Shown: piece by piece, positions 1 to 64,000 of the stretch
Position numbering within the stretch: position 1 is the stretch's first letter
Layout: each line of letters opens with the position of its first letter
DNA from: Cohaesibacter haloalkalitolerans
GTDB taxonomy: Bacteria > Pseudomonadota > Alphaproteobacteria > Rhizobiales > Cohaesibacteraceae
Reading direction: 5' to 3'
DNA: 64,000 nt
Assembly: GCF_003574655.1 (NCBI RefSeq)
Contig: NZ_QNUM01000008.1
Span: forward strand, 1-64,000
The notes under the pieces: model-generated
The model's database searches: none
Told to the model about the DNA's origin: nothing
The model's input: only the letters and a program-made list of their open reading frames with translations
Translations under genes and position numbers: made by a program

Positions 1-127
1 AGTCTTCGTTCATGCGGTCGATCTTCCAGTCCATGAAGGCCCTGAGGAAGTTGCCTTCACCAAACTGGATGATGCGCTCGGTCGGACGGGCCCGCCCGCC
101 AAGATTGCTCTCATTAACGCGTTGCAT
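1..127 (-). CDS. uxaB: Tagaturonate reductase (altronate oxidoreductase), N-terminal fragment
   Basis: Only the first 42 codons are in the window; the gene runs off the left edge. The translated start ([11 protein letters not shown], then the [14 protein letters not shown] block with [10 protein letters not shown]) matches the N-terminus of UxaB, an NAD-dependent mannitol-dehydrogenase-family enzyme whose Rossmann-fold glycine motif sits in that block. UxaB reduces D-tagaturonate to D-altronate in galacturonate breakdown. The ATG at 127-125 follows a purine-rich AGAGGAAA Shine-Dalgarno-like stretch on the minus strand. It lies 60 nt downstream of uxaA, whose product uses altronate, so the two are very probably co-transcribed with uxuA. 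Identity is well supported by this block plus context; the remainder cannot be checked. Confidence 0.85.
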
Positions 128-187
128 TGCGTAGTTTCCTCTCTCAGTTGTTCGTATGTCCCGGCAAAAAGCACGATGACGGATGGT

Positions 188-1723
188 CTACATCACCGCG
201 CCGATCTGCCATGGCACGAATTCATATTCACCAAGCCCCAGAAGCTCGGATTTGGTCTTCTTGCCCGAGGCGACCTCAATGATGTAATCAAGGATCTCGG
301 CGCCCTTGTTTTCAAGGCTGATGCCCTTCGACAGAACATCGCCGCAGTTGATGTCCATGTCGTCCGGCATGGATTCAAACAGATGGTCGTTGGTGGCCAC
401 CTTGATGGTCGGCGATGGCTTGGAGCCGATGGCCGAACCGCGCCCGGTGGTAAAGACGATCATGTGCGCCCCACCGGCAATCTGCCCGGCAGCGCAGGCC
501 GGGTCGTAGCCCGGGGTGTCCATATAGACAAAGCCCGGCTTGTCGATCTTCTCGGCATAGTCAAACACGGCGGTCAGCGGCGTCGAACCGGACTTGGCGG
601 TTGCGCCGAGGGATTTTTCCAGAATGGTCGTCAAACCACCTGCCTTGTTGCCCGGGCTGGGGTTGTTATCGAGGCTGCCTTCGTTGACCTCGACATAATG
701 CTCCCACCACTTGATCTGGGATACCAGCTTGTCGCCGACTTCCTTGCTGGCCGCGCGGCGCAGCAGCAACTGCTCGGCACCATAGATCTCTGGCGTTTCG
801 GACAGGATGGCACTGGCCCCAAGACCGGCCAGCATGTCCGCCGTCTTGCCAAGCGCCGGGTTGGCGGTAATGCCGGAAAAGCCGTCAGAGCCGCCGCACT
901 GCAGCGCGATCTTCAGCTTGCTTGCGGAACAAGGCTCGCGATAGGCCTTGTTCACCTCGGGCAGCAGCTCCAGCACCTTGGCCTTGATGGCATCGATGGT
1001 CTTGCGGGTGCCGCCGACTTCCTGAATGGCGAGGCTGTGAAAATGTTCAAGATTCTGCTGCTTGTCGGCGTCAAAGCGATCTTTCATGCGGCCAATCTGC
1101 ATCACTTCGCAGCCAAGGCCGACGAAGATCGTTGCCCCGACATTCGGGTGGGTCGCATAGCCCCAGAGGGTCCGCTCGAGCACCTCGATGCTCTTGGTGC
1201 CACTCATGCCGCAGCCGGTGCTATGGGCAAGCCCGACAACGCCATCAACATTCTCATACTGATCGAGAACGCCGGACGCCAGAATCTCCTGGCTTGCATG
1301 CCGGATGACCGTTGCCGAACAGTTCACGGTTGCCAGCAGGGCAATATAGTTGCGGGTACCGACTTCACCATTCTTGCGGCGGAACCCCATGAACTCGCGC
1401 CCTTCCATCGACGGGATGGCGGCGGTTGCCTTTTCCAGATCACAGCCGATCTGATAGTCCTGACCATGATCGGAGAATGCCAGATTGTGCGAATGCACAT
1501 GCTCACCTGCAATAATGTCCTGCGTCGCTCGCCCAATCACTTCACCGAACTTGATGACTTCCTCGCCCTTCTTGTGGTCCTTGCGTGCTATCTTGTGCCC
1601 GGCAAAAACATTGCCCTTCAGCGGCGCACCAAGGCCAAGCGGGTCATCGCCGGCCTTGGCGCCGGCCGGTAGAATGGCAATGGTATCGGCAGGATTGAGA
1701 ATGATGGGTGTTGTAGAGGTCAT
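188..1723 (-). CDS. uxaA: Altronate dehydratase
   Basis: 511 aa, the usual length for a full UxaA. It dehydrates D-altronate to 2-keto-3-deoxygluconate (KDG) in galacturonate catabolism. The N-terminal ~100 residues form the small SAF-type domain (IILNPADTIAILPAG... followed by HVHSHN, the conserved HxHNL-like metal segment), and the rest is the large dehydratase domain with MGFRRKNGEVGTRNY, a hallmark of the family, and a TGCGM motif with conserved Cys. The ATG overlaps the TGA of uxuA in an ATGA junction (1720-1723), which fixes the start and implies translational coupling. uxaB follows. Cytoplasmic. Identification is by family motifs and by the neighbouring pathway genes. Confidence 0.95.
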   Translation of the reverse strand: MTSTTPIILNPADTIAILPAGAKAGDDPLGLGAPLKGNVFAGHKIARKDHKKGEEVIKFGEVIGRATQDIIAGEHVHSHNLAFSDHGQDYQIGCDLEKATAAIPSMEGREFMGFRRKNGEVGTRNYIALLATVNCSATVIRHASQEILASGVLDQYENVDGVVGLAHSTGCGMSGTKSIEVLERTLWGYATHPNVGATIFVGLGCEVMQIGRMKDRFDADKQQNLEHFHSLAIQEVGGTRKTIDAIKAKVLELLPEVNKAYREPCSASKLKIALQCGGSDGFSGITANPALGKTADMLAGLGASAILSETPEIYGAEQLLLRRAASKEVGDKLVSQIKWWEHYVEVNEGSLDNNPSPGNKAGGLTTILEKSLGATAKSGSTPLTAVFDYAEKIDKPGFVYMDTPGYDPACAAGQIAGGAHMIVFTTGRGSAIGSKPSPTIKVATNDHLFESMPDDMDINCGDVLSKGISLENKGAEILDYIIEVASGKKTKSELLGLGEYEFVPWQIGAVM

Positions 1724-2904
1724 GCATTGGCCCTTTCATGGTGAATACCAGCCATCAGTCCGCGAAGCTCGGCCAAACCGCGCATCCGCCCGATCAGCGG
1801 ATAGCCCGGATGGGTGTCGCGGCGATCATCGTCGAGCATTTCGTGACCATGATCAGGCCGGAATACGATTTCGGCATCGGCTCTGCCTTCTTCCTGACGC
1901 CGCTTTTCTTCATCAAGGAGCGTGGCGACAAGCAGAGCCATATCGGTGTCGCCTCCCAGATGCGTGGCTTCCTCGAAGGAGCCGTCGGCAAATTTCCTGA
2001 CATTGCGCAGATGGGCAAAATGGATCTTGTCGGCAAAACGCCGTGCAATCGCCGGAATGTCATTGTCCGGATGGGCACCGAGCGATCCCGAGCAAAGGGT
2101 CAGCCCGTTGGCCCGGCTTTCATGCGCCGAAAGCACCCACGCAATGTCTTCCTCGGTGGAAACAATGCGCGGCAGCCCGAGAATGTCACGTGGCGGGTCA
2201 TCCGGATGCACGGCAAAACTGAGGCCAAGCTCTTCGGCAGCGGGAATGACTTCATCCAGAAAGCGCTTGTAGTTTGCCCGCAGGGTTTCCCGGTCGATAC
2301 CTTCATAGCCCTTGAGGGCTTCCTTGAGCTGTTTGATGTTGTAGCGATCATAGGCCCCCGGCAACCCGGCCATGACCGAAGCCATCAACCGGTCCCGCTT
2401 GGCCTCGTCGGACAGCCGGAACCAGACCCGACCCCGCTCGAGCGCATCGTCGCAATAGTCGGCCTCGGCGCCTTCGCGCTCAAGCATGAAAACCTCAAGC
2501 GCCGCCATGCGCGCAGCATCGAATCGCAAGCATGTGCCGCCGCCGTCAACGGGAGCCCGAAGGTCAGTACGCGTCCAGTCCAGAAGCGGCATGAAATTAT
2601 AGCAGATGACCTTGACACCCTCGGCTGCAAGATTGGCCATGGATTGCCGGTAGTTGGCGAAAAGCGTCGACAGATCGCCCTCGCCCTTCTTGATCCGCTC
2701 GTGAATGGGCAGACTCTCTACGATCGGCCAATTGAAACCAGCCAGTTCGATGCTCTGGCGCATCTTGGCAATGGTTTCTCGAGGCCAGACTTCACCGTAG
2801 GGAATCTCATAAAGTGCCGTAACGATTTCCCGCGCCCCGGTCTGCGCAATCTCGGACAGAGAAATGCGATCAAACGAGCCATACCAGCGCCAGCCTTCTT
2901 TCAT
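1720..2904 (-). CDS. uxuA: Mannonate dehydratase
   Basis: 394 aa, the standard UxuA length. The protein is a TIM-barrel xylose-isomerase-like dehydratase converting D-mannonate to KDG, with divalent metal. Visible family blocks are the N-terminal RWYGSFDRISLSEIAQTGA, PIHERIKKG, the CYNFMPLLDWTRTDL segment, FAVHPDDPP, CSGSLGAHPDND and the C-terminal FRPDHGHEML metal-ligand region. It is the first gene of the unit uxuA-uxaA-uxaB and overlaps uxaA by 4 nt. It serves the glucuronate branch, while uxaA/uxaB serve the galacturonate branch; the partner fructuronate reductase gene uxuB is not in the window. The upstream 350 nt gap must contain its promoter. Confidence 0.95.
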   Translation of the reverse strand: MKEGWRWYGSFDRISLSEIAQTGAREIVTALYEIPYGEVWPRETIAKMRQSIELAGFNWPIVESLPIHERIKKGEGDLSTLFANYRQSMANLAAEGVKVICYNFMPLLDWTRTDLRAPVDGGGTCLRFDAARMAALEVFMLEREGAEADYCDDALERGRVWFRLSDEAKRDRLMASVMAGLPGAYDRYNIKQLKEALKGYEGIDRETLRANYKRFLDEVIPAAEELGLSFAVHPDDPPRDILGLPRIVSTEEDIAWVLSAHESRANGLTLCSGSLGAHPDNDIPAIARRFADKIHFAHLRNVRKFADGSFEEATHLGGDTDMALLVATLLDEEKRRQEEGRADAEIVFRPDHGHEMLDDDRRDTHPGYPLIGRMRGLAELRGLMAGIHHERANA

Positions 2905-3202
2905 GTTCCACTCCTTAAGCGAACAAAAGCGCAGCCATTCTAGCAGCTGCCGGGCCTATCGAGGCCGCAACAAGCTCTTCCTGACGCCAAAGTAGCGCCA
3001 AGAACAGGGAAGAAGCCGGTCTCGATTTTCTGTAACACTGCGCCTTCCTGGTCCTCGCGGCAGACGCATAACCTTCTGAAAAATTTCTATTTCCAACCCG
3101 CTCGACCATCCTCAGGCGGATAGGTCCAAAGATCAGCGGGTATTGGAGATCTCAAACAAGGAAAGCAGGCACATCAGTTCCACCCGTAGCCGCTTTCCCT
3201 GT
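2905..3202. other. Intergenic region between uxuA and kduI
   Basis: About 300 nt without a convincing gene; the one 64-codon reading frame here has no family likeness and no ribosome-binding site. It should hold the promoter of uxuA-uxaA-uxaB on the minus strand. I looked for the palindrome found in front of uxaC (ACTGGTA...TACCAGT) and did not find a copy, so how this second unit is regulated is not evident. An AT-rich stretch around 3077-3092 is the best candidate for a promoter core. Confidence 0.4.
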
Positions 3203-3243
3203 TTGAGGAAGCGGGCCGAAATCCGGCCCGCCCCGTTCCTCAA
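3203..3243 (-). terminator. Bulged hairpin terminator after kduI
   Basis: Outer arms TTGAGGAA (3203-3210) and TTCCTCAA (3236-3243), inner arms GCGGGCCG (3211-3218) and CGGCCCGC (3224-3231), and a 5-nt loop form a 16-bp stem interrupted by a 4-nt bulge. It begins 12 nt past the kduI stop. There is no clear U-tract after it on either strand, so it could also be a 3'-end processing or stability element. Confidence 0.6.
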
Positions 3244-3254
3244 TCCAAAGCGCC

Positions 3255-4079
3255 TTAGCGCAGGTCTTCCATGGCGACAAAATCCATGTCGGTATAGTCG
3301 ACATTGTCACCGGCCATCGCCCAGATGAAGGTGTAGCTGCCAACGCCAGCCCCGGCATGGATGGACCACGGCGGGGAGACAACCACTTCCTCGTTCTTGA
3401 CCACCAGATGGCGGGTCTCGTCCGGCTCACCCATAAAGTGCATGACACGGGTCTGCGGCGCCATGTCGAAATAGCAATAGGCTTCCATGCGACGATCATG
3501 CACATGGGCTGGCATGGTGTTCCAGACCGACCCGGCGTGCAGCTTGGTGTAGCCAAGCACCAGCTGGCAGGATTCCATCACCAGCGGATGAATGAACTGA
3601 TAGATCGTTCGCTCATTGGAGGTTTCGGCAGCGCCCATATGTACACTTTTGGCATTCTCGATCTTGATCAGCCGGGCAGGCAGTTCCTTGTGAGCCGGAG
3701 CAGAGGTGATGTAGAAACGACCCTGACCGGCAAAGGTTACAGCGCCCGATCCCTTTGGCAGATAGAGCACATCGCCATGGTCAAGAGCATAGTCGATGCC
3801 GGCGCAGGAAACAGAACCCGATGCGCCGATGTTGACGATCCCCATTTCGCGACGATCCAGAATGCTGGGTGTGCCGCACTCCTTGACTTCATCAAGAACG
3901 AGATAGCCGCCATTTGGCACGGCACCGCCAACAATGAAGCGATCGTAATGGGTGTAGGTCAGGCGGATTTCGCCTTCTGCGAAAAGACCTTCGGACAGAA
4001 AATTCTCACGCAGAGCCTTGGTATCCATGCTCTTTGTGTGGTCTGCATTCACAGCGTGAACTGTTTTCACTGTAAGCAT
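3255..4079 (-). CDS. kduI: 5-dehydro-4-deoxy-D-glucuronate isomerase
   Basis: 274 aa, close to the ~278 aa of characterised KduI. The enzyme isomerises 5-keto-4-deoxyuronate (DKI) from pectin or glycosaminoglycan breakdown to 3-deoxy-D-glycero-2,5-hexodiulosonate. It is a zinc cupin: MPAHVHDRRMEAYCYFD supplies the H-x-H-x4-E ligands and PPWSIHAGAG the fourth histidine. Other family blocks are THYDRFIVGG and the DRREMGIVNIG strand. It is the last gene of the minus-strand uronate operon, 122 nt after the kdgF-like cupin, and is followed by a hairpin. The next enzyme (kduD) is not visible nearby. Confidence 0.95.
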   Translation of the reverse strand: MLTVKTVHAVNADHTKSMDTKALRENFLSEGLFAEGEIRLTYTHYDRFIVGGAVPNGGYLVLDEVKECGTPSILDRREMGIVNIGASGSVSCAGIDYALDHGDVLYLPKGSGAVTFAGQGRFYITSAPAHKELPARLIKIENAKSVHMGAAETSNERTIYQFIHPLVMESCQLVLGYTKLHAGSVWNTMPAHVHDRRMEAYCYFDMAPQTRVMHFMGEPDETRHLVVKNEEVVVSPPWSIHAGAGVGSYTFIWAMAGDNVDYTDMDFVAMEDLR

Positions 4080-4201
4080 TGCAAATATTCCTTGTTTTCA
4101 AGCTGCGGCACCGGGACAGCGCCGACCCTTGGCGGTCTCAGGGGTTGCCCTCCGGCACTCTGTGCCATCGCAAAACGGGCTTTGCAGGAGGGAAGACTTG
4201 G

Positions 4202-4519
4202 TCAGAGAAAGTCGTCACGACGAGGCGTGAAACAATCGATCAGCATGCCGGGCTCAAGACAGACACACCCGTGAATGGCATTGGAAGGGATGACGAAGCT
4301 GTCGCCGGGACCAACCTCGAAGCTGTCTTCCCCGATCGTGAAGCGGAAGCGACCTTCTTTCACGAATGTCGACTGGACATGAGGGTGGTTGTGGAGGGCG
4401 CCTTCGGCCCCCTCCTCCTTGAACGTGAAAGCCACCACCATCAGTTCGGGACTATCCGCAAGAACCTGCCTTGGGGTAGCCGTGTCTTCACCGACAATGG
4501 GAAACGACTTTACATGCAT
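4202..4519 (-). CDS. kdgF: KdgF-like cupin, unsaturated-uronate linearising protein
   Basis: 105 aa single-domain cupin. KdgF proteins speed the conversion of 4,5-unsaturated monouronates to the linear ketone used by KduI. The first cupin motif is seen at residues 41-60, with His43, His45, His47 and Gln49 as candidate metal ligands (LHNHPHVQST) and the GRFRF turn; the second motif PGDSFVIPSNAIHG places His83 as the last ligand. The size, the metal set and the position directly upstream of kduI in a uronate operon all favour KdgF over an unspecified cupin, but small cupins are hard to separate by sequence alone. It starts 9 nt after the stop of dctM. Confidence 0.8.
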   Translation of the reverse strand: MHVKSFPIVGEDTATPRQVLADSPELMVVAFTFKEEGAEGALHNHPHVQSTFVKEGRFRFTIGEDSFEVGPGDSFVIPSNAIHGCVCLEPGMLIDCFTPRRDDFL

Positions 4520-4528
4520 TGAACTCTC

Positions 4529-5809
4529 CTAGTGAAACAGGCTTGGCAGCCAGAGAGAAAGAAATGGAACATAGGTCACCAGCATGAGCACCACGAAAGC
4601 GGCGCCATAGAATGGCCAGATGGTCCGGATGACGTCCCACACGGGGATCTTGCCCACTGCACAGCCAACGAACAGAACCGTACCCACTGGCGGCGTGCAA
4701 AGGCCGATACCCAGGTTGAGGATCAGGATCACGCCGAAGTGGATCGGATCGACACCGAAGGCTGTCGCAACCGGCAGGAAGATCGGCGTGGTGATGACGA
4801 TCAACGGCGACATGTCCATGAACGTACCGAGCATCAGCAGCAACAGGTTGATCAGCAACAGGATGACCAACGGATTATCCGAGATATTCTTGAGCATCTC
4901 GACCAGTTGTGTAGGAATGCGCAAATACGCCAGAAGCCAGCCGAACGCTGCGGCACAGCCGATCACGAGCAGAACCATGGCTGTCGTGCGAACGGCCGAT
5001 TTGCAGGTTTCGACGAATTCCTTGAAATTCATCGTCCGATAGGCAAACACGGTGACCAGAACGGCATAGACTGCAGCGATGCAGGAGCTCTCCGAAGCTG
5101 TGAAGATACCGGACCGGACGCCGCCAAAGATGATGCCGATCAGCAGGATGCCCGGGAAGGCATTGATGAACATGCGACCAAGAGCACGCCAGCCAGCGAA
5201 TGGCTCGGTCGGGTAGCCCTTTTTCTTGGCAACGAAATAGGCCGTGATCATCAGCCCAAGTGCCAGCAGCAGACCCGGCAGGATGCCCGCGGTGAACAGA
5301 TCGGCGATGGACAGCTTTCCACCCGCCGAGATCGAATAGATGATCAGGTTGTGGGACGGGGGAAGCATCAGGGCAATCAAAGCCGCAAGAACAGTCACGT
5401 TCACGCCATAGGAAACGTCGTAGCCGCGCTTTTTCATCTGCGGCACCATGATGCCGCCGATAGCCGTGGCGTCTGCCGCAGCAGAACCGGAAATACCGCC
5501 GAACATCACCGACGCCAGAATGTTGACCTGTCCCAGGCCACCCCGTATGTGACCAACCATACCGCCAGCCAGATCCACCAACCTTCGCGCAATATCGCCG
5601 CGCACCATGATTTCACCGGCAAAGATGAAGAAGGGAATTGCCATCAGCGCCAGCACGGAGACACCGGCTGTCAGACGCTGGAAAACCACGACCGGGGGAA
5701 TGCCGAGGTAAAGAATGGTCGCAAAGGACGCGACGCCGAGACAGAATGCAACCGGTGTGCCGATGAGCAGCAGCACCGAGAAAGAACCAAACAGAATCCA
5801 GGTTTCCAT
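4529..5809 (-). CDS. dctM: TRAP transporter large permease
   Basis: 426 aa from METWILFGSF, about 11-13 hydrophobic segments, typical of DctM/SiaM. It is the Na+-coupled transport subunit of a tripartite ATP-independent periplasmic importer. Family features are GTPVAFCLG in the first segment, FFIFAGEIMVRGDIARRLVDLA, the ASVMFGGISGSAAADATAIG block and the closing PPVGTVLFVGCAVG repeat region. An in-frame upstream ATG would add 22 residues inside dctQ, so I chose the internal ATG at 5809, 5 nt after the dctQ stop. With dctP and dctQ it probably imports hexuronates or unsaturated uronates, inferred from its place between uxaC and kdgF. Confidence 0.93.
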   Translation of the reverse strand: METWILFGSFSVLLLIGTPVAFCLGVASFATILYLGIPPVVVFQRLTAGVSVLALMAIPFFIFAGEIMVRGDIARRLVDLAGGMVGHIRGGLGQVNILASVMFGGISGSAAADATAIGGIMVPQMKKRGYDVSYGVNVTVLAALIALMLPPSHNLIIYSISAGGKLSIADLFTAGILPGLLLALGLMITAYFVAKKKGYPTEPFAGWRALGRMFINAFPGILLIGIIFGGVRSGIFTASESSCIAAVYAVLVTVFAYRTMNFKEFVETCKSAVRTTAMVLLVIGCAAAFGWLLAYLRIPTQLVEMLKNISDNPLVILLLINLLLLMLGTFMDMSPLIVITTPIFLPVATAFGVDPIHFGVILILNLGIGLCTPPVGTVLFVGCAVGKIPVWDVIRTIWPFYGAAFVVLMLVTYVPFLSLWLPSLFH

Positions 5810-5813
5810 CCAA

Positions 5814-6335
5814 CTACTCCTCAATCGTTGTTTCGCCGAAGCGAGCAGTCGGAAGACCTGCAGCACGGCGCGCAAGGCGCTCTAGCGAAAAGAGAACGAC
5901 CAGAACACCGCCCATGACAAGCGGCATGTAATCGATCGCACGGGGGAGACCCAGCGTCGGGATCTTGATGTGCCAGCCGGAGTTCATCAACTCGCCGCCA
6001 TACCAGACCATGCCGAAGCCGAATGCGATCACGACGAGGTCGGATAGCGTGTAACAGATGGTTTTTACCGTTTCGGGAACAAAGATCAGCAACACATCGA
6101 AGCTGAGATGGTTGCCTTCCCGGATACCCACGGCCGCGCCAAGAAAAATGAACCATGCCATCAGCACGATGGACACAGGTTCACTCCAGACGATGGAGCT
6201 ATTCATAACATAGCGCACGAACACCTGTGCGGCAGTGAAGGCGGTCATCATGACCAGTCCCAAACTCGCCAACCAGAGTGCCAGATTGCACAAGACGCCC
6301 ATAACGCCAGCTACAGATTTTAGATGGTTTTGCAC
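5814..6335 (-). CDS. dctQ: TRAP transporter small permease
   Basis: 173 aa with four membrane segments (about residues 12-36, 50-68, 90-112, 132-152), the standard DctQ topology. The FVRYVMNSSIVWSEPVSIVLMAWFIFLGAA block is the family signature (RY..n....W..E......W..F.G). It forms the membrane complex with DctM and takes substrate from DctP. It sits between dctP (57 nt upstream) and dctM (5 nt downstream). Substrate is not readable from this subunit. Confidence 0.92.
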   Translation of the reverse strand: MQNHLKSVAGVMGVLCNLALWLASLGLVMMTAFTAAQVFVRYVMNSSIVWSEPVSIVLMAWFIFLGAAVGIREGNHLSFDVLLIFVPETVKTICYTLSDLVVIAFGFGMVWYGGELMNSGWHIKIPTLGLPRAIDYMPLVMGGVLVVLFSLERLARRAAGLPTARFGETTIEE

Positions 6336-6391
6336 GTTATTCTCCGTATGAACAGCTCATGGCGCAGCGCGCCATGAGCCGCTAACAAGAA

Positions 6392-7366
6392 TTAGTCGGT
6401 AGCGCGAATGCGTTTTACGAGGTCTTTGAGCTTGTCAGAGGTGACATGCTTTTCGTAAACGGCATCCATGGCAGCCATGAAGGGAGCCTTGTCGATGTCG
6501 GTGATAATGTTCACACCGGCTGCACGGACTTTTTCTTCGGAGACTTTTTCGCGGGCGGCCCAGAGCTCACGCATTTTCGGCGTGGAGTCTTTGGCAGCCT
6601 GTTTGACCAGGGCCTGATCTTCCGGGCTCAGCTTGTCCCAGGAAACCTTGGACATCACCAGAACTTCAGGCACGATCAGATGCTGATCGAGAGTGTAGTT
6701 GCCAGCAACTTCATAGTGGCCAGACGATTCAAAGGACGGCCAGTTGTTTTCCGCACCGTCGATCACGCCGGTCTGGATGGAAGAGTAGACCTCGCCATAA
6801 GGCAGCGGCGTTGCGTTTGCGCCAAGAGCGGTCATCATGTCGACAAAGATGTCGGACTGCATGACGCGGATCTTCATGCCCTTCAGGTCATCCATGCTCT
6901 TGATCGGTTTGACCTTGTTGTAGAAGCTGCGAGCGCCACCATCGTAATAGGTCAGGCCGATGAAGCCTTCCGGCTCGAAGCCCTTCAGGATATCGTCGCC
7001 GATCGGGCCATCAACGACGCGATGCATGTGATCAACGCTCTTGAAGATGTAAGGCAAGGAAACCACTTTGGTTTCTTCAACGATGTTGTTGAACGGACCG
7101 GTGGAAACGCGGTTCAGATCGATAACACCAAATTTGGTCTGCTCAATCGTGTCTTTTTCCTCCCCCAGCTGAGCAGAATGGAAAACTTCAACACAGATGC
7201 GGCCATCAGTACGCTCTTTCAACAGATCGCCCATGTATTTGACAGCCTCGACAGTCGGATATCCATCGGGATGGGTATCGGAAGACTTGAGGGTGATCTC
7301 GCAAGCCGAAGCCGTAGCGATCATTGCGACACTGGCAACCAAAGCAGTGGTCAAAGTCTTAAGCAT
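6392..7366 (-). CDS. dctP: TRAP transporter periplasmic substrate-binding protein
   Basis: 324 aa with a Sec signal peptide (basic start MLKT, hydrophobic stretch to about residue 20, then ATASA/CE). The mature part is a DctP/TRAP-T solute-binding fold: [30 protein letters not shown], the LPYIF segment, and [44 protein letters not shown], where the Arg that binds the substrate carboxylate lies in KIRVMQ. It captures an organic acid in the periplasm for DctQM. Next to uxaC, kdgF and kduI, a galacturonate/glucuronate or unsaturated-uronate ligand is the best inference. Confidence 0.93.
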
Positions 7367-7395
7367 TAGTTTGTTCCTCCATGAAGTAGCTCTTC

Positions 7396-8796
7396 TCAGA
7401 GCTGATAGGCCTGCTTCACAAGCCGATAGGTGAGGTCAGCAGCGACCTCAGTAGCCTCGTCCTCACCGAGCCGCCCAGTTGCAACCAGTGTGGCGAGGAA
7501 TGCACAGTCCACCCGACGCGCCACATCGTGTCGTGCCGGAATTGAACAGAATGCTCTTGTGTCGTCATTGAAACCGACCGTGTTGTAGAAGCCGGCGGTT
7601 TCTGTCGTCATCTCCCTGAACCGGCGCATCCCTTCGGGGCTGTCATGGAACCACCATGCCGGCCCGAGGCGGAGTGCCGGGTAGACGCCAGCCAACGGCG
7701 CCAGCTCACGTGCATAGCTTGTCTCATCCAGCGTGAAGAGAATGATCCGGAGATCCTTCTCCATGCCAACCGCATCCAGCAGCGGCTTGAGGGCATGCAC
7801 ATAGTCGGTCCGGGTCGGGATATCGAAGCCCTTGTCCAGTCCGAATTTCTCGAAGACAGGATTGGAATGGTTGCGGTTACTACCTGGGTGTATCTGCAAC
7901 ACCAAACCATCTTCCAGGCTCATGCGAGCCATTTCGGTCAGCATCTGACCACGGAAAGCATCGGCTTCCTCGACCGAGCACTCTCCCTTCAAAGCTTTCT
8001 GGAAAAGCGCTGCCGCATCCTCTTGCGACATGTTTTCCGTACGCGCGGTCAAATGACCATGATCCGAAGACGTTGCTCCGAATTCCTTGAAGTATGCACG
8101 ACGAATGCGGTGGGCTTCAAGATACCCCTGCCATGTTGTCGCATCCACTCCGGCGATTTCGCCGAATTTCTCTATATTGTCCCGGAAACCCTTGTAGTGC
8201 GGATCAACCACAGGATCGGGGCGATAGGCGGTTACCACGCGCCCTTTCCAGCCGCTTTCCTTGATCGCGCGATGCCATTTGAGGTCATCAAGCGGCGATT
8301 CCGTCGTCGCCAGCACCTCGATATTGAAGCGCTCATAAAGGGCCCGCGGCAGGAACTCCGGCTTCTCCAGGCATTCGGCGATGTGGTCATAGGCCCGATC
8401 GGCATTGTCCTCATTCAGCCATTCGGTCCAGCCGAACACATCCTCGAACGCATGGCCAAGCCACATGCGCGATGGCGTCGCCCGCAGCAGATGGGTGTTC
8501 TTGGCAAGGATGCGCCAGATCTTGCGCCCGTCCGTCTCGGTCCAGCCGCCATCGATGCGCGGCACGCCTACGTCTTCCAGACGGATCCCCTGAGAGCACA
8601 GCATGCGGAAAACATAATGGTCCGGCGTGATGAACAATTGGGCCGGATTAGGGAATCGCTCGTTCTTGGCGAACCAGCTCGGATCGGTGTGACCGTGCGG
8701 GCTGACGATCGGCATGGACTTCACACCCTCATAAAGAGAGCGGGCAATCGCACGAGTTTTGTCTTCAATGGGAAAAAGTCTGTCGGGATCCAACAT
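7396..8796 (-). CDS. uxaC: Uronate isomerase
   Basis: 466 aa, the normal UxaC length. It interconverts D-glucuronate with D-fructuronate and D-galacturonate with D-tagaturonate, the entry step of both branches. It is a TIM-barrel of the amidohydrolase superfamily; the N-terminal [12 protein letters not shown] contains the HxH metal pair, and family blocks [22 protein letters not shown] and the C-terminal [12 protein letters not shown]...[12 protein letters not shown] are present. The ATG is preceded by GAGGAGG at good spacing. It is the first gene of the operon uxaC-dctPQM-kdgF-kduI and shares a 117-nt divergent promoter region, with two GntR-type sites, with the regulator gene. Confidence 0.95.
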
Positions 8797-8838
8797 GATG
8801 TGCCTCCTCAGTGTTTCCTTCAGGGGAAATCTCTGCTC

Positions 8839-8889
8839 ACTGGTAAACTAATATACCAGTTTTCCTTGCCTGTAAACTGATATGCCAGT
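8839..8889. promoter_or_regulatory. Two tandem GntR-type operators between uxaC and the regulator gene
   Basis: Site 1 (8839-8860) is the inverted repeat ACTGGTA-N8-TACCAGT. Site 2 (8869-8889) repeats its core with two or three changes: ACTAATATACCAGT at 8847-8860 against ACTGATATGCCAGT at 8876-8889, a centre-to-centre distance of 29 nt. Symmetric or near-symmetric sites of this size are typical for FCD-type GntR dimers. Lying between uxaC and the divergent gntR gene, they could control both. Confidence 0.7.
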
Positions 8890-8913
8890 AATATCCGGTG
8901 CACGGAGCGAAAT

Positions 8914-9615
8914 ATGCCTAGAACAACAATTGATACAGTCCTGTCCCCACTCAACCGTCTGTCGGTCGCAGACTCGGTGTTCAACGAACTGCACAGGCAG
9001 ATCCTGACACTTGAGCTTGAACCTGGGGCCAAGGTTTCAGAAGCAGACGTAGCCAAGGCCCTCGGTGTCTCGCGACAGCCGGTTAGGGACGCCTTCTATC
9101 GTCTATCCAAGCTGGGTTTTCTGTCGATGCGCCCTCAGGTCGCCACGACGGTCTCGCTCATCTCGAAAAAATCCGTCGAGCAGGCGCGCTTCATACGCTG
9201 CGCTCTGGAGACCAAGACGGTGATCACCGCCTGCGAAAAGCTGCAGAACGAGGACCTTGAAGCCCTACGCGATCTCATTGAACAACAAAGGAAAACGGTC
9301 GTTGCACGGGATGCTGAACTGTTCCATGCGCTTGACGATCAGTTCCACAAGGAGATCTGCGATCGCTGTGGCGTCGATTTCGCCTGGCAGTTGATCAAGG
9401 ACAACAAGGCCCACATGGACCGGGTACGCTTCCTGTCCCTGACCTTTGCCATCGACACGGCCTTTGCCGCTCACAAGCGCATTCTGTCGGCGATTGAATC
9501 CAGGAACACCGCGCAGGCATCCGCCGAGATCAACAAGCATCTGGGCGAGATCCTGCTCATCATCCCGCGCATCCGCGAAGAGCATCCGGGTTATTTTGCC
9601 ACGGACGAGCAATAG
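8914..9615 (+). CDS. GntR-family (FCD) transcriptional regulator of the uronate genes
   Basis: 233 aa. Residues about 15-80 form the GntR winged helix (SVFNELHRQILTLELEPG, then the recognition region VAKALGVSRQPVRDAFYRLSKLGFL). The rest is an all-helical FCD ligand domain, with HALDDQFHKEI (Asp and His candidates for a metal site) and a C-terminal HKRILSAIESRN-type helix typical of the FadR subgroup. It is transcribed away from uxaC, with two operator-like repeats in the shared region, so the likely role is a uronate-responsive repressor like UxuR or ExuR, binding a uronate or KDG-type effector. The exact effector cannot be read from the sequence. Confidence 0.88.
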   Translation: MPRTTIDTVLSPLNRLSVADSVFNELHRQILTLELEPGAKVSEADVAKALGVSRQPVRDAFYRLSKLGFLSMRPQVATTVSLISKKSVEQARFIRCALETKTVITACEKLQNEDLEALRDLIEQQRKTVVARDAELFHALDDQFHKEICDRCGVDFAWQLIKDNKAHMDRVRFLSLTFAIDTAFAAHKRILSAIESRNTAQASAEINKHLGEILLIIPRIREEHPGYFATDEQ

Positions 9616-9617
9616 GA

Positions 9618-9667
9618 GCGATCCGCCAGCCAGCAGCATTCACTGGCATAACAGGCGGATCGCCCAT
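9618..9667. terminator. Convergent terminator hairpin between gntR and pxpC
   Basis: Perfect 10-bp arms GCGATCCGCC (9618-9627) and GGCGGATCGC (9654-9663), with an inner GCCAG...CTGGC stem in the loop. It starts 3 nt after the gntR stop. Pyrimidine-rich sequence follows, but there is no long T-run. Confidence 0.6.
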
Positions 9668-9677
9668 TTATTCCAAC

Positions 9678-9691
9678 ACTGGCATATCAGT
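9678..9691. promoter_or_regulatory. Third, inverted copy of the GntR-type half operator
   Basis: ACTGGCATATCAGT is the exact reverse complement of the core ACTGATATGCCAGT at 8876-8889. It lies past the end of gntR, in the convergent gap before pxpC, an odd place for a promoter operator. Confidence 0.45.
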
Positions 9692-9767
9692 TGCCGCGCC
9701 AAAGAGTCGCAGTCAAAGGAGGCAAGTTTTAGGATTTGCAACCACAGACTGCGACAATCAGTCATCC

Positions 9768-10796
9768 TTAATCAACAATTGGTCCACTGATCAGTGACTT
9801 GCTCATCAGCAAATGGTCTAACAATTCCTGCTCGTCAGACGGCATGACCAGCGTCTCGATCAGTGACCGCAGGTGAGTCTCCAGCGCAATCGCAGCGGTT
9901 TCCGCCTCCTCAACCGACACCATGCGGAACTGCAAGGGGGTTCCGGGCACCATGCGACCAAGTCGGGCAAGGTCGGCGCTGGCAACGGTTGCAATCTTCG
10001 GATAGCCGCCCGTTGTCTGATGATCCGCCAGAAGGATGATCGGCAAGCCGCTGCCGGGCACCTGAATGGACCCAGTCACAATGCCGTCGGAGTTAATATC
10101 CGCCCCTTTCGCATGGGCAATCGGCTCCCCGAGCAGACGCAACCCCATGCGGTTGGATTCGGCAGAGATGTGATAAACCTGCGACTGGAAAGCCCTGAGC
10201 GCCGCTTCATCAAAATAGTCATCCTGTGGCCCCGGAACGACCCGGATCGGACCGGATTGCTGGTAGAGAAGCGGCTCGGAGCAAAGCGCGACCGGCTTGT
10301 CGCTAGCCTCTTCCAGACACAGCGGCAGCAAGTCACCACGCTGCAGGGTGCGCCCTTCAAAGCCACCAAAGCGCCCCGACACATAGGTCGACTGGCTGCC
10401 GTAGATCATCGGCAGATCAAAGCCCCCTTCGACGGCCAGATAACAGACCGCACTATCGGACATGCGACCGATGCGAAAGCTTTGCCCCGCCTTGAGCACC
10501 ACCGACCGATAGGCCGGCACAAAGGCAACGGGGCCGCCGGAAATCTCGATCCCACCCTCTGTCCCCGTCAGGGCGATGCGCACCGTTCCGGCCGTCACCT
10601 TGAAGGTTGGCCCGAGGATGCGCATCTCAAGCGCCCCCAGCCCTTCGGCATTATGCACGAGCGCGTTGGCAAGACGCAGATTGCCCGCATCAAGCGCCCC
10701 GGAGGAGGGCACCCCCTGCGCCTGATGCCCAAAGCGTCCGAGGTCCTGAATGGTCGTCATCAGGCCCGGTTCAATCACTTCCAGTGCTGGCATCAT
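9768..10796 (-). CDS. pxpC: 5-oxoprolinase subunit C (biotin-dependent carboxyltransferase-like)
   Basis: 342 aa of the KipA/PxpC family (the carboxyltransferase C/D-like fold also found in urea amidolyase). PxpABC hydrolyses 5-oxoproline to glutamate with ATP. Family blocks are the N-terminal EVIEPGLMTTIQDLGRFGHQAQGVPSSGALD, the YLAVEGGFDLP strand, RVVPGPQDDYF, SNRMGLRLLG and LADHQTTGGYPKIATV. It follows pxpB with the stop and start codons overlapping by one base (TGATG), so the three genes are one translationally coupled operon. The C-terminal ~40 residues beyond the domain are not conserved in my memory of the family. Confidence 0.92.
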   Translation of the reverse strand: MMPALEVIEPGLMTTIQDLGRFGHQAQGVPSSGALDAGNLRLANALVHNAEGLGALEMRILGPTFKVTAGTVRIALTGTEGGIEISGGPVAFVPAYRSVVLKAGQSFRIGRMSDSAVCYLAVEGGFDLPMIYGSQSTYVSGRFGGFEGRTLQRGDLLPLCLEEASDKPVALCSEPLLYQQSGPIRVVPGPQDDYFDEAALRAFQSQVYHISAESNRMGLRLLGEPIAHAKGADINSDGIVTGSIQVPGSGLPIILLADHQTTGGYPKIATVASADLARLGRMVPGTPLQFRMVSVEEAETAAIALETHLRSLIETLVMPSDEQELLDHLLMSKSLISGPIVD

Positions 10797-11515
10797 CAGA
10801 TCGGCTCCCCTTCCACAACAGGATCACCCTGCTCGACCCGCTCGGCAATCGCTTCATAGTCCGCAAGAGAGACTTCCCGGAAGCAAACCCGATCTCCCGG
10901 CGACAGCAGCACCGGATCAGCCTTGCCAAGATCGAACAGCGGCACCGGGCAACGGCCGACAACATGCCAGCCGGACGGGTTGACCGCCGGATAGATGACG
11001 GTGAGGCCGGTGGCCACAAGCACGGATCCCTTCGGGATGCCCTGCACCGGAGAGCTGCGTCGCGGAATATTGAGCGCGGCGGGCAGATCACCCATATAGG
11101 GCATGCCGGGCGCGAAGCCGAGCATATAGACAAAATGCTCCGTCCCCGTCATCACGGTCTTGACCTCGTCTCGCGACAGAGAGGCGAAATCGGCAACGAA
11201 GTCGAGATCAGGGGAACAGTCGCCTTCGAAACAGATCGGCAGATGCCACCGTGTTGCGTGCCCCTTGTCGTCTCCGTCGAGATTGGCAAGCAGCGGCTTC
11301 AGCCGCTCGATGAGCGCTGCCTGACGGATCTCGACCGGATCATAATGCACCAGCAAAGACCTGTAGGTCGGCACCGTCTCGATGACACCGGCAATGGCGG
11401 CATCATCCACCGCCGCCCGGAGTGCCATGATCTGGCGACTGAGCCCACGGTCGATATCGAAGCCGAACTGGACCGTCAGGCCCCTGTCACCGCTCGGCAG
11501 AAACGAAACGGCCAT
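10796..11515 (-). CDS. pxpB: 5-oxoprolinase subunit B
   Basis: 239 aa of the KipI/PxpB family (allophanate hydrolase subunit 1-like), partner of PxpC. Recognisable blocks are FLPSGDRGLTVQFG at the start, SLLVHYDP, the PICFEGDCSPDLDFVA segment, FAPGMPYMGDLP and the RRSSPVQGIPKGSVLVA-plus-PSGWHVVGRCP region. It overlaps pxpA by one base (TAATG) upstream and pxpC by one base downstream. The ATG at 11515 is therefore firmly placed. In Bacillus the homologue KipI inhibits the sporulation kinase KinA; here the complete pxpABC set points to 5-oxoprolinase. Confidence 0.92.
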   Translation of the reverse strand: MAVSFLPSGDRGLTVQFGFDIDRGLSRQIMALRAAVDDAAIAGVIETVPTYRSLLVHYDPVEIRQAALIERLKPLLANLDGDDKGHATRWHLPICFEGDCSPDLDFVADFASLSRDEVKTVMTGTEHFVYMLGFAPGMPYMGDLPAALNIPRRSSPVQGIPKGSVLVATGLTVIYPAVNPSGWHVVGRCPVPLFDLGKADPVLLSPGDRVCFREVSLADYEAIAERVEQGDPVVEGEPI

Positions 11516-12291
11516 TATTTGGCTCCCATGGTCTGCGCCATCGGCTTGATGGCAACACCGGCCTCTTCGAGAGCCTTCTTCACCTTGCTCGCGGTGGAAA
11601 CCGCCTTGGGGCTGTCGCCATGCACGCAGATGGTATCGATGGCAACAGGAATCCGCTTGCCATTAATGCTCTCGATTTCGCCCGATGTGACAAAATCCAC
11701 CATGCGGCGGGCAGCCTCATCCGCATCCTCGATCATGGCGCCCGGCTTCTTGCGGGAAACCAGCATGCCATCATCTTCATACGCCCGGTCGGCAAAAATC
11801 TCGCGCGCGACGCGCAGGCCGAGCTTTTCGGCAGCCTTTTCCATCTCGCTGCCCGGCAGAGCAACATAGATCATCTCGGGATCAACGGCCTTGACCGCCC
11901 GCACCGTGGCCATCGCCAGATCGAAATCCACCGCAGCCATGTTGTTCAGTGCGCCATGCGCCTTGAAATGACCAACGCGCATGCCGAGCGCGGTTGCCAT
12001 GCCTTGGATCGCACCGATCTGATAGATCATCTGCTTTTCGATATCCGCCGGTCGGTCGCCAAGGATCGGGCGGCGACCGAAACCCCACAAATCATTGAAA
12101 CCCGGATGCGCACCAATACCAACGCCATTTTCCTTGGCCAACCGCAGGGTTTCATGCATCACCAGCGCATCGCCGCCGTGGAACCCGCAAGCCACATTGG
12201 CCGAGCTGACGATGGACAGCATCGACGCATCATCGCCAATTTCATAAGCCCCAAAGCTTTCACCCATGTCGGAATTCAGATCGACTACAGC
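11515..12291 (-). CDS. pxpA: 5-oxoprolinase subunit A (LamB/YcsF family)
   Basis: 258 aa from MAVVDLNSDMGES; an upstream ATG at 12339 would add 16 residues (MVYKDGKPINARCYG) that do not belong to the family, so I prefer 12291. The protein is the LamB/YcsF metal-dependent TIM-barrel-like subunit of the ATP-dependent 5-oxoprolinase complex. Diagnostic blocks are DLNSDMGESFG, SANVACGFHGGD, GIGAHPGFNDLWGFGRR, the HFKAHGALNN segment, REIFADRAYEDDGMLVSR and CVHGDSP. First gene of pxpABC. No dedicated transporter is next to it, which fits a scavenging role for internally formed 5-oxoproline. Confidence 0.93.
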   Translation of the reverse strand, partial: AVVDLNSDMGESFGAYEIGDDASMLSIVSSANVACGFHGGDALVMHETLRLAKENGVGIGAHPGFNDLWGFGRRPILGDRPADIEKQMIYQIGAIQGMATALGMRVGHFKAHGALNNMAAVDFDLAMATVRAVKAVDPEMIYVALPGSEMEKAAEKLGLRVAREIFADRAYEDDGMLVSRKKPGAMIEDADEAARRMVDFVTSGEIESINGKRIPVAIDTICVHGDSPKAVSTASKVKKALEEAGVAIKPMAQTMGAK

Positions 12292-12939
12292 CATACCGTA
12301 ACACCTCGCGTTGATTGGTTTTCCATCCTTATAGACCAAAGTCGCTTCGGAGCCAGTCCCCCCGCATCTGAATATGCCGGAATAGTGAGGGATATGCCCT
12401 GCATCGAGCGCGCCTCCCCCACCGGACCGCAGCGCGTTGCCCCTTCGCCCGCCAGTTTACTCCCATCAACAGGAAGTCCACCGCATGCCCTGCGGCCTAA
12501 TATCCACCCAAAGAAGTAAAACATCACCAAAGCAACCCTGAAGAGGTAACACAGCAAAATGGGTCAGATGAAAATGAATTTGAAATGAATCAAATCCCCT
12601 CAATGGAGTGCGGAAATTTTACGCATTCAAAACTGCGAATTTGGACTGTTTTTGCCGCAATCCGCCTCAAGAAGAAAATTCTATCCACGTTGCAAGATAG
12701 TGAGATTTTATTGGACAACCAACTACAATTTGGCACCAAAAGCACAACGCCGATAGAAACGACTTTAGTATAATAAATACTATTCACTCATCTCCATAAC
12801 ATCTTCACCGGAAAATATAGAATTAATCCAAAATTAGATATTGAATATTTAAATTGAACACCAATCAAAAGATGGCCAGAGCGCCAATACGCCAGAGTGA
12901 CAATGAACAACAAAGAAGACCAATCTGGAGACAAGTTGA
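12292..12939. other. Long AT-rich intergenic region before the chemoreceptor gene
   Basis: About 650 nt with no gene I can support. From roughly 12540 to 12930 the base composition is clearly more AT-rich than the flanks. Short frames on both strands (60-115 codons) show no family likeness. It should contain the divergent promoters of pxpABC (minus) and the chemoreceptor (plus); AT-rich hexamers near 12836-12856 (TAGATATTGAATATTTAAAT) are the best promoter candidates. Confidence 0.4.
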
Positions 12940-15000
12940 ATGTTTAACCACCTGAAATCCTTGAGCGCGAAAATTGTAGCGGCAGTTTTTGCGCTGGTTG
13001 CATTGGCTTTTGTCGCAGATACGATTCTGACCCAGTCGATCAGCAGTCGCATGTATGACCGGACGGAAGCCCTGACCGATCAGATGCACGCCGTCGTGGA
13101 GCAGAAAGATGCCCAAATCGAGCATCTGCTCAGTGGTCTTCTTGATTCCAGAGAAAAGACCCAGACGCTCGGCCACACGCAGGCCAAGAGCGAACTGGCA
13201 GCAGCCAGCCAACAGAAGCAGGCCTATCTTGAAGGCACACGACAGGGCATCTCGCTTTCGGTCGCTTCCCTCGTCAGCAATGCAATGATGGCCGGTGAGG
13301 CTTCCAGCGCTCAGGACCAGATCGAATCCCTGCTGGCGGACAAGCAGATTGCCGCCATCAATCTCTGGCGTACCGATGGCAATCTTGCCTTCAGGGACAA
13401 TGTGACCATCGAGGCAGTCAACAGCTTCGTTGATGCCGAGGTCTTTGCCTCCAGAAATCTCGAGCCACCGGTCGCATTGCCTCAGGAACGCCGGGCAACC
13501 TTCGAGAAGGCGCTTTCCACCGCGTCAAACAAGGAAAGCTTTGATTCCAGACTGACGAATGAAGACGGCAAGGAGATCCCGGTCACCTACTCCTATTTCA
13601 TCTTGAAGAATAGCGAGGACTGCCAAAGCTGCCATGATGCCAGCGAGCCGATCCGTGGCGTGCTGGAGGTGGCCGTCGACAGCAGCGAGCTGATCGCCCT
13701 TCTGCAAAAGTCCGATGCGCTCATCAAGGAGATGGACAAGCAGACCGAAAAGGAACACGCAGAGCTCATACAGGCGAGCCAGAGCGAAAAGGACAAGGTG
13801 GCCGCAGAAACCGTCCGCTACACCGCCGAGCTCAATGCCTCAAAACAGGCTATTGCCGAAACACGGCAGGAAGCTTCGCTGATGAGCATGGGATCAAAGA
13901 TTGTCTTCTTTCTTCTGACGATCCTGCTGTTGGTGATCGCTCTGAGAAAGCTTCTGACCACGCCGCTGCAGCGCCTGGCATCGGCAATGCATCGCCTCGC
14001 CCAGAACGATCTCAGCGTCGAGGCCACCGACGCACATCGCTCCGACGAAATTGGCGCCATGAGCAAGGCGATCGGTACTTTCAAGGAAAATGCCATCGAA
14101 CGGCACAAGCTGGAGAAGGAAGCACAGCGGCACTTGGCCGAGCAACGGAACCGCCAGCAAGCCATCGACACCCTGCTGCATGACTTCCGCACCCGCATTC
14201 AGGAGTCGCTGCACACGGTCTCCAACAGCGCAGAACGCATGCAACAGTCTGCCGCCTCGCTTAATCATATCTCTGCGGCCACCTCCGATCGCGCCCATTC
14301 CGTCAATCAGGCCTCCAGCCACTCAGCCGAGAATGTCCAGATGATGGCCGCAGCCAGCACCGAGATGACGTCGTCGATTGCCGAAATCGGCCAGCAGGTC
14401 ACCCGGACCAACGATCTGGTGGTCACCGCCTCCGATGAGGCAAGGGAAACCGATCGCAAGGTGGCTGGGCTCGCCTCAGCCGCAGAGAAGATCGGCGAGG
14501 TCGTATCCCTCATCAAGGACATTTCAGAACAGACCAACCTGTTGGCGCTCAATGCCACCATTGAGGCCGCGCGCGCTGGCGAGGCTGGCAGGGGCTTTGC
14601 GGTTGTTGCCGCCGAGGTCAAGGAACTGGCCGCCCAGACCGGCAAGGCCACCGAAGACATCGCCGCCCGCGTCCAGACCATTCAGGCCTCCACCGGCGAT
14701 TCCGTGGCAGCCATCCGCTCCATCGCTGCCAAGATGAACGAAATCAGCGAATACACCACGGCGATCAGCGCTGCCGTGCACCAGCAGAATGCCTCGACCA
14801 ACGAGATCTCGGTCAACATCCAGCAGGCTGCGGAAGGCACGCGAGAAATCGTGCAGAATATCTCCGAAGTCGCCTCCTCGACCGAAGAGACAAGAAGCTC
14901 CGCCGACGCGGTTCAAGCCGCGTCCGCCACCGTGGCAACCGTGGCAAGCGACATGCGCGACATCATCGACGACTTCCTCGAAAAGGTCGCAGCCGCCTGA
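12940..15000 (+). CDS. Methyl-accepting chemotaxis protein with a periplasmic CXXCH haem-binding motif
   Basis: 686 aa. Transmembrane helix 1 spans about residues 8-30 and helix 2 about 318-338, enclosing a ~285-residue periplasmic region. This region contains Cys-Gln-Ser-Cys-His at residues 228-232, a c-type haem attachment motif, set in a segment that resembles haem-carrying PAS-like sensor domains; the flanks are predicted long helices rich in Gln, Glu and Lys. A HAMP domain follows ([25 protein letters not shown]), then the MCP signalling domain with the hairpin tip [28 protein letters not shown] at about 530-557. There is no C-terminal CheR/CheB pentapeptide. The protein probably senses redox state or a gas or ligand through haem. 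No chemotaxis gene is adjacent. Confidence 0.93.
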
Positions 15001-15030
15001 TCTCACCTCCCATCAGGCAGCCAAAAGAAA

Positions 15031-15068
15031 AACCGTGCAAGAGCCTCCTCTCGCACGGTTCTTTATTA
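15031..15068. terminator. Bidirectional intrinsic terminator
   Basis: Arms AACCGTGC (15031-15038) and GCACGGTT (15053-15060), followed by CTTTATT on the plus strand; on the minus strand the stem is followed by TTTCTTTT. It is placed between the convergent chemoreceptor and galM genes and can serve both. Confidence 0.85.
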
Positions 15069-15114
15069 TCGTCTTAACTGCTCCTCATGGCCCATGAGGA
15101 AACAGGGCCCGGCC

Positions 15115-16119
15115 TCAGCCCTTTTTGAAAATATACTGGGTGTGCTGGGAGTAGGTTTCGCCCGGCCGCAGGATGGCAGACGGGAAATTAGGATGGTGAA
15201 TGGCATCCGGCCAGATCTGCGGTTCAAGGCAGAAGCCGCCGAACTGCCCCTTGATGACCCCATCAAGGTTCGGCGTGTTCGGTTTCATGTTGACCCCGTC
15301 ATACCCCTGAACGCCCGGCTCGGTCGTGGCGACATCCATGCTGATGCCCGATTTCGGACTGGAAAGGGTTGCCACGCGGCGCAGCGCACCACCGGAATCC
15401 TTGAGACAGAAATTGTTGTCCACGGCCTTGACGCTGGTGGCGTCGCCAACGCGCTTGGTGGTGCGGAAATCAAGGCTTGTACCTTCCACTGGCAAAAGCT
15501 TGCCGGTCGGGATGAGTTCGTCAGTGATTTCCAGATAGTGATCGGCATCCACCTGCAGCATATGGTCCAGAATGGTCGGATCGCCATCAAGGTTGAAATA
15601 GCTGTGGTGGGCAAGGTTGCACAGGGTGGTGGCGTCGGTTTCGGCGGTCATCATCATGTCCAGCACACCGCCTTCGAGCAGCGAATAGACAATCTTGATG
15701 GTTAGATTGCCCGGAAAGCCCATTTCGCCATCCGGCAACGTGATGGACATGTGCACGGCGTTGTCTTCCACCCTGTCGAAGGCCCAGTTCTGAACGCCCA
15801 TGCCCTTCTTGCCACCATGCAGGGTGTGCTTGCCAAGGAAGTTGGTGTCCAGCTGATAGGTCTTGCCGTCCAGTTCCAGATGGCCATCGCGGATGCGGTT
15901 GCCCACGCGCCCTGCCGTTGCCCCGAAATGGGAGCCATAGGTCAGATAGTCCTCGAACTTGTCGAAGCCCAGCACCAACGCCTTGTCATGGCCTTCAAGT
16001 CGCAGGTCCTGAAGGACCGTGCCATAGGAAAGAACCTTCGCAGTCAGACCGCCCCCCGAAATGGTCGCACGCTGGACCGGGGTGCCATCAGGCATTACAC
16101 CAAATTGCTCAACAGACAT
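15115..16119 (-). CDS. galM: Aldose 1-epimerase (mutarotase)
   Basis: 334 aa, the typical GalM size. It equilibrates alpha and beta anomers of aldoses. Family blocks: ISYGTVLQDLR-like (seen as LSYGTVLQDLRLEG), FGATAGRVGNRI (the GRxxNRI signature), NFLGKHTLHGGKKGM with the catalytic His, LAHHSYFNLDG with the second catalytic His, and the Glu base in FCLEPQIWPDAIHH. The single copy is on its own between convergent and divergent neighbours, so its sugar specificity is not fixed by an operon; a role alongside the xylose genes 5 kb away is possible but only an inference. Confidence 0.93.
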   Translation of the reverse strand: MSVEQFGVMPDGTPVQRATISGGGLTAKVLSYGTVLQDLRLEGHDKALVLGFDKFEDYLTYGSHFGATAGRVGNRIRDGHLELDGKTYQLDTNFLGKHTLHGGKKGMGVQNWAFDRVEDNAVHMSITLPDGEMGFPGNLTIKIVYSLLEGGVLDMMMTAETDATTLCNLAHHSYFNLDGDPTILDHMLQVDADHYLEITDELIPTGKLLPVEGTSLDFRTTKRVGDATSVKAVDNNFCLKDSGGALRRVATLSSPKSGISMDVATTEPGVQGYDGVNMKPNTPNLDGVIKGQFGGFCLEPQIWPDAIHHPNFPSAILRPGETYSQHTQYIFKKG

Positions 16120-16324
16120 AAGTGAGTTCCTTTAACAGAAGCAGACGCTGGAAAGTCCTGAAACGCTTCAGGCAACGCGCCATGGATAAATCGCCGGAAG
16201 CTTATCAGAGTTCACCACAGGGATATTGCGCCAGAACAAAATGAACCGGAATTGCATTCTCTTTTCCCACCGCTTTGAAGCGAGACAGCGAGGCTCCAGC
16301 CCCGAGCCCGTGATTGCAGCAAGC

Positions 16325-19300
16325 TCAGTGGCACTTTTCGCCCTTGATCTCCTCGACCCATTTCTGCACCGAGGCCAGATCGACCTTGCCGGTGGCCAGC
16401 ACCGGCACCTCGCCGATGATCAGCTCGGCGGGAACCAGAATGTCGGCCTCCCCCCGCCCCTTGGCAAAGCGGGCAAATGTCGACAGGTCGGCATCCGGAT
16501 TGTTGGTGACCAGAACGATCCGCTCGCCCTTTTTCGCATCAGGCAGCCGCGCCGCAGCCGACAGGAAGTCCGGCCACAGATCGAACGCCACCACCTCGAC
16601 AGCAGCAAGTGAGACCTTCTCGCCAGCGATATCGGCAAAGCGCTTTGCCCGTCCGATGATCTTGATGAAGCCCTCTTCGTCGATCGTGACAATGTCGCCC
16701 GTGTCGTGCCAGCCGTCCGGCGGCGGAATGAGTTCACCGGGATTGTCCGCGCTCAGATACCCGGACATGACATTGTCGCCCTTGATCAGCAGGCGCCCGC
16801 CTTCCTTGAGCCCCGGCACCGGACCGAGCTTGGTCTTCACTCCGGGCAGGGCCTTGCCGACGGTGCCCACCTTGTTGAAGATGGGCGTGTTGACGGCAAT
16901 CACCGGCGCGGTTTCTGTCACGCCATAACCTTCGAGCAGCCGTACCCCGAAGCGCTGCATGAACAGCTCCCGGGTCGGAGCCTTGACAGCCTCGGCTCCG
17001 GAAATGCAATAGCGCACGCTGCGGAAATCGAACGGATGGGCCGTCCGGGCATAGCCGTTGAGGAAGGTATCTGTGCCGAAGAACAGCGTCGCGTTGGTGC
17101 CATAGACCAGCTCGGGAATAACCCGGTAATGCAGCGGCGAGGGATAGAGATAAACCGGGATCGCGTGGATCAGCGGCAGGATCGTGCCGACCGTCAAGCC
17201 GAAGCAATGGAACATCGGCAGCACATTGAAGGCCACGTCCCCCATGTTGAAGTCGATCGCGGCGGCGGCCTGCGCAATATTGGCCAAGAGGTTCCGATGC
17301 GTCAGCACCACGCCCTTGGGCAACCCCTCCGATCCGGATGTAAAGAGAATGAAGGCGGGGTCGTCGGCCCGACGGCTGACCAGCGGACGCGACCGGTTGA
17401 CCAGCCCCGACAGCTTCTCCCGCCATCCCGTCTTTTCCTTGAGATCATCAACCCAGACGATCTCCACATGCTCTGAGAGCTTCTCGACCATCTCTTCGAG
17501 CTTACCCTGCTCGATGAAGGACCGCGAGGTCAGCACCTTCTTGAGCTGTGCCGTGCGGCAGGACGAGATCATGTTGGCCACGCCCGTCGAGAAATTGAGC
17601 ATCGCCGGCACCTTGCCGGCAGACATCAGACCAAGGATCACCGCAGCCGTGCCGTTGGCGTTGGGCAGCAGCACGCCGATCCTTTCCTCATCGGCAAAAT
17701 CGCGAGCAAAATGCGCCCCGAGCACGCGGGCGGCCGTCAGCAGGCGACCGTAAGTCATCTTGCCAGCAAACGGATCCTCAAGGGTCACGCGCCGCATCCC
17801 CACGCCATGGGCCACCTTGATGACATTCTCCAGCACCGTCATGTCCACATTGGTGGTACGCAGAACCAGCTCAGACATGACCCGCTGCAAGGATGCACCA
17901 GCCGCCATGCGGCGCTTGCGCCCCTTGAAACTCGGCGGCACATCAAGCTCCACCGGCTCAAGAATTGTCACCTTCACCTTGGGAAAGAACTGGCGGCGAA
18001 CATTGCCCGGCTCAATGGCTGTCGAATAGCTGCGTTCCAGCCCCTCGATACGAATGGGCACCACCTTGGAGCCGGTCATCTCGGCCGCCATGGCAGCCAC
18101 GTCATAGACCTTCATCAACCCGCCGGTCGCCGAAACGCGCCCCTCGGGAAAGATCACAAGGGAGTTGCCACTTTGCAGGGCATCAACCACAGCTTCGGTC
18201 GCAATTGGCTGGGATGGCTCCAGCACCAGATACTTGAAGAAACGCATGAAGGGATGCATCCACCAGGATTCTGCCGTCTTCGCATCAATGGCAAAAATCG
18301 GCTCCTCCTCGGTGATGGCCATTGCCAATGGCCCGTCCAGAAAACTCACGTGGTTGAAGGCCAGAATCGGCGACTTGCCCGCCTTGTCGAGATTCTCCCG
18401 CCCTTCGACCTCCAGCCGCGAGAAGGTGCGAAACAGGATGTTGACCAGATCCCAGAGCGGGTTGGTCGGCATGTAACGGACCATCAGCCAGGCGACGACA
18501 ATGTTGGCCACAGCAAGGGTCGTCAGCACATGCGACGCACTGAGCCCGGTCGCCTGAAAGGCGGCGATGGCGACACCCGAGGCAAAGATGAACCCGGCAT
18601 TGATAATATTAGTTGCCGCAACGACACGGGCCCGGTGATCGCGCCGCGCCCAGCTCTGCAGCGCCGTAAAGCTCGGCACCACCAACAGCGCCCCCGAGAT
18701 AGCCAGCCCGCCCAAATCAATGGCCACCCGGATGGCCGCAGTGTGGGTGAAGAAGTCAAACACATTATCTGCAACAATGGGCGTCTCGATCTGGGTCAGC
18801 ACCCAGGAGAGCTGCATGCAGAAAAAGGCCATCAGCGCCGCACCGAAAGGCGCAGGCAGCAGCACGACACGGCCGGAACAGAGCCAGGCGGCAACTGCCG
18901 AACCGATGGCAACGCAGACCGCAAAATCGACCATGTAGATCGTCACGACGAGCGGGCTGCCGCCCATGATCTGGTCAACAAAGCTAGGAACAAGCGCCGT
19001 CAGCACCGCCCCCATCAGCCAGAACCACGAAATGAACATCGCCGAACGCCACAGGCGCTTGTCAGCATGCAGATCCTTCACTTGCCGCACCGTGGAGGCA
19101 AAGATATTGGCGGACACCCGCAGATCGGCATTGCGGAAACCGGTGCGCGGAATCTGGCGGCTGACCAGCCAGCAGCCGATCGACAACACCAGCATCACCG
19201 GTGCAAACACCCGCGCATCAATCCCGTCTTCGGCAACAAACCCGGCGGCAATCGTGCCGCCGAGAATGGCGATGAAGGTCGCTCCCTCAACCCAGGCGTT

Positions 19301-19720
19301 GGCCGCAGGCAGATCGCGCCGTCCCATGAGATCAGGCAGAATGCCATATTTGATCGGTCCGAACAGCGCCGAGATGACGCCAAACAGAAACAGCGCCAGC
19401 ATCGAAATAGGCACCGACGCGAGGAAGATGCCAACAACGGCGACCAGCGCCGCACCGATTTCAAACAGCTTCAGGCGTTCGGCCAGCCAACCCTTGTCAT
19501 ATTTGTCGGCAAGCTCGCCCCCAAGCGCCGACAGGATGAGAAACGGCAACATGAAGATGGCTCCGGCGAGCGTGACCAGAGATGCAGCCTCATCCCCCTG
19601 CAACTGGAGCAGAATGAGGAAAGCCAGCGAATAGCGCAGAAAATTATCGTTGAAGGCTGACAGGAATTGCGTCCAGAACAGAGGAGCAAACCGTTTGGAG
19701 ATCATCAAATGGCGACGCAT
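16325..19720 (-). CDS. aas: Trifunctional LplT-Aas fusion: lysophospholipid MFS flippase, acyltransferase and acyl-ACP synthetase
   Basis: 1131 aa with three domains. Residues about 1-415 are a 12-segment MFS transporter like LplT (start FAPLFWTQFLSAFNDNF). Residues about 430-620 are a PlsC-type acyltransferase, with the H-x4-D catalytic motif in FNHVSFLDGP and FPEGRVSATG. Residues about 640-1131 are an AMP-forming acyl-ACP synthetase with the P-loop FILFTSGSEGLPKGVVLTH and TGDIVTIDEEGF. Together they bring lysophosphatidylethanolamine inward and re-acylate it. In E. coli the transporter (lplT) and aas are separate, adjacent genes; single-chain fusions occur in other proteobacteria. The start could be the Met at residue 6 (MISKRFAP). 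Inner membrane. Confidence 0.93.
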   Translation of the reverse strand: MRRHLMISKRFAPLFWTQFLSAFNDNFLRYSLAFLILLQLQGDEAASLVTLAGAIFMLPFLILSALGGELADKYDKGWLAERLKLFEIGAALVAVVGIFLASVPISMLALFLFGVISALFGPIKYGILPDLMGRRDLPAANAWVEGATFIAILGGTIAAGFVAEDGIDARVFAPVMLVLSIGCWLVSRQIPRTGFRNADLRVSANIFASTVRQVKDLHADKRLWRSAMFISWFWLMGAVLTALVPSFVDQIMGGSPLVVTIYMVDFAVCVAIGSAVAAWLCSGRVVLLPAPFGAALMAFFCMQLSWVLTQIETPIVADNVFDFFTHTAAIRVAIDLGGLAISGALLVVPSFTALQSWARRDHRARVVAATNIINAGFIFASGVAIAAFQATGLSASHVLTTLAVANIVVAWLMVRYMPTNPLWDLVNILFRTFSRLEVEGRENLDKAGKSPILAFNHVSFLDGPLAMAITEEEPIFAIDAKTAESWWMHPFMRFFKYLVLEPSQPIATEAVVDALQSGNSLVIFPEGRVSATGGLMKVYDVAAMAAEMTGSKVVPIRIEGLERSYSTAIEPGNVRRQFFPKVKVTILEPVELDVPPSFKGRKRRMAAGASLQRVMSELVLRTTNVDMTVLENVIKVAHGVGMRRVTLEDPFAGKMTYGRLLTAARVLGAHFARDFADEERIGVLLPNANGTAAVILGLMSAGKVPAMLNFSTGVANMISSCRTAQLKKVLTSRSFIEQGKLEEMVEKLSEHVEIVWVDDLKEKTGWREKLSGLVNRSRPLVSRRADDPAFILFTSGSEGLPKGVVLTHRNLLANIAQAAAAIDFNMGDVAFNVLPMFHCFGLTVGTILPLIHAIPVYLYPSPLHYRVIPELVYGTNATLFFGTDTFLNGYARTAHPFDFRSVRYCISGAEAVKAPTRELFMQRFGVRLLEGYGVTETAPVIAVNTPIFNKVGTVGKALPGVKTKLGPVPGLKEGGRLLIKGDNVMSGYLSADNPGELIPPPDGWHDTGDIVTIDEEGFIKIIGRAKRFADIAGEKVSLAAVEVVAFDLWPDFLSAAARLPDAKKGERIVLVTNNPDADLSTFARFAKGRGEADILVPAELIIGEVPVLATGKVDLASVQKWVEEIKGEKCH

Positions 19721-20382
19721 TTCACGCGAGCTTTCTTTTTATCATTCTGCCCGGCATTTTGCTGGACAGGCAGCCGGGCTTGAGGGTTGCCGCATGTGCC
19801 GCAGCCAGCCGGATCGGCGGCGCGCAGAGAGGCAACGGATGTGAGGAGAAACGTTAGCCCAAACCGGATTGAACGCAAACACGCGCGGGGCCTTCTTGTG
19901 CTCTTCCCTGTCAAAATCCACACAACAATATGGAGAAAATGTTGATTTGCAAACCCGGATAGGCAAAAGCGCCGGAATAGGAACAGTCAGGTCTCAAAAG
20001 CCCGATAAGCGCGACGGGAACAAGCCGCATTCCCTTCGCTCCCTTTTATTCCCGTTTTCCACCGCCCGAGCTGAAAAATGGGGGTTTTTATGCCAACAAC
20101 AGATGGCGCGTGCCGCCGGATGCCGTTATTTTCAGACCACAAGAAACAAGTCGCTTGCAGAAACCTGCGAGACTCTTGCACTATCCCGACAACAAGGCCA
20201 ATTATTTTTTCGACTGAACAAAATAGCCTGACATTGGCTTCCCCCGCGCAAACGCCGTCAAGCCAATCTCGTCGCCAGGACGCCGTCCAAGGACGCCGCC
20301 CCAGGACACTGTCAAGGCCATGTGACTCAAGTCCAGTCGAAGCCTCTGAAGAAGCCACTGCAGAACCAGCAAAGTAAGAACA
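19721..20382. other. Intergenic region between aas and the ROK regulator
   Basis: About 660 nt with no supportable gene. Reading frames of up to ~120 codons exist on both strands but lack family likeness, and one long minus-strand frame only mirrors the start of the regulator gene. Divergent promoters for aas (minus) and the regulator (plus) must be here. No clear terminator or RNA gene was seen. Confidence 0.35.
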
Positions 20383-21621
20383 ATGAGAAATCTTCCCAAA
20401 AAGACGTCGCAGATAATGGAACAGAGAAATCAGGGACGCCATTTGGTTTTTTCTCACATCAGGAACAATCTCCAGATGGCCCGAATCGACATTGCCAACG
20501 CCACAGGCATGAGCCCGGCGACGGTGACATCGATCACGGCAGAGCTGATCGCCACGGGCCTGATCGAGGAAGTGCAGCGCGACGCAGACACCGGCCAGTC
20601 CAAACGCGGTCGCCCAAGAGTGGACCTGAAACTGCGCGGCGAATCCCATGTCGTGGCGGGAATGAAGCTGACGGGTCGCAGCATCAGCGCCGTTGTCCTC
20701 AATCTCGAAGGCAAGCAGCTGGGCAAGGCGCAACTGCCAATGCCCCGCCCGCCGATCGACCGCGACGCCCTGTGCAGGATCATTCCCGAAGTCATCGAGA
20801 AGGTTTCGGCCTCAGCAGGCATGAAGCCGGAAGACCTGTCGGCAGTCGGCATCGGTCTGCCCGGCACCATTCAGGCCACAGAAGGCTTTGTGGATTGGTG
20901 TCCGCTGTTCAAGGATCAGGAATTCAACCTCAAGCATTTGATGGAAGAGATCCTGCCAATGCCGGTGTTCGTTGAGAACGACGCCAACTCCGTTGCTATC
21001 GCCGAACTCTGGTTCGGCTTCGGGCGCGATGTTCCGGACTTTCTGGTGGTCACCATCGAACAGGGCGTTGGCCTCGGCATCGTCCTGAACGGCCAGGTTT
21101 TCCGCGGCACGCAAGGGTTTGGTGCCGAGTTCGGTCACACCAAGGTTCAGTCCGAAGGCGCCCTCTGTCGCTGCGGTCAGCGTGGCTGTCTGGAGGCCTA
21201 TGTGGCTGATTATGCCCTGTTGCGCGAAGCCAATCTCTTCAAACACTGGGAAGATGGCACCACCGAGGAAGAAAAGCTCATCCAGCTGTTTGCCGCCTCG
21301 AAAGCTGGCGACCAGATGGCCCGCTCCATCTTCGACCGCGCCAGCCGCATGTTCTCGATGGGCCTTGCCAATCTGGTCAACCTGTTCGACCCGGCTATGG
21401 TCATCCTTTCGGGCGAGCAGATGCAGTTCGACTATCTCTACGCCCAGCATGTCTTTGAAATGGTTCGCTCCTCGACCATCCAGAAAGGCCACCACGAGCC
21501 AGAGATCCGCATTCACAAATGGGGTGACATGATGTGGGCCAAGGGCGCGGCAGCCTATGCTCTGGAAGAAGTCGTCCGCCTTGCGATCGACCAGATGGGC
21601 AACAGCGAAACCGCCACCTGA
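20383..21621 (+). CDS. xylR: ROK-family transcriptional repressor of xylose genes (XylR-like)
   Basis: 412 aa. The N-terminal winged helix (about residues 12-75) contains GRHLVFSHIRNNLQMARIDIANATGMSPATVTSITAELIATGLI. A ROK sugar-binding domain follows, with the family zinc motif CRCGQRGCLEAY and the DVVVENDANS-like segment VFVENDANSVAIAE. ROK repressors of this build, immediately upstream of xylB-xylA in the same direction, are known xylose repressors (XylR). Xylose or a xylose derivative would be the inducer. There is an alternative Met 11 codons inside; neither start has a strong ribosome-binding site. Assignment of the target genes is by neighbourhood. Confidence 0.85.
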   Translation: MRNLPKKTSQIMEQRNQGRHLVFSHIRNNLQMARIDIANATGMSPATVTSITAELIATGLIEEVQRDADTGQSKRGRPRVDLKLRGESHVVAGMKLTGRSISAVVLNLEGKQLGKAQLPMPRPPIDRDALCRIIPEVIEKVSASAGMKPEDLSAVGIGLPGTIQATEGFVDWCPLFKDQEFNLKHLMEEILPMPVFVENDANSVAIAELWFGFGRDVPDFLVVTIEQGVGLGIVLNGQVFRGTQGFGAEFGHTKVQSEGALCRCGQRGCLEAYVADYALLREANLFKHWEDGTTEEEKLIQLFAASKAGDQMARSIFDRASRMFSMGLANLVNLFDPAMVILSGEQMQFDYLYAQHVFEMVRSSTIQKGHHEPEIRIHKWGDMMWAKGAAAYALEEVVRLAIDQMGNSETAT

Positions 21622-21736
21622 CCCTGCCATCAGAAGCGCTTGCAGCCACCGGCCTGAGCGCCAGCGGCCCCCGCTTGCGCATACCCAAAAAGACGCTTTC
21701 ATCTTTAGCGGTGGATTCGAACACGCCCGGCTTGAT

Positions 21737-21757
21737 TTAATTTACCAACTAAAATAA
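21737..21757. promoter_or_regulatory. Candidate ROK repressor operator before xylB
   Basis: TTAATTT-ACCAACT-AAAATAA is an imperfect inverted repeat with 7-nt AT-rich arms, the layout known for ROK (NagC/Mlc/XylR) sites. It lies about 75 nt upstream of the xylB start, where repression of xylBA would be expected. Confidence 0.45.
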
Positions 21758-21832
21758 TATCTCCCGTAACAAACAACCCTTCAGTCCCGATCATCAATTC
21801 ACATGACCGGGCACGTGGGCGGGAGGAAAAAA

Positions 21833-23281
21833 ATGTATTTGGGAATCGACCTGGGCACCTCTGGTGTCAAGGTGCTGATCATGTCTGAAGATCAGCAGAT
21901 CATCGCCTCGACCAACCAGTCCCTGACAGTGTCGCGACCGGCTTCGGGCTGGAGCGAACAGGATCCGCAGAGCTGGATTCTGGCAACAGCAGCAGCGTTT
22001 GACGAACTCGCCGCGTCCCGCCCCGATGCCATCCGGCAGGTGAAGGCCATTGGCCTTTCGGGCCAGATGCACGGCGCCACCATGCTGGACGAAACGGACA
22101 ATCCCGTTGCCCCCTGTATTCTGTGGAACGACACCCGCAGCCACGCCGAAGCCGCAAGGCTCGATGCTACCCCCGGCTTTCGCGAGCTGACCGGCAACAT
22201 CGTCTTCCCCGGCTTTACGGCACCAAAGCTTGCCTGGATGCGGAACAACAAGCCCGAACTGTTCGATAAAATCCGCAAGGTTCTGCTGCCCAAGGACTAT
22301 CTCCGTCTCTGGCTGACCGGTGACCATGTGTCGGACTATTCCGACAGCGCCGGAACCTCCTGGCTGGATGTCGGCAAGCGGGTATGGTCCCCCGACCTGC
22401 TTGCTGCCACCGGGCTCGACCTGTCCCACATGCCAGCCTTGGCTGAGAGCACCGAAAGCACCGGCACCATCCGCAAGGAACTAGTTGAACGCTGGGGCTT
22501 TTCCGCTGACGTGATTGTTGCCGGTGGCGCAGGCGACAATGCCGCCTCGGCCATCGCCACGGGCATTGTCGGCGAAGGCGACGCCTTCATCTCGCTGGGC
22601 ACCAGCGGCGTCATCTATGCTGCCATCGACAGCTATCGCCCGCTGCCCCAGAGCGCCGTGCATACCTTCTGCCATTCCACCGCCAACCACTGGTGCCACA
22701 TGGCTGTCATTCTGGCAGCCACCGATGCCCTCAACTGGTACGCCAATCTGGTCGGCTCCAAGGCCGCCGAGCTCACCCGGGCACTGGGTGACGAAATCAC
22801 AGCTCCGGGCTCGACGATGTTTTTTCCCTATCTAGGTGGCGAGCGCACGCCTCATAACGACGCCAGCATTCGCGGTGCCTTTATCGGCCTCTCCCACCCG
22901 GATGACCGGGCTGTCCTCACCCGCGCCGTCCTTGAAGGCATTTCCTACGCTTTCAAGGACGGCATAAGGGCCCTTGAAGCGGCAGGCACCAACCTCAGCC
23001 GTCTCATCGCCGTGGGGGGCGGCTCATCTTCGGACTACTGGCTCTCGCTGCTTGCCACGATTCTGGACAAGCAGATCGACCGACCCGAAGACGGTGATTT
23101 CGGCGGAGCCTTCGGCGCCGCACGCATGGGTCTTGTAGCAGCAACGAAGGGCAATCCTTCCGATCTGTGCAAGATGCCAGCCATTGAAAAAAGCTTTTAT
23201 CCAAACAAGGCCCTGCAAGACAGCTTTGAACCTGTCTATGCCCGTTACGCAGCCGCCTACTCATCCCTGAAGGAACTCTGA
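21833..23281 (+). CDS. xylB: Xylulokinase
   Basis: 482 aa of the FGGY kinase family, phosphorylating D-xylulose to xylulose 5-phosphate. The start [16 protein letters not shown] carries the phosphate-1 motif, and GLSGQMHGA is the xylulokinase signature; the second ATPase half has [16 protein letters not shown] and [10 protein letters not shown], and the FGGY C-terminal [10 protein letters not shown] chose the ATG at 21833, which sits 6 nt after GGGAGG, rather than an upstream in-frame ATG at 21803. xylA follows after 2 nt, so the two are one operon. Confidence 0.95.
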
Positions 23282-23283
23282 TC

Positions 23284-24588
23284 ATGACGGACTTTTTCGG
23301 CTCCCTGTCCAAAATCAAATATGAAGGCCCGGACAGCGACAACCCGCTTGCCTTCCACCACTACAATCCCGATGAAATGGTGATGGGCAAGAGCCTCAAG
23401 GATCATCTGCGCTTTGCCGTCGCCTACTGGCACAGCTTCGCATGGGAAGGCGGCGACCCGTTCGGCGGACGCACCTTTGATCGCCCCTGGTTCGGCGATG
23501 AAATGGCCAAGGCCAAGCTGAAGGCCGACGTGGCGTTTGAACTGTTCGACCTGCTCGGCGCACCGTTCTTCTGCTTCCATGACGCCGATGTCCGCCCGGA
23601 AGGCCGGAATTTCGCCGAGAGCCTTTCCAACCTCAACGAGATCGTCGACTATTTCGAAGAGAAGATGGAAAGCTCTGAGACCAAGCTGCTCTGGGGCACC
23701 GCCAACATGTTCTCCAACCGCCGCTTCATGTCGGGGGCGTCCACCAACCCGGATCCGGACGTCTATGCCTACAGCGCTGCGACCGTCAAGAGCTGCATGG
23801 ACGCAACATTCCGTCTGGGTGGCCAGAACTATGTGCTCTGGGGTGGCCGCGAAGGCTATGAAACCCTGCTCAACACCGACCTGAAGAAAGAGCTGGACCA
23901 TATGGGCCGCTTCCTCAACATGGTCGTCGACTACAAGCACAAGATCGGCTTCAAGGGCACCATTCTGGTTGAGCCGAAACCACAGGAACCATCCAAGCAT
24001 CAGTATGACTTCGATGCGGCCACCTGCATCGGCTTCCTGCGCAAATACGGGCTGGAAGGCGAAGTCAAGCTGAACCTCGAACAGGGCCACGCCATTCTCG
24101 CCGGTCACAGCTTCGAGCATGAAATCGCGGTTGCCGCAGCCGACGGCATGCTCGGCTCCATCGACATGAACCGCAACGACTATCAGTCCGGCTGGGACAC
24201 CGACCAGTTCCCCAACAACACGCCGGAAGTCGCCCTTGCCTACTATCACATCCTGAAGTCCGGCGGCTTCACAACGGGCGGCACCAACTTTGACGCCAAG
24301 GTTCGCCGTCAGTCGCTGGATCCGGAAGATCTGGTTGCAGCCCACATCGGCGGCATGGACATTTGTGCCCGCGGCCTCAAGGCAGCAGCTGCCATGCTGG
24401 AAGATGGCGGACTGGAAAAGGCCCTCAGCGAGCGCTATGCCGATTGGGAAACGGATGTCAACAAGGACATGCTCGCAAAGGGATCACTTGAAAGCATCAC
24501 CGAGCGCGTCCTCAACGAAGACATCAACCCGCAGCCACGCTCCGGCAGACAGGAAATTCTGGAAAATCTGGTCAACCGGTTCGTTTGA
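23284..24588 (+). CDS. xylA: Xylose isomerase
   Basis: 434 aa, typical of the longer (class II) XylA. It isomerises D-xylose to D-xylulose with two divalent metals. The catalytic His-Asp pair is in [11 protein letters not shown], the metal-ligand Glu in [15 protein letters not shown], a further ligand block in [18 protein letters not shown] and the last in [17 protein letters not shown]. It directly follows xylB and is closed by a textbook terminator. No xylose transporter gene is in this locus, so uptake must be encoded elsewhere. Confidence 0.97.
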
Positions 24589-24623
24589 CCAGTCATCGTC
24601 CTCTCCTCCCCAAAACAACGAAC

Positions 24624-24650
24624 GGGGCGGCTATGCCGCCCCTTTTTTTT
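24624..24650 (+). terminator. Intrinsic terminator of xylBA
   Basis: GGGGCGGC (24624-24631), loop TAT, GCCGCCCC (24635-24642), then eight T (24643-24650). Confidence 0.95.
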
Positions 24651-24664
24651 ATTCCTTCCACCTG

Positions 24665-26440
24665 TCAGAAGGGAAAGAAGAAGGGGATCACGACAATGGA
24701 CAGGGCAGCAAACATCACGTTAAGCGGCAGGCCGACCAGCAGGAAGTCCCGGAAGCGATAGCCACCAGCGCTATAGATGAAGGTATTTGTCTGATAGCCG
24801 ATCGGCGTGGCAAAGCTCGCCGAGGCGGCAAACATCACGGCGATGATGAAAGGCCGGGGATCAAGCCCCAGCTGTTGCGCCAGTCCGATCACGATCGGGC
24901 CGATGAGCACCGCCACAGCGTTGTTGCTGATCATCTCGGTCAGCGTCGACGTCAGCACATAGACGATAGCCAGAATGACATAAGGTCCGGCGTCCCCCAC
25001 CAGTCCGACGGCAGTCTCGACAATGACCCTTGCTGCACCGGTCTGTTCCAGCCCCATGCTCATGCCCAGCATGCCAAAGATCAGGAACAGGATCCGCCAG
25101 TCGATGGCATCGAACGCCTCTTCAGGGTCGATGCAGCGCGTCATCATCACAAACACCGCCCCGATGATCGCAAGCCCGGCAATCGGCATCACATCAAAGG
25201 CCGCAAGGATCATCACCACAAGGATGGTGAGAACCGCAAGCGGTGCCTTATCGCGACGAATGGCCTTGGTCGTCGGCGCCGTCAGGTTGACCACTCCCGC
25301 CTCCTCGACAAGGCGCTGAATGCCATCCGGCGGCCCTTCGAGCAGCAGGGTATCGGCAAATTGCAGACGCAGGCTGTCTCCACCCGCCGTAATGTTTTCG
25401 TTCTGCCGATGCACGGCCATCAGATAGACCCCATAGCGGCGGCGCAAGCGTAGCGAGCTGATCGTCTTGCCAAGCAGCGACGAGGTCGGCCCGATGCTGG
25501 CTTCCAGCTGCACCGTCTGACCGACCGCCACCGGTTCCAGATCCTGACCGGAGAAATCCTGAAACGCCACCTGCCCGTCATCCCGCAACCCAAGAATTTC
25601 GCCCGTGTCGGTTTTCACCACAACCCGGTCACCGGCCATCAGTTCAACCTGACGCAGATCGTCGCGCAAGGACAGCTCGCCGCGAATGACATCGACCACC
25701 GCCGTCTGGGTCTTGTTGAAGGGCAGCTCGGCAACATGCTTGCCGATGTAGCGTGAGCGGGAGGGGATGAGCAGTCGCGCCATGAACCGCCGTTTGGCCG
25801 AATGCCCCAGCAGCCCCGACAGGGTCGTCCGGTCGGGAATGAGGTAGCGACCAAAAAACAGCATATAGACCATGCCGACAAAGGCAAAGACCAGCCCCGG
25901 CAGGGTCATCTCGAACATAGAGAGCGGCGGCTGGCCTGCCTCTTTGGCGATACCGCTCATCAGGATGTTGGTCGACGTGCCCACCAGCGTCAGGGTGCCA
26001 CCGAAAATGGCAGAATAGGACAGCGGCATCAGAAACCGCGACGGCGAGACCCCGACGCTGGTCGCAACGGAAATCATCACCGGCGTCAGCAGGATGACCA
26101 CCGGCGTGTTGTTCATGAAAGCCGAAATGATGATGGTGCCGATCATCATCATGAGCAGCGCCCGCAGAAGCGACCCCTTGGCCTGTCGCTTGAGCAGATC
26201 CCCCAGTAAAGACAGCACCCCGGTCCGCTCCAGCGCTGCAGAGATGATGAACATCATGGCGATGGTAATGGGGGCGCTGGAACTGAAGACCGACAGAAAG
26301 TCCCTGGTGTCGATGATGCCCAGCGCCAGCAGGGCGCCGGACGCGCCAAGGGCGGTCACTTCAGGAGGATAGAATTCCTTGAAGAAGCCAATGAAGACAA
26401 GCAGCAACAACAGCAGAACTATGACTTGATCAAAGGTCAT
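24665..26440 (-). CDS. SLC13/DASS-family anion permease with two TrkA-C domains
   Basis: 591 aa. Hydrophobic blocks at both ends with a soluble centre: about residues 1-210 and 390-591 are membrane segments of the SLC13/ArsB type, including the repeated motifs SAFMNNTPVVILLTPV and TEMISNNAVAVLIGPI (the SNT-like Na+/anion sites are MNNTPV and SNNAVA). Between them lie two TrkA-C (RCK_C) domains, starting near LIPSRSRYIGKHVAELP and IGPTSSLLGKTISSLRLR. This build matches YfbS/Sac1-type sulfate or dicarboxylate permeases; the anion is not readable. It stands alone, convergent with xylA. Confidence 0.88.
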   Translation of the reverse strand: MTFDQVIVLLLLLLVFIGFFKEFYPPEVTALGASGALLALGIIDTRDFLSVFSSSAPITIAMMFIISAALERTGVLSLLGDLLKRQAKGSLLRALLMMMIGTIIISAFMNNTPVVILLTPVMISVATSVGVSPSRFLMPLSYSAIFGGTLTLVGTSTNILMSGIAKEAGQPPLSMFEMTLPGLVFAFVGMVYMLFFGRYLIPDRTTLSGLLGHSAKRRFMARLLIPSRSRYIGKHVAELPFNKTQTAVVDVIRGELSLRDDLRQVELMAGDRVVVKTDTGEILGLRDDGQVAFQDFSGQDLEPVAVGQTVQLEASIGPTSSLLGKTISSLRLRRRYGVYLMAVHRQNENITAGGDSLRLQFADTLLLEGPPDGIQRLVEEAGVVNLTAPTTKAIRRDKAPLAVLTILVVMILAAFDVMPIAGLAIIGAVFVMMTRCIDPEEAFDAIDWRILFLIFGMLGMSMGLEQTGAARVIVETAVGLVGDAGPYVILAIVYVLTSTLTEMISNNAVAVLIGPIVIGLAQQLGLDPRPFIIAVMFAASASFATPIGYQTNTFIYSAGGYRFRDFLLVGLPLNVMFAALSIVVIPFFFPF

Positions 26441-26616
26441 CCGAAAGGGTCCTGTCAGTCCCGCCTCCTGCCCTTGTCAAGGCAGGAAGAGCTGTGGCAC
26501 GAGAAGAGCTGGAAAAAACTGAGCACTTCCCGCCAATGCAATGCAAGCGGAAAGTGCCACTCAATCGCCCGCGCCGGGAAACGACAAACAGGAAAGTGCA
26601 GACCGCCCCTCACCCC

Positions 26617-27687
26617 CTAGGCAGCTTCTGGACCACCTCTGGGCAGAGCCAGCCCGGCGTCATCGAAGAAATGCAGCTTGCCGGGATTGAAGATCAGTCC
26701 CACCGCATCGCCGGGTTTGACGGTTGCATCGCCATCCAGCCGAACACCGATGGCACCCAAGCCGCCACAGTCGACCAGCAGATGCGTATCCGAGCCGAGA
26801 TATTCAACGATATCAATGACCCCGTCACACTGTCCTTCCCCCTTTTGCCCGATGGTGATCGCTTCCGGCCGCACGCCGATATGGCTGGCAACGCCCGGCT
26901 GTGTCTGCGGGCCACCCCGGCCACCTTCCAGCACATAGGCATCCCCTTCGGTGCGGCAGGGCATGATATTCATCTTCGGTGAGCCGATGAACTGGGCAAC
27001 AAACAGGTTGCCCGGCCGCTCATAGAGGTCGCGCGGCGAACCCACCTGCTCGATGATGCCATCTCTCAAAACAACGATCCGGTCGGCCAGCGTCATGGCT
27101 TCCACCTGGTCGTGGGTCACATAGATCATGGTCGCGGCCAGCTCCCTGTGCAGCTTGGCCAGCTCATAGCGCATTTCCACCCTGAGCGCCGCATCAAGGT
27201 TGGAAAGTGGCTCGTCGAACATGAAGGCGGTGGGATTGCGCACGATGGAGCGACCGATGGCCACGCGCTGCCGCTGCCCGCCGGACAATTCCTTGGGCTT
27301 GCGATCGAGATAGGACTCAAGCTTCAAGGCCCTTGCCGCCTCTTTGACCTTTTCCTCTATTTCCGCCTTGGGCGTCCCTGCAGTCTTGAGGCCGAAGCCC
27401 ATGTTGTCGCGCACATTCATGTGCGGATAGAGCGCATAGGACTGGAACACCATGGCAAGGCCACGGGCGGCGGGCGGCTCGGCAGTGACATTCCTACCCT
27501 CGATCAGGATTTCGCCGCGCGAGCACTCCTCCAGCCCGGCGATGGTTCTGAGCAGGGTGGATTTCCCGCAGCCCGACGGCCCGACAAAAATGATGAACTC
27601 CCCCTCCTCGATTGCCAGATCAACGCCCTTGATGACTTGCAGCTCACCAAACCATTTCTCCACGGCCTTGAGTTCAATGGATGCCAT
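26617..27687 (-). CDS. ABC transporter ATPase, carbohydrate type (MalK/UgpC/ThuK-like)
   Basis: 356 aa from MASIELKAVEKWFG; the ATG at 27687 follows AGGGGAGG at ideal spacing, so the seven extra codons upstream are dropped. Walker A GPSGCGKST, signature LSGGQRQRV, Walker B AFMFDEPLSNLD and the H-loop in IYVTHDQ are intact. The C-terminal ~120 residues are the TOBE-type regulatory domain seen in MalK relatives (IGVRPEAI). It energises import by the two permeases upstream in the operon. It starts one base after the stop of the glycosidase gene. Confidence 0.95.
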   Translation of the reverse strand: MASIELKAVEKWFGELQVIKGVDLAIEEGEFIIFVGPSGCGKSTLLRTIAGLEECSRGEILIEGRNVTAEPPAARGLAMVFQSYALYPHMNVRDNMGFGLKTAGTPKAEIEEKVKEAARALKLESYLDRKPKELSGGQRQRVAIGRSIVRNPTAFMFDEPLSNLDAALRVEMRYELAKLHRELAATMIYVTHDQVEAMTLADRIVVLRDGIIEQVGSPRDLYERPGNLFVAQFIGSPKMNIMPCRTEGDAYVLEGGRGGPQTQPGVASHIGVRPEAITIGQKGEGQCDGVIDIVEYLGSDTHLLVDCGGLGAIGVRLDGDATVKPGDAVGLIFNPGKLHFFDDAGLALPRGGPEAA

Positions 27688-27688
27688 G

Positions 27689-28948
27689 CTAGAACCTCCC
27701 CTTCGCATGCGGTCCCGCCCATGTCAGCCAGATCGCGGCAGTCCAGCTGAACTGGTTGCCTCCGGCCGGGGTGCCATCAACCGCACTGAAATATTCGTAA
27801 AATCCATGTTCGGTGATCAGCTTGCGCGTATCCTTGCGCAGCCGGTCGGCAAGGGCAGTCTGCCCCCGCTCGTTAAGCCCGATACCGATCAACGTGTTAA
27901 CAACGCCCCAGACAGGCCCACGCCAATAGCGCAGATGATCGAATTTTTCGTCTCGTGGATCGAGCGACGGCACGCCAAAGGTCACGTCCGCGAGGATCGC
28001 TTCCAGATGCCCCTTCATGATTTCACTGTCCATGCCCGCATACCAACAAAGGAACGAGGCTGAGCTGAGGGAGCCTGCGAACTTGCCGGTCCGCAGATCA
28101 ATGCTGTCGTAATACCCTTCCGGGTTCCAGTGGTTCTTCACCCCTTCCTCCAGTTCGGCGATCCAGCCCTCGATTTCCGGCGTCAGGTGATCAAGATCGA
28201 GCGCCAGTTGCAGCAGATCGCGGCAGGCCCGAAGGAAAATGAAGGTCATGCCCACATCGGCAACACGGAAGGGCGACCCCTCGCGAATGACCTTCTCGTC
28301 CCAGCCGCAGTCACGGCCGAAATAGACCATCTTCAGATAGCGGTCATAGTCTTCCTTCTTGGGCCGCATGGCCGGATCCACATGGCTGGTGTCGCGGCGG
28401 GTGTATTCCCCCACCCCTTCGGTGGACACCGCCGACATCGCCCCGTCCCAGTCGACCGCATTGTCACGGCCGCTTTCCCACGGATGGGTGATGGCAACCA
28501 TGCCCCGCTCGACCCGGTTCTTCATGAACCAGCGATGCCAGCTGACAAGGCGTCCGTAGATCAGATCCATATGAACGCGGCCATAATGCTTGTCCTGCTC
28601 ATAAATTGAGCGAATGAGCGTTGCTGCGACAGGCGGTTGCGTAATCCCCGACGTGTGCGGCACCCGGTCGACCCCCCAAACATCCGGGCCGGGGAAATAT
28701 CCATCCGCCCGTTTGTGGAAGATGATATGCGGCACCATGCCGGTGTCCCACTGTCCGGTGAACAGCGTGTGGATCTCGAACCAGGCCCGTTTGACATCGA
28801 AGGAGGAGAACCCCCAAGCCGCAAAACAGGAATCCCAGTTCCATTGATAGGGATACAGCCCCGCCGTTGGCACCGTGTATCCACCACGGTCATTCTGCCG
28901 CAGGATCCGGCGCGCCTGCCGGTCCAGCTTGTCGTCTGAGATAGCCAT
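27689..28948 (-). CDS. MGH1-like (GH63-related) glycoside hydrolase, probable glucosylglycerate/mannosylglycerate hydrolase
   Basis: 419 aa, from the ATG at 28948 (a TTG two codons further upstream also opens the frame). It has the (alpha/alpha)6 layout of GH63-type enzymes: YPYQWNWDSCF near the N-terminus, HKRADGYFPGPDVWGV, HPWESGRDNAVDWD (candidate acid Asp), LDPRDEKFDHLRYWRGPVWGVVN and the late EYFSAVDG segment with a candidate base Glu, then GGNQFSWTAAI. These blocks are those of mannosylglycerate/glucosylglycerate hydrolases rather than trehalases. There is no signal peptide, so the sugar is cut in the cytoplasm after import by the ABC system whose genes flank it. Exact substrate is inferred, not shown. 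Confidence 0.82.
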   Translation of the reverse strand: MAISDDKLDRQARRILRQNDRGGYTVPTAGLYPYQWNWDSCFAAWGFSSFDVKRAWFEIHTLFTGQWDTGMVPHIIFHKRADGYFPGPDVWGVDRVPHTSGITQPPVAATLIRSIYEQDKHYGRVHMDLIYGRLVSWHRWFMKNRVERGMVAITHPWESGRDNAVDWDGAMSAVSTEGVGEYTRRDTSHVDPAMRPKKEDYDRYLKMVYFGRDCGWDEKVIREGSPFRVADVGMTFIFLRACRDLLQLALDLDHLTPEIEGWIAELEEGVKNHWNPEGYYDSIDLRTGKFAGSLSSASFLCWYAGMDSEIMKGHLEAILADVTFGVPSLDPRDEKFDHLRYWRGPVWGVVNTLIGIGLNERGQTALADRLRKDTRKLITEHGFYEYFSAVDGTPAGGNQFSWTAAIWLTWAGPHAKGRF

Positions 28949-28955
28949 AGTCAAA

Positions 28956-30155
28956 TTATCCTTTAACAGAGCCTGCGGTCAGGCCTTTGGTCATGAAACG
29001 CTCAAGTCCAAGGAACAGCACCAGGATCGGCAGCGTGGCAATCACCGCCCCGGCCATCAGGTGCTGTCGGGGCACCTCGGAGGAATTGAGCATGGTCACG
29101 CCACGCGTCAGCGTGAATTTGCTCGGATCGTCCAGCAGCATGAAAGCGAGCAGGAACTCGTTCCAGGCAATCATGAATACATAAAGCGAAACCGATGCCA
29201 GAGCGGGCAGCGATAACGGCAATGTGATCTTCCAGATCACCCCGAGCCGCGAAAGGCCATCCATCAGGCCGGCTTCCTCGATCTCGCCGGGCAGGCCACG
29301 GAAGTAGCCCTGCAACATGTAGAGTGCCACCGGGATGGTCGTCACCGGATAGATCAGTAGCAGACCGAACAGCGAGTTTCTGAGCCCGAACATCGAAAAG
29401 CCCACATAGATCGGCAGAGCCAGAACAATCATCGGCACCATATAGATGAGCAGGATCGAACGGGACATCACCGCCTGCCCCTTGAAGCGCAACCGCGCCA
29501 CTGCATAGGCTCCCGGCACACTGAACAGCAGCGTCACCAGAACGGTCGCAACCGATACGAAAAAGGAAGTCGCCAGATAGCGTCCGAAGTGATGTTCAAG
29601 GAACAACTCCTTGTAGGAGCGGAACAGCCCCCAGCCCTTTTCCCATTCAATCGAGAAGTCGAGCGGATTGAGCAGCAGCGCCTGTTGCCCCTTCACCGAG
29701 GTCATCAGCATCACATAGAATGGCACGATGACAATTGCCGTGAAGAAGACATAGCCAAAACCGGTCAGAAACCGCACGATGCCTTCCTCGAACTGATGCC
29801 GCGTGAGCCTGCCAACCGGCAGACCTTGCACCATGGCACGCAGCGGAAAATAGAGCCCGAGCCCAAGGATCAGCACGCCGATCCCCTGCGCAAGGCTGTT
29901 TTGCCCAAGTGCAATGCCGAACGGCTGCAACAGGCTGATGCCGAGCACCAGCGCTAAGCTGATCAGAAGGCCGAGGATCCGGCTTGGCAGATAAAGCGCC
30001 ACCAGCCCGATCGCCGCCCCTTGCAGGGCAGACGCGAACCAGACCGGACGCACCGGCAGACCAGTGGAAAAGGCCATCACGATGGTCAGGCAGACAATGA
30101 TGGTAAGGCTCCAGAGGATGCCCACCACGCCCGCAAGCAGATATCCCTGTTTCAT
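28956..30155 (-). CDS. Carbohydrate ABC transporter permease (MalG type) with an N-terminal membrane extension
   Basis: 399 aa from the ATG at 30155, which overlaps the TGA of the partner permease (ATGA) and follows GGGAGGAAGG. The last ~270 residues are a normal MalG-type permease with the coupling-helix motif EAGLMDGLSRLGVIWKITLP. The first ~130 residues are extra: about four hydrophobic segments (residues 4-28, 37-56, 59-80, 88-106) joined by very short loops, absent from standard MalG proteins (~280 aa). Their role is unknown; they may steady the complex or contact the unusual partner permease. Inner membrane. Confidence 0.9.
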   Translation of the reverse strand: MKQGYLLAGVVGILWSLTIIVCLTIVMAFSTGLPVRPVWFASALQGAAIGLVALYLPSRILGLLISLALVLGISLLQPFGIALGQNSLAQGIGVLILGLGLYFPLRAMVQGLPVGRLTRHQFEEGIVRFLTGFGYVFFTAIVIVPFYVMLMTSVKGQQALLLNPLDFSIEWEKGWGLFRSYKELFLEHHFGRYLATSFFVSVATVLVTLLFSVPGAYAVARLRFKGQAVMSRSILLIYMVPMIVLALPIYVGFSMFGLRNSLFGLLLIYPVTTIPVALYMLQGYFRGLPGEIEEAGLMDGLSRLGVIWKITLPLSLPALASVSLYVFMIAWNEFLLAFMLLDDPSKFTLTRGVTMLNSSEVPRQHLMAGAVIATLPILVLFLGLERFMTKGLTAGSVKG

Positions 30156-31441
30156 AGCCCTTCCTCCCTTGAAAGGAATTTGAAGAAGAAGAAGGAGAAG
30201 GCCAGAAGACAACCGAAGATGACCACGGCCACAGCCGCCCCCGCTCCGATGTTGGAAATGGCAAAGGCCTGCTCATAGACATTGACCGTGAGCGTGCGCG
30301 TGCCTGCATTGCCGCCCGTCATCAGGAAGATGTCGTCGAACTTGTTGAAGGTCCAGATGAAGCGCAACAGAAACAGCACCGAAAGGATGCCCATCAACTG
30401 CGGTAGCGACAGATAGTAGAATTTCTGGAACGGCGACGCCCCGTCCATGTCTGCCGCCTCATAGATGTCGTTGTCAATCGACTGCATGCGCGCCAGAATG
30501 AACAGGAAGGACAGCGGGAAATAACGCCAGATCTCGAACGCCGTCACTGTGAACAGCGCCAGCGGCCGCTGTCCGAAAAAGTTGATCGGCGTATCGATCA
30601 GCCCCATCTGCACCAGCAGCGCGTTGAAGGAGCCCGAGAAAGGATCCAGCAGCGTCACCCAGGTGAAGGCCACCGCGATAACCGGCGCCACATAGGGGAA
30701 CAGGAACAGACCGCGCAGGATGCCCTGCCCGGAGAAACTCTTGTTGAGCATCAGGGCGGCGAGCATCCCGACAACCAGCGCTCCGATCGTGCCGACGATG
30801 GTGTAGAACAGTGTCACCCACAGCACTTCCAGAAACTCGCCGCTGTCGAACACCGACCGGAAATTGTCCCAGGTAAAACTGAGGCTAAACAACTCTGAGC
30901 TCGCCTCGCCGCGCATGACCGGCTCGCTGTCGCGAATATTGATGCCGCTATCGACAAACTCCGACCCAGCCACCACGTCAATGCGCAGGCGTTCGTTATA
31001 GCCCGGCTCCCAATCCCCCAGATTGCAGGAAATCATCCCGTTTGCAATTGTGCAGCGGGCGTCCAGCCCTTTGGCTTCAAGGCCCGCAGGCCACTGATCC
31101 GTCATGGTCACCGACCGGATCGGCTTCTCGCGCGAGGAATTCTTTAGGCGATATTCGATGACTGCCTTGTCCCCGGCTGCGGTGACCTTGCCGCGCATGC
31201 GTTCATAGACGTCCGGCGTGGTTGGCCTGAGATCACTGAGACCGATGGGCTTGGCGCTGATCCAGAAGATCGCGATGAGCGGCAGGATGATGACAAGCGC
31301 AACGCTGAGCAGGGTTGGCGTCAGGAGACCCCAGGCAAGGCGTGCCTCCCGTCTGGCCAGCGGCCCGGAAGGGGGAGGAACAGGGGATGGCGTTTGCCGC
31401 CCTCCGCCTGCAGCACTGGAGGAAAATTCGGTTGTCGACAT
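30152..31441 (-). CDS. Carbohydrate ABC transporter permease (MalF type) with an inserted periplasmic beta-domain
   Basis: 429 aa from the ATG at 31441 (upstream codons to 31480 lack family likeness). Residues 1-32 are a Pro/Ser-rich cytoplasmic tail. Helix 1 is about 38-62. Residues about 64-200 then form a periplasmic insertion that reads like a DUF11/Ig-like beta-sandwich (VIEYRLKNSS, VTMTDQWPAGL, then Cys130 and Cys139 around ARCTIANGMISCNLGDW, a likely disulfide). The remaining ~230 residues are a normal MalF core, with the EAA motif EAADMDGASPFQKFYYLSLP. In E. coli MalF a different periplasmic loop (P2) docks the binding protein, so this insertion may do the same. Confidence 0.9.
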   Translation of the reverse strand: MSTTEFSSSAAGGGRQTPSPVPPPSGPLARREARLAWGLLTPTLLSVALVIILPLIAIFWISAKPIGLSDLRPTTPDVYERMRGKVTAAGDKAVIEYRLKNSSREKPIRSVTMTDQWPAGLEAKGLDARCTIANGMISCNLGDWEPGYNERLRIDVVAGSEFVDSGINIRDSEPVMRGEASSELFSLSFTWDNFRSVFDSGEFLEVLWVTLFYTIVGTIGALVVGMLAALMLNKSFSGQGILRGLFLFPYVAPVIAVAFTWVTLLDPFSGSFNALLVQMGLIDTPINFFGQRPLALFTVTAFEIWRYFPLSFLFILARMQSIDNDIYEAADMDGASPFQKFYYLSLPQLMGILSVLFLLRFIWTFNKFDDIFLMTGGNAGTRTLTVNVYEQAFAISNIGAGAAVAVVIFGCLLAFSFFFFKFLSREEGL

Positions 31442-31508
31442 GAGAAGAGGCTCCACTTGCCGTGCCGGGCAGCAATCCACCCGGCACGAACCATTTCAAA
31501 TCATTGAC

Positions 31509-32873
31509 CTATTTGATTTTGGCCAGTTCCTCATTGAGTGAGGCAACCGCTTCTTCGGCTCCGATCACGCCATCGGTGTATTTGCGCATGATCTGGTTGA
31601 AAATCTGGGCGTTGATCATCTTGGATGCCAGCGCCAGCTGGCCTTCCTTGACACCCCAGCGCTGGGCCACATCAAGACCGGAGACGATTTCCTTGATCAT
31701 TTCGGCGGGATAAAGGTCCGCCAGCGGCTTCTTGCGATCCACACCGACCGGCAGTTTTGACCAGGCATCAATGAACTTGGTCGGATTTTCCGCGTCACCA
31801 CGACGAACCGGGAACTTTCCTTCCGGCGCGATCGACAGGGTCTGGGTGTAGCCTTCATTCATCGAATACTCGACAAACTTCTCGGCTGCCTCGATATCCG
31901 CATCGGAGGTGATGCCGAAATAGCGAAGATCACCCCAAGCAGCACCACCCGGATTGGACGGTCCGGCAAAGTTTGTGACGATACCGGTCTTGGACGCCAG
32001 TTCCGGGCTGGTCGGATCGTCGGTGATGGTCGGCGGGGCATCGTCCCGAAGACCGGCCAGCTCATCCAGAATGAACGGTGACCAGATGATCATCGCGGCC
32101 TTGCCAGCAAAATATAGCTCGCGGGACTGCTTCCAGAACAGCTCACCCGGAGGAGACGCCTTGACGATGTCCTTGTAGAAATCGAGCACTTCGGTGGTTT
32201 TCTTCACATCGAGCGGCTTGAAGCCATCCTTGTCGACGGGGGACACGCCGTTGGCCAGGAAGACATGCTCCAGCACCTGGCTCATGAAATTCTCATCCAC
32301 CTTGGTGGCGGCCACAAAGCCGTACATTTCCGGCGGATTGTGCAGCGCCTTGATGGCCGCTTCCACATCGGCATAGGTGGAAGGAGCCTTAAGGCCCTTG
32401 GCGTCGAACAGATCCTTGCGATAGACGATCATCTGCGTCCAGCCGTCAACCGGCACGGAGGCATAGCCATCCTCGGTTGCCGCCATCGACAGGGCACCCG
32501 GCGCATAGGTGTCCTTGCCCAGTTTCTCGATCACCTCGGTTGCGGCATCACCGTCAAGGATGCCCGCTTCCACCCATGGCAAGGCATATTGCAGGGTGTG
32601 ATAGATGACGTCCGGCAGATCCCCGGCAGCAAAGGCAGCCGTTGCGCGGGTGCCGAGATCCTTCTCGGTCACCGGTATCACCTCAACGGCAATGCCGGTC
32701 TTTGCTTCGAAATCCTTGGCCATGGCCTGCTGGCGAGCCAGACGCGGGGTCTGCTCTTCCGTCGTCCAGAAGCGGATGCCTTCGGCCGAAGCGGTTACCA
32801 TGGAACAGCCAAGGGCAAGCGCGGTTCCGACCAGAAGACCAGTCAGGCGTTTGCTGCTTGCAGATAATGTCAT
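31509..32873 (-). CDS. ABC transporter sugar-binding protein
   Basis: 454 aa from the ATG at 32873, preceded by GGGAGG; upstream codons to 32921 are not part of a signal peptide. The signal sequence runs from MTLSASSKRL through a hydrophobic stretch to ASA/EG near residue 31. The mature protein is a family 1 extracellular solute-binding protein (MalE-like): FWTTEEQTPRLARQQAMAKDFEAKTGIAVEVIPV, ATAAFAAGDLPDVIYH, YRKDLFDAKGLKAPSTYADVEAAIKAL, FAGKAAMIIWSPFIL and GPSNPGGAAWGDLRYFGI. It is the first structural gene after lacI and captures the sugar or glycosyl-solute for the two permeases. Substrate inferred from the adjacent glycosidase. Confidence 0.93.
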   Translation of the reverse strand: MTLSASSKRLTGLLVGTALALGCSMVTASAEGIRFWTTEEQTPRLARQQAMAKDFEAKTGIAVEVIPVTEKDLGTRATAAFAAGDLPDVIYHTLQYALPWVEAGILDGDAATEVIEKLGKDTYAPGALSMAATEDGYASVPVDGWTQMIVYRKDLFDAKGLKAPSTYADVEAAIKALHNPPEMYGFVAATKVDENFMSQVLEHVFLANGVSPVDKDGFKPLDVKKTTEVLDFYKDIVKASPPGELFWKQSRELYFAGKAAMIIWSPFILDELAGLRDDAPPTITDDPTSPELASKTGIVTNFAGPSNPGGAAWGDLRYFGITSDADIEAAEKFVEYSMNEGYTQTLSIAPEGKFPVRRGDAENPTKFIDAWSKLPVGVDRKKPLADLYPAEMIKEIVSGLDVAQRWGVKEGQLALASKMINAQIFNQIMRKYTDGVIGAEEAVASLNEELAKIK

Positions 32874-32917
32874 TGTCAAACCTCCCAAATTGCAACAATG
32901 GAATAAGATCAATCGGA

Positions 32918-33985
32918 TCAATTGACCGGCGGGCCATCGGATGCCCGGACGATCAGTTGCGCCTCGCCCAGCTGGCGAAGCGTTTCGGGCGCGCCCCCCT
33001 GGATGCGCCTGATGAGAAGGTCAGCGAGATGTTCCCCCGCTGCCCGGTTGTCGACGAAAAAGCTGGTAAGTGGCGGGATCGCATATTCTCCCTCAGCAAT
33101 GCCATCGTAAGAAATGATCGACAGGTCGCGGCCAATCTCGAGCCGCCGGTCAGCAGCAGCCCGATAGACACCGAGCGCTGCCAGATCAACGGCGCAGACA
33201 ATGGCGGTTGGCCGCTCGGGCAGGTCCAGCAACTCGGCCCCTTCGCGGGCGCCGTCCCTGCGGGTTACGGCATCGCGCCTAACCAGAGCGTCCTCATAGG
33301 CAAGCCCGGCCTTGTCGAGGCCGCTGCAATAGCCCTCGTAACGCACCCTGGCATACATGTAGCGCTCAAGGCCGTTGATGAAACCGATGCGCCTGTGCCC
33401 CATGCCCGCCAGCCGCAGCACCGCCTGCTCCATGGCCAGTTCGGCATCAATGTCGTACCAGCCGCAGTCGGTGTCATCGCCGGTGCGCCCGAACATGATG
33501 AAGGGCACATTGGCCTTGACCAGATATTCGACACGGGGATCGACAATGCGCGTGCGCGGCAGGATGAAGCCGTCAACCGCATGCTCGTCGCTCAGGCGCC
33601 TGATCGTGTTCAGCACTTCCTGCGCATTTGACGCTGTCGCCACCGTCAGCGTCCAGTTGTCCTGACTAGCGCGGCGGGAAATGCCATCGATGAAGTCGGC
33701 AAGAAACGGTCGGTGACCATCATGGCTGTCGGCATTGAGCACCATACCGAGCGACCGCACCAACCCGGTGCGAATGGCCTGCGCATGGATCATCGGCTTG
33801 TAGCCCAGATCCTGAGCCGCCCGCTGAACCTTCAGCCGGGTATGCTCAGAGATATCGGCATAGCCATTGAGCGCCCTCGAAACGGTACTCTTGGAAATGC
33901 CCAGAACATAGGCGACTTCCTTGATGGTAACCCTCGTTTTTCTGCTTTGACGCCTCTTGCCATCATGGTCTTCAGACTTTTGCAC
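32918..33985 (-). CDS. LacI-family transcriptional regulator
   Basis: 355 aa if the GTG at 33985 is used; this codon stands 5 nt after GGGAGG, better than the TTG six codons upstream. The helix-turn-helix is VTIKEVAYVLGISKSTVSRALNGY at residues ~20-43, followed by a periplasmic-binding-protein-like ligand domain (SLGMVLNADSHDG, FGRTGDDTDCGWYDID, GHRRIGFINGLERYMYARVRYEGY, LSIISYDGIAEGEY). It is the first gene of the operon lacI - binding protein - two permeases - glycosidase - ATPase, only 44 nt from the next gene. Two GAAA(C/T)CGGTTTC palindromes lie just upstream, so it very likely represses itself and the operon. Confidence 0.92.
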   Translation of the reverse strand: MQKSEDHDGKRRQSRKTRVTIKEVAYVLGISKSTVSRALNGYADISEHTRLKVQRAAQDLGYKPMIHAQAIRTGLVRSLGMVLNADSHDGHRPFLADFIDGISRRASQDNWTLTVATASNAQEVLNTIRRLSDEHAVDGFILPRTRIVDPRVEYLVKANVPFIMFGRTGDDTDCGWYDIDAELAMEQAVLRLAGMGHRRIGFINGLERYMYARVRYEGYCSGLDKAGLAYEDALVRRDAVTRRDGAREGAELLDLPERPTAIVCAVDLAALGVYRAAADRRLEIGRDLSIISYDGIAEGEYAIPPLTSFFVDNRAAGEHLADLLIRRIQGGAPETLRQLGEAQLIVRASDGPPVN

Positions 33986-34012
33986 GGCATCCTCCCGCGG
34001 CAAGTCTGCTCA

Positions 34013-34028
34013 CCGAAACCGGTTTCGG
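34013..34028. promoter_or_regulatory. LacI-type operator, proximal
   Basis: CCGAAACCGGTTTCGG is a perfect 16-bp palindrome with the central CG typical of LacI-family sites. It lies 28 nt upstream of the GTG start of the regulator. Confidence 0.85.
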
Positions 34029-34096
34029 CAACCGAAGGTATATTCACCTTTCGACCAATATCCTGATTCCGACATCCCATTGAAACAACAACACCG

Positions 34097-34108
34097 AAAT
34101 CGGTTTCA
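34097..34108. promoter_or_regulatory. LacI-type operator, distal
   Basis: GAAATCGGTTTC repeats the core of the proximal palindrome with one change, centred 82 nt away, a spacing that would permit looping between two dimers. Confidence 0.75.
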
Positions 34109-34293
34109 CGAAAAGGTTCCGACACCGCACCTGCGCAATGGCATTTTGCCAATCTGCTCAAAAAATTAGCAATTGCCTCACACTCGTTTGGCCGTGTCTG
34201 TTCGCACCTGCAAAATAGTGATCACAAACTATGCAACCTTGGGGAAAACCGTGTTTGCCCGACGGGAAAAGCGCCTGACAGGTCGGGTCCGCG

Positions 34294-37200
34294 CTAGTGG
34301 AAATCACGACTGGGAAACAGCTTCTTGGCCTGCTCGCGCGGGTGACGGGCCCGGGAAGGAACCCGCGCCAGCCCCTTGCCCGGACGGCCGCGCGGCGCTT
34401 CATCGGCCTGCGGATTGGTGATGCCAACCGCATCATCGAGCGGATGGCCAAGCTCGGAAAGCCGGTGTGACAGATCCTCGACCCGCTCGGCGATCAGATG
34501 CACCACAATGCCTTCCTTCTGCAGCGTGCCATGCACACGCAACAGCCGCCCGGCAATCACCGCCCGCCGGAATTGCTGGTAGACCTTGGGCCAGACAACG
34601 ACATTGGCAACACCGGTCTCGTCCTCCAGCGTCACGAAGATGACCCCCGAAGCCGTGCCGGGCCTCTGGCGGGTGATCACCAGCCCGCACACAGTCACGC
34701 GCTTGAGCGATGAGGCCATCAGATCGCCATTGGTGGTCAGTTCCGGCAGCGACGGGCGCAACAGCTCCATCGGGTGGGCGCGCAGCGACAGGCGCATGGA
34801 AACATAATCCTCCACCACCTCCTCGCCCAGATGCATCTGCGGCAGGGTCACCGAAGGCTCGTTGATGCACTCGCCGTCAATCGGATCGCTGAACAGCGGC
34901 AGAGGCTTGAGCGCGGCAAAGGCCTTGACCTGCCAGAGCGCCTCGCGCCGCCCCATCTCCATGCTGACAAAGGCATCGGCCTCGGCCAGCCGTTCCATCG
35001 CCCCGCCCCTGAGGCCCGCCCGTTGCCAGAGGCTCTGCGGATCCGGATAGCCATTGCCGCGGGCCGCCACGATCCAGTCTGCATCCTCGGCCGAGAAGCC
35101 CTTGATCTGACGGAAACCGAGCCGGATGGCCAGTGCCCCGTCCAGCCGCCGCTCCAGCCTGTTGTCCCAGACGCTGTTGTTGACGCAGATGGGCCGGATT
35201 TCGATCCCGTGCTCGCGAGCATCACGCACGATCTGCGCCGGCGCATAGAAGCCCATCGGCTGGGCGTTGAGCAGCGCGCAGGCGAAGACCGCCGGATGAT
35301 GGCACTTGAGCCATGCCGACACATAGGCCAGCATGGCAAAGGCTGCCGCATGGCTCTCCGGAAAGCCATACTCGCCAAAGCCCTCGATCTGGGAGAAGCA
35401 GCGATCAGCAAAGTCCCGCTCATAGCCGCGCTCCAGCATGCCCTCGACAAACCGTTCCTTGAAGCTGTGAATGGTGCCCATCCGGCGGAAGGTGGCAAGC
35501 GAACGCCGCAGCCGGTCGGCCTCCTCGGGGCTGAAGCCTGCCGCCACCACGGCGATCTGCATCGCCTGTTCCTGAAACAGCGGCACACCGAGGGTCTTGC
35601 CCAGCACCTCTTCCAGCGCCTTTGAAGGAAACCAGACCCGCTCGCGCCCCTGCCGCCGGTTGATATAGGGATGCACCATCCCGCCCTGAATGGGGCCAGG
35701 CCGGACAATCGCAACCTCGACCACCAGATCGTAGAAGGTGCGCGGTCGCATCCGTGGCAGAAAATTCATCTGCGCCCGGCTTTCCACCTGGAACACCCCT
35801 ATTGCATCAGCCACGCACAGCATGTCATAGGTCGCCCCGTCCTCCTGCGGCACCGAACCAATGGTGTGGCGGATGCCCTCATGCTCCTTGAGCAGATCGA
35901 AGCTCTTGCGGATGCAGGTCAACATGCCAAGGCTCAGAATATCCACCTTGAGAATGCCCAGCGCATCGATATCATCCTTGTCCCATTCGATGATCGTGCG
36001 ATCTTCCATCGCCGCATTCTCGATCGGGCACAATTCATCGAGCCGCCCGCGCGTGATGATGAAACCACCCACATGCTGGGAGAGATGACGCGGGAAACCG
36101 ATGATTTCGGCGATGAGGGCAATCGTCTGCATCAGCCGCCGATCCGCCGGATCGAGCCCCAGCTCTTTCATGCGCCTGAGATCGACCCCGTCGGTCGACC
36201 AGCCCCAGATCTGGCCCGACAGCGCCGCCGTCACATCTTGCGACAGCCCCATCACTTTGCCCACCTCGCGGATGGCCGAACGGGTGCGGAAATGAATGAC
36301 CGTGGCGCACAGCCCGGCGCGGTGGCGACCATAGCGCTCATAGATATGCTGGATCACCTCTTCACGCCGCTCGTGCTCGAAGTCCACATCGATATCGGGC
36401 GGCTCGCCACGATGTTCCGAGACAAAGCGCTCGAACACCATGGTGATGGTTTCCGGCGCCACATCGGTGATGCCAAGGGCAAAACAGAGGATGGAGTTGG
36501 CCGCCGAGCCGCGCCCCTGACAGAGGATCCCCTTGCTGCGGGCAAACATCACGATGTCATGCACCGTCAGGAAATAGGCCGCAAAACCGAGCTTGCCGAC
36601 CAACGCCAGTTCCTTGTCCGCCAGCCCGCGGGATTTCTCCGGCACCCCTTGCGGATAGCGCCGGGCAAGCCCCTCGTTGGTCAGCCGCTCAAGTCGCGCC
36701 TGCGGGCTTTCCTCGCCCGCCACCTCGTCGGGATATTCATAGCTCAACTCATCAAGGGCAAAGGTGCAGCGCATGGCGATTTCAGATGCCCGCCGGATGG
36801 CCGCCGGATGGCGGCGATAAAGCCGCACCATGTCAGCCGCCCCCTTGAGCCGCCGCTCCGCATTGGGCAGCGCCCGCGAGCCGATGGCATCAATGGTGAT
36901 ATGCTCCCTCAGGCATGTCAGGACATCGGCCAGTTGTCGCCGCCGCCCATGATGCATGAGCACATCGCCCAAGGCCACCATGGGCGCAGCCAGCCGGTAG
37001 GCGAGCTTGGCGCAGGCATCAAACCAGGCCTGATCGGAGCCATTGTAAGCGGGAGCAGCCCCCAGAAACACGGCACCGGGAAACTGTGCCACCGCCTGCC
37101 GAATCTGCCCTTCCACATCCGGGTGGGCAAGCCCCGCCTGCGGCAGGGCAATCAGCATCATCCCCGACCCCGCCGCCAGCAGATCGGCGAAATACAGCAG

Positions 37201-37788
37201 GCACTCCCCCTTCTCGGCCCGCCGCTTGCCAAGGGTGAGCAGCCGCGTCAGCCGCTGATAGGCCGCCCGGTCCGTTGGCAGAGCAAGCCAATGGAGCGCA
37301 CTGTCGCTGAGCACCAGACGCGCCCCGACAATCAGGCGCGGCAGCTTGACCACCAGCGACGGAGCCAGGTCTCCCTGCCCTGCCGCCTCCTTCGGCTGGC
37401 GACTGGAAGGATCGATCCGCTGACTGGAGCGCAGACGGATGCCTTCAGGCAGCTTGTCCGCCTGTTCCTCACACTGGCGCTTCAGTTCCTTGAGCGCCGA
37501 ATAGGCCCGCACCACCCCGGCCAGAGAATTGCGGTCCGTGATCGCGATGGCGTCAAGCCCCAGCTCTACCGCACGGATGACCAGCTCCTCCGGATGCGAT
37601 GCGCCGGTGAGAAAGGTGAAATTGGAAGACACGCACAGTTCCGCATAGGTCCTGGGACGCATCGCCTCCAGTTGCTCTGGCAAAACGGCCCCTGAATTCG
37701 GCGTTGGCCCCTTTGCCGGTGGCGTCGCGCTGCTCCCATAGCCCTCAGCCCCCTCTGAGTCTGCTGGGCGAGACGGATCCTGCGTCAT
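34294..37788 (-). CDS. dnaE2: Error-prone DNA polymerase III alpha subunit
   Basis: 1164 aa, DnaE2/ImuC class. It is the polymerase of the damage-inducible mutasome that works with ImuA and ImuB in translesion synthesis. The PHP domain starts near residue 45 ([39 protein letters not shown]). The catalytic Asp pair is in [16 protein letters not shown]. The Cter OB-fold ([37 protein letters not shown]) is present. It starts in an ATGA overlap with imuB. The first ~40 residues, rich in Pro and Ser, precede the conserved PHP start. DnaE2 lacks some of the DnaE1 tail, matching its shorter length. Confidence 0.96.
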   Translation of the reverse strand: [1164 protein letters not shown]

Positions 37789-39470
37789 GCGAATTCACCC
37801 TGCACGAACCAGCTGGACAGATGGGAAAGCCGGTTCTGCGGCGTATGAAACAGCCACAGCCGCCAGCCCTGACGGGTCTCCACCCACCAGTAATCGCGCA
37901 GACCAGACCGCCACGCGGGGTCTTCCCACCACCATTCCGGTGCGATCCGTTCCGGCCCGCGCGCCGAGGCCACCGACAGCTGCATCCGCCGCCAGCGAAA
38001 ATGCGCCGGCGGTTCCCGCCGCCCGGGGTCCGGCTCCGCCGACAGGGGCAGTACGATCGGTTCGGGAGGAAACAGGCGCACAGGACGAGGGCAAGCGCCC
38101 CCCGCGCTCCCCCGTCCCCCCTCGAATGGCCCGTCTGGAGAGGACCATGCCTTGACGGCCTTGGTCCACGCAGCAGGCTGCAGCGAAAAGCTGCGCTCCG
38201 GAATGTGGCTGTCTGCCGGAACAAAGCGCAGGATATTTTCAAGCCCGATACGGCTGCCAAGCCGGGAGACAAGATCATCCAGCGCATGGTCGACAGGCGA
38301 GGCGGAGCCCTCGACCTTGCGGTCGCTCCGCCCATGGCTCAGCACCACGCTCGCCATCTGCTCATCGGCCATCGGCTCAACGACGGTTGCTTCCAGCCGC
38401 ACCATGTCGATGCCAAACCCGGCATCCACTTCACCAACGCCCCGTTCGAACAGCGGCAGGATGCGCAAAGCTTCCCGCATGGGACGAGCCAGCCGCAACT
38501 CCACCTGACTGGCCTCCATGTCGAGCCGCCGCATGGTCAGTTGCAACACCCGCGCCCCTGCGCCCTGCCGGTCCAGCTTGTCACACAGCCGGTCCAGCAG
38601 CCTGGCCGCCACGGCCATGACATCATCGGCCAGACCGATCGGCTCGGGCAGGCTCATCCGCACCCCATAGTGCGGGGCCTCGGAGAGGGGAGAGATCGCT
38701 TCTTCCCGGTGCCCCAGCGCCTGATCAAGCCGCAGCAGCGGCTCCAGCCCGAAGCGACGGGTGACCGTGGCCCGTGGCAGGGCATGAAGCGCATCGATGG
38801 TCCGTACGCCAAGCCGCATCAGCCCGGTGCAGACCTTCTCTTCCAGACGCAGGGCCGCGATGGGAAACCCGCCAATCGCGGCAAGCGCCTTGCCCGGCGC
38901 AGCCAGACGAGTGTCTAGACGGGAGGCCTGATGAGAGACCTGTTGGGTAGTTGGGCAGGAAGGGCTCTGGTCATGGCGCGCCGCCCCCGCCTCATCTCCC
39001 CCCCAGCCGCCATAATGGGCGAGCGCCCAGGCCGCTCCGCGCGTATCGGCCAGCCCCGGCTGAACGGCAATGCCGCCCCGCGCCAGACGCTCCCCGATGG
39101 TCTCCAGCAAGGCAAGTTCACCGCCAAACAGATGCGTCGAGCCCGTCACATCAAGCAGCAGACCATCCTCGCCATCCAGCCCCACCCAAGGGCAGAAGCG
39201 ACCGGCCCAGCGTGCCAGCAACTGCAGAAAATGGCCATCCGCCTCTCGGTCCGCAGGCATGGTCTGCAACTGCGGGCACAAGGCCCGGGCATCCGCCAAC
39301 CCCATACCCCGCTGCAGCCCGTCCCGCTCGGCGCTCTCATTGAGACAATAAAGCCGCTCGGCATTACTCTGCTGCAACGTGAGGGCAAAAGGCGTCGTCA
39401 TGACCGCGCGCCGCAGAATGCGGTCGCTCGCCAGCCTCGGAAACCACAATGACACGACGCGTCTCTGCAT
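37785..39470 (-). CDS. imuB: DNA polymerase Y-family protein ImuB
   Basis: 561 aa. ImuB resembles Y-family polymerases but lacks the catalytic acids; it links DnaE2 to the sliding clamp and ImuA. The start MQRRVVSLWFPRLASDRI and the ARALCPQLQTMPAD, DGLLLDVTGSTHLFGG and GLADTRGAAWALAHYG blocks are those of the palm and fingers region. The helix-hairpin-helix and little-finger regions follow (LRLEEKVCTGLMRLGVRTIDALHALPRATV). The gene overlaps imuA by 107 nt in another frame and dnaE2 by 4 nt. The beta-clamp motif is not obvious to me. SOS-induced as part of the cassette. Confidence 0.95.
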   Translation of the reverse strand: MQRRVVSLWFPRLASDRILRRAVMTTPFALTLQQSNAERLYCLNESAERDGLQRGMGLADARALCPQLQTMPADREADGHFLQLLARWAGRFCPWVGLDGEDGLLLDVTGSTHLFGGELALLETIGERLARGGIAVQPGLADTRGAAWALAHYGGWGGDEAGAARHDQSPSCPTTQQVSHQASRLDTRLAAPGKALAAIGGFPIAALRLEEKVCTGLMRLGVRTIDALHALPRATVTRRFGLEPLLRLDQALGHREEAISPLSEAPHYGVRMSLPEPIGLADDVMAVAARLLDRLCDKLDRQGAGARVLQLTMRRLDMEASQVELRLARPMREALRILPLFERGVGEVDAGFGIDMVRLEATVVEPMADEQMASVVLSHGRSDRKVEGSASPVDHALDDLVSRLGSRIGLENILRFVPADSHIPERSFSLQPAAWTKAVKAWSSPDGPFEGGRGSAGGACPRPVRLFPPEPIVLPLSAEPDPGRREPPAHFRWRRMQLSVASARGPERIAPEWWWEDPAWRSGLRDYWWVETRQGWRLWLFHTPQNRLSHLSSWFVQGEFA

Positions 39471-40032
39471 CCCAGATCAAATCCCAACACCCTAATGTTC
39501 CTGATTTGTTCTTTATAAGCTGCCAGCGCTGAAGAGTCGAGTCGGAAGTCTGCTGCGAGGGCATAACCACCTGATCCTGCCGGAATTTCGGGGAGAAAAG
39601 CGGTGAACAATGCCAGCGGCTTTCGGCAGCATTGTTGCCCATCCCCTCGCCAATCATCAGGATCCCGGTTGCCTTGCCCTCCTCGGCCGCAAGCTGCAGA
39701 CGACGCCCCGCCGTAAAGCTCAGCTCACGCGGCACTTCGGCCACCACCGTGGACAGCGCGCCCGAGCGCAAGGCCTCCTCGGCAGATGCCAGCATGGTCT
39801 TCTGGTCAGCCACCCGCGCCAGCAGCAAATGGTGCGGATCGCAGAAAGGCGCCAGACCATCCGGATTGAGCCCCTCCGTCCGCCAGTCCTCGACCAGCCA
39901 CATGGCCGGCCGCCGATCGCTGCGCTGGCCAATCCCGCAGATGATGGCGGCAAACACCGTTGCCCCCTGTCCGGTCACCTCATGCGCCCGACCGCCCCGC
40001 AAGGGAAAGACATCTGTCAAAAGATCCTGCAT
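39364..40032 (-). CDS. imuA: ImuA, SOS mutasome accessory protein
   Basis: 222 aa from MQDLLTDVFPLRGGRAHEVTG; the ATG at 40032 follows GGAGGG. A reading frame start at 40053 would lie inside the SOS box, so it is rejected. The protein is RecA-like in fold (LRGGRAHEVTGQGATVFAAIICG resembles a degenerate P-loop region without a proper GxxxxGKT), binds ImuB and is needed for DnaE2-dependent mutagenesis. It is the first gene of imuA-imuB-dnaE2. The C-terminal ~35 residues are encoded in the stretch that overlaps imuB, which is longer than usual for such overlaps. Confidence 0.9.
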   Translation of the reverse strand: MQDLLTDVFPLRGGRAHEVTGQGATVFAAIICGIGQRSDRRPAMWLVEDWRTEGLNPDGLAPFCDPHHLLLARVADQKTMLASAEEALRSGALSTVVAEVPRELSFTAGRRLQLAAEEGKATGILMIGEGMGNNAAESRWHCSPLFSPKFRQDQVVMPSQQTSDSTLQRWQLIKNKSGTLGCWDLIWDAETRRVIVVSEAGERPHSAARGHDDAFCPHVAAE

Positions 40033-40047
40033 GACACCCTCCAACAA

Positions 40048-40062
40048 GAACATAAAGAGAAC
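40048..40062 (-). promoter_or_regulatory. SOS (LexA) box of the imuA operon
   Basis: On the minus strand the sequence is GTTC-TCTTTAT-GTTC, an exact match to the alphaproteobacterial LexA site GTTC-N7-GTTC. It ends 15 nt upstream of the imuA ATG. Confidence 0.9.
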
Positions 40063-40262
40063 ATATCATAGGGTAACTTCCTTGTCAGCCACCTTGTTTC
40101 ATACAAATTTGCATCATTGGATTTGAAGATATGCATATAAAGCATAAAGGCCGCGCAAACTTGTCTCTTCAAAAAAGCGCAGAAAACCGCCAAAGTCGCC
40201 CCAAGAAAAGCCAATGTCCGAAACCACGCCTGAAACCACAAACGATGACGAGAGAGTGGCCC

Positions 40263-40397
40263 ATGTCCGAAAAAAGCAGCAACCCGTTTTCATTTGCCCT
40301 GAAATTCTTCCAAACTCTGGCAAGCTCCGAACCGCGCATCCACCCGAACCCGCGCGAATGGGATGCCATGACCTTCTACGACCGTCACGACGGCTAG
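40263..40397 (+). CDS. Possible small protein, 44 aa
   Basis: An ATG at 40263 opens a 44-codon frame (MSEKSSNPFSFALKFFQTLASS, then PNPREWDAMTFYDRHDG). It has a plausible amphipathic stretch, but the ribosome-binding site is weak and I do not recognise a family. It is the best coding candidate in the 40063-40872 gap. Another frame on the same strand overlaps it, so it may not be translated. Confidence 0.25.
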   Translation: MSEKSSNPFSFALKFFQTLASSEPRIHPNPREWDAMTFYDRHDG

Positions 40398-40504
40398 AAT
40401 ACGTATAAACCTCTAATAATTCACGCAAAAACAGGCCCAGTCATGCAGCAATATCAGGGCTGACAAGCGAAAAAGCCTCTTTTGCGCATAAGACGAAAGT
40501 CGTA

Positions 40505-40678
40505 AACTGTCCCCTGTAAGTGAGCCAACGAAGCCTCTGCAAAGAGGTGAGGTCATTTGCGACGGGGACCCCCTCTAGCCTCATGCTGCCTCCTCCCCGA
40601 TTTGCATGAGGTTTGAACCCCGCCCAAGTGGCGAACATGCCCTGTCCCAGATAGCTCTGGGACAGGGCATCTTTTTTT
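40505..40678 (+). ncRNA. Candidate structured small RNA ending in a long intrinsic terminator
   Basis: No gene is recognisable here, yet the strand folds well on paper: CCTCT-GCAA-AGAGG (40534-40547, a GNRA tetraloop hairpin), then CGGGG (40563-40567) pairing with CCCCG (40618-40622) around CCTCATGC (40579-40586) and GCATGAGG (40604-40611), then the terminator at 40637-40677. A terminator of this strength with no obvious gene ending before it suggests a ~170-nt transcript. It does not match 6S, SRP, RNase P or tmRNA landmarks that I know. The 5' end is uncertain. Confidence 0.35.
40637..40677 (+). terminator. 15-bp hairpin terminator without an obvious gene
   Basis: ATGCCCTGTCCCAGA (40637-40651), loop TAGC, TCTGGGACAGGGCAT (40656-40670), then C and seven T. 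The stem is perfect. Confidence 0.85.
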
Positions 40679-40872
40679 GGGACTGCTTTAAGGACTGGTA
40701 ATCCTGGCTCACCACCGGAAGGCGACCGCCCGCCCCCCCCATCCCCACGCTCTCTAACCTCTGTGCCCAAACGGACAATCCCGTCAGAATGGCTGGCCCT
40801 TTGGTCCCCTTGCCCCTATACTCGCCCCCCGATGGATAAGATGGAAAAGACAGTCGACAGCGGGAGGCAGAC

Positions 40873-42168
40873 GTGACTGGTGAAGAAAGCGAAATCAGGC
40901 AATTGAGGGACCTCGCATCCGCCCTGTTCGAGGAAGGCGTCGCCGCCGCAGACCCTCGCCTGGCACTGGAAAAGGCCTTTGGCGAAAATCCGCTATCTCC
41001 CCTGCAAGAGGGGCGCTATCTGGTCATCGCCCTTGGCAAGGCCGCTGGCGCCATGGCGGAAACCTGCCTCAGGGCCCTGCCGGAGAAGACGCCACATGAA
41101 TGCCTCGTCATCACCAATTACGAGAATGCCACAGAGATTGAAGGCGCCCGATGCTTTGCTGCCGGGCACCCCGTGCCGGATGAAAACGGCCTTGCCGCAG
41201 GGCAGGCAATCATCGATATGCTGGCAACCACGACCCCGCAGGATCGCGTCATCGTCCTGATCAGCGGAGGCGGCTCGGCACTGGTTCCGGCACCGTTGCC
41301 CAGCCTGACCCTTGAGGACAAGGCCGCAGTCAACAGGCTGCTGCTCGCCAATGGCTATGTCATTCAGGAGATGAATCTGGTCCGCCAGTGCCTGTCACAA
41401 CTGAAGGGCGGCGGTCTCAGCCAACTGGCAGCCCCCGCATCCGTGGACAGTTTCATCCTCTCCGATGTGGTCGGTGACGATCTCAGTGTCATCGCCTCAG
41501 GCCCGACCAATCCGCCCCTTGGCAGCAAGCGGGATGCTCTGGCGCTGTTTGCCGCCAAGGGACTGGTCGAACAACTGCCGCCATCGGTAAGAGCTGTTCT
41601 GGAAGCGCCGGATGAGGCAGAGCCAATCGACTTTTCCAACACCACCAACCGGCTCATCGGCTCCAACCGCCTTAGTCTGGATGCTGTTCTGGAGGCCCTT
41701 CCCCTTGGTTGGCATGGCAAGATTCTGGACGATCTGCTGGAAGGCGATGTGGAAGTGGTGGCCCCGCGATTGCTCGAAGCGGCCTGCGCTGCACCAGAGG
41801 GCCAGAAGACCGCCTGTATCTGGGGTGGCGAGACCACCGTTACACTGAAAGGCGACGGCAAGGGCGGGCGCAATCAGGAGCTGGCCCTGCGCTTTGCCGC
41901 AGCCAGTGAAGAACAGCCGATTGACGGCCACTGGGTGTTCCTGTCGGGCGGCACCGACGGACGCGATGGTCCGACCGACAGCGCCGGAGGTCTGGTGGAC
42001 GCCGAAACGCTCTACCGGATCCGTCAGGCCGGCGCACGGCCACGGGAACTGCTGGCCAACAACGACAGCTACAAGGCACTGGAGCTGTCCGGCGATCATC
42101 TGATGATCGGCGCAACCGGCACCAATGTTGCCGATATCCAGATCTGTCTGGTGGACAAGAGCCAATGA
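40873..42168 (+). CDS. Glycerate 2-kinase (MOFRL/DUF4147 family)
   Basis: 431 aa with a GTG start at 40873, 7 nt after GGGAGG. The protein is the GckA/TtuD class that phosphorylates D-glycerate (to 2-phosphoglycerate) or related hydroxypyruvate-derived acids. The N-terminal DUF4147 half has VIALGKAAGAMAE, GHPVPDENGLAAGQAI and LISGGGSALVPAPLPSLTLEDK. The MOFRL half has CIWGGETTVTLKGDGKGGRNQELAL and SGGTDGRDGPTDSAGGLVD. It overlaps the YaiI gene by 4 nt. If the nearby glycosidase releases glycerate from glucosylglycerate, this kinase would feed it to glycolysis, but it is 7 kb away and that link is only inferred. Confidence 0.92.
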   Translation: MTGEESEIRQLRDLASALFEEGVAAADPRLALEKAFGENPLSPLQEGRYLVIALGKAAGAMAETCLRALPEKTPHECLVITNYENATEIEGARCFAAGHPVPDENGLAAGQAIIDMLATTTPQDRVIVLISGGGSALVPAPLPSLTLEDKAAVNRLLLANGYVIQEMNLVRQCLSQLKGGGLSQLAAPASVDSFILSDVVGDDLSVIASGPTNPPLGSKRDALALFAAKGLVEQLPPSVRAVLEAPDEAEPIDFSNTTNRLIGSNRLSLDAVLEALPLGWHGKILDDLLEGDVEVVAPRLLEAACAAPEGQKTACIWGGETTVTLKGDGKGGRNQELALRFAAASEEQPIDGHWVFLSGGTDGRDGPTDSAGGLVDAETLYRIRQAGARPRELLANNDSYKALELSGDHLMIGATGTNVADIQICLVDKSQ

Positions 42169-42683
42169 ACGAAGATGCAATGAGCAAGGAGCAGACAGCA
42201 ATTCCGGAGCATCGTCCGGTTGAAGTCCTCGTCGATGCCGATGCCTGCCCCGTCAAGGAAGAGGTCTACAAGGTGGCCGAGCGCCATGGGGTTCCGGTCA
42301 CGCTGGTGGCCAACCAGTTCATGCGTATGCCACGCAGGGACGAATGGGCAATACCCATCAGTTTCGTCAAGGTCGAGGACGGGCCGGACGTGGCCGATGA
42401 TCACATCGCCGCCATAGCACACCCGCGCGCAGTGGTCGTCACTGCCGATATCCTGCTTGCACAGCGCTGCCTTGCCAAGGGCGCCTGCGTGATCGGCACC
42501 ACCGGCAAGCCATTTACGGAAAACTCCATCGGCTCGGCGGTTGCCATGCGTAACCTGATGGCCGATCTGCGCGAGACCAGCGACATCGGCGGCGGTCCTC
42601 CTCCCTTCTCGAAGGCCGACCGATCACGTTTTCTGTCCAGTCTGCATGAAATCCTTGAGCGTCTCAAACGGACGAGGGTGTGA
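42165..42683 (+). CDS. YaiI/YqxD family protein (UPF0178)
   Basis: 172 aa. The family is a PIN-like or NYN-like putative nuclease of unproven function. The hallmark VLVDADACPVKEEVYKVAERHGVPVTLVANQ and the later VVVTADILLAQRCLAKGACVIG, GKPFTENSIGSAVAMRNLMADLR blocks are complete, with the three acidic residues (two in DADAC, one in TADI) expected for a PIN-like site. The ATG overlaps the stop of the kinase (ATGA), so they are translationally coupled. A Met five codons in (MSKEQ) is an alternative start. Confidence 0.93.
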   Translation: MNEDAMSKEQTAIPEHRPVEVLVDADACPVKEEVYKVAERHGVPVTLVANQFMRMPRRDEWAIPISFVKVEDGPDVADDHIAAIAHPRAVVVTADILLAQRCLAKGACVIGTTGKPFTENSIGSAVAMRNLMADLRETSDIGGGPPPFSKADRSRFLSSLHEILERLKRTRV

Positions 42684-42758
42684 GTGCGCATCCACAGAGC
42701 ACAGAAAAACACCCATGGCGCGTGCCTGCCAAAGCATCACATCAATTGCGGGACGATC

Positions 42759-43457
42759 TCAGCCGAAAGGGCTGGGGCAGACGAAATCCACCCATTCCCC
42801 CTTGGCCGGATGGATGAAGCCGAGCGTCTCGGCGTGCAGCATCAGCCTGTCAGCGCCAGCCAGTGCCTCACCCTCGGCATAGAAACGATCCCCCATGATC
42901 ACATGCCCGAGGCTGAGCATGTGCACCCGCAACTGGTGTGACCGACCCGTGTGGGGAAATAGCCGCACCAGCGTGCTGTCCTCATCCCGCCCGATCACCT
43001 GCCAGTCGGTCACGGCCCGTCTGCCGTGCTCGAAAGAAACCATCTGTTTGGGGCGGTTCGGCCAGTCGCAGATCAGCGGCAAATCCACCGTTCCCCCATC
43101 GCCAACCATCGTGCCCCAGACCCGCGCCACATAGCTCTTCTGTACCTTGCGCTTCTCGAACTGGCGCCCGAGATTGCGATGGCAATCATCCGTGCGCGCC
43201 AGAACCATGATTCCTGAGGTATCCATGTCGAGCCGGTGAACGATTCGCGCATCCCCGAAATGCTGCCTGGCCCGGTGTTCGAGACAGTCCCAATGCTCAT
43301 CGGCCTTGCCCGGAACACTCAATAGGCCAGATGGCTTGTTGAGAATTACAAAATGCGCATCCTCATAGAGCACATCGAGATAGGGCTCGACGGGCGGGGC
43401 ATAATCGACAAGAGGCGGGGTCAGGCTGGGTGGATGAGACATGCTCTCCATATGCAT
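42759..43457 (-). CDS. RluA-family pseudouridine synthase
   Basis: 232 aa, a single catalytic domain without an S4 domain, as in RluA/TruC. The catalytic Asp lies in IVHRLDMDTSGIMVLA. Other family blocks are LYEDAHFVILNKPSGLLSVPG, KRKVQKSYVARVWG and RLFPHTGRSHQLRVHM with the LGHVIMGDRFYAEG ending. It modifies uridine in rRNA and/or tRNA; E. coli RluA acts on 23S U746 and tRNA position 32, but the substrate here is not certain. The start may be either the Met at 43457 or that at 43442. Stands alone, convergent with the YaiI gene. Confidence 0.92.
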   Translation of the reverse strand: MHMESMSHPPSLTPPLVDYAPPVEPYLDVLYEDAHFVILNKPSGLLSVPGKADEHWDCLEHRARQHFGDARIVHRLDMDTSGIMVLARTDDCHRNLGRQFEKRKVQKSYVARVWGTMVGDGGTVDLPLICDWPNRPKQMVSFEHGRRAVTDWQVIGRDEDSTLVRLFPHTGRSHQLRVHMLSLGHVIMGDRFYAEGEALAGADRLMLHAETLGFIHPAKGEWVDFVCPSPFG

Positions 43458-43965
43458 GAGACCGGCGGCAAGGTCAATCGCCTTGGCGATCCGGGATCGT
43501 TTCAGAAAGTGGGGAAACCTCAGTCAGATCCGCAACCTAGCGCCTGCCGCATCACCATATTGCAACGCAGCAGATCCCCTGTTTTGGCTTCGCAAACGCA
43601 AAATGAAACCCTATGCAATTATACTTTACTCCAAATAAAACTAAAGAAATACTTCCAGTTAAAATGCAAGAAACAAACCATAAATTCAGTATAAATTTCA
43701 CTTACACATCGCCAGACTAAAGGATGACGGAATTATACGAACAATTAATTGAATTGAAAACGTCTCTCATTTTAGATCACTGCAAGGACAGACAGCTGTA
43801 TTCAGCATATCTGTATCTTACAACTCACATGGTCTTGTCCATGACCGGTATAAAAAATGTCGCGGTGCAGCTGAGGAACGGCACCCAAACAGACACAACC
43901 ATCAGGGACAGACCTTTCAGAATGGAACATGAACCGCCAGGCGGTTCAGCACCATGGGGGGAATT
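43458..43965. other. AT-rich intergenic region before the symporter operon
   Basis: About 500 nt. From 43600 to 43720 it is distinctly AT-rich and probably holds the promoter of the DUF4212-symporter genes. A 96-codon frame opens at 43724, but its 3' part runs into the DUF4212 gene in another frame and shows no family likeness; it might be part of the leader. No RNA family or operator was recognised. Confidence 0.4.
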
Positions 43966-44226
43966 ATGGCCGAGAATAACGAATCCGGACATGCCTATTG
44001 GAAAGCCAACCTGAATCTGATCGCGATTTGCCTTGTCATCTGGTTCATCGCCTCCTTCGGGTTTGGTCTGCTTCTTCGTCCTGCTCTTTCGGGAATTTCA
44101 GTCGGCGGGTCCGACCTGGGATTCTGGTTTGCCCAGCAGGGATCAATCTGGGTCTTTCTGGGACTCATCTTCTTCTATGCAATCCGCATGAATGCGATCG
44201 ACAAAAAATTTGGCGTTGAAGAATAA
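43966..44226 (+). CDS. DUF4212 small subunit of a sodium:solute symporter
   Basis: 86 aa with two membrane segments (about residues 16-36 and 54-75). The start MAENNESGHAYWKANLNLIAICLVIWFIASFG matches the DUF4212 family (YWkaNlrli...lviWf..sfg). The ATG at 43966 follows GGGGGG. These small proteins are always next to symporters of the VC_2705 subgroup and are thought to be accessory subunits. The symporter gene follows after 20 nt. Confidence 0.92.
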   Translation: MAENNESGHAYWKANLNLIAICLVIWFIASFGFGLLLRPALSGISVGGSDLGFWFAQQGSIWVFLGLIFFYAIRMNAIDKKFGVEE

Positions 44227-44246
44227 GGAACGCGAGGAGCTAGACC

Positions 44247-46019
44247 ATGGATCTTCAAACTCTTACCTACATCGTTGTAGGCGCGTCCTTTGCGCTCTAC
44301 ATCGGGATTGCCTTCTGGGCACGCGCCGGTTCGACCGGTGAATTCTATGCCGCAGGCCGCGGCGTTCACCCGATCGCCAACGGCATGGCAACCGCTGCCG
44401 ACTGGATGTCCGCAGCCTCCTTCATCTCCATGGCCGGGATCATCTCCTTCAGCGGCTATGGCGCTTCGGCCTATCTGATGGGCTGGACCGGTGGTTACGT
44501 GCTGCTGGCCATGCTGCTGGCCCCTTATCTGCGCAAGTTCGGCAAGTTCACCGTGCCAGAATTCATCGGCGACCGGTTCTATTCATCGACAGCCCGCATC
44601 GTGGCCGTTGTCTGCCTTATCATCTGCTCGATCACCTATGTTATCGGCCAGATGAAGGGCGTTGGCGTTGCCTTCTCCCGCTTCCTCGAAGTGGACGCAT
44701 CCACCGGTCTGCTGATCGGCACCGCGATCGTGTTCCTCTACGCGGTTCAGGGCGGCATGAAGGGCATCACCTACACCCAGATCGCACAGTATTGCGTTCT
44801 GATCCTTGCCTACACCATTCCGGCCATCTTCATCTCCATGGAACTGACCGGCAACATCCTGCCGCAGGTCGGCCTGTTCTCCAACCATGTTTCAGGTGAA
44901 CCGCTGCTGACCAAGCTTGACCAGATCGTGGTTGATCTCGGCTTTGCCGAATACACCAGCTTCACGTCCAATCCGTTCAACATGTTCATGTTCACCATGT
45001 CCCTGATGATTGGTACCGCTGGTCTGCCACACGTCATCATCCGCTTCTTCACCGTGCCGAAGGTTTCCGACGCACGCTGGACGGCGGGCTGGTCCCTGGT
45101 CTTCATCGCGATCCTCTACACCACCGCTCCCGGCGTTGGCGCCATGGCCCGCATGAACCTCATGGACACCATCCAGACCGGCGCAGTCGGCGCAGAAGAC
45201 GGCAACCTGCTGTATGAAAGCCGCCCTGACTGGTTCAAGAACTGGGAAACCACCGGTCTTCTGAAATTCGAAGACAAGAACGGTGACGGCCGCATCCAGT
45301 ATTACAACGACAAGTCCACATCCTTTGCACCGAAAGCCGAAGAATTTGGCTGGAAGGGCAACGAGTTGACCGTCGACCGTGACATCATGGTTCTGGCCAA
45401 CCCTGAAATCGCCAAACTGCCGAACTGGGTGATTGCTCTGGTGGCAGCCGGTGGTCTCGCCGCCGCTCTCTCCACCGCAGCAGGTCTCCTGATGGCCATC
45501 TCCTCGGCTGTTTCCCATGATTTGCTGAAAGGCACCTTCACGCCGCAGATCACCGAGAAGCAGGAACTGATGTGGGCTCGTATCTCCATGGCTGTTGCCA
45601 TCGTGATCTCCGCCTATCTCGGCCTCAATCCTCCGGGCTTTGCTGCTCAGGTTGTGGCTCTGGCCTTCGGTCTGGCTGCCTCCTCGATCTTCCCGGCTCT
45701 GATGATGGGCATCTTCTCCAAGCGAGTAAACTCCAAGGGCGCAATCCTGGGGATGGTCGCCGGTATCGCAACGACCCTGCTCTACATCTTCACCTACAAG
45801 GGCTGGTTCTTCATTCCGGGTACCGCAATGCTGCCAAACACCCCGGACAACCACCTTCTGGGCATCTCTCCGGAAGCATTCGGTACCGTTGGTGCGATCA
45901 TCAACTTCGCAGTTGCCTATGGTGTCTCCGCAATGTCCGCAGAACCTCCCAAGGAGATTCAGGACCTGGTCGAAAGCATCCGCATCCCGAAAGGGGCTGG
46001 CGCTGCCATCGATCACTAG
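44247..46019 (+). CDS. Sodium:solute symporter (VC_2705/ActP-like, probable acetate or monocarboxylate uptake)
   Basis: 590 aa with about 13 membrane segments, an SSS-family protein. Family blocks include FYAAGRGVHPIANGMATAADWMSAASFISMAG, FTVPEFIGDRFYSSTARIVA, GTAGLPHVIIRFFTVP and AALSTAAGLLMAISSAVSHDL. A loop between segments contains FEDKNGDGRIQYYND, resembling a calcium EF-hand loop. In related bacteria this subgroup carries acetate or other short carboxylates with Na+; the exact substrate is not shown. It is followed by a strong terminator and then by signalling genes. Confidence 0.93.
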   Translation: MDLQTLTYIVVGASFALYIGIAFWARAGSTGEFYAAGRGVHPIANGMATAADWMSAASFISMAGIISFSGYGASAYLMGWTGGYVLLAMLLAPYLRKFGKFTVPEFIGDRFYSSTARIVAVVCLIICSITYVIGQMKGVGVAFSRFLEVDASTGLLIGTAIVFLYAVQGGMKGITYTQIAQYCVLILAYTIPAIFISMELTGNILPQVGLFSNHVSGEPLLTKLDQIVVDLGFAEYTSFTSNPFNMFMFTMSLMIGTAGLPHVIIRFFTVPKVSDARWTAGWSLVFIAILYTTAPGVGAMARMNLMDTIQTGAVGAEDGNLLYESRPDWFKNWETTGLLKFEDKNGDGRIQYYNDKSTSFAPKAEEFGWKGNELTVDRDIMVLANPEIAKLPNWVIALVAAGGLAAALSTAAGLLMAISSAVSHDLLKGTFTPQITEKQELMWARISMAVAIVISAYLGLNPPGFAAQVVALAFGLAASSIFPALMMGIFSKRVNSKGAILGMVAGIATTLLYIFTYKGWFFIPGTAMLPNTPDNHLLGISPEAFGTVGAIINFAVAYGVSAMSAEPPKEIQDLVESIRIPKGAGAAIDH

Positions 46020-46080
46020 GATCATCGGCAGCGAGGATCTCCGAGGGGTCCTCGCGGCCCGAGACAAGACACTCTGAGAG

Positions 46081-46112
46081 ATCCCGCCGACCAACTCGGC
46101 GGGATTTTTTTG
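46081..46112 (+). terminator. Intrinsic terminator after the symporter
   Basis: ATCCCGCCGA (46081-46090), loop CCAAC, TCGGCGGGAT (46096-46105), then a run of six T. The start of the next gene is only 25 nt downstream, so it may act as an attenuator for the signalling genes rather than as a full stop. Confidence 0.9.
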
Positions 46113-46136
46113 GCACCCGAGCCCGGAGAACAACTG

Positions 46137-47990
46137 ATGAGCACGTCGGATTTCGCAGAATTCGCAAGCCACAGGCACCCGTTTGACCTGTTGGAAATGG
46201 ACCGTCTGGACACTCTTGGCGACAGCACCATCGCACTGGATGTCAAACAGGGCGATGTCATTCTCGACGTTGGCCAGAAGGTCTCCGGCCTCTATCTCAT
46301 CCGCTCCGGCGAGGTCGATCTGTTCACGCCAGAGGGCAATCTGCTGCTGCACCTGACGATCGGCAACTGTTTTGGCGAGCGCGCCATGCTCAGTGACGGC
46401 AAGGCTCCCAACAAGGCGGTGGCCAGCAGGGACAGCCGCCTGTTCATCATTCCCAAGGCCAGCTTCAACGAGCTGATCACCGCGTCACCCTCCTTTCATG
46501 CCTTCTTCGACAGCTCCCTTGCCAAGAAGGTCGCCGCCGGTGGGCAATCCGATTCCACCACCGACCTCATCTCCATCACCATCGGCGAGCTGATGACCCC
46601 GGCCCCGATCACCATTGGCCCGGACACGACCGCCACCGACGCGGCCAAGCTGATGAAGAGCAGGAATATCTCCTGCCTGCTGATCACCAATCAGGACACC
46701 GAGCAGGACAGATTGATCGGCATCCTGACCTCCGGCGACATGGCGCACAGGGTCGTTGCAGCCGGTCGTAGCCTCGACACCCCGGTTCGCGACATCATGA
46801 CGCCGAACCCCTTCACCCTCGGCCCCGAGGCATTGGGCTTTGACGCCCTGCTCTCGATGATGGAGCGCACGCACACCCATCTGCCGGTGGTCGAAAAGGG
46901 GCGGCTGGTCGGAATTCTCACCAACACCAATCTGGTACACAGGCAAGCCGTCTCCGCTCCCTTCCTGATCCGCGACCTGCAACGGCAGGACAGCTTCGAG
47001 AATCTGGCAGCCATCGTCGCCAAGGTGCCGCAAATGCTGGCCCAGCTGGTCGGCAGCGGTGTTGACGCCCACAACATCGGCCGCATCGTCACCAATGTCA
47101 CCGACAGCCTGACCAGACGTCTGGTGCAACTGGCCGAAGAGCGCCTCGGCAAAGCCCCGATCCCCTATCTATGGCTGGCATGCGGTTCGCAAGGAAGGCA
47201 GGAACAGACCGGCGTGTCCGATCAGGACAATTGCCTCATTCTGGATGAGCGCTACAGCGAAGCTGAACATGGCGACTATTTCCAGCGCTTTGCCCGCTTT
47301 GTCTCCGATGGTCTGGATGCCGCCGGATTCTACTATTGCCCCGGCGACATGATGGCCACCAATCCGCGCTGGTGCCAGCCGGTCCCTGTCTGGCGCAGCT
47401 ATTTCGCCAACTGGATCGACAAGCCAGACCCGATGGCCCAGATGCTTGCCAGCGTCATGTTCGACCTCAGGCCGATTGTCGGAGACGAAAGCCTGTTTGC
47501 GGGCCTCTATCAGGAAACGCTGGAGAAGGCCAAGAAGAACAGCATCTTCCGTGCGCACATGATTTCGAACTCGCTTAACCACACCCCTCCGCTCAGCTTC
47601 TTCCGCGGCTTTGCGCTGATCCGCAAAGGCGAGCACAAGGACACGGTTGATCTCAAGCTCAATGGTGTGGTGCCAATCGTCGATCTAGCCCGCGCCTACG
47701 CCTTGCAGGGTGCCATCACGGCGGCCAACACGCGCGAGCGCCTGACATTGGCCAGAGACATCGGCACGATCAGCCATTCCGGTGCGCAGGATCTCATCGA
47801 CGCCTACGACCTTATCGCCACCATGCGGCTCGAGCATCAGGCCCGCCAGATCCGCGAGGGCAGCAAGCCGGACAACTTCCTCGCCCCTGCCAGTCTCAGC
47901 GAACTGGAACGCAACCATCTCAAGGATGCCTTCCTGATGATCAAGACCCAGCAGTCGGCACTCGGCCACGCACAGGGCGTCAACATCTAG
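46137..47990 (+). CDS. cNMP-binding/CBS/DUF294 nucleotidyltransferase-like signalling protein
   Basis: 617 aa from the ATG at 46137 (GGAG at good spacing; an upstream TTG is less likely). Residues about 20-125 are a cyclic-nucleotide-binding domain (SGLYLIRSGEVDLFTPEGNLLLHLTIGNCFGERAML). Residues about 155-275 are a CBS pair (MTPAPITIGPDTTATDAAKLM; MTPNPFTLGPEALGFDALLSMM). From about residue 345 is the DUF294 nucleotidyltransferase-like domain (ACGSQGRQEQTGVSDQDNCLI), then its C-terminal helical partner. The build resembles GlnD/PII-type sensors that bind AMP/ATP and cNMP. It lies in the symporter-linked gene set and probably tunes transport or acetate metabolism in response to nucleotide state; mechanism is unproven. 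Confidence 0.9.
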   Translation: MSTSDFAEFASHRHPFDLLEMDRLDTLGDSTIALDVKQGDVILDVGQKVSGLYLIRSGEVDLFTPEGNLLLHLTIGNCFGERAMLSDGKAPNKAVASRDSRLFIIPKASFNELITASPSFHAFFDSSLAKKVAAGGQSDSTTDLISITIGELMTPAPITIGPDTTATDAAKLMKSRNISCLLITNQDTEQDRLIGILTSGDMAHRVVAAGRSLDTPVRDIMTPNPFTLGPEALGFDALLSMMERTHTHLPVVEKGRLVGILTNTNLVHRQAVSAPFLIRDLQRQDSFENLAAIVAKVPQMLAQLVGSGVDAHNIGRIVTNVTDSLTRRLVQLAEERLGKAPIPYLWLACGSQGRQEQTGVSDQDNCLILDERYSEAEHGDYFQRFARFVSDGLDAAGFYYCPGDMMATNPRWCQPVPVWRSYFANWIDKPDPMAQMLASVMFDLRPIVGDESLFAGLYQETLEKAKKNSIFRAHMISNSLNHTPPLSFFRGFALIRKGEHKDTVDLKLNGVVPIVDLARAYALQGAITAANTRERLTLARDIGTISHSGAQDLIDAYDLIATMRLEHQARQIREGSKPDNFLAPASLSELERNHLKDAFLMIKTQQSALGHAQGVNI

Positions 47991-48107
47991 CCCCTTCGCT
48001 CTAAGCCATTGGGCGACCTACCAAATGCTGTCTTACCAGAGACAGCCGTTCCGTGTCACAAGAACCCGGACGCAATTAAGGCCACGGCCAACCTGAGGAG
48101 CCTTCGA

Positions 48108-48629
48108 ATGATATTCGTCTTGCTTGGAACATTCATCGCCGGCATCGGTGCGGCGGGGGCTGTGATGGTTCTCTACAAGTTCATCCTGCATCGCCCACGG
48201 CCCAAAGGCGCTGTGCCCGTCGCGGCCGGCATTGCCATGATCCTTCTGCAGATCGTGCTCGATTATGGCTGGTACAGTCGCGCAACCGCCGATTTTGGCG
48301 ATGATGTGGTGGTTCTGCAAACCCGTGAGGGCACCAGCCTGTTGCAGCCGTTATCCTTCCTTTTCCCGCGGACTGATCGCTTTCTGGCTCTCGACAAGAC
48401 AAGCATCAAGACCAATGACGCCCTGCCCGGCATCAAGCTGGCAACCCTGTTTCAGGCTGAAAAGGATGGCCCGACCAGCACCATCCTGCAATTGATTGAT
48501 TGCACAGGAAGCCGCCGCGCCGACTGGAGCGGAACCCTGCCTCCGACGCAGGAGGAACTGCAAGGCAAGGCCAAATGGTTCGATCTCGACAAGCAGGATC
48601 CGCTGCTGATAGCCGCCTGCGAGGAATAG
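48108..48629 (+). CDS. Small membrane protein of unknown function
   Basis: 173 aa from MIFVLLGTFIAGIG; this ATG follows GAGG and gives two clean N-terminal membrane segments (about 3-25 and 36-56). The remaining ~115 residues are soluble and probably periplasmic, with GDDVVVLQTREGTSLLQPLSFLFPRTDRF and a C-terminal KWFDLDKQDPLLIAACEE. I do not recognise a family. Starting at an upstream in-frame ATG (48009) would add 33 polar residues before the first membrane segment. It sits between the DUF294 protein and the lone receiver domain, in the same direction. Confidence 0.75.
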   Translation: MIFVLLGTFIAGIGAAGAVMVLYKFILHRPRPKGAVPVAAGIAMILLQIVLDYGWYSRATADFGDDVVVLQTREGTSLLQPLSFLFPRTDRFLALDKTSIKTNDALPGIKLATLFQAEKDGPTSTILQLIDCTGSRRADWSGTLPPTQEELQGKAKWFDLDKQDPLLIAACEE

Positions 48630-48738
48630 AGGAGAAGGACAACAGACCGTGTGACGCCGGGCAGGTGTGATAGCATAGACCCGGGGAGCACCCTCCCCGA
48701 CAGAACCGTCCCCCGGTAGCAACGGTCAAGGAGACCAC

Positions 48739-49104
48739 ATGACAAAGTCAATTCTGGTGGTAGACGACGAGGCATCCATCGCCTTTGCGCTGGAACATCT
48801 GATGCGCGCCGAGGGCTATGCTGTTGAGACGGCCCGCACCGGCCACGATGCCATCGACTGCGCCTGCCATCACCATCCGGACCTCATCCTGCTCGACAGC
48901 TCGCTGCCCGACAGGGACGGTTATGACATCTGCCAGACCATCCGTTCGGACACAGCCAATGCCGACGTCAAGATCGTCATGATGAACGCCTCCAGCCGCG
49001 AGATAGAGGCGGAAAAGGGACTGGCGGTCGGAGCCAACGGTTCGCTGACCAAACCCTTCTCGCTGAATGCGGTCGTGCGTTGCGTCAAAGATCTGCTGGA
49101 GTAG
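48739..49104 (+). CDS. Single-domain response regulator
   Basis: 121 aa, a CheY-like receiver domain alone with no output domain. Acid pocket Asp9/Asp10, phosphorylation site Asp53 (LILLDSSLPD) and Lys105 (TKPF) are present. The usual Thr/Ser after beta-4 is replaced by Asn83 in VMMNAS, which may alter signalling. It is 9 nt upstream of the pseudo-kinase/exonuclease gene and presumably works with it or with a kinase encoded elsewhere. ATG follows AAGGAG. Confidence 0.9.
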   Translation: MTKSILVVDDEASIAFALEHLMRAEGYAVETARTGHDAIDCACHHHPDLILLDSSLPDRDGYDICQTIRSDTANADVKIVMMNASSREIEAEKGLAVGANGSLTKPFSLNAVVRCVKDLLE

Positions 49105-49113
49105 ACCACACCC

Positions 49114-51273
49114 ATGCCAGACCCGATGACCAGACTTGAACGCCTGAGCCTGCGACTTCGCATCTTCCTCTTCTTTGCGCTCATCGGACTGGCCTCCTGT
49201 GCCGTGGTCGTCGCCTGCCTTGTCTTCGCCGAGCAACGGATCGGCCCGGCCGCAACGCCCCATCTGGTGCTGTTTGGCGGCATCGCCTGTTTCGGCATCC
49301 TGTTTGTCACCGGCTGGGTCTGGCAGAAATTCGATCTCAACGTCGCCCAGCCCATCGAGCGGATCGTCAAGGACGTCCGCTCGCTCGTCCATGCCGGGGC
49401 CTCCCGTCAGCTCGACAGCGAAACCGGCAAATATCTGGGCCTGCTCAATCCGGCCATCCGCGAGATTGCCGGAGCCCTCACCGAGGCGCGAGAGGAAACC
49501 GACAGGCGGATCGCCGAAGCCACAACGGAGACCCACAAACAGACGGCACAGCTGGAAAGCGTGATCCGCAATCTCGATCAGGGCGTCCTCATCTGCACCA
49601 TGGGCAGCAAGATCATGCTCTACAACAAGCGGGCGCTGCAGATTCTCCATGTATCCGGCGATCTCGGGCTCGGCCGCTCGCTGTTTTCGGTCGTCTCAGC
49701 AGCTCCCTTCCGCCACGCCATCGAGCGCCTCGGTCACCGTCTTGAGCAAGGCCGCCACAGGCACCACAAGGAAGGGCTCAGCCAGCTCGTCATCTGCGCC
49801 ACGGCCGATGGCAAACACACATTGCAGGGGCGGGTTACACTGCTGCTGGATCAGGCAGCGAAGGCCCCGACCGGCTTCATCGTGACCTTTGACGACATGA
49901 CCCGCCAGTTGGCGGACAATGTCGAGAGGGACAGCCTGCTGCAGACCGTGCTGGTCGACCTGCGCCATCCGGCCGCCAATCTGCTGGCCACATCCGAGAT
50001 GCTCGCTGGCGGCTATGCCCTTGCAGCCGACGCGAGAAAGACCCTGGAACAGATGATCGCCGGAGAAGCGGCCAGACTGTCCGAACGGCTCGCGCATTAC
50101 GACCAGCAATCCCATGACATGTTGACCAGCGCCTGGCCGATGAGCGATGTCTATTCCTCCTCGCTGTTCAACTCGGTCTTGCGCCGCAACAGCTCGGAAT
50201 CCCTCAAGGTGACTTGCGAGTTCATTGGCGATCCGGTCTGGCTGCATTGCGATTCGATCACCATTGTCGAGCTGATCGAATATGCCCTGCGCAAGGTGGC
50301 CGAGGCCACCGGCGAACGCGCCTTTCAGTTGCGGGCCACAGAGTTCGAGCGCAAGATCTATGTTGATCTGCATTGGCACGGCGAGCCGTTGAGCGTTGCC
50401 CGCATCAACGCCTGGCTCGACGATCCGCTGGATCCGGATCTGGGAGGCATCACCAGCCGGGACGTGCTCTATCGCCACAAGACCGACTATTGGAGCGCCC
50501 GGGCACCCGACGGCACCGCCCACCTACGCCTGCCGCTCTCCCTGCCCCATGACCACCATTCAAGCCAGACTCTGGACGAGCAGACCCTGTTGCTGCCCGA
50601 CCGGCTGGAATTCTACGACTTCGATCTGATGGAGCGGGAATATCTCGGCGCACTGGAGGATCGGCCCCTGCGTGATCTGGACTATGTGGTGTTCGACACG
50701 GAAACCACCGGCCTTGACCCGTCCGGCGGCGACGAGATCATTTCGATCGCCGGGGTGCGCATCGTCAATGGCCGCATCATGCATGGCGAGCTCTTCGACC
50801 ACTACGTCAATCCGGGTCGCTCCATTCCCCCGGCGTCCACGAAGATCCACCACATCACCAACGAGATGGTGGCCAACGCGGCCCCGGTGGAAACGGTTCT
50901 GCCGCGCTTTCAGGCCTTTGTCAGCGATGCGGTGCTGGTGGCCCACAATGCCGCCTTCGACATGAAATTCCTGACCCTCAAGCAGGACAAAGCCGGTGTC
51001 CGCTTCACCAATCCGGTGCTGGATACAGTGCTGCTGGCCGCCCACCTGCAGGGCCAGACCAGCAGCCTCACGCTTGACGCCCTCGCCGAGCAGTTCGGCA
51101 TCGAAATTCCTGTCGACATGCGCCACACCGCCCTTGGCGACTCGCTGGCAACCGCAGAGGTGCTGCTGCGTCTCATCGACCTTCTGGAAGCCTCGGGCAT
51201 CAAGACCCTGCGCGACGCCGTCGAGGCGGAAAAGAAAGCCGAAGCAATCCGCCGCCAGCAGGCCCGCTATTGA
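49114..51273 (+). CDS. Membrane PAS pseudo-histidine kinase fused to a DnaQ-type (DEDDh) exonuclease
   Basis: 719 aa. Two N-terminal membrane segments (about 15-38 and 48-70) are followed by a coiled linker, a PAS domain (about 145-260), a degenerate HisKA-like helix pair (VLVDLRHPAANLLATSEML, where the phospho-acceptor His of the H-box is a Val) and a worn HATPase region. Residues about 524-695 are a DnaQ/DEDDh 3'-5' exonuclease: FDTETTGLDP (Asp528, Glu530), HNAAFDMKFL and HTALGDSLATAEV (H-x4-D) keep the catalytic set. So a sensor chassis carries an intact nuclease output. Its target could be RNA, DNA or a signalling oligonucleotide. The gene ends by overlapping the DMT gene on the other strand by 7 nt. 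Confidence 0.88.
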   Translation: MPDPMTRLERLSLRLRIFLFFALIGLASCAVVVACLVFAEQRIGPAATPHLVLFGGIACFGILFVTGWVWQKFDLNVAQPIERIVKDVRSLVHAGASRQLDSETGKYLGLLNPAIREIAGALTEAREETDRRIAEATTETHKQTAQLESVIRNLDQGVLICTMGSKIMLYNKRALQILHVSGDLGLGRSLFSVVSAAPFRHAIERLGHRLEQGRHRHHKEGLSQLVICATADGKHTLQGRVTLLLDQAAKAPTGFIVTFDDMTRQLADNVERDSLLQTVLVDLRHPAANLLATSEMLAGGYALAADARKTLEQMIAGEAARLSERLAHYDQQSHDMLTSAWPMSDVYSSSLFNSVLRRNSSESLKVTCEFIGDPVWLHCDSITIVELIEYALRKVAEATGERAFQLRATEFERKIYVDLHWHGEPLSVARINAWLDDPLDPDLGGITSRDVLYRHKTDYWSARAPDGTAHLRLPLSLPHDHHSSQTLDEQTLLLPDRLEFYDFDLMEREYLGALEDRPLRDLDYVVFDTETTGLDPSGGDEIISIAGVRIVNGRIMHGELFDHYVNPGRSIPPASTKIHHITNEMVANAAPVETVLPRFQAFVSDAVLVAHNAAFDMKFLTLKQDKAGVRFTNPVLDTVLLAAHLQGQTSSLTLDALAEQFGIEIPVDMRHTALGDSLATAEVLLRLIDLLEASGIKTLRDAVEAEKKAEAIRRQQARY

Positions 51274-52217
51274 CGCAGGAAACGACCGGTCAGACGCCCG
51301 TCAATCACCGTGAGCCCCAATCCGATCATGACCATGCCCGCCAGATGAACCGGGGTGAGATGGTCGCCAAGAATGAGCGTCCCGAGCAGAATGGCCGACA
51401 CCGGGGTGAGGAATGTGACCAGCAGCACATTGGTTGCGCCGGCCTTGGCAAGAATATGAAAATAGAGGATATAGGCCACCGCCGTGGACAGCAGAGCCAG
51501 CGCCACCAGCGCCGCCAGGGTTGTTGTTGACGGCAAGGGCAGACTGAACGGCGTCTCCAGCCACAGGGTCAACGGCAACAGGATGATACAGGAGGCGGAA
51601 ACCTGACCGGCAGCGGTGACAACCGGATCAACCCCGTAGGCTCTGAAACGCCGCCCAAAGACCCCGGCGCAGGCATAGGACAAGGCAGCGCCCAGCACGG
51701 CAAGCTGGGACAGCAACTCACGACCAAGACCCGACAGGGCATCAATGCCGATCATCATGACAACTCCGGCAAATCCCAGGGCGACACCGATGATCTTGCG
51801 CCCGCTCAGTCGCTCATCGCCGAGCAGTAAACCGGCCACCAGCACCGTGAACATCGGGGTGGTGGCGTTGAGAATGGAAGCTAGCCCCGCACCAATCGCA
51901 TGCTGCCCCCAGACAATGAGCCCGAAGGGGATCACATTGTTGAGGAGCCCCATGCCCAGAAAGGCCAGCCACACCGAAGGCTGTCGCGGCAGGGTCTTGC
52001 GCCCGAAAGCAATGACGCTCCAGAGCACGACAGCGGCCAATCCAACCCGCACCAACACGATGGTCAGTGTCGGCAGTTCCCTGACCGCGACGCCGACAAA
52101 CAGGAAAGACCCGCCCCAAAGGACGGAAAGAACGATCAGCAGGACCCATTCCCTCTTGCCCATGGTCTGTTGAATTGCCACAGCTGCACCAGTTTGCTGG
52201 CTGCTATACCTTGTCAT
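51267..52217 (-). CDS. DMT-superfamily (EamA) transporter
   Basis: 316 aa, or 298 aa if the Met at 52163 (MGKREWVLLIVLSVLWGGSFLF) is the start; the longer form has a GAGG about 12 nt upstream, so both remain open. Two EamA repeats give ten membrane segments. Family blocks are SVLWGGSFLFVGVAVRELPTLT, IWGQHAIGAGLASILNATTPMFTVLVAGLLLGDERL and the second repeat FLTPVSAILLGTLILGDHLTPVHLAG. It probably exports a metabolite or amino acid; substrate unknown. Its 3' end overlaps the exonuclease gene tail to tail. Confidence 0.9.
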   Translation of the reverse strand: MTRYSSQQTGAAVAIQQTMGKREWVLLIVLSVLWGGSFLFVGVAVRELPTLTIVLVRVGLAAVVLWSVIAFGRKTLPRQPSVWLAFLGMGLLNNVIPFGLIVWGQHAIGAGLASILNATTPMFTVLVAGLLLGDERLSGRKIIGVALGFAGVVMMIGIDALSGLGRELLSQLAVLGAALSYACAGVFGRRFRAYGVDPVVTAAGQVSASCIILLPLTLWLETPFSLPLPSTTTLAALVALALLSTAVAYILYFHILAKAGATNVLLVTFLTPVSAILLGTLILGDHLTPVHLAGMVMIGLGLTVIDGRLTGRFLRQ

Positions 52218-52369
52218 ATGCCCAAAACCCTCGTAATAGCTTGCAGGTCAATCTATCAGGTGCCATCGAAACGAGCCCACCCGTTTCTTGCGCAGGCAGA
52301 CCGAATCTGAGATTTTACCGGCCGAGCAGGCCGGAACGAGCGGCCAACATCCGGGAAACAGAATCAGCA

Positions 52370-53854
52370 ATGACAGTCAGTATCGATCTAGGAACCATGA
52401 AGCTTGGCCAACCGGCGCATATGGATCTGGAAGAACTGCTGGCGACGCGCCTCCTGGTTCAGGGCAACTCCGGTTCGGGCAAATCCCATCTTTTGCGCCG
52501 CCTGCTTGAGCAGAGCGCCAAGTGGGTCCAGCAGGTGATCATCGATCCGGAAGGCGACTTCGTCACGCTGGCCGGGAAATACGGTCACGCGGTGGTGGAC
52601 GCCGTCGGCACCGAAGCGGACCTGACGATGATCGCCGCCCGCGTGCGTCAGCACCGTATTTCTGCCGTGCTCAATCTGGAAGGCCTCGATGCGGACCGCC
52701 AGATGCGCGCCGCCGCCGCCTTTCTCAATGGCCTGTTCGACATCGACCGGCAATATTGGTATCCGGCACTGGTGATCGTAGACGAGGCCCAGCTGTTTGC
52801 CCCGGCGGCCGGTGGCGAGGTCAGCGAAGAGGCCCGCCGCGCCTCGCTTGGTGCCATGACCAACCTGATGTGCCGTGGCCGCAAGCGTGGCCTTGCCGGG
52901 ATCATCGCCACCCAGCGCCTTGCCAAGCTTGCCAAGAACGTCGCCGCCGAAGCCTCCAACTTCCTCATGGGCCGCACCTTTCTTGATATCGACATGGCCC
53001 GCGCCGCTGATCTGCTCGGCCTTGAGCGCCGTCAGGCAGAAACCTTCCGCAACCTTGAAAGAGGCCAGTTCGTCGCTCTCGGCCCGGCGCTCTACCGGCG
53101 CTCGGAAACCGTCACCATCGGCGCGGTGGAAACCTCGGCCCGGTCATCGAGCCCCAAGCTCATGCCCCTGCCCGACGTGCAGCATGACAACATCGATGAA
53201 CTGCTGTTCAAGCCCGGCTCCGATGACGATCCCCGGCCTGCGCTGACGCCTCCGGCCAAGACAACAGCCGAGGTTATGCAGCAGTTGGCCAATCTGCGCC
53301 TTGACCAGAAATTCGGCGGCGAGAAGGAGCCTCAGCTCGATCTTGACCCCGGCATCAGTGCCGAGGAACGCGAGGCAATCCTGCACAAGATCCTTGCCGA
53401 TCTGCTCGATGACCCGGAAGCCGCCTACCAGCCGGTGTCTGTCCTCTATCAGGATTTTCAGGTTCGCTGCCGCATCGAGAAAACCCTCAAGATCACGCCG
53501 GACCTGCAGGAATTCCGCCAGTTGCTCGCCGTCGCCCGGGCTGGTGTCGACGCGATGGAAGAAACCCTCGACGAGGACCAGTGGAAACAGGCAGGTGTCA
53601 TCGCCGACCAACTGCCAGAGGACATGCGCGGGGTCTATCTTCTGCTCGCCAAGGCGGCGCTCGGCAAGAAGCCCTGCCCGACCAATCTCGAGCTGGCCAC
53701 GGCCTATGGCACCCGATCCCCGTCCCGCGCCCGCTTCCTGCTGACCTATATGGAAGAGCGCGGCTATCTGGTCTGCGCCAACGACCTGCGCGGCAACCGC
53801 ATCGTCACCCTCAAGGACCTCGGTGTCCAGACAGAACCGGGCAATCCGGACTGA
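52370..53854 (+). CDS. HerA/DUF87-like ATPase with a C-terminal winged helix
   Basis: 494 aa from MTVSIDLGTMKLGQPAHMD; earlier in-frame codons back to 52175 are not conserved-looking and overlap the divergent gene. Walker A is GNSGSGKSH at residues 32-40, Walker B YPALVIVDEAQLF, followed by RGRKRGLAGIIATQRLAKLAKNVAAEASNFLMGRTF, the HerA-type sensor and arginine-finger region. Residues about 255-390 look like a linker with a helical segment, and the last ~60 (PTNLELATAYGTRSPSRARFLLTYMEERGYLV) look like a winged helix. No nurA partner is near. It may move DNA or act as a translocase, but its role in this family is not known to me. Confidence 0.85.
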   Translation: MTVSIDLGTMKLGQPAHMDLEELLATRLLVQGNSGSGKSHLLRRLLEQSAKWVQQVIIDPEGDFVTLAGKYGHAVVDAVGTEADLTMIAARVRQHRISAVLNLEGLDADRQMRAAAAFLNGLFDIDRQYWYPALVIVDEAQLFAPAAGGEVSEEARRASLGAMTNLMCRGRKRGLAGIIATQRLAKLAKNVAAEASNFLMGRTFLDIDMARAADLLGLERRQAETFRNLERGQFVALGPALYRRSETVTIGAVETSARSSSPKLMPLPDVQHDNIDELLFKPGSDDDPRPALTPPAKTTAEVMQQLANLRLDQKFGGEKEPQLDLDPGISAEEREAILHKILADLLDDPEAAYQPVSVLYQDFQVRCRIEKTLKITPDLQEFRQLLAVARAGVDAMEETLDEDQWKQAGVIADQLPEDMRGVYLLLAKAALGKKPCPTNLELATAYGTRSPSRARFLLTYMEERGYLVCANDLRGNRIVTLKDLGVQTEPGNPD

Positions 53855-53911
53855 CAGGACGCAAGAGAAAGGCAGCCCGGCAGGATTGCCCGCCGGGCCG
53901 CCCAGCATGGT

Positions 53912-54451
53912 CTATGGCGACCAGGACTTGCCAAACAGGGCCGTGTGAAGCTGCTCGGCCTGTTCCGCATGCAACAGCCTGATACCCGCCTCCTCGATCC
54001 TGTTTCTTTGCTCGTAGCTGATGGCTTGAGAGCGTTTGAACAGCATGAGAAGCGCATCACAGCAGTCGTCTGCGGCTATGCGGTTGATATTGACGCTGCC
54101 ACAGCCGGTGCAGGCATGGACGATCATGATGTCCCCGCCCCGCTCCCGGCCATATTTGTCAACGCCGTTGCGCTTGATGGTCAACCCGACCGGCTCCATG
54201 CGCGCTCGGCATGAAGAGGCCCGATTGCCCGGCTTGGTATCGACATGCAGCGAGTGCAGACAATGGGGGCAGTGATTGCGATGCACCGTACCCATGTCAG
54301 AGGTCAGAAAAACCATCTGCTTGCAGTGGGCGCATCGAAACTCCCGGTCTGCGGCCTGCCATCGATTGTTGTTGAGTTTCTTTTTCTTGCTATAGGGGTG
54401 CCTGTCGGTGCGGAATCGTTTCCGCCCGGATGAGCCTTCGTCGTAAAACAT
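53912..54451 (-). CDS. RNHCP domain zinc-binding protein
   Basis: 179 aa. The RNHCP family is named after the motif seen here in GTVHRNHCPHCLHSLHVD at about residue 56-73, which with CAHCKQMVF before it makes a zinc-ribbon of four Cys. A second CxxC (ACTGCGSVNINR) lies near residue 113, and the C-terminal ~60 residues are helical. The family has no defined biochemical role. The N-terminal ~30 residues are rich in Lys and Arg, as in some nucleic-acid-binding proteins. Convergent with the HerA-like gene. Confidence 0.88.
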   Translation of the reverse strand: MFYDEGSSGRKRFRTDRHPYSKKKKLNNNRWQAADREFRCAHCKQMVFLTSDMGTVHRNHCPHCLHSLHVDTKPGNRASSCRARMEPVGLTIKRNGVDKYGRERGGDIMIVHACTGCGSVNINRIAADDCCDALLMLFKRSQAISYEQRNRIEEAGIRLLHAEQAEQLHTALFGKSWSP

Positions 54452-54856
54452 GAGGTCTTGCCAAACATCTTGGAATAGATGATTGGGCAGAACAAAATCT
54501 CGGAATTTTAGCTAAACGGGAGATTTCGCTGCCAGCAAGGTCGAGCTGGGCTGACAGCAGCAGGGTTTAGGAGCCGCGGATCAACGCACAGGACGACCGT
54601 TCCGCAACAGCTTCGTAAAAGCCGGTGCGGCGCTGGTTACACTCTCTGAAACGAATTGGCTCGACAAAAAACACCCCTTTATCTGATTGGTTTGCCGCCT
54701 GCATACGGCCAGAGGCGCAACAAGGCAAGTCCCAGAGCCACGCCATCTGGAGTTGCGGCACACCCTGTTGCACAAAAGACGCATTTCAACCGCCAGTTTC
54801 AGCAGATACCCCCAGATCAGCCGACGGCAGACCTTGAGCGTGAGACAGGGATTTCC
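54452..54856. other. Intergenic region upstream of the RNHCP gene
   Basis: About 400 nt between the RNHCP gene and hxlR, both on the minus strand. It should hold the RNHCP gene promoter and the end of the hxlR transcript. No tRNA, repeat or clear terminator is visible, and short frames on both strands (about 60-138 codons) show no family likeness. Confidence 0.35.
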
Positions 54857-55219
54857 TCAGGCCCGCTCGGCGTCGAACGCCAAGCGCGCCGCGCTCACCG
54901 CATCCATGTTGCAACTTGTCCATTGATAAAGAGCGGAAAGCGGCTTCATCAGGGAGCGGCCAAGTTCGGTCAGTTGATACTCCACCGCAATGGGCGACGA
55001 ATTGCGCACCCTGCGCAGCACCAGGCCGTTCCGTTCGAGCTTGCGCAACGCCTGGGTCAGGGATTTCTGTGATACGCCCTCAAGCCGACGCTTGATGTCA
55101 TTGAACCGCCTAGGCTCGTCATCCAGTACACACAGGATCATCATAGACCATTTATCTGCAATGTCGGCAAACAGCAGACGGCTCGGACAATTGGCAGAAA
55201 ACCGGCTTTTCTTCAGCAT
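54857..55219 (-). CDS. HxlR-family transcriptional regulator
   Basis: 120 aa, the normal HxlR length, with a winged helix that fills the protein: CPSRLLFADIADKWSMMILCVLDDEPRRFNDIKRRLEGVSQKSLTQALRKLERNGLVLR and the wing VEYQLTELGRSL. Cys11 in SANCPSRLL is at the position of the redox-sensing Cys found in many members (for example YodB, HypR). The divergent old yellow enzyme gene strongly suggests it senses electrophiles or quinones and controls that gene. An inverted repeat lies between them. Confidence 0.92.
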   Translation of the reverse strand: MLKKSRFSANCPSRLLFADIADKWSMMILCVLDDEPRRFNDIKRRLEGVSQKSLTQALRKLERNGLVLRRVRNSSPIAVEYQLTELGRSLMKPLSALYQWTSCNMDAVSAARLAFDAERA

Positions 55220-55262
55220 TGTGGTTACCTCCGGGAAACCTGGTGACGAATTGGTTCCTTAT

Positions 55263-55291
55263 TGACACCAGGTATACAGTGAATACCTAAT
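55263..55291 (+). promoter_or_regulatory. Promoter and HxlR-type operator of the old yellow enzyme gene
   Basis: TTGACA at 55263-55268 is a perfect -35; CCTAAT at 55286-55291 is a fair -10 at 17-nt spacing. The inverted repeat AGGTAT-N7-ATACCT (55270-55288) fills the spacer, a position where bound regulator would block polymerase. Confidence 0.6.
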
Positions 55292-55364
55292 GGACGAAAC
55301 CCGGTTTCCATCACCCGTTTTCATCAGCATCGACTTGCAAAACCACTCAGACAGTTATGGTACA

Positions 55365-56480
55365 ATGACAGATATTGATACAAGCAGCCTGTTTCGCCCC
55401 TTCTCAATTGGCTCTCTTGAGCTGAAGAACCGCATCGTCATGGCCCCCATGACGCGGAACCAAGCGCCGGATGGCATCCCCAACGAAAAGAATGCCGAGT
55501 ATTACCGCCGCCGAGCCGAGGGGGAGGTTGGCCTCATTCTCTCCGAGGGCACAGTGATCGACCGCCCGTCATCGCGCAACCTGCCCAACGTGCCGTTTTT
55601 CCATGGCGAGGCAGCCCTCGCTGGCTGGAAAGCCGTCATTGACGCCGTTCACGCCGCTGGGGGTGCCATGGGACCACAGCTCTGGCACACAGGTTCGACC
55701 CGCAGCGGCGACTGGGATCCGGGCGTGGACGTGGAAAGCCCGTCCGGCCTGATCGGTCCGGACAATCCGCGCGGCAAGGTGATGAGCGATGCCGATATCG
55801 CCGATACCATCGCCGCCTTTGCCTCGGCGGCCAAAAGCGCCAAAGAACTTGGGTTCGATCTGGCAGAATTGCATGGTGCCCATGGCTATCTCATCGACCA
55901 GTTCTTCTGGGAAGGCACCAACAAGCGCGACGACAACTGGGGGGGCTCCACCCTGATGGACCGCTCCCGCTTCGCTCTGGAGGTCGTCAAGGCCTGCCGT
56001 GCGGCCGTTGGCTCCGATTATCCGCTGGTGCTGCGCATCAGTCAGTGGAAACAGCAGGACTACGTTGCCAAGCTGGCCAAGACCCCGGCCGAAATGGAAA
56101 GCTGGCTGACCGCATTGGCCGACGCCGGTGTCGACGTCTTCCACTGCTCCCAGCGTCGCTTCTGGGAACCGGAATTCCCGGATGTGGACGGTGAAGAGGG
56201 CCTCAACTTTGCCGGCTGGGCCAAGAAACTGACCGGTAAGACAACCATCAGCGTCGGCTCGGTTGGCCTCAGCACCGACTTCCTGTCGTCCTTCGGTGGC
56301 GAAGACGCCTCATCGACCGGCCTCGACAAGCTGATCAAACGCATGGAGCGCGATGAATTCGACCTCATCGCCGTTGGCCGCGCCCTGATCAGCGATGCAG
56401 GCTGGGCTTCGAAAGTACACACCAATCACATCGAAGGGATCGTCTCCTTCGAGCGTCCTCATCTGGCGACGCTCGCCTGA
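55365..56480 (+). CDS. Old yellow enzyme, NADH:flavin oxidoreductase
   Basis: 371 aa from MTDIDTSSLF. An in-frame ATG at 55290 sits inside the promoter core just described and would be upstream of the expected transcript start, so I reject it. The FMN barrel blocks are present: SLELKNRIVMAPMTRNQAPDG, FHGEAALAGWKAVIDAVHAAGG, QLWHTGS, FDLAELHGAHGYLIDQFFWEGTNKRDDNWGGS and IAVGRALISDAGWASKV. The catalytic and substrate-binding region HGAHGY departs from the HxxN/HxxH pair usually quoted. The enzyme reduces alpha,beta-unsaturated carbonyls or similar electrophiles. Regulated by the divergent HxlR protein, by inference. Confidence 0.92.
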   Translation: MTDIDTSSLFRPFSIGSLELKNRIVMAPMTRNQAPDGIPNEKNAEYYRRRAEGEVGLILSEGTVIDRPSSRNLPNVPFFHGEAALAGWKAVIDAVHAAGGAMGPQLWHTGSTRSGDWDPGVDVESPSGLIGPDNPRGKVMSDADIADTIAAFASAAKSAKELGFDLAELHGAHGYLIDQFFWEGTNKRDDNWGGSTLMDRSRFALEVVKACRAAVGSDYPLVLRISQWKQQDYVAKLAKTPAEMESWLTALADAGVDVFHCSQRRFWEPEFPDVDGEEGLNFAGWAKKLTGKTTISVGSVGLSTDFLSSFGGEDASSTGLDKLIKRMERDEFDLIAVGRALISDAGWASKVHTNHIEGIVSFERPHLATLA

Positions 56481-56542
56481 TAAGGCAGAAGGCATGATGC
56501 ATGAGGGAGGCCCGGAAACGGCCTCCCGATCATGACCAAAAG

Positions 56543-56576
56543 AAAAGGCCGGTTCCCACGAACCGGCCTTTTCAAT
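56543..56576. terminator. Bidirectional terminator between the old yellow enzyme gene and mnmA
   Basis: AAAAGGCCGGTTC (56543-56555), loop CCAC, GAACCGGCCTTTT (56560-56572), a 13-bp perfect stem with T-rich ends on both strands. The two genes converge on it. Confidence 0.9.
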
Positions 56577-56602
56577 ATCAGTTATGACAGATGCACTATC
56601 GT

Positions 56603-57775
56603 TCAGGCTGCCCCGACGATCTCCGGAATGGCCACCTCGGTGACGGTGCGGTCAATCCAGCCACCGCCCCAGAGCTGGGCTTCCTTGGCAAGGCCTTCAT
56701 AGAAGACACAGGCCTGCCCTGGCGCCACGCCTTCTTCGCCATCGAGCAGTTCCACCTCGAACTCGCCATTGGGCAACGCAAACAGTAGCGCCTCCTTCGG
56801 CGGACGGGTCGAACGGACCTTGGCATAGATCTCGAGCCCTTCGGCCGGAAACTCGGCAATGGTCTGAGGCCCGAGCCAGTTGACGTCGCGCAACTTCAAG
56901 CGGCGAGTGATCAATGCCTCACGCGGCCCGACAATCACATGCTTCTGGTTCGGATCGAGCTTGACCACATAGAGCGGTCCGCCACCATAGGAAACGCCCA
57001 GACCGCGACGCTGACCGACAGTATAATGGATGATCCCCTTGTGATCCCCAAGCACCGTGCCATCAATATGAACGATCTTGCCCGGCTCGGCAGCACCCGG
57101 ATGCAGGCGCTCGATGATATCGGTGTATTTGCCGGTCGGGACGAAGCATATGTCCTGACTGTCCTTCTTGTCGGCCACAACCAACCCCAGGTCATGGGCC
57201 AGCTGTCTGGCTTCCGGCTTGGACATGCCCCCCAGCGGGAAGCGCAGGAAGTCGATCTGGTCCTGCGTGGTCGCAAACAGGAAATAGGTCTGGTCGCGGT
57301 CTTCGTCGGACGGACGGAACAGAACCCGCCGGTTGCCCACCATTCTGGATGAAATATAGTGTCCGGTCGCCATGCAGTCGGCGCCGAATTCCTTGGCCGC
57401 TTCCAGCAGGTCCTCGAACTTGACCGTCTGGTTGCAGGTCACACATGGCACCGGAGTTTCGCCAGCCAGATAGCTTTCGGCGAACCGGTCGATCACCGCT
57501 TCCTTGAAGCGGCTTTCGTAATCCAGCACATAATGCGGAATACCCAGATGCTCGGCCACGCGGCGCGCATCCTGAATATCGGTACCGGCGCAGCAGGCAC
57601 CAACGCGGTGCATGGCCTTGCCATGATCATAAAGCTGCATGGTCACGCCGATGACATCATAACCCTGATGTTTCAAGAGCGCTGCAGTGACGGACGAGTC
57701 AACGCCGCCAGACATGGCAACAACAACACGGGTGTCTTCGGGGCGACCAGGCAAATCGAGACTGTTCAGCATCAA
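56603..57775 (-). CDS. mnmA: tRNA 2-thiouridine synthase MnmA
   Basis: 390 aa, normal length. It inserts sulfur at U34 of Glu, Gln and Lys tRNAs using ATP. The P-loop of the PP-loop family is [31 protein letters not shown]. The two catalytic cysteines lie in [13 protein letters not shown] and [15 protein letters not shown]-terminal beta domain follows ([19 protein letters not shown]). It is a single gene, divergent from the flagellar fliK gene and convergent with the oxidoreductase gene. Two Met in a row at the start; the first is used here. Confidence 0.96.
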
Positions 57776-58029
57776 TCGATCTTTCTCTTATCCATTCGGC
57801 AGCAAGCTCTGGTCCTGCTTGTTGAGCTGCCGACACAAGTTTTAGCCCTTATATAGCGTCTTTGGGCCTGTTGAAAAGGAGAAACTGGAAAAGACTGCGG
57901 CCTCCACCCGGCATTTTTTGCCACGGCACGGCAAATATTATCCCTCCCGGAGGCGACGGCAGCACCCAGAATGTGGGCCAAAAGCCAGAAATCTGCCATT
58001 TCCCACCCCCACAAAACACAGAAACAATT
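57776..58029. other. Divergent intergenic region mnmA-fliK
   Basis: About 300 nt to the fliK start, with no supportable gene. It should contain the mnmA promoter on the minus strand and the fliK promoter on the plus strand. A sigma-54-like sequence close to fliK is listed separately. Confidence 0.35.
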
Positions 58030-58045
58030 TGGCATAATTCTTGAA
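58030..58045 (+). promoter_or_regulatory. Weak sigma-54-like promoter before fliK
   Basis: TGGCATAATTCTTGAA has the perfect -24 TGGCA and a -12 TTGAA where TTGCA is expected. Late flagellar genes in alphaproteobacteria often use sigma-54. The missing GC at -12 is a serious weakness. Confidence 0.3.
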
Positions 58046-58079
58046 TACGTAAGCCCAACAGTGTGTAGTGAGGTTGGGT

Positions 58080-60476
58080 ATGGCTTCTCAGTATTCTTCG
58101 ATTATGAACATGGGTCCCGCACAAAACGCCAAGGCGAACTACGCCTCGCGCGGTTTCGGAGACACGCAAGCCAGAAGCAACTCCAACGCGCAGGACACCC
58201 ACACCTCCTTCGAAAGCCACCTCAAAAGCGAGACCGCAAGGCAGGATCCCCGCTCGGAGCGCAGCAACGCTGCCGACTCAGAGCAGATCCGCAATGTGAG
58301 AGGAACCGAGACCGCCCGCAGCGAGCGTCAGGCCGACCACCGCTCCGATAGAGCTGGCCGCGCTGATACATTCGCCGAAGCGTCAGAGGAGCCATCCCCC
58401 ATAGCAGATGACAGCGCAGCGCCCGACGCTTCAGCATCCGAGATGACAAGTGACGCAACAACGTCCGCCAACGCCGAGACGTCCGAACAAGTGCCTGAAG
58501 CTCCCGTTGTGGATGCAGGGGACAGCACGGGCGCGCAGCAAGTAGCCGCAGTTCAGCCTGAAGACCTGCCGCAAGCGGACGACCTGCCGATGCCCGATGA
58601 CCAGATGGTTACCCCCCCAACGTCGCCAGTGCCCCCTGCCGCTCAGGTAGACGCTGACGCAACAGATGCTGCAAGTGAAGGGGATGCCACCGCTTCCGAC
58701 GCCCCGGACGCCGCAGCGGCATCGCCGGACGAAGCCAAAGAAGCATCAGCAGACGACCCGAACGGGGACGACAACACGACCCCGCCGATGCCTGCCATGC
58801 CTCCAGTTCATCCCATGCCTTCGCTTGAAGACGGAGCAGACGCCAGCAACGGTGCCGAGCAGACTGCCAGCACCACGGACAGCCCCGAAGGTCAGCCTGC
58901 CGGCGAACCGGCCGTAACGCCCCCGTCTGGAACAGGTGCCGGGGCAGTAGACACCGCCGCATTGCCTGACGCCCCTCAGCCTACCGTGCCACCGCTGGTT
59001 CAGGACACTGCCAGCGCTGCAGATGATGCTCAGCACCCCCCGGTGATGCCGCCTCTAAACGGTAGCCAGACAAGCACATCCAACGGGGCCGACGGCCCTG
59101 CAGCACAGGGAAACGACAGCGAAGCAGCGGCAGCGACCACCACGGGCGCCAGCGATGCTGAAGCAGCTCAAACGACTGAAGCCGCAACGGAAACAGATCC
59201 GGCTTCCGCCGCACCGTCCAATATCGATGTCACCGATGCGGCAGGCGTGACCACAGAGACCGCTGAAGCTGCCAAGGCAGACACCACCCGGCCTGTCCCT
59301 GCGGAAGCCCCGCTCAAACCGGCTCCGCAAGCCAGCGCGCAGCCAAACGACGCAATGGACGCCATCGCCTCCGGCCAGCCAGCGGAAGAAACGACGAACA
59401 CGGCTGCCGCCACTGTCAGCAACAACAATGCAGTTGCCGACACCGATGCATCTGAAGACACCCAGAACGTAGACGGGCAGAAGAACAAGCCACATCCGGA
59501 TGCCGCCAAAGCCGACGCCACCGTCATGGCTACTGCCACAACCAAGGCAGATAGTGCAGAAGCCGATGCAGGCACGGATGCAGATGGCGACACGGCAAAG
59601 ACCACTGTCACCACGGCACAGCAGCCTCAGGCCGGATCAACCGCAGAAGCCGGAGCCCAGATCGCCAAGGCCCAGGGTCGCCAGACCGCTGACGGGCAGC
59701 AGCAACCGGCCAATCCATCGGCACAGGCCAGCCAGTCCGCTGCATCCGGTACGACCGGGACACAAAGCGTGTCTGACACTCAGAGCGCCACGGCCGATAG
59801 CGATGCCGTCGCGGCCAAGCCTGAAGAACACAGGAATGCAGCCCGCAACGCCCCCAAGGGTGATGCCTTCTCCAAGATGATGGCGATGGTGGACGACAAG
59901 GCGACGATCAGCACCAACAGCACCGGCGCCTCTGATCTGACCTCCTCGACCCAGGCAACCGCCAGCTCGACCGTGCGCCTGACCAGCATGGATGGCCTTG
60001 CCCAAACCGGCCAGACCGCCCAGCAGATCAGCCTTGCCAACTCCAACGCGATCGCAGCGGAAATAACGAAATTCGCCCGGAAAGGCGAGACCCGCTTCGA
60101 AATCCGTCTTGATCCGGCAGACCTTGGCAAGATCGATGTCCGCATGACCATCGGATCAGATGGCCACACCCGCACCCACCTCTATGTCGAGCGGCCCGAG
60201 ACCCTTGACATGCTGATGCGGGACCAGCGGTTCCTGGAGCGCAGCCTGCAGCAGAGCGGCATCAACCCGCAGAACCAGAGCCTTGACTACTCCCTGATGG
60301 ATCAGGGCAATCAGGGCTGGCAGATGGCCGGGCAGGATCAATCCGCCTATGAGCCGGACTATTCGGACCAATCCTCGGCGGCCGACGAGTCCGACGAAAC
60401 CACAATAACTGCACCTCAGACCTCCCGCTATGCCGCACACTATGTCGCGACCGGCGGTCTGAACCTTGTAATCTGA
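58080..60476 (+). CDS. fliK: Flagellar hook-length control protein FliK
   Basis: 798 aa from ATG 58080, preceded by GAGG. The first ~600 residues are low-complexity, rich in Ala, Asp, Thr, Ser, Pro and Gln, as expected of the extended N-terminal ruler part of FliK; proline-rich stretches occur around residues 180-330. The C-terminal Flg_hook domain is clear at about residues 655-745: ITKFARKGETRFEIRLDPADLGKIDVRMTI, then LYVERPETLDMLMRDQRFLERSLQQSGINPQ. It controls hook length and switches export specificity from hook to filament. FlgD, the hook cap, follows 16 nt later, so the two are co-transcribed. Confidence 0.92.
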   Translation: MASQYSSIMNMGPAQNAKANYASRGFGDTQARSNSNAQDTHTSFESHLKSETARQDPRSERSNAADSEQIRNVRGTETARSERQADHRSDRAGRADTFAEASEEPSPIADDSAAPDASASEMTSDATTSANAETSEQVPEAPVVDAGDSTGAQQVAAVQPEDLPQADDLPMPDDQMVTPPTSPVPPAAQVDADATDAASEGDATASDAPDAAAASPDEAKEASADDPNGDDNTTPPMPAMPPVHPMPSLEDGADASNGAEQTASTTDSPEGQPAGEPAVTPPSGTGAGAVDTAALPDAPQPTVPPLVQDTASAADDAQHPPVMPPLNGSQTSTSNGADGPAAQGNDSEAAAATTTGASDAEAAQTTEAATETDPASAAPSNIDVTDAAGVTTETAEAAKADTTRPVPAEAPLKPAPQASAQPNDAMDAIASGQPAEETTNTAAATVSNNNAVADTDASEDTQNVDGQKNKPHPDAAKADATVMATATTKADSAEADAGTDADGDTAKTTVTTAQQPQAGSTAEAGAQIAKAQGRQTADGQQQPANPSAQASQSAASGTTGTQSVSDTQSATADSDAVAAKPEEHRNAARNAPKGDAFSKMMAMVDDKATISTNSTGASDLTSSTQATASSTVRLTSMDGLAQTGQTAQQISLANSNAIAAEITKFARKGETRFEIRLDPADLGKIDVRMTIGSDGHTRTHLYVERPETLDMLMRDQRFLERSLQQSGINPQNQSLDYSLMDQGNQGWQMAGQDQSAYEPDYSDQSSAADESDETTITAPQTSRYAAHYVATGGLNLVI

Positions 60477-60492
60477 TCTCGCATTTGGAGAC

Positions 60493-61170
60493 ATGACGAT
60501 GACCTCTATCGGATCCATCGCCTCGCAAGCCGTTACAAGCGCATCCACAGACAACACGAGTCTCATCAATAACTATGAGACCTTTCTGACCGTGTTGACA
60601 ACGCAACTGCAGCATCAGGACCCCATGGACCCCATGGATTCCAGTCAGTTCACCCAGCAGCTGGTGCAGTTTTCCAGCGTTGAGCAGCAGATCAAATCCA
60701 ACGAACAGCTGGAGAATCTTGCCAGCATGATGACCTCGTCCAATGCGCTCGGGGTTCTCAATTTTGTCGGCACGACGGTCAAGGTCGATGGCGCACAAGG
60801 ACATCTGAACAGCTACGGCACAGCGACCTACACCTTCACGGCGGACAAGGCAGGCACTGCCGACATCTCCATCCGCAACGCCAACGGCGACGTTGTCTAC
60901 TCCCGCAGTGAGGTCAGCATCAAGGAAGGGGAACAGACCTTCAACTGGAGCGGCACCGACAACTCCGGCAACCGGCTACCCAACGGCACCTACACCATCA
61001 CCTTCGACACCAAGAATGATGAGGGAACCTCCGAGATCGAAATCGACACGGATACGGTCGGTGTGGTGACGGATGTCGATCTGTCGTCTGCAGTCCCCAT
61101 GCTGATCGTCAACGGTCAGGCCATTCAGACATCGCAGATCAAGTCGGTCGGCATCGAGGCAAGCTCCTGA
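60493..61170 (+). CDS. flgD: Flagellar hook capping/assembly protein FlgD
   Basis: 225 aa. The N-terminal conserved block NNYETFLTVLTTQLQHQDPMDPMDSSQFTQQLVQFSSVEQQ is the FlgD signature, including the HQDP motif. Residues about 100-190 are the FlgD Ig-like/Tudor part (ISIRNANGDVVYSRS, FNWSGTDNSGNRLPNGTYTITF). FlgD is exported through the flagellar type III system and caps the growing hook. Gene order fliK-flgD is common in alphaproteobacteria. The start may be the Met two codons further (MTSIGS). Confidence 0.96.
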   Translation: MTMTSIGSIASQAVTSASTDNTSLINNYETFLTVLTTQLQHQDPMDPMDSSQFTQQLVQFSSVEQQIKSNEQLENLASMMTSSNALGVLNFVGTTVKVDGAQGHLNSYGTATYTFTADKAGTADISIRNANGDVVYSRSEVSIKEGEQTFNWSGTDNSGNRLPNGTYTITFDTKNDEGTSEIEIDTDTVGVVTDVDLSSAVPMLIVNGQAIQTSQIKSVGIEASS

Positions 61171-61506
61171 CAATGAACCGCCCATAGCCGGGATCGCGGC
61201 GATCCTTCGCAAGGGTCGCCGGCCCCTGTTGCTCAAGACTTACGCCCGAAAGCAATTCCCAAAACCATTGCCCAAAACCATTGCAGAGTGCATGACTTGC
61301 TAACGGTCCATCGGGGCCGTTAACCATATTGCAAGGAAGCAGATTTTTTTATTTCTCCGCTGACGCCGCAAGTCTTCTGCCGTTTTGCAAAGATCCTTTC
61401 ATATTGAAAAAAACTATTACTAAAATCTATCCAGTGGCTTAGCTCTTTTTTAAAGGCATTGCCTTATGCTCGACTTCGATGAGGTCAGGTTGAGTGTGAG
61501 AGTACA
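61171..61506. other. Intergenic region flgD-sciP
   Basis: About 340 nt with no gene. It contains a 13-bp tandem duplication (61258-61283) and, slightly downstream, the inverted repeat TAACGG-N10-CCGTTA ahead of a TTAA half-site. These are the probable controls of sciP. No clear terminator for flgD. Confidence 0.4.
61258..61283. repeat. 13-bp tandem duplication
   Basis: CCCAAAACCATTG occurs twice in a row (61258-61270 and 61271-61283). Its function is unknown; it could be a duplicated binding site or a replication slip. Confidence 0.8.
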
Positions 61507-61779
61507 ATGACCGATCAAATACGTGCTAGAGTAAAATATGTCATCGGCCCCGATGGGAGTCCCTTGACTGTCGCAGATCTCCCACCTGCCAATACCAGGC
61601 GTTGGGTTATCAGGCGAAAAGCCGAAGTTGTTGCTGCCGTTCGCGGTGGCCTGCTCAGCCTCGAAGAGGCTTGTCAGAAATACACTTTGACGGTTGAGGA
61701 ATTCCTTAGCTGGCAGAGTTCCATCGATCAGCATGGTCTGGCAGGTTTGAGAGCAACGCGGGTTCAACAATACCGGTAG
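61507..61779 (+). CDS. sciP: CtrA inhibitor SciP (DUF1153)
   Basis: 90 aa, the typical size. DUF1153/SciP proteins bind CtrA on DNA and repress CtrA-activated promoters, linking the cell cycle to flagellar genes. The family block runs RVKYVIGPDGSPLTVADLPP, TRRWVIRRKAEVVAAVRGGLLSLEEAC and YTLTVEEFLSWQ, with a helix-turn-helix in the middle part. Directly downstream come two CtrA boxes in front of fliF, a likely target. Confidence 0.95.
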   Translation: MTDQIRARVKYVIGPDGSPLTVADLPPANTRRWVIRRKAEVVAAVRGGLLSLEEACQKYTLTVEEFLSWQSSIDQHGLAGLRATRVQQYR

Positions 61780-61820
61780 GAATTTGCAGCAAGAAACCCT
61801 TTCTGCAGGTCAAAACGAAA

Positions 61821-61850
61821 AGGTCGAGGGTCCGCCCTCGGCCTTTTTTT
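61821..61850 (+). terminator. Intrinsic terminator after sciP
   Basis: AGGTCGAGGG (61821-61830), loop TCCG, CCCTCGGCCT (61835-61844, one G-T wobble), then seven T. Confidence 0.92.
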
Positions 61851-62037
61851 AATTTCCAGCACCAAGGCCCTCCACGGGGTCGCCCTGCACCGCAAATCAC
61901 TAATCAGCACAACTACTTATCACGCATCATCAGGCATCCCGCCAGGGGCTTCAATTCCCACATCCCACAGGAAATCATGCTCTTATTTGATTTTTTCTAG
62001 GGAAATAGTTGGGTATTTGACCACGCAAATTGGGCTG

Positions 62038-62052
62038 TTAACCTTTCATTAA
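62038..62052 (+). promoter_or_regulatory. CtrA box 1 upstream of fliF
   Basis: TTAA-CCTTTCA-TTAA, an exact match to the CtrA consensus TTAA-N7-TTAA. Confidence 0.85.
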
Positions 62053-62060
62053 CCAAACCC

Positions 62061-62075
62061 TTAACATGTTGTTAA
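62061..62075 (+). promoter_or_regulatory. CtrA box 2 upstream of fliF
   Basis: TTAA-CATGTTG-TTAA, a second exact match, 23 nt after the first (about two helical turns), 64 nt upstream of the fliF start. Confidence 0.85.
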
Positions 62076-62138
62076 CCATCTCCTAGGAAAATATTGCCTA
62101 GTGATTTGGTGCATCTCTGAAACGACAAGGCTAATGGT

Positions 62139-63779
62139 GTGAACGGACTATTCGACTTCTTCAAAACGCTTGGCCCCGCCCGTCTGGCTGCGATGGGGGT
62201 GGTGACTGCCGTTTTGATCGGATTCTTCGCCTTCATCATGATGCGGGTGAGTGAACCGACCCTTTCCCCACTCTACACGGACCTGTCGTTCGAGGATTCC
62301 ATCCAGATCACCAAGCTGCTCGATGCCCAGAACATCAAGCATGAAGTCCTCGACGAGGGGGCTGTCATTCTGGCACCGAAAGCGGACATCCTCAAACTGC
62401 GCATGCAGCTGGCAGAAAGCGGCCTGCCGACCGGCGGCAATGTCGGCTACGAGATTTTTGACAAGACCGAAACCCTCGGCACCACGAGCTTCATTCAGAA
62501 TGTGAACCATCTGCGCGCGCTGGAAGGCGAACTGTCCCGTTCCATCCGCACCATCCGCAACGTGCGTCAGGCCCGTGTTCACCTTGTCATGCCGAAGAGC
62601 GAGCTCTTCAAGCGCGACCAGAAGCAACCGTCCGCCTCGATTGCCGTCAAGCTGCAGGGCAATCTGAACACGGCACAGATTCAGGCCATCCAGCATCTGG
62701 TCGGTTCCGCCGTCGAAGGGCTCGACCCGGAAAACGTGACCATCGTTGACGAACGGGGCCGCCTGCTGGCCTCCGGCCGCGGCAATGACGAAAGCTACAT
62801 GTCCGCTCACATGGAAGAACGGCAGGTTCAGCTTGAAAATCGCCTGCGCAACCAGGTTGACGAAATTGTCTCCTCGATTGTTGGTCAGGGTCGGACCCGC
62901 ATCGAGGTTGCTGCCGAAATGAACTTCAACAAGGTCACGGAAACCAATGACCTTTACGATCCGGATGGTCAGGTTGTCCGGTCCACCCAGACCCGCTCGG
63001 AAAACGCCAACAGCAAAGACCAGGAAAGCAATGCCGGCGTAACGGTTGGCAATCAGCTGCCTGATGCCAACGCCAATGACCAGCCAGCCGGTTCGCAGGA
63101 AAATTCCGCAACCACGGAAGAGCTGGTCAACTACGAAATCTCGCGCAAGACCACGACAGAAGTCATTCAGGGCGGTCGCATCGAGCGGCTGTCTGTGGCT
63201 GTTCTTGTCGACGGCACCTACGAGAAGAACGCCAACGGCGAACTGGTCTACACCCCCAGAACCCCCGAAGAGCTGGAACAGATCGCAACGCTGGTTCGTT
63301 CCGCAGTCGGCTTTGATCAGACCCGCGGCGACAAGGTTGAAGTGATCAACCTGCAGTTTGCCGAAGGACCGCAGACAGTATTCGAAGAAACAGGCAATGA
63401 ACTGTTTGCGTTTACCAAAGATGACTATATGCGCTTTGCGGAACTGGGCATCATGTTCATCATGACCCTGCTCGTCCTGTTCATGGTCGTCCGTCCGCTG
63501 ATGAAGCGCATGTTCGAGAAGGGCGATGACCAGAAAGATGATCTGGACATCATCATCGGTCCGGATGGCGTTGCCATGATCAAGAGCGAGAGCGGGGAAC
63601 TGATCCCGGCCCCGCATGGTGATGACGATGCCAAGCATCCGACCATGCATGCCATTGAGCTGGCACAGCTGCAGGGCGCCCTGCAGGCAGACACCCTGAT
63701 CAAGGTCGGCGATCTGGTCAAAGAAAACCCTGAAGAAGCAGCCAAGATCATCCGTCTCTGGCTGCAGGATGCAGCATGA
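62139..63779 (+). CDS. fliF: Flagellar MS-ring protein FliF
   Basis: 546 aa with a GTG start (VNGLFDFFKTLGPARLAAMG). FliF forms the membrane ring on which the flagellar motor is built. The first membrane segment is about residues 17-36, the ring-building domains follow (SPLYTDLSFEDSIQITKLLDAQNIKH, GLPTGGNVGYEIFDKTETLGTTSF), and the second membrane segment is about 437-457. The C-terminal ~80 residues are the cytoplasmic tail that binds FliG (ELAQLQGALQADTLIKVGDLVKENPEEAAKIIRLWL). The gene starts the fliF-fliG unit, 64 nt downstream of two CtrA boxes. An upstream in-frame start was not found. Confidence 0.96.
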   Translation: MNGLFDFFKTLGPARLAAMGVVTAVLIGFFAFIMMRVSEPTLSPLYTDLSFEDSIQITKLLDAQNIKHEVLDEGAVILAPKADILKLRMQLAESGLPTGGNVGYEIFDKTETLGTTSFIQNVNHLRALEGELSRSIRTIRNVRQARVHLVMPKSELFKRDQKQPSASIAVKLQGNLNTAQIQAIQHLVGSAVEGLDPENVTIVDERGRLLASGRGNDESYMSAHMEERQVQLENRLRNQVDEIVSSIVGQGRTRIEVAAEMNFNKVTETNDLYDPDGQVVRSTQTRSENANSKDQESNAGVTVGNQLPDANANDQPAGSQENSATTEELVNYEISRKTTTEVIQGGRIERLSVAVLVDGTYEKNANGELVYTPRTPEELEQIATLVRSAVGFDQTRGDKVEVINLQFAEGPQTVFEETGNELFAFTKDDYMRFAELGIMFIMTLLVLFMVVRPLMKRMFEKGDDQKDDLDIIIGPDGVAMIKSESGELIPAPHGDDDAKHPTMHAIELAQLQGALQADTLIKVGDLVKENPEEAAKIIRLWLQDAA

Positions 63780-63787
63780 GGAAACCG

Positions 63788-64000
63788 ATGGCATCAACCG
63801 CCCTGACCAACATGAAGAATGCCAATGCGTCTGTCTCGGAGGCCCATGAGGAACGCGAGCTGTCCGGTGCGGAGAAGGCTTCGATCATCCTGCTCGCTCT
63901 CGGAGACGAACATGGCGGCCCGATCTGGAGTCGGCTCGACGACATCGAAATCAAGCAGGTCTCGATCTCCATGTCCAAGCTTGGCGGCATCACGCCGAAC
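63788..64000 (+). CDS. fliG: Flagellar motor switch protein FliG, N-terminal part
   Basis: 71 codons before the window edge. After a short polar lead (MASTALTNMKNANASVSEAHEEREL) comes LSGAEKASIILLALGDEHGG and IWSRLDDIEIKQVSISMSKLGGI, the conserved FliG N-terminal domain that binds FliF. It starts 8 nt after the fliF stop. FliG is the rotor protein that receives torque from the stator. Partial only at the window edge. Confidence 0.92.
   Translation, partial: MASTALTNMKNANASVSEAHEERELSGAEKASIILLALGDEHGGPIWSRLDDIEIKQVSISMSKLGGITPN

Follow-up and report, generated by a model that had tools for sequence, protein, structure and literature searches.

A Cohaesibacter symporter locus pairing a DUF294 nucleotidyltransferase with a pseudokinase-borne exonuclease: a possible reversible nucleotide mark

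The systems closest to the locus described here include genes studied in Pseudomonas. In P. putida the genes PP_0353, coding for an exonuclease of the RNase_T family, and PP_0354, coding for a CBS-domain protein, form an operon whose promoter is bound by ErdR, and deletion of PP_0353 or of actP-I slowed growth on pyruvate while deletion of PP_0354 did not; the authors propose that the exonuclease acts in mRNA decay (PMC9927547). Pflu5625 (cAMP/CBS/nucleotidyltransferase) belongs to the CrbS/R regulon, its deletion had a negligible effect on acetate, and it has been predicted to control other proteins through nucleotidylation (PMC5715377). Furthermore, PA3232–PA3235 are upregulated during growth on propionate, PA3233–PA3235 are downregulated after propionate addition, and deletion of the symporter caused no growth defect on propionate (PMC9765439). 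The DUF294_C domain has been grouped with the C-terminal domains of GlnD and GlnE (PMC3710099), and the SLC5/STAC kinases of Sinorhizobium are covered by PMC9100948.

Here we analysed a locus of six genes within a stretch of 64,000 nucleotides of Cohaesibacter haloalkalitolerans (the window). Like PP_0354 and PP_0353 of P. putida KT2440, which have homologues beside actP in P. aeruginosa, it contains a gene for a CBS-domain protein followed by a gene for an RNase_T-family exonuclease, and for the P. fluorescens homologue of the PP_0354-type protein a nucleotidyltransferase has been noted as well (PMC5715377). As in the PP_0354/PP_0353 system and the MxtR/ErdR (CrbS/CrbR) regulon, a monocarboxylate symporter and an SLC5-type sensor kinase are linked to these genes. 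In contrast, the work on PP_0354/PP_0353 describes neither a PAS domain nor a pseudokinase nor a lone receiver, and the control described there is transcriptional. The association of symporter, transferase and exonuclease is partly in print, and the phenotype reported there is one on pyruvate rather than acetate (PMC9927547). As nucleotidylation was already predicted (PMC5715377), the idea that the transferase writes a nucleotide mark is not new; that the exonuclease may erase it is what we infer here. The initial annotation knew of no described mechanism, and in the open-licence literature searched, mostly as titles and beginnings of abstracts, we likewise found no description of a pseudokinase-exonuclease fusion or of a mechanism for the pair.

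Layout of the locus and its symporter

The six forward-strand genes of the initial annotation were confirmed in coordinates and domains with open reading frames, Pfam and NCBIfam (Table 1), the two databases confirming the families of five of them. For the small membrane protein Pfam and NCBIfam gave zero matches; its start lies more likely at 48108 than at 48009, judged by a same-genus orthologue of 173 aa. The symporter falls into the VC_2705 class, as it scores above the curated cut-off of TIGR03648 and has a DUF4212 partner encoded 20 bases upstream. By analogy to its relatives it is probably a monocarboxylate importer, and the previously proposed link of the locus to such a symporter is supported. 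Upstream of the operon, the region 43457–43966 gave no match to the ACTU (CrbR) inverted repeat when searched with a pattern from four printed examples and one mismatch allowed, a motif that may differ in this class; across the window the same pattern gave 10 matches with 6.8 expected.

Table 1: Genes of the locus (positions in the window) and parts of the 719-aa protein (residue numbers).
Feature	Position	Strand	Support
DUF4212 small subunit of the symporter	43966..44226	+	PF13937 E 7e-32; TIGR03647 E 4e-31
VC_2705-type Na+/solute symporter (SLC5/SSS)	44247..46019	+	TIGR03648, 845.1 bits (cut-off 320.75)
cNMP_binding, two CBS, DUF294 nucleotidyltransferase and DUF294_C; candidate writer	46137..47990	+	Pfam
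Membrane protein, 173 aa, unnamed family	48108..48629	+	Hydrophobic N-terminal segments (hydropathy)
Stand-alone receiver	48739..49104	+	Response_reg E 4e-26 (Pfam)
Membrane PAS pseudo-histidine-kinase with DEDDh exonuclease, 719 aa; candidate gated eraser	49114..51273	+	Pfam PAS, RNase_T
719-aa protein: long N-terminal helices with membrane part	7-43, 45-94		AF2 model
719-aa protein: PAS	153-262		
719-aa protein: DHp-like helical pair	263-340		
719-aa protein: CA-like domain	344-476		
719-aa protein: disordered linker	485-511		
719-aa protein: exonuclease domain	about 519-690		

All three other Cohaesibacter species returned by the genome search possess the full gene set, two of them as one gene run (L229, L230); in the third (L231/L232) the genes for symporter, transferase and membrane protein lie about 116 kb apart from those for receiver and pseudokinase. 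For a wider sample we collected 125 TIGR03648 matches in 121 of 398 genomes and picked 81, roughly one per genus, of which 80 were analysed and one was left out, with stretches that mostly reach 8.5 kb to each side and are shorter at contig ends. The family of the small membrane protein occurs in 23 of these 80 symporter loci, three of the 23 being without the transferase, and it travels with the symporter. When symporter loci were compared, no residue of the symporter or of DUF4212 stood out as tracking the presence of the transferase, and a transferase-linked modification site in either protein was dropped as a candidate for this reason.

The pseudokinase-exonuclease, its receiver and a sensor kinase

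The AlphaFold2 model of the 719-aa protein (55 aligned sequences, pLDDT 86.9, pTM 0.64) and Foldseek gave a kinase fold and an exonuclease domain, in line with the initial annotation. Foldseek matched the first part to the histidine kinases WalK, VicK and ThkA with whole-chain TM-scores of 0.25–0.44 by target, which are low because the domains are arranged differently; the whole-chain match to WalK is loose (TM 0.25 by target, rmsd 19), and a profile match to VicK (4i5s) reached E 1e-10. The membrane part, PAS, DHp-like and CA-like domains follow each other in the same order as in the PAS sensor kinases WalK and VicK, from which the protein differs in its exonuclease output and in two missing residues. 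The phospho-acceptor His of the H-box, a Val at position 281 of the window protein as noted before, is found in none of the 55 aligned sequences (Glu in 38, Asp in 6), and we found that the N-box Asn (column 390) is also missing from all 55. HATPase_c was matched by none of the 55 members at E 0.01, with 15 Pfam families matched overall, and a weak HisKA match in five of the 55 (best E 8e-5) counts against the reading as a dead kinase. Judged by sequence and model, the protein is a pseudokinase in which the DHp-CA kinase fold is kept and the kinase motifs are lost. The residues D528, E530, D616, H671 and D676, characteristic of the DEDDh class to which RNase T also belongs, are present in 55/55, and the exonuclease domain appears intact at its predicted catalytic site, as had been claimed; the nearest solved exonuclease domains are DnaQ (Foldseek TM 0.84 by target) and PolC proofreading subunits.

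Near full-length relatives of the 719-aa protein were found in 26 of 199 other genomes of the phylum, with a match to the second half in two more and a short form in three. In a scan of named genomes the best 80 of 545 relatives belong, by their titles, to alpha-, beta- and gammaproteobacteria, Magnetococcales, deltaproteobacterial groups and one Nitrospirota bin; among these 80 the highest identity, 68%, is that of a Cohaesibacter bin. Related neighbourhoods do exist, as the initial annotation had stated, and the gene set is no chance arrangement: a receiver is present in 26 and DUF294 in 24 of 29 related loci covering about 1.5 kb on each side.

For 61 of 81 pseudokinase-exonuclease genes the next gene upstream is that of the receiver. 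A receiver is found within 1.5 kb of 69 of the 80 genes with detectable DHp and CA versus 1 of the 11 without, counts that ignore phylogeny, as a single family contributes 9 of the 11 DHp-less genes; in the symporter sample the two members of this family in which the DHp is retained have the receiver as well. That receiver and DHp are lost together points to the pseudo-DHp as docking site of the receiver, and the lack of a nearby receiver in 11 of the 80 genes that have DHp and CA counts against such a gating. Throughout the receiver family (69 rows) D53 is found in 68, K105 in 69 and Thr/Ser83 in 68 sequences. The window receiver keeps D53 and K105 and carries Asn in place of Thr/Ser83, being the sole exception at this position, and Ser in place of Tyr/Phe102; the aromatic residue 102 is missing also from one same-genus receiver (L230). 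With switch residues lost in the window receiver, and residue 102 in L230 too, this branch may control its receiver differently, and the losses in the window receiver count against the switch proposed below.

An input that the initial annotation had missed is probably an SLC5-type sensor kinase, which is encoded in 43 of 80 related pseudokinase loci and on another contig in this genome. The count of 43 was obtained mostly with the L078 protein as query, and with the own-genome kinase alone as query and a stricter rule only 1 of 80 loci is found, since the kinase parts are only distantly alike. The SLC5 parts of the L078-type and own-genome kinases share 43% identity across about 700 residues, and the SLC5 assignment is based on this. 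In 26 of the 61 loci with at least 4.5 kb of upstream sequence the kinase gene precedes the pseudokinase gene on the same strand at a distance of no more than 1.5 kb. All eight scanned SLC5 kinases show HisKA and HATPase_c above cut-off, with a weak match to the SSF Pfam family in two of the eight; the own-genome kinase shows SSF above cut-off together with PAS, HisKA, HATPase and receiver domains, and its location on contig 17, outside the operon, counts against its role as operon input. The neighbouring kinases resemble the SLC5-STAC kinases CrbS, CbrA and RpuS in their SLC5-like part followed by HisKA and HATPase, whereas the partners differ, being transcription regulators there and an output-less receiver beside a nuclease here.

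The DUF294 transferase and its pairing with exonucleases

The residues G350, S351, R354, D362, D364 and D443 of the transferase domain are invariant in 53/53 aligned sequences, and the GlnE/DUF294 motif (GS..R, DxD, third Asp) was recovered in each of them. Foldseek with the AlphaFold2 model (pLDDT 91.7) gave 801 matches at E 0.001, and judged on the 50 matches listed GlnE (1v4a; TM 0.52 by target, 14% identity) ranks first and DrrA (6yx5; TM 0.69 by target, 12% identity) second, both of which we take to be protein-adenylylating enzymes; as whole-chain matches the two are loose. The likeness covers the predicted fold of transferase and C-terminal helical domain as well as the catalytic motif residues, and these fold matches favour a protein as target of the transferase; the DUF294 protein differs from both enzymes by its additional cNMP-fold and CBS domains. 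A further difference concerns GlnE, which has its own adenylyl-removing domain built in. According to Pfam the window protein has a single nucleotidyltransferase domain and lacks the tandem removing and adenylylating domains of GlnE, so that we do not class it as GlnE; a separate or fused exonuclease would serve instead of the removing domain. DUF294 proteins are widespread, as 94 of the 249 genomes sampled from the phylum carry DUF294_C, and the literature searched yielded no shown reaction for DUF294 proteins. The phosphate-binding cassette of the cNMP domain is degenerate, with Glu81 in 10 of 53 sequences, and cyclic-nucleotide sensing through this domain was rejected on these grounds, which leaves a cyclic-nucleotide signal, or the energy-state signal of the initial annotation, doubtful as far as this domain is concerned.

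In the symporter sample DUF294 is present in 54 of 80 stretches, and an exonuclease was found in 50 of these 54 versus 1 of the 26 without DUF294 (Fisher p 1.6e-15, ignoring phylogeny). The long membrane form of the exonuclease occurs in 12 of the 80 loci, five of them with variants of 465–508 aa that lack the DHp and CA core. Away from the symporter, 35 of 40 DUF294_C loci have an exonuclease within their 8.4-kb stretch, these loci having been hand-picked from the DUF294_C matches in the phylum so as to lie outside symporter loci (nearest about 13.6 kb, L253) and therefore not being random; in the 35 pairs the exonuclease lies downstream on the same strand in 32 and at most 25 bases away in 29. 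Among the five exonuclease-less loci, L274 belongs to a contig that is short, and the stretch taken for L264 is truncated at its edge, with receiver and pseudokinase parts visible there. Exonuclease, CBS domains and transferase are even found as one polypeptide, a near full-length match being present in 26 of the order's 150 genomes and one in two pieces in one more. The domains of this fusion were identified by Pfam in L195 and by our own profiles in seven further loci, the exonuclease scoring weakly in L234; three of the seven have the DUF4212 symporter beside them (L237, L239, L240), two an SLC5 kinase (L234, L235) and two neither. The absence of DUF294 from 28 of 80 pseudokinase-exonuclease stretches, several of them on short contigs, counts against the pairing.

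The initial annotation had proposed a chain of five signalling genes. As a conserved neighbourhood this stands, but the set is unfixed, and its tight core consists of nucleotidyltransferase and exonuclease (50/54 and 35/40), while the receiver is tied to the pseudokinase core (69/80 versus 1/11) and the small membrane protein to the symporter (23/80). That the two enzymes are so often adjacent, and are naturally fused in some genomes, is explained most simply if both act on one substrate in opposite directions, and we consider a shared substrate to be likely.

We also reconstructed a tree of the exonuclease domains, in which the long forms comprise that of the window and a random 40, out of 94 long sequences, and the outgroup consists of housekeeping DnaQ-type sequences only. 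Here 39 of 41 long forms form one clade without housekeeping sequences (support 1.0), 37 of 40 short forms another (support 0.97) and all 13 fused forms a third (support 0.97), and 18 of 19 housekeeping sequences cluster together with one short form (support 0.96). A single origin of all paired exonucleases was set aside in view of these three separate clades and, the outgroup being limited, one or several recruitments both fit. In the short forms the column of the second Asp is occupied by another residue in 16 of 40 sequences (Glu in 14), possibly by misalignment. PP_0353, itself outside the tree, probably belongs to the short lineage and thus not to the long clade, so that its phenotype may not transfer to the window locus.

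A putative nucleotide mark and its alternatives

We tentatively read the locus as a carboxylate symporter combined with a switch that sets and removes a nucleotide mark. In this scheme the DUF294 protein would be the writer, a GlnE/DrrA-like transferase adding one or more nucleotides to its target, for which a protein is the likeliest candidate, perhaps the symporter or a partner, and the DEDDh exonuclease would be the eraser of this mark. In this lineage a dead histidine kinase with a PAS sensor would carry the eraser and keep it at the membrane, the lone receiver would dock on the pseudo-DHp domain and switch the nuclease, and in many relatives the receiver would probably be phosphorylated by the adjacent CrbS/CbrA-type SLC5 sensor kinase. 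That docking of the receiver gates the nuclease seems reasonably probable to us, and a protein-linked mark is possible, at somewhat less than even chances. Rather doubtful is the complete two-component chain ending in a nucleotide mark, in which SLC5 transceptor kinase and lone receiver would act through the dead kinase to gate an exonuclease that strips nucleotides from a protein, possibly the symporter next to it, to which the GlnE-like DUF294 enzyme had added them.

The P. putida phenotypes (PMC9927547) would by analogy agree with a harmful mark that accumulates once the eraser is gone, while the absence of the writer goes unnoticed. A precedent for a nuclease as remover of such a mark is RNase Z, which acts as a deAMPylase, and the same source states that the 3' exonuclease RNase T failed to remove AMP from SodA-AMP (PMC12663964). 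This result and the lack of a transferase-tracking site in the symporter or DUF4212 count against a mark on protein.

Unlikely, in our view, is a module acting on RNA, in which the transferase would extend the 3' ends of mRNA, sRNA or tRNA and the exonuclease would trim them for a post-transcriptional tuning of transport and carbon genes; a mark on RNA ends, taken by itself, we regard as somewhat unlikely. RNase_T/DnaQ-like exonucleases commonly work on the 3' ends of nucleic acids, which speaks for such a role. The mRNA decay put forward by the P. putida authors (PMC9927547) does so too, but neither CCA-adding enzymes nor poly(A) polymerases are present among the 50 DUF294 structure matches listed (of 801), which include two kinds of protein adenylyltransferase, and by Pfam neither the DUF294 nor the 719-aa protein has an RNA-binding domain.

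Still less credit goes to a second-messenger module, in which the transferase would make a linear oligonucleotide sensed by the cNMP/CBS domains or the symporter and the exonuclease would degrade it, like oligoribonuclease does with pGpG. Maker-like and degrader-like enzymes are indeed paired and fused, and the maker carries cNMP-fold and CBS domains; however, the cNMP cassette is degenerate, the 50 listed of 801 DUF294 structure matches contain no cyclic-dinucleotide synthase, and a cyclic product would be unfit because 3'-5' exonucleases need a free 3' end. That the mark itself is an oligonucleotide messenger is quite unlikely. A DNA-repair or housekeeping nuclease merely localised by the pseudokinase, in a neighbourhood due to CrbS/CrbR-type co-regulation with no shared reaction, would agree with DnaQ and PolC as nearest solved domains and is very improbable, as the exonuclease often directly adjoins DUF294 away from the symporter, single-chain fusions exist and the clade with 39 of 41 long-form domains is free of housekeeping sequences.

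In summary, the reversible nucleotide mark is the reading we favour, and its idea of one mark for both enzymes is open to a direct epistasis test, given the frequent exonuclease partner, the fusions and the defect that the P. putida source describes for the exonuclease and not for its partner. If the complete chain outlined above is true, it would represent reversible nucleotidylation by a widespread pair of writer and eraser, the latter being an exonuclease. If the pseudokinase gates the nuclease, signalling that starts from symporter-type sensor kinases would have an output other than transcription, and an exonuclease coupled to a dead sensor kinase would be uncommon as the end point of a bacterial signalling chain.

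Switch residues of the receiver

Two conserved switch positions have changed both in the window's receiver and in that of one species of the same genus (L230): Thr/Ser83 is replaced by Asn, and the position of Tyr/Phe102 is occupied by Ser or Ala. Despite this loss of the switch residues, D53 and K105 are retained in both. Ser83 and Tyr102 are present in the receivers of L033 and of the same-genus loci L229 and L231.

Features with coordinates in the window or in locus L230
Feature	Position	Strand	Remark
Membrane protein, unnamed family	48108-48629	+	~173 aa, no Pfam match
Receiver, window	48739-49104	+	
Receiver, L230	3259-3624		
ACTU-like site, TACGACTTTCGTCTTAT	40488-40504	-	exact pattern match, outside symporter operon

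Shortened exonuclease variants

Five symporter loci (L160, L164, L167, L170, L174) encode short variants, 465-508 aa long, of the pseudokinase-exonuclease. The exonuclease and some of the N-terminal region remain in these, but the DHp and CA core is missing. No receiver was found near them.

Accompanying genes and ACTU-like site

Across the window, ACTU-like matches occur at chance level. The ~173-aa membrane protein family accompanies VC_2705-type symporters at 23 of the 80 sampled loci, three of them without DUF294. Single symporter loci with two distinct, neighbouring DUF294 genes were also seen (L182, L183, L185), each DUF294 gene having its own exonuclease gene in L182 and L183.
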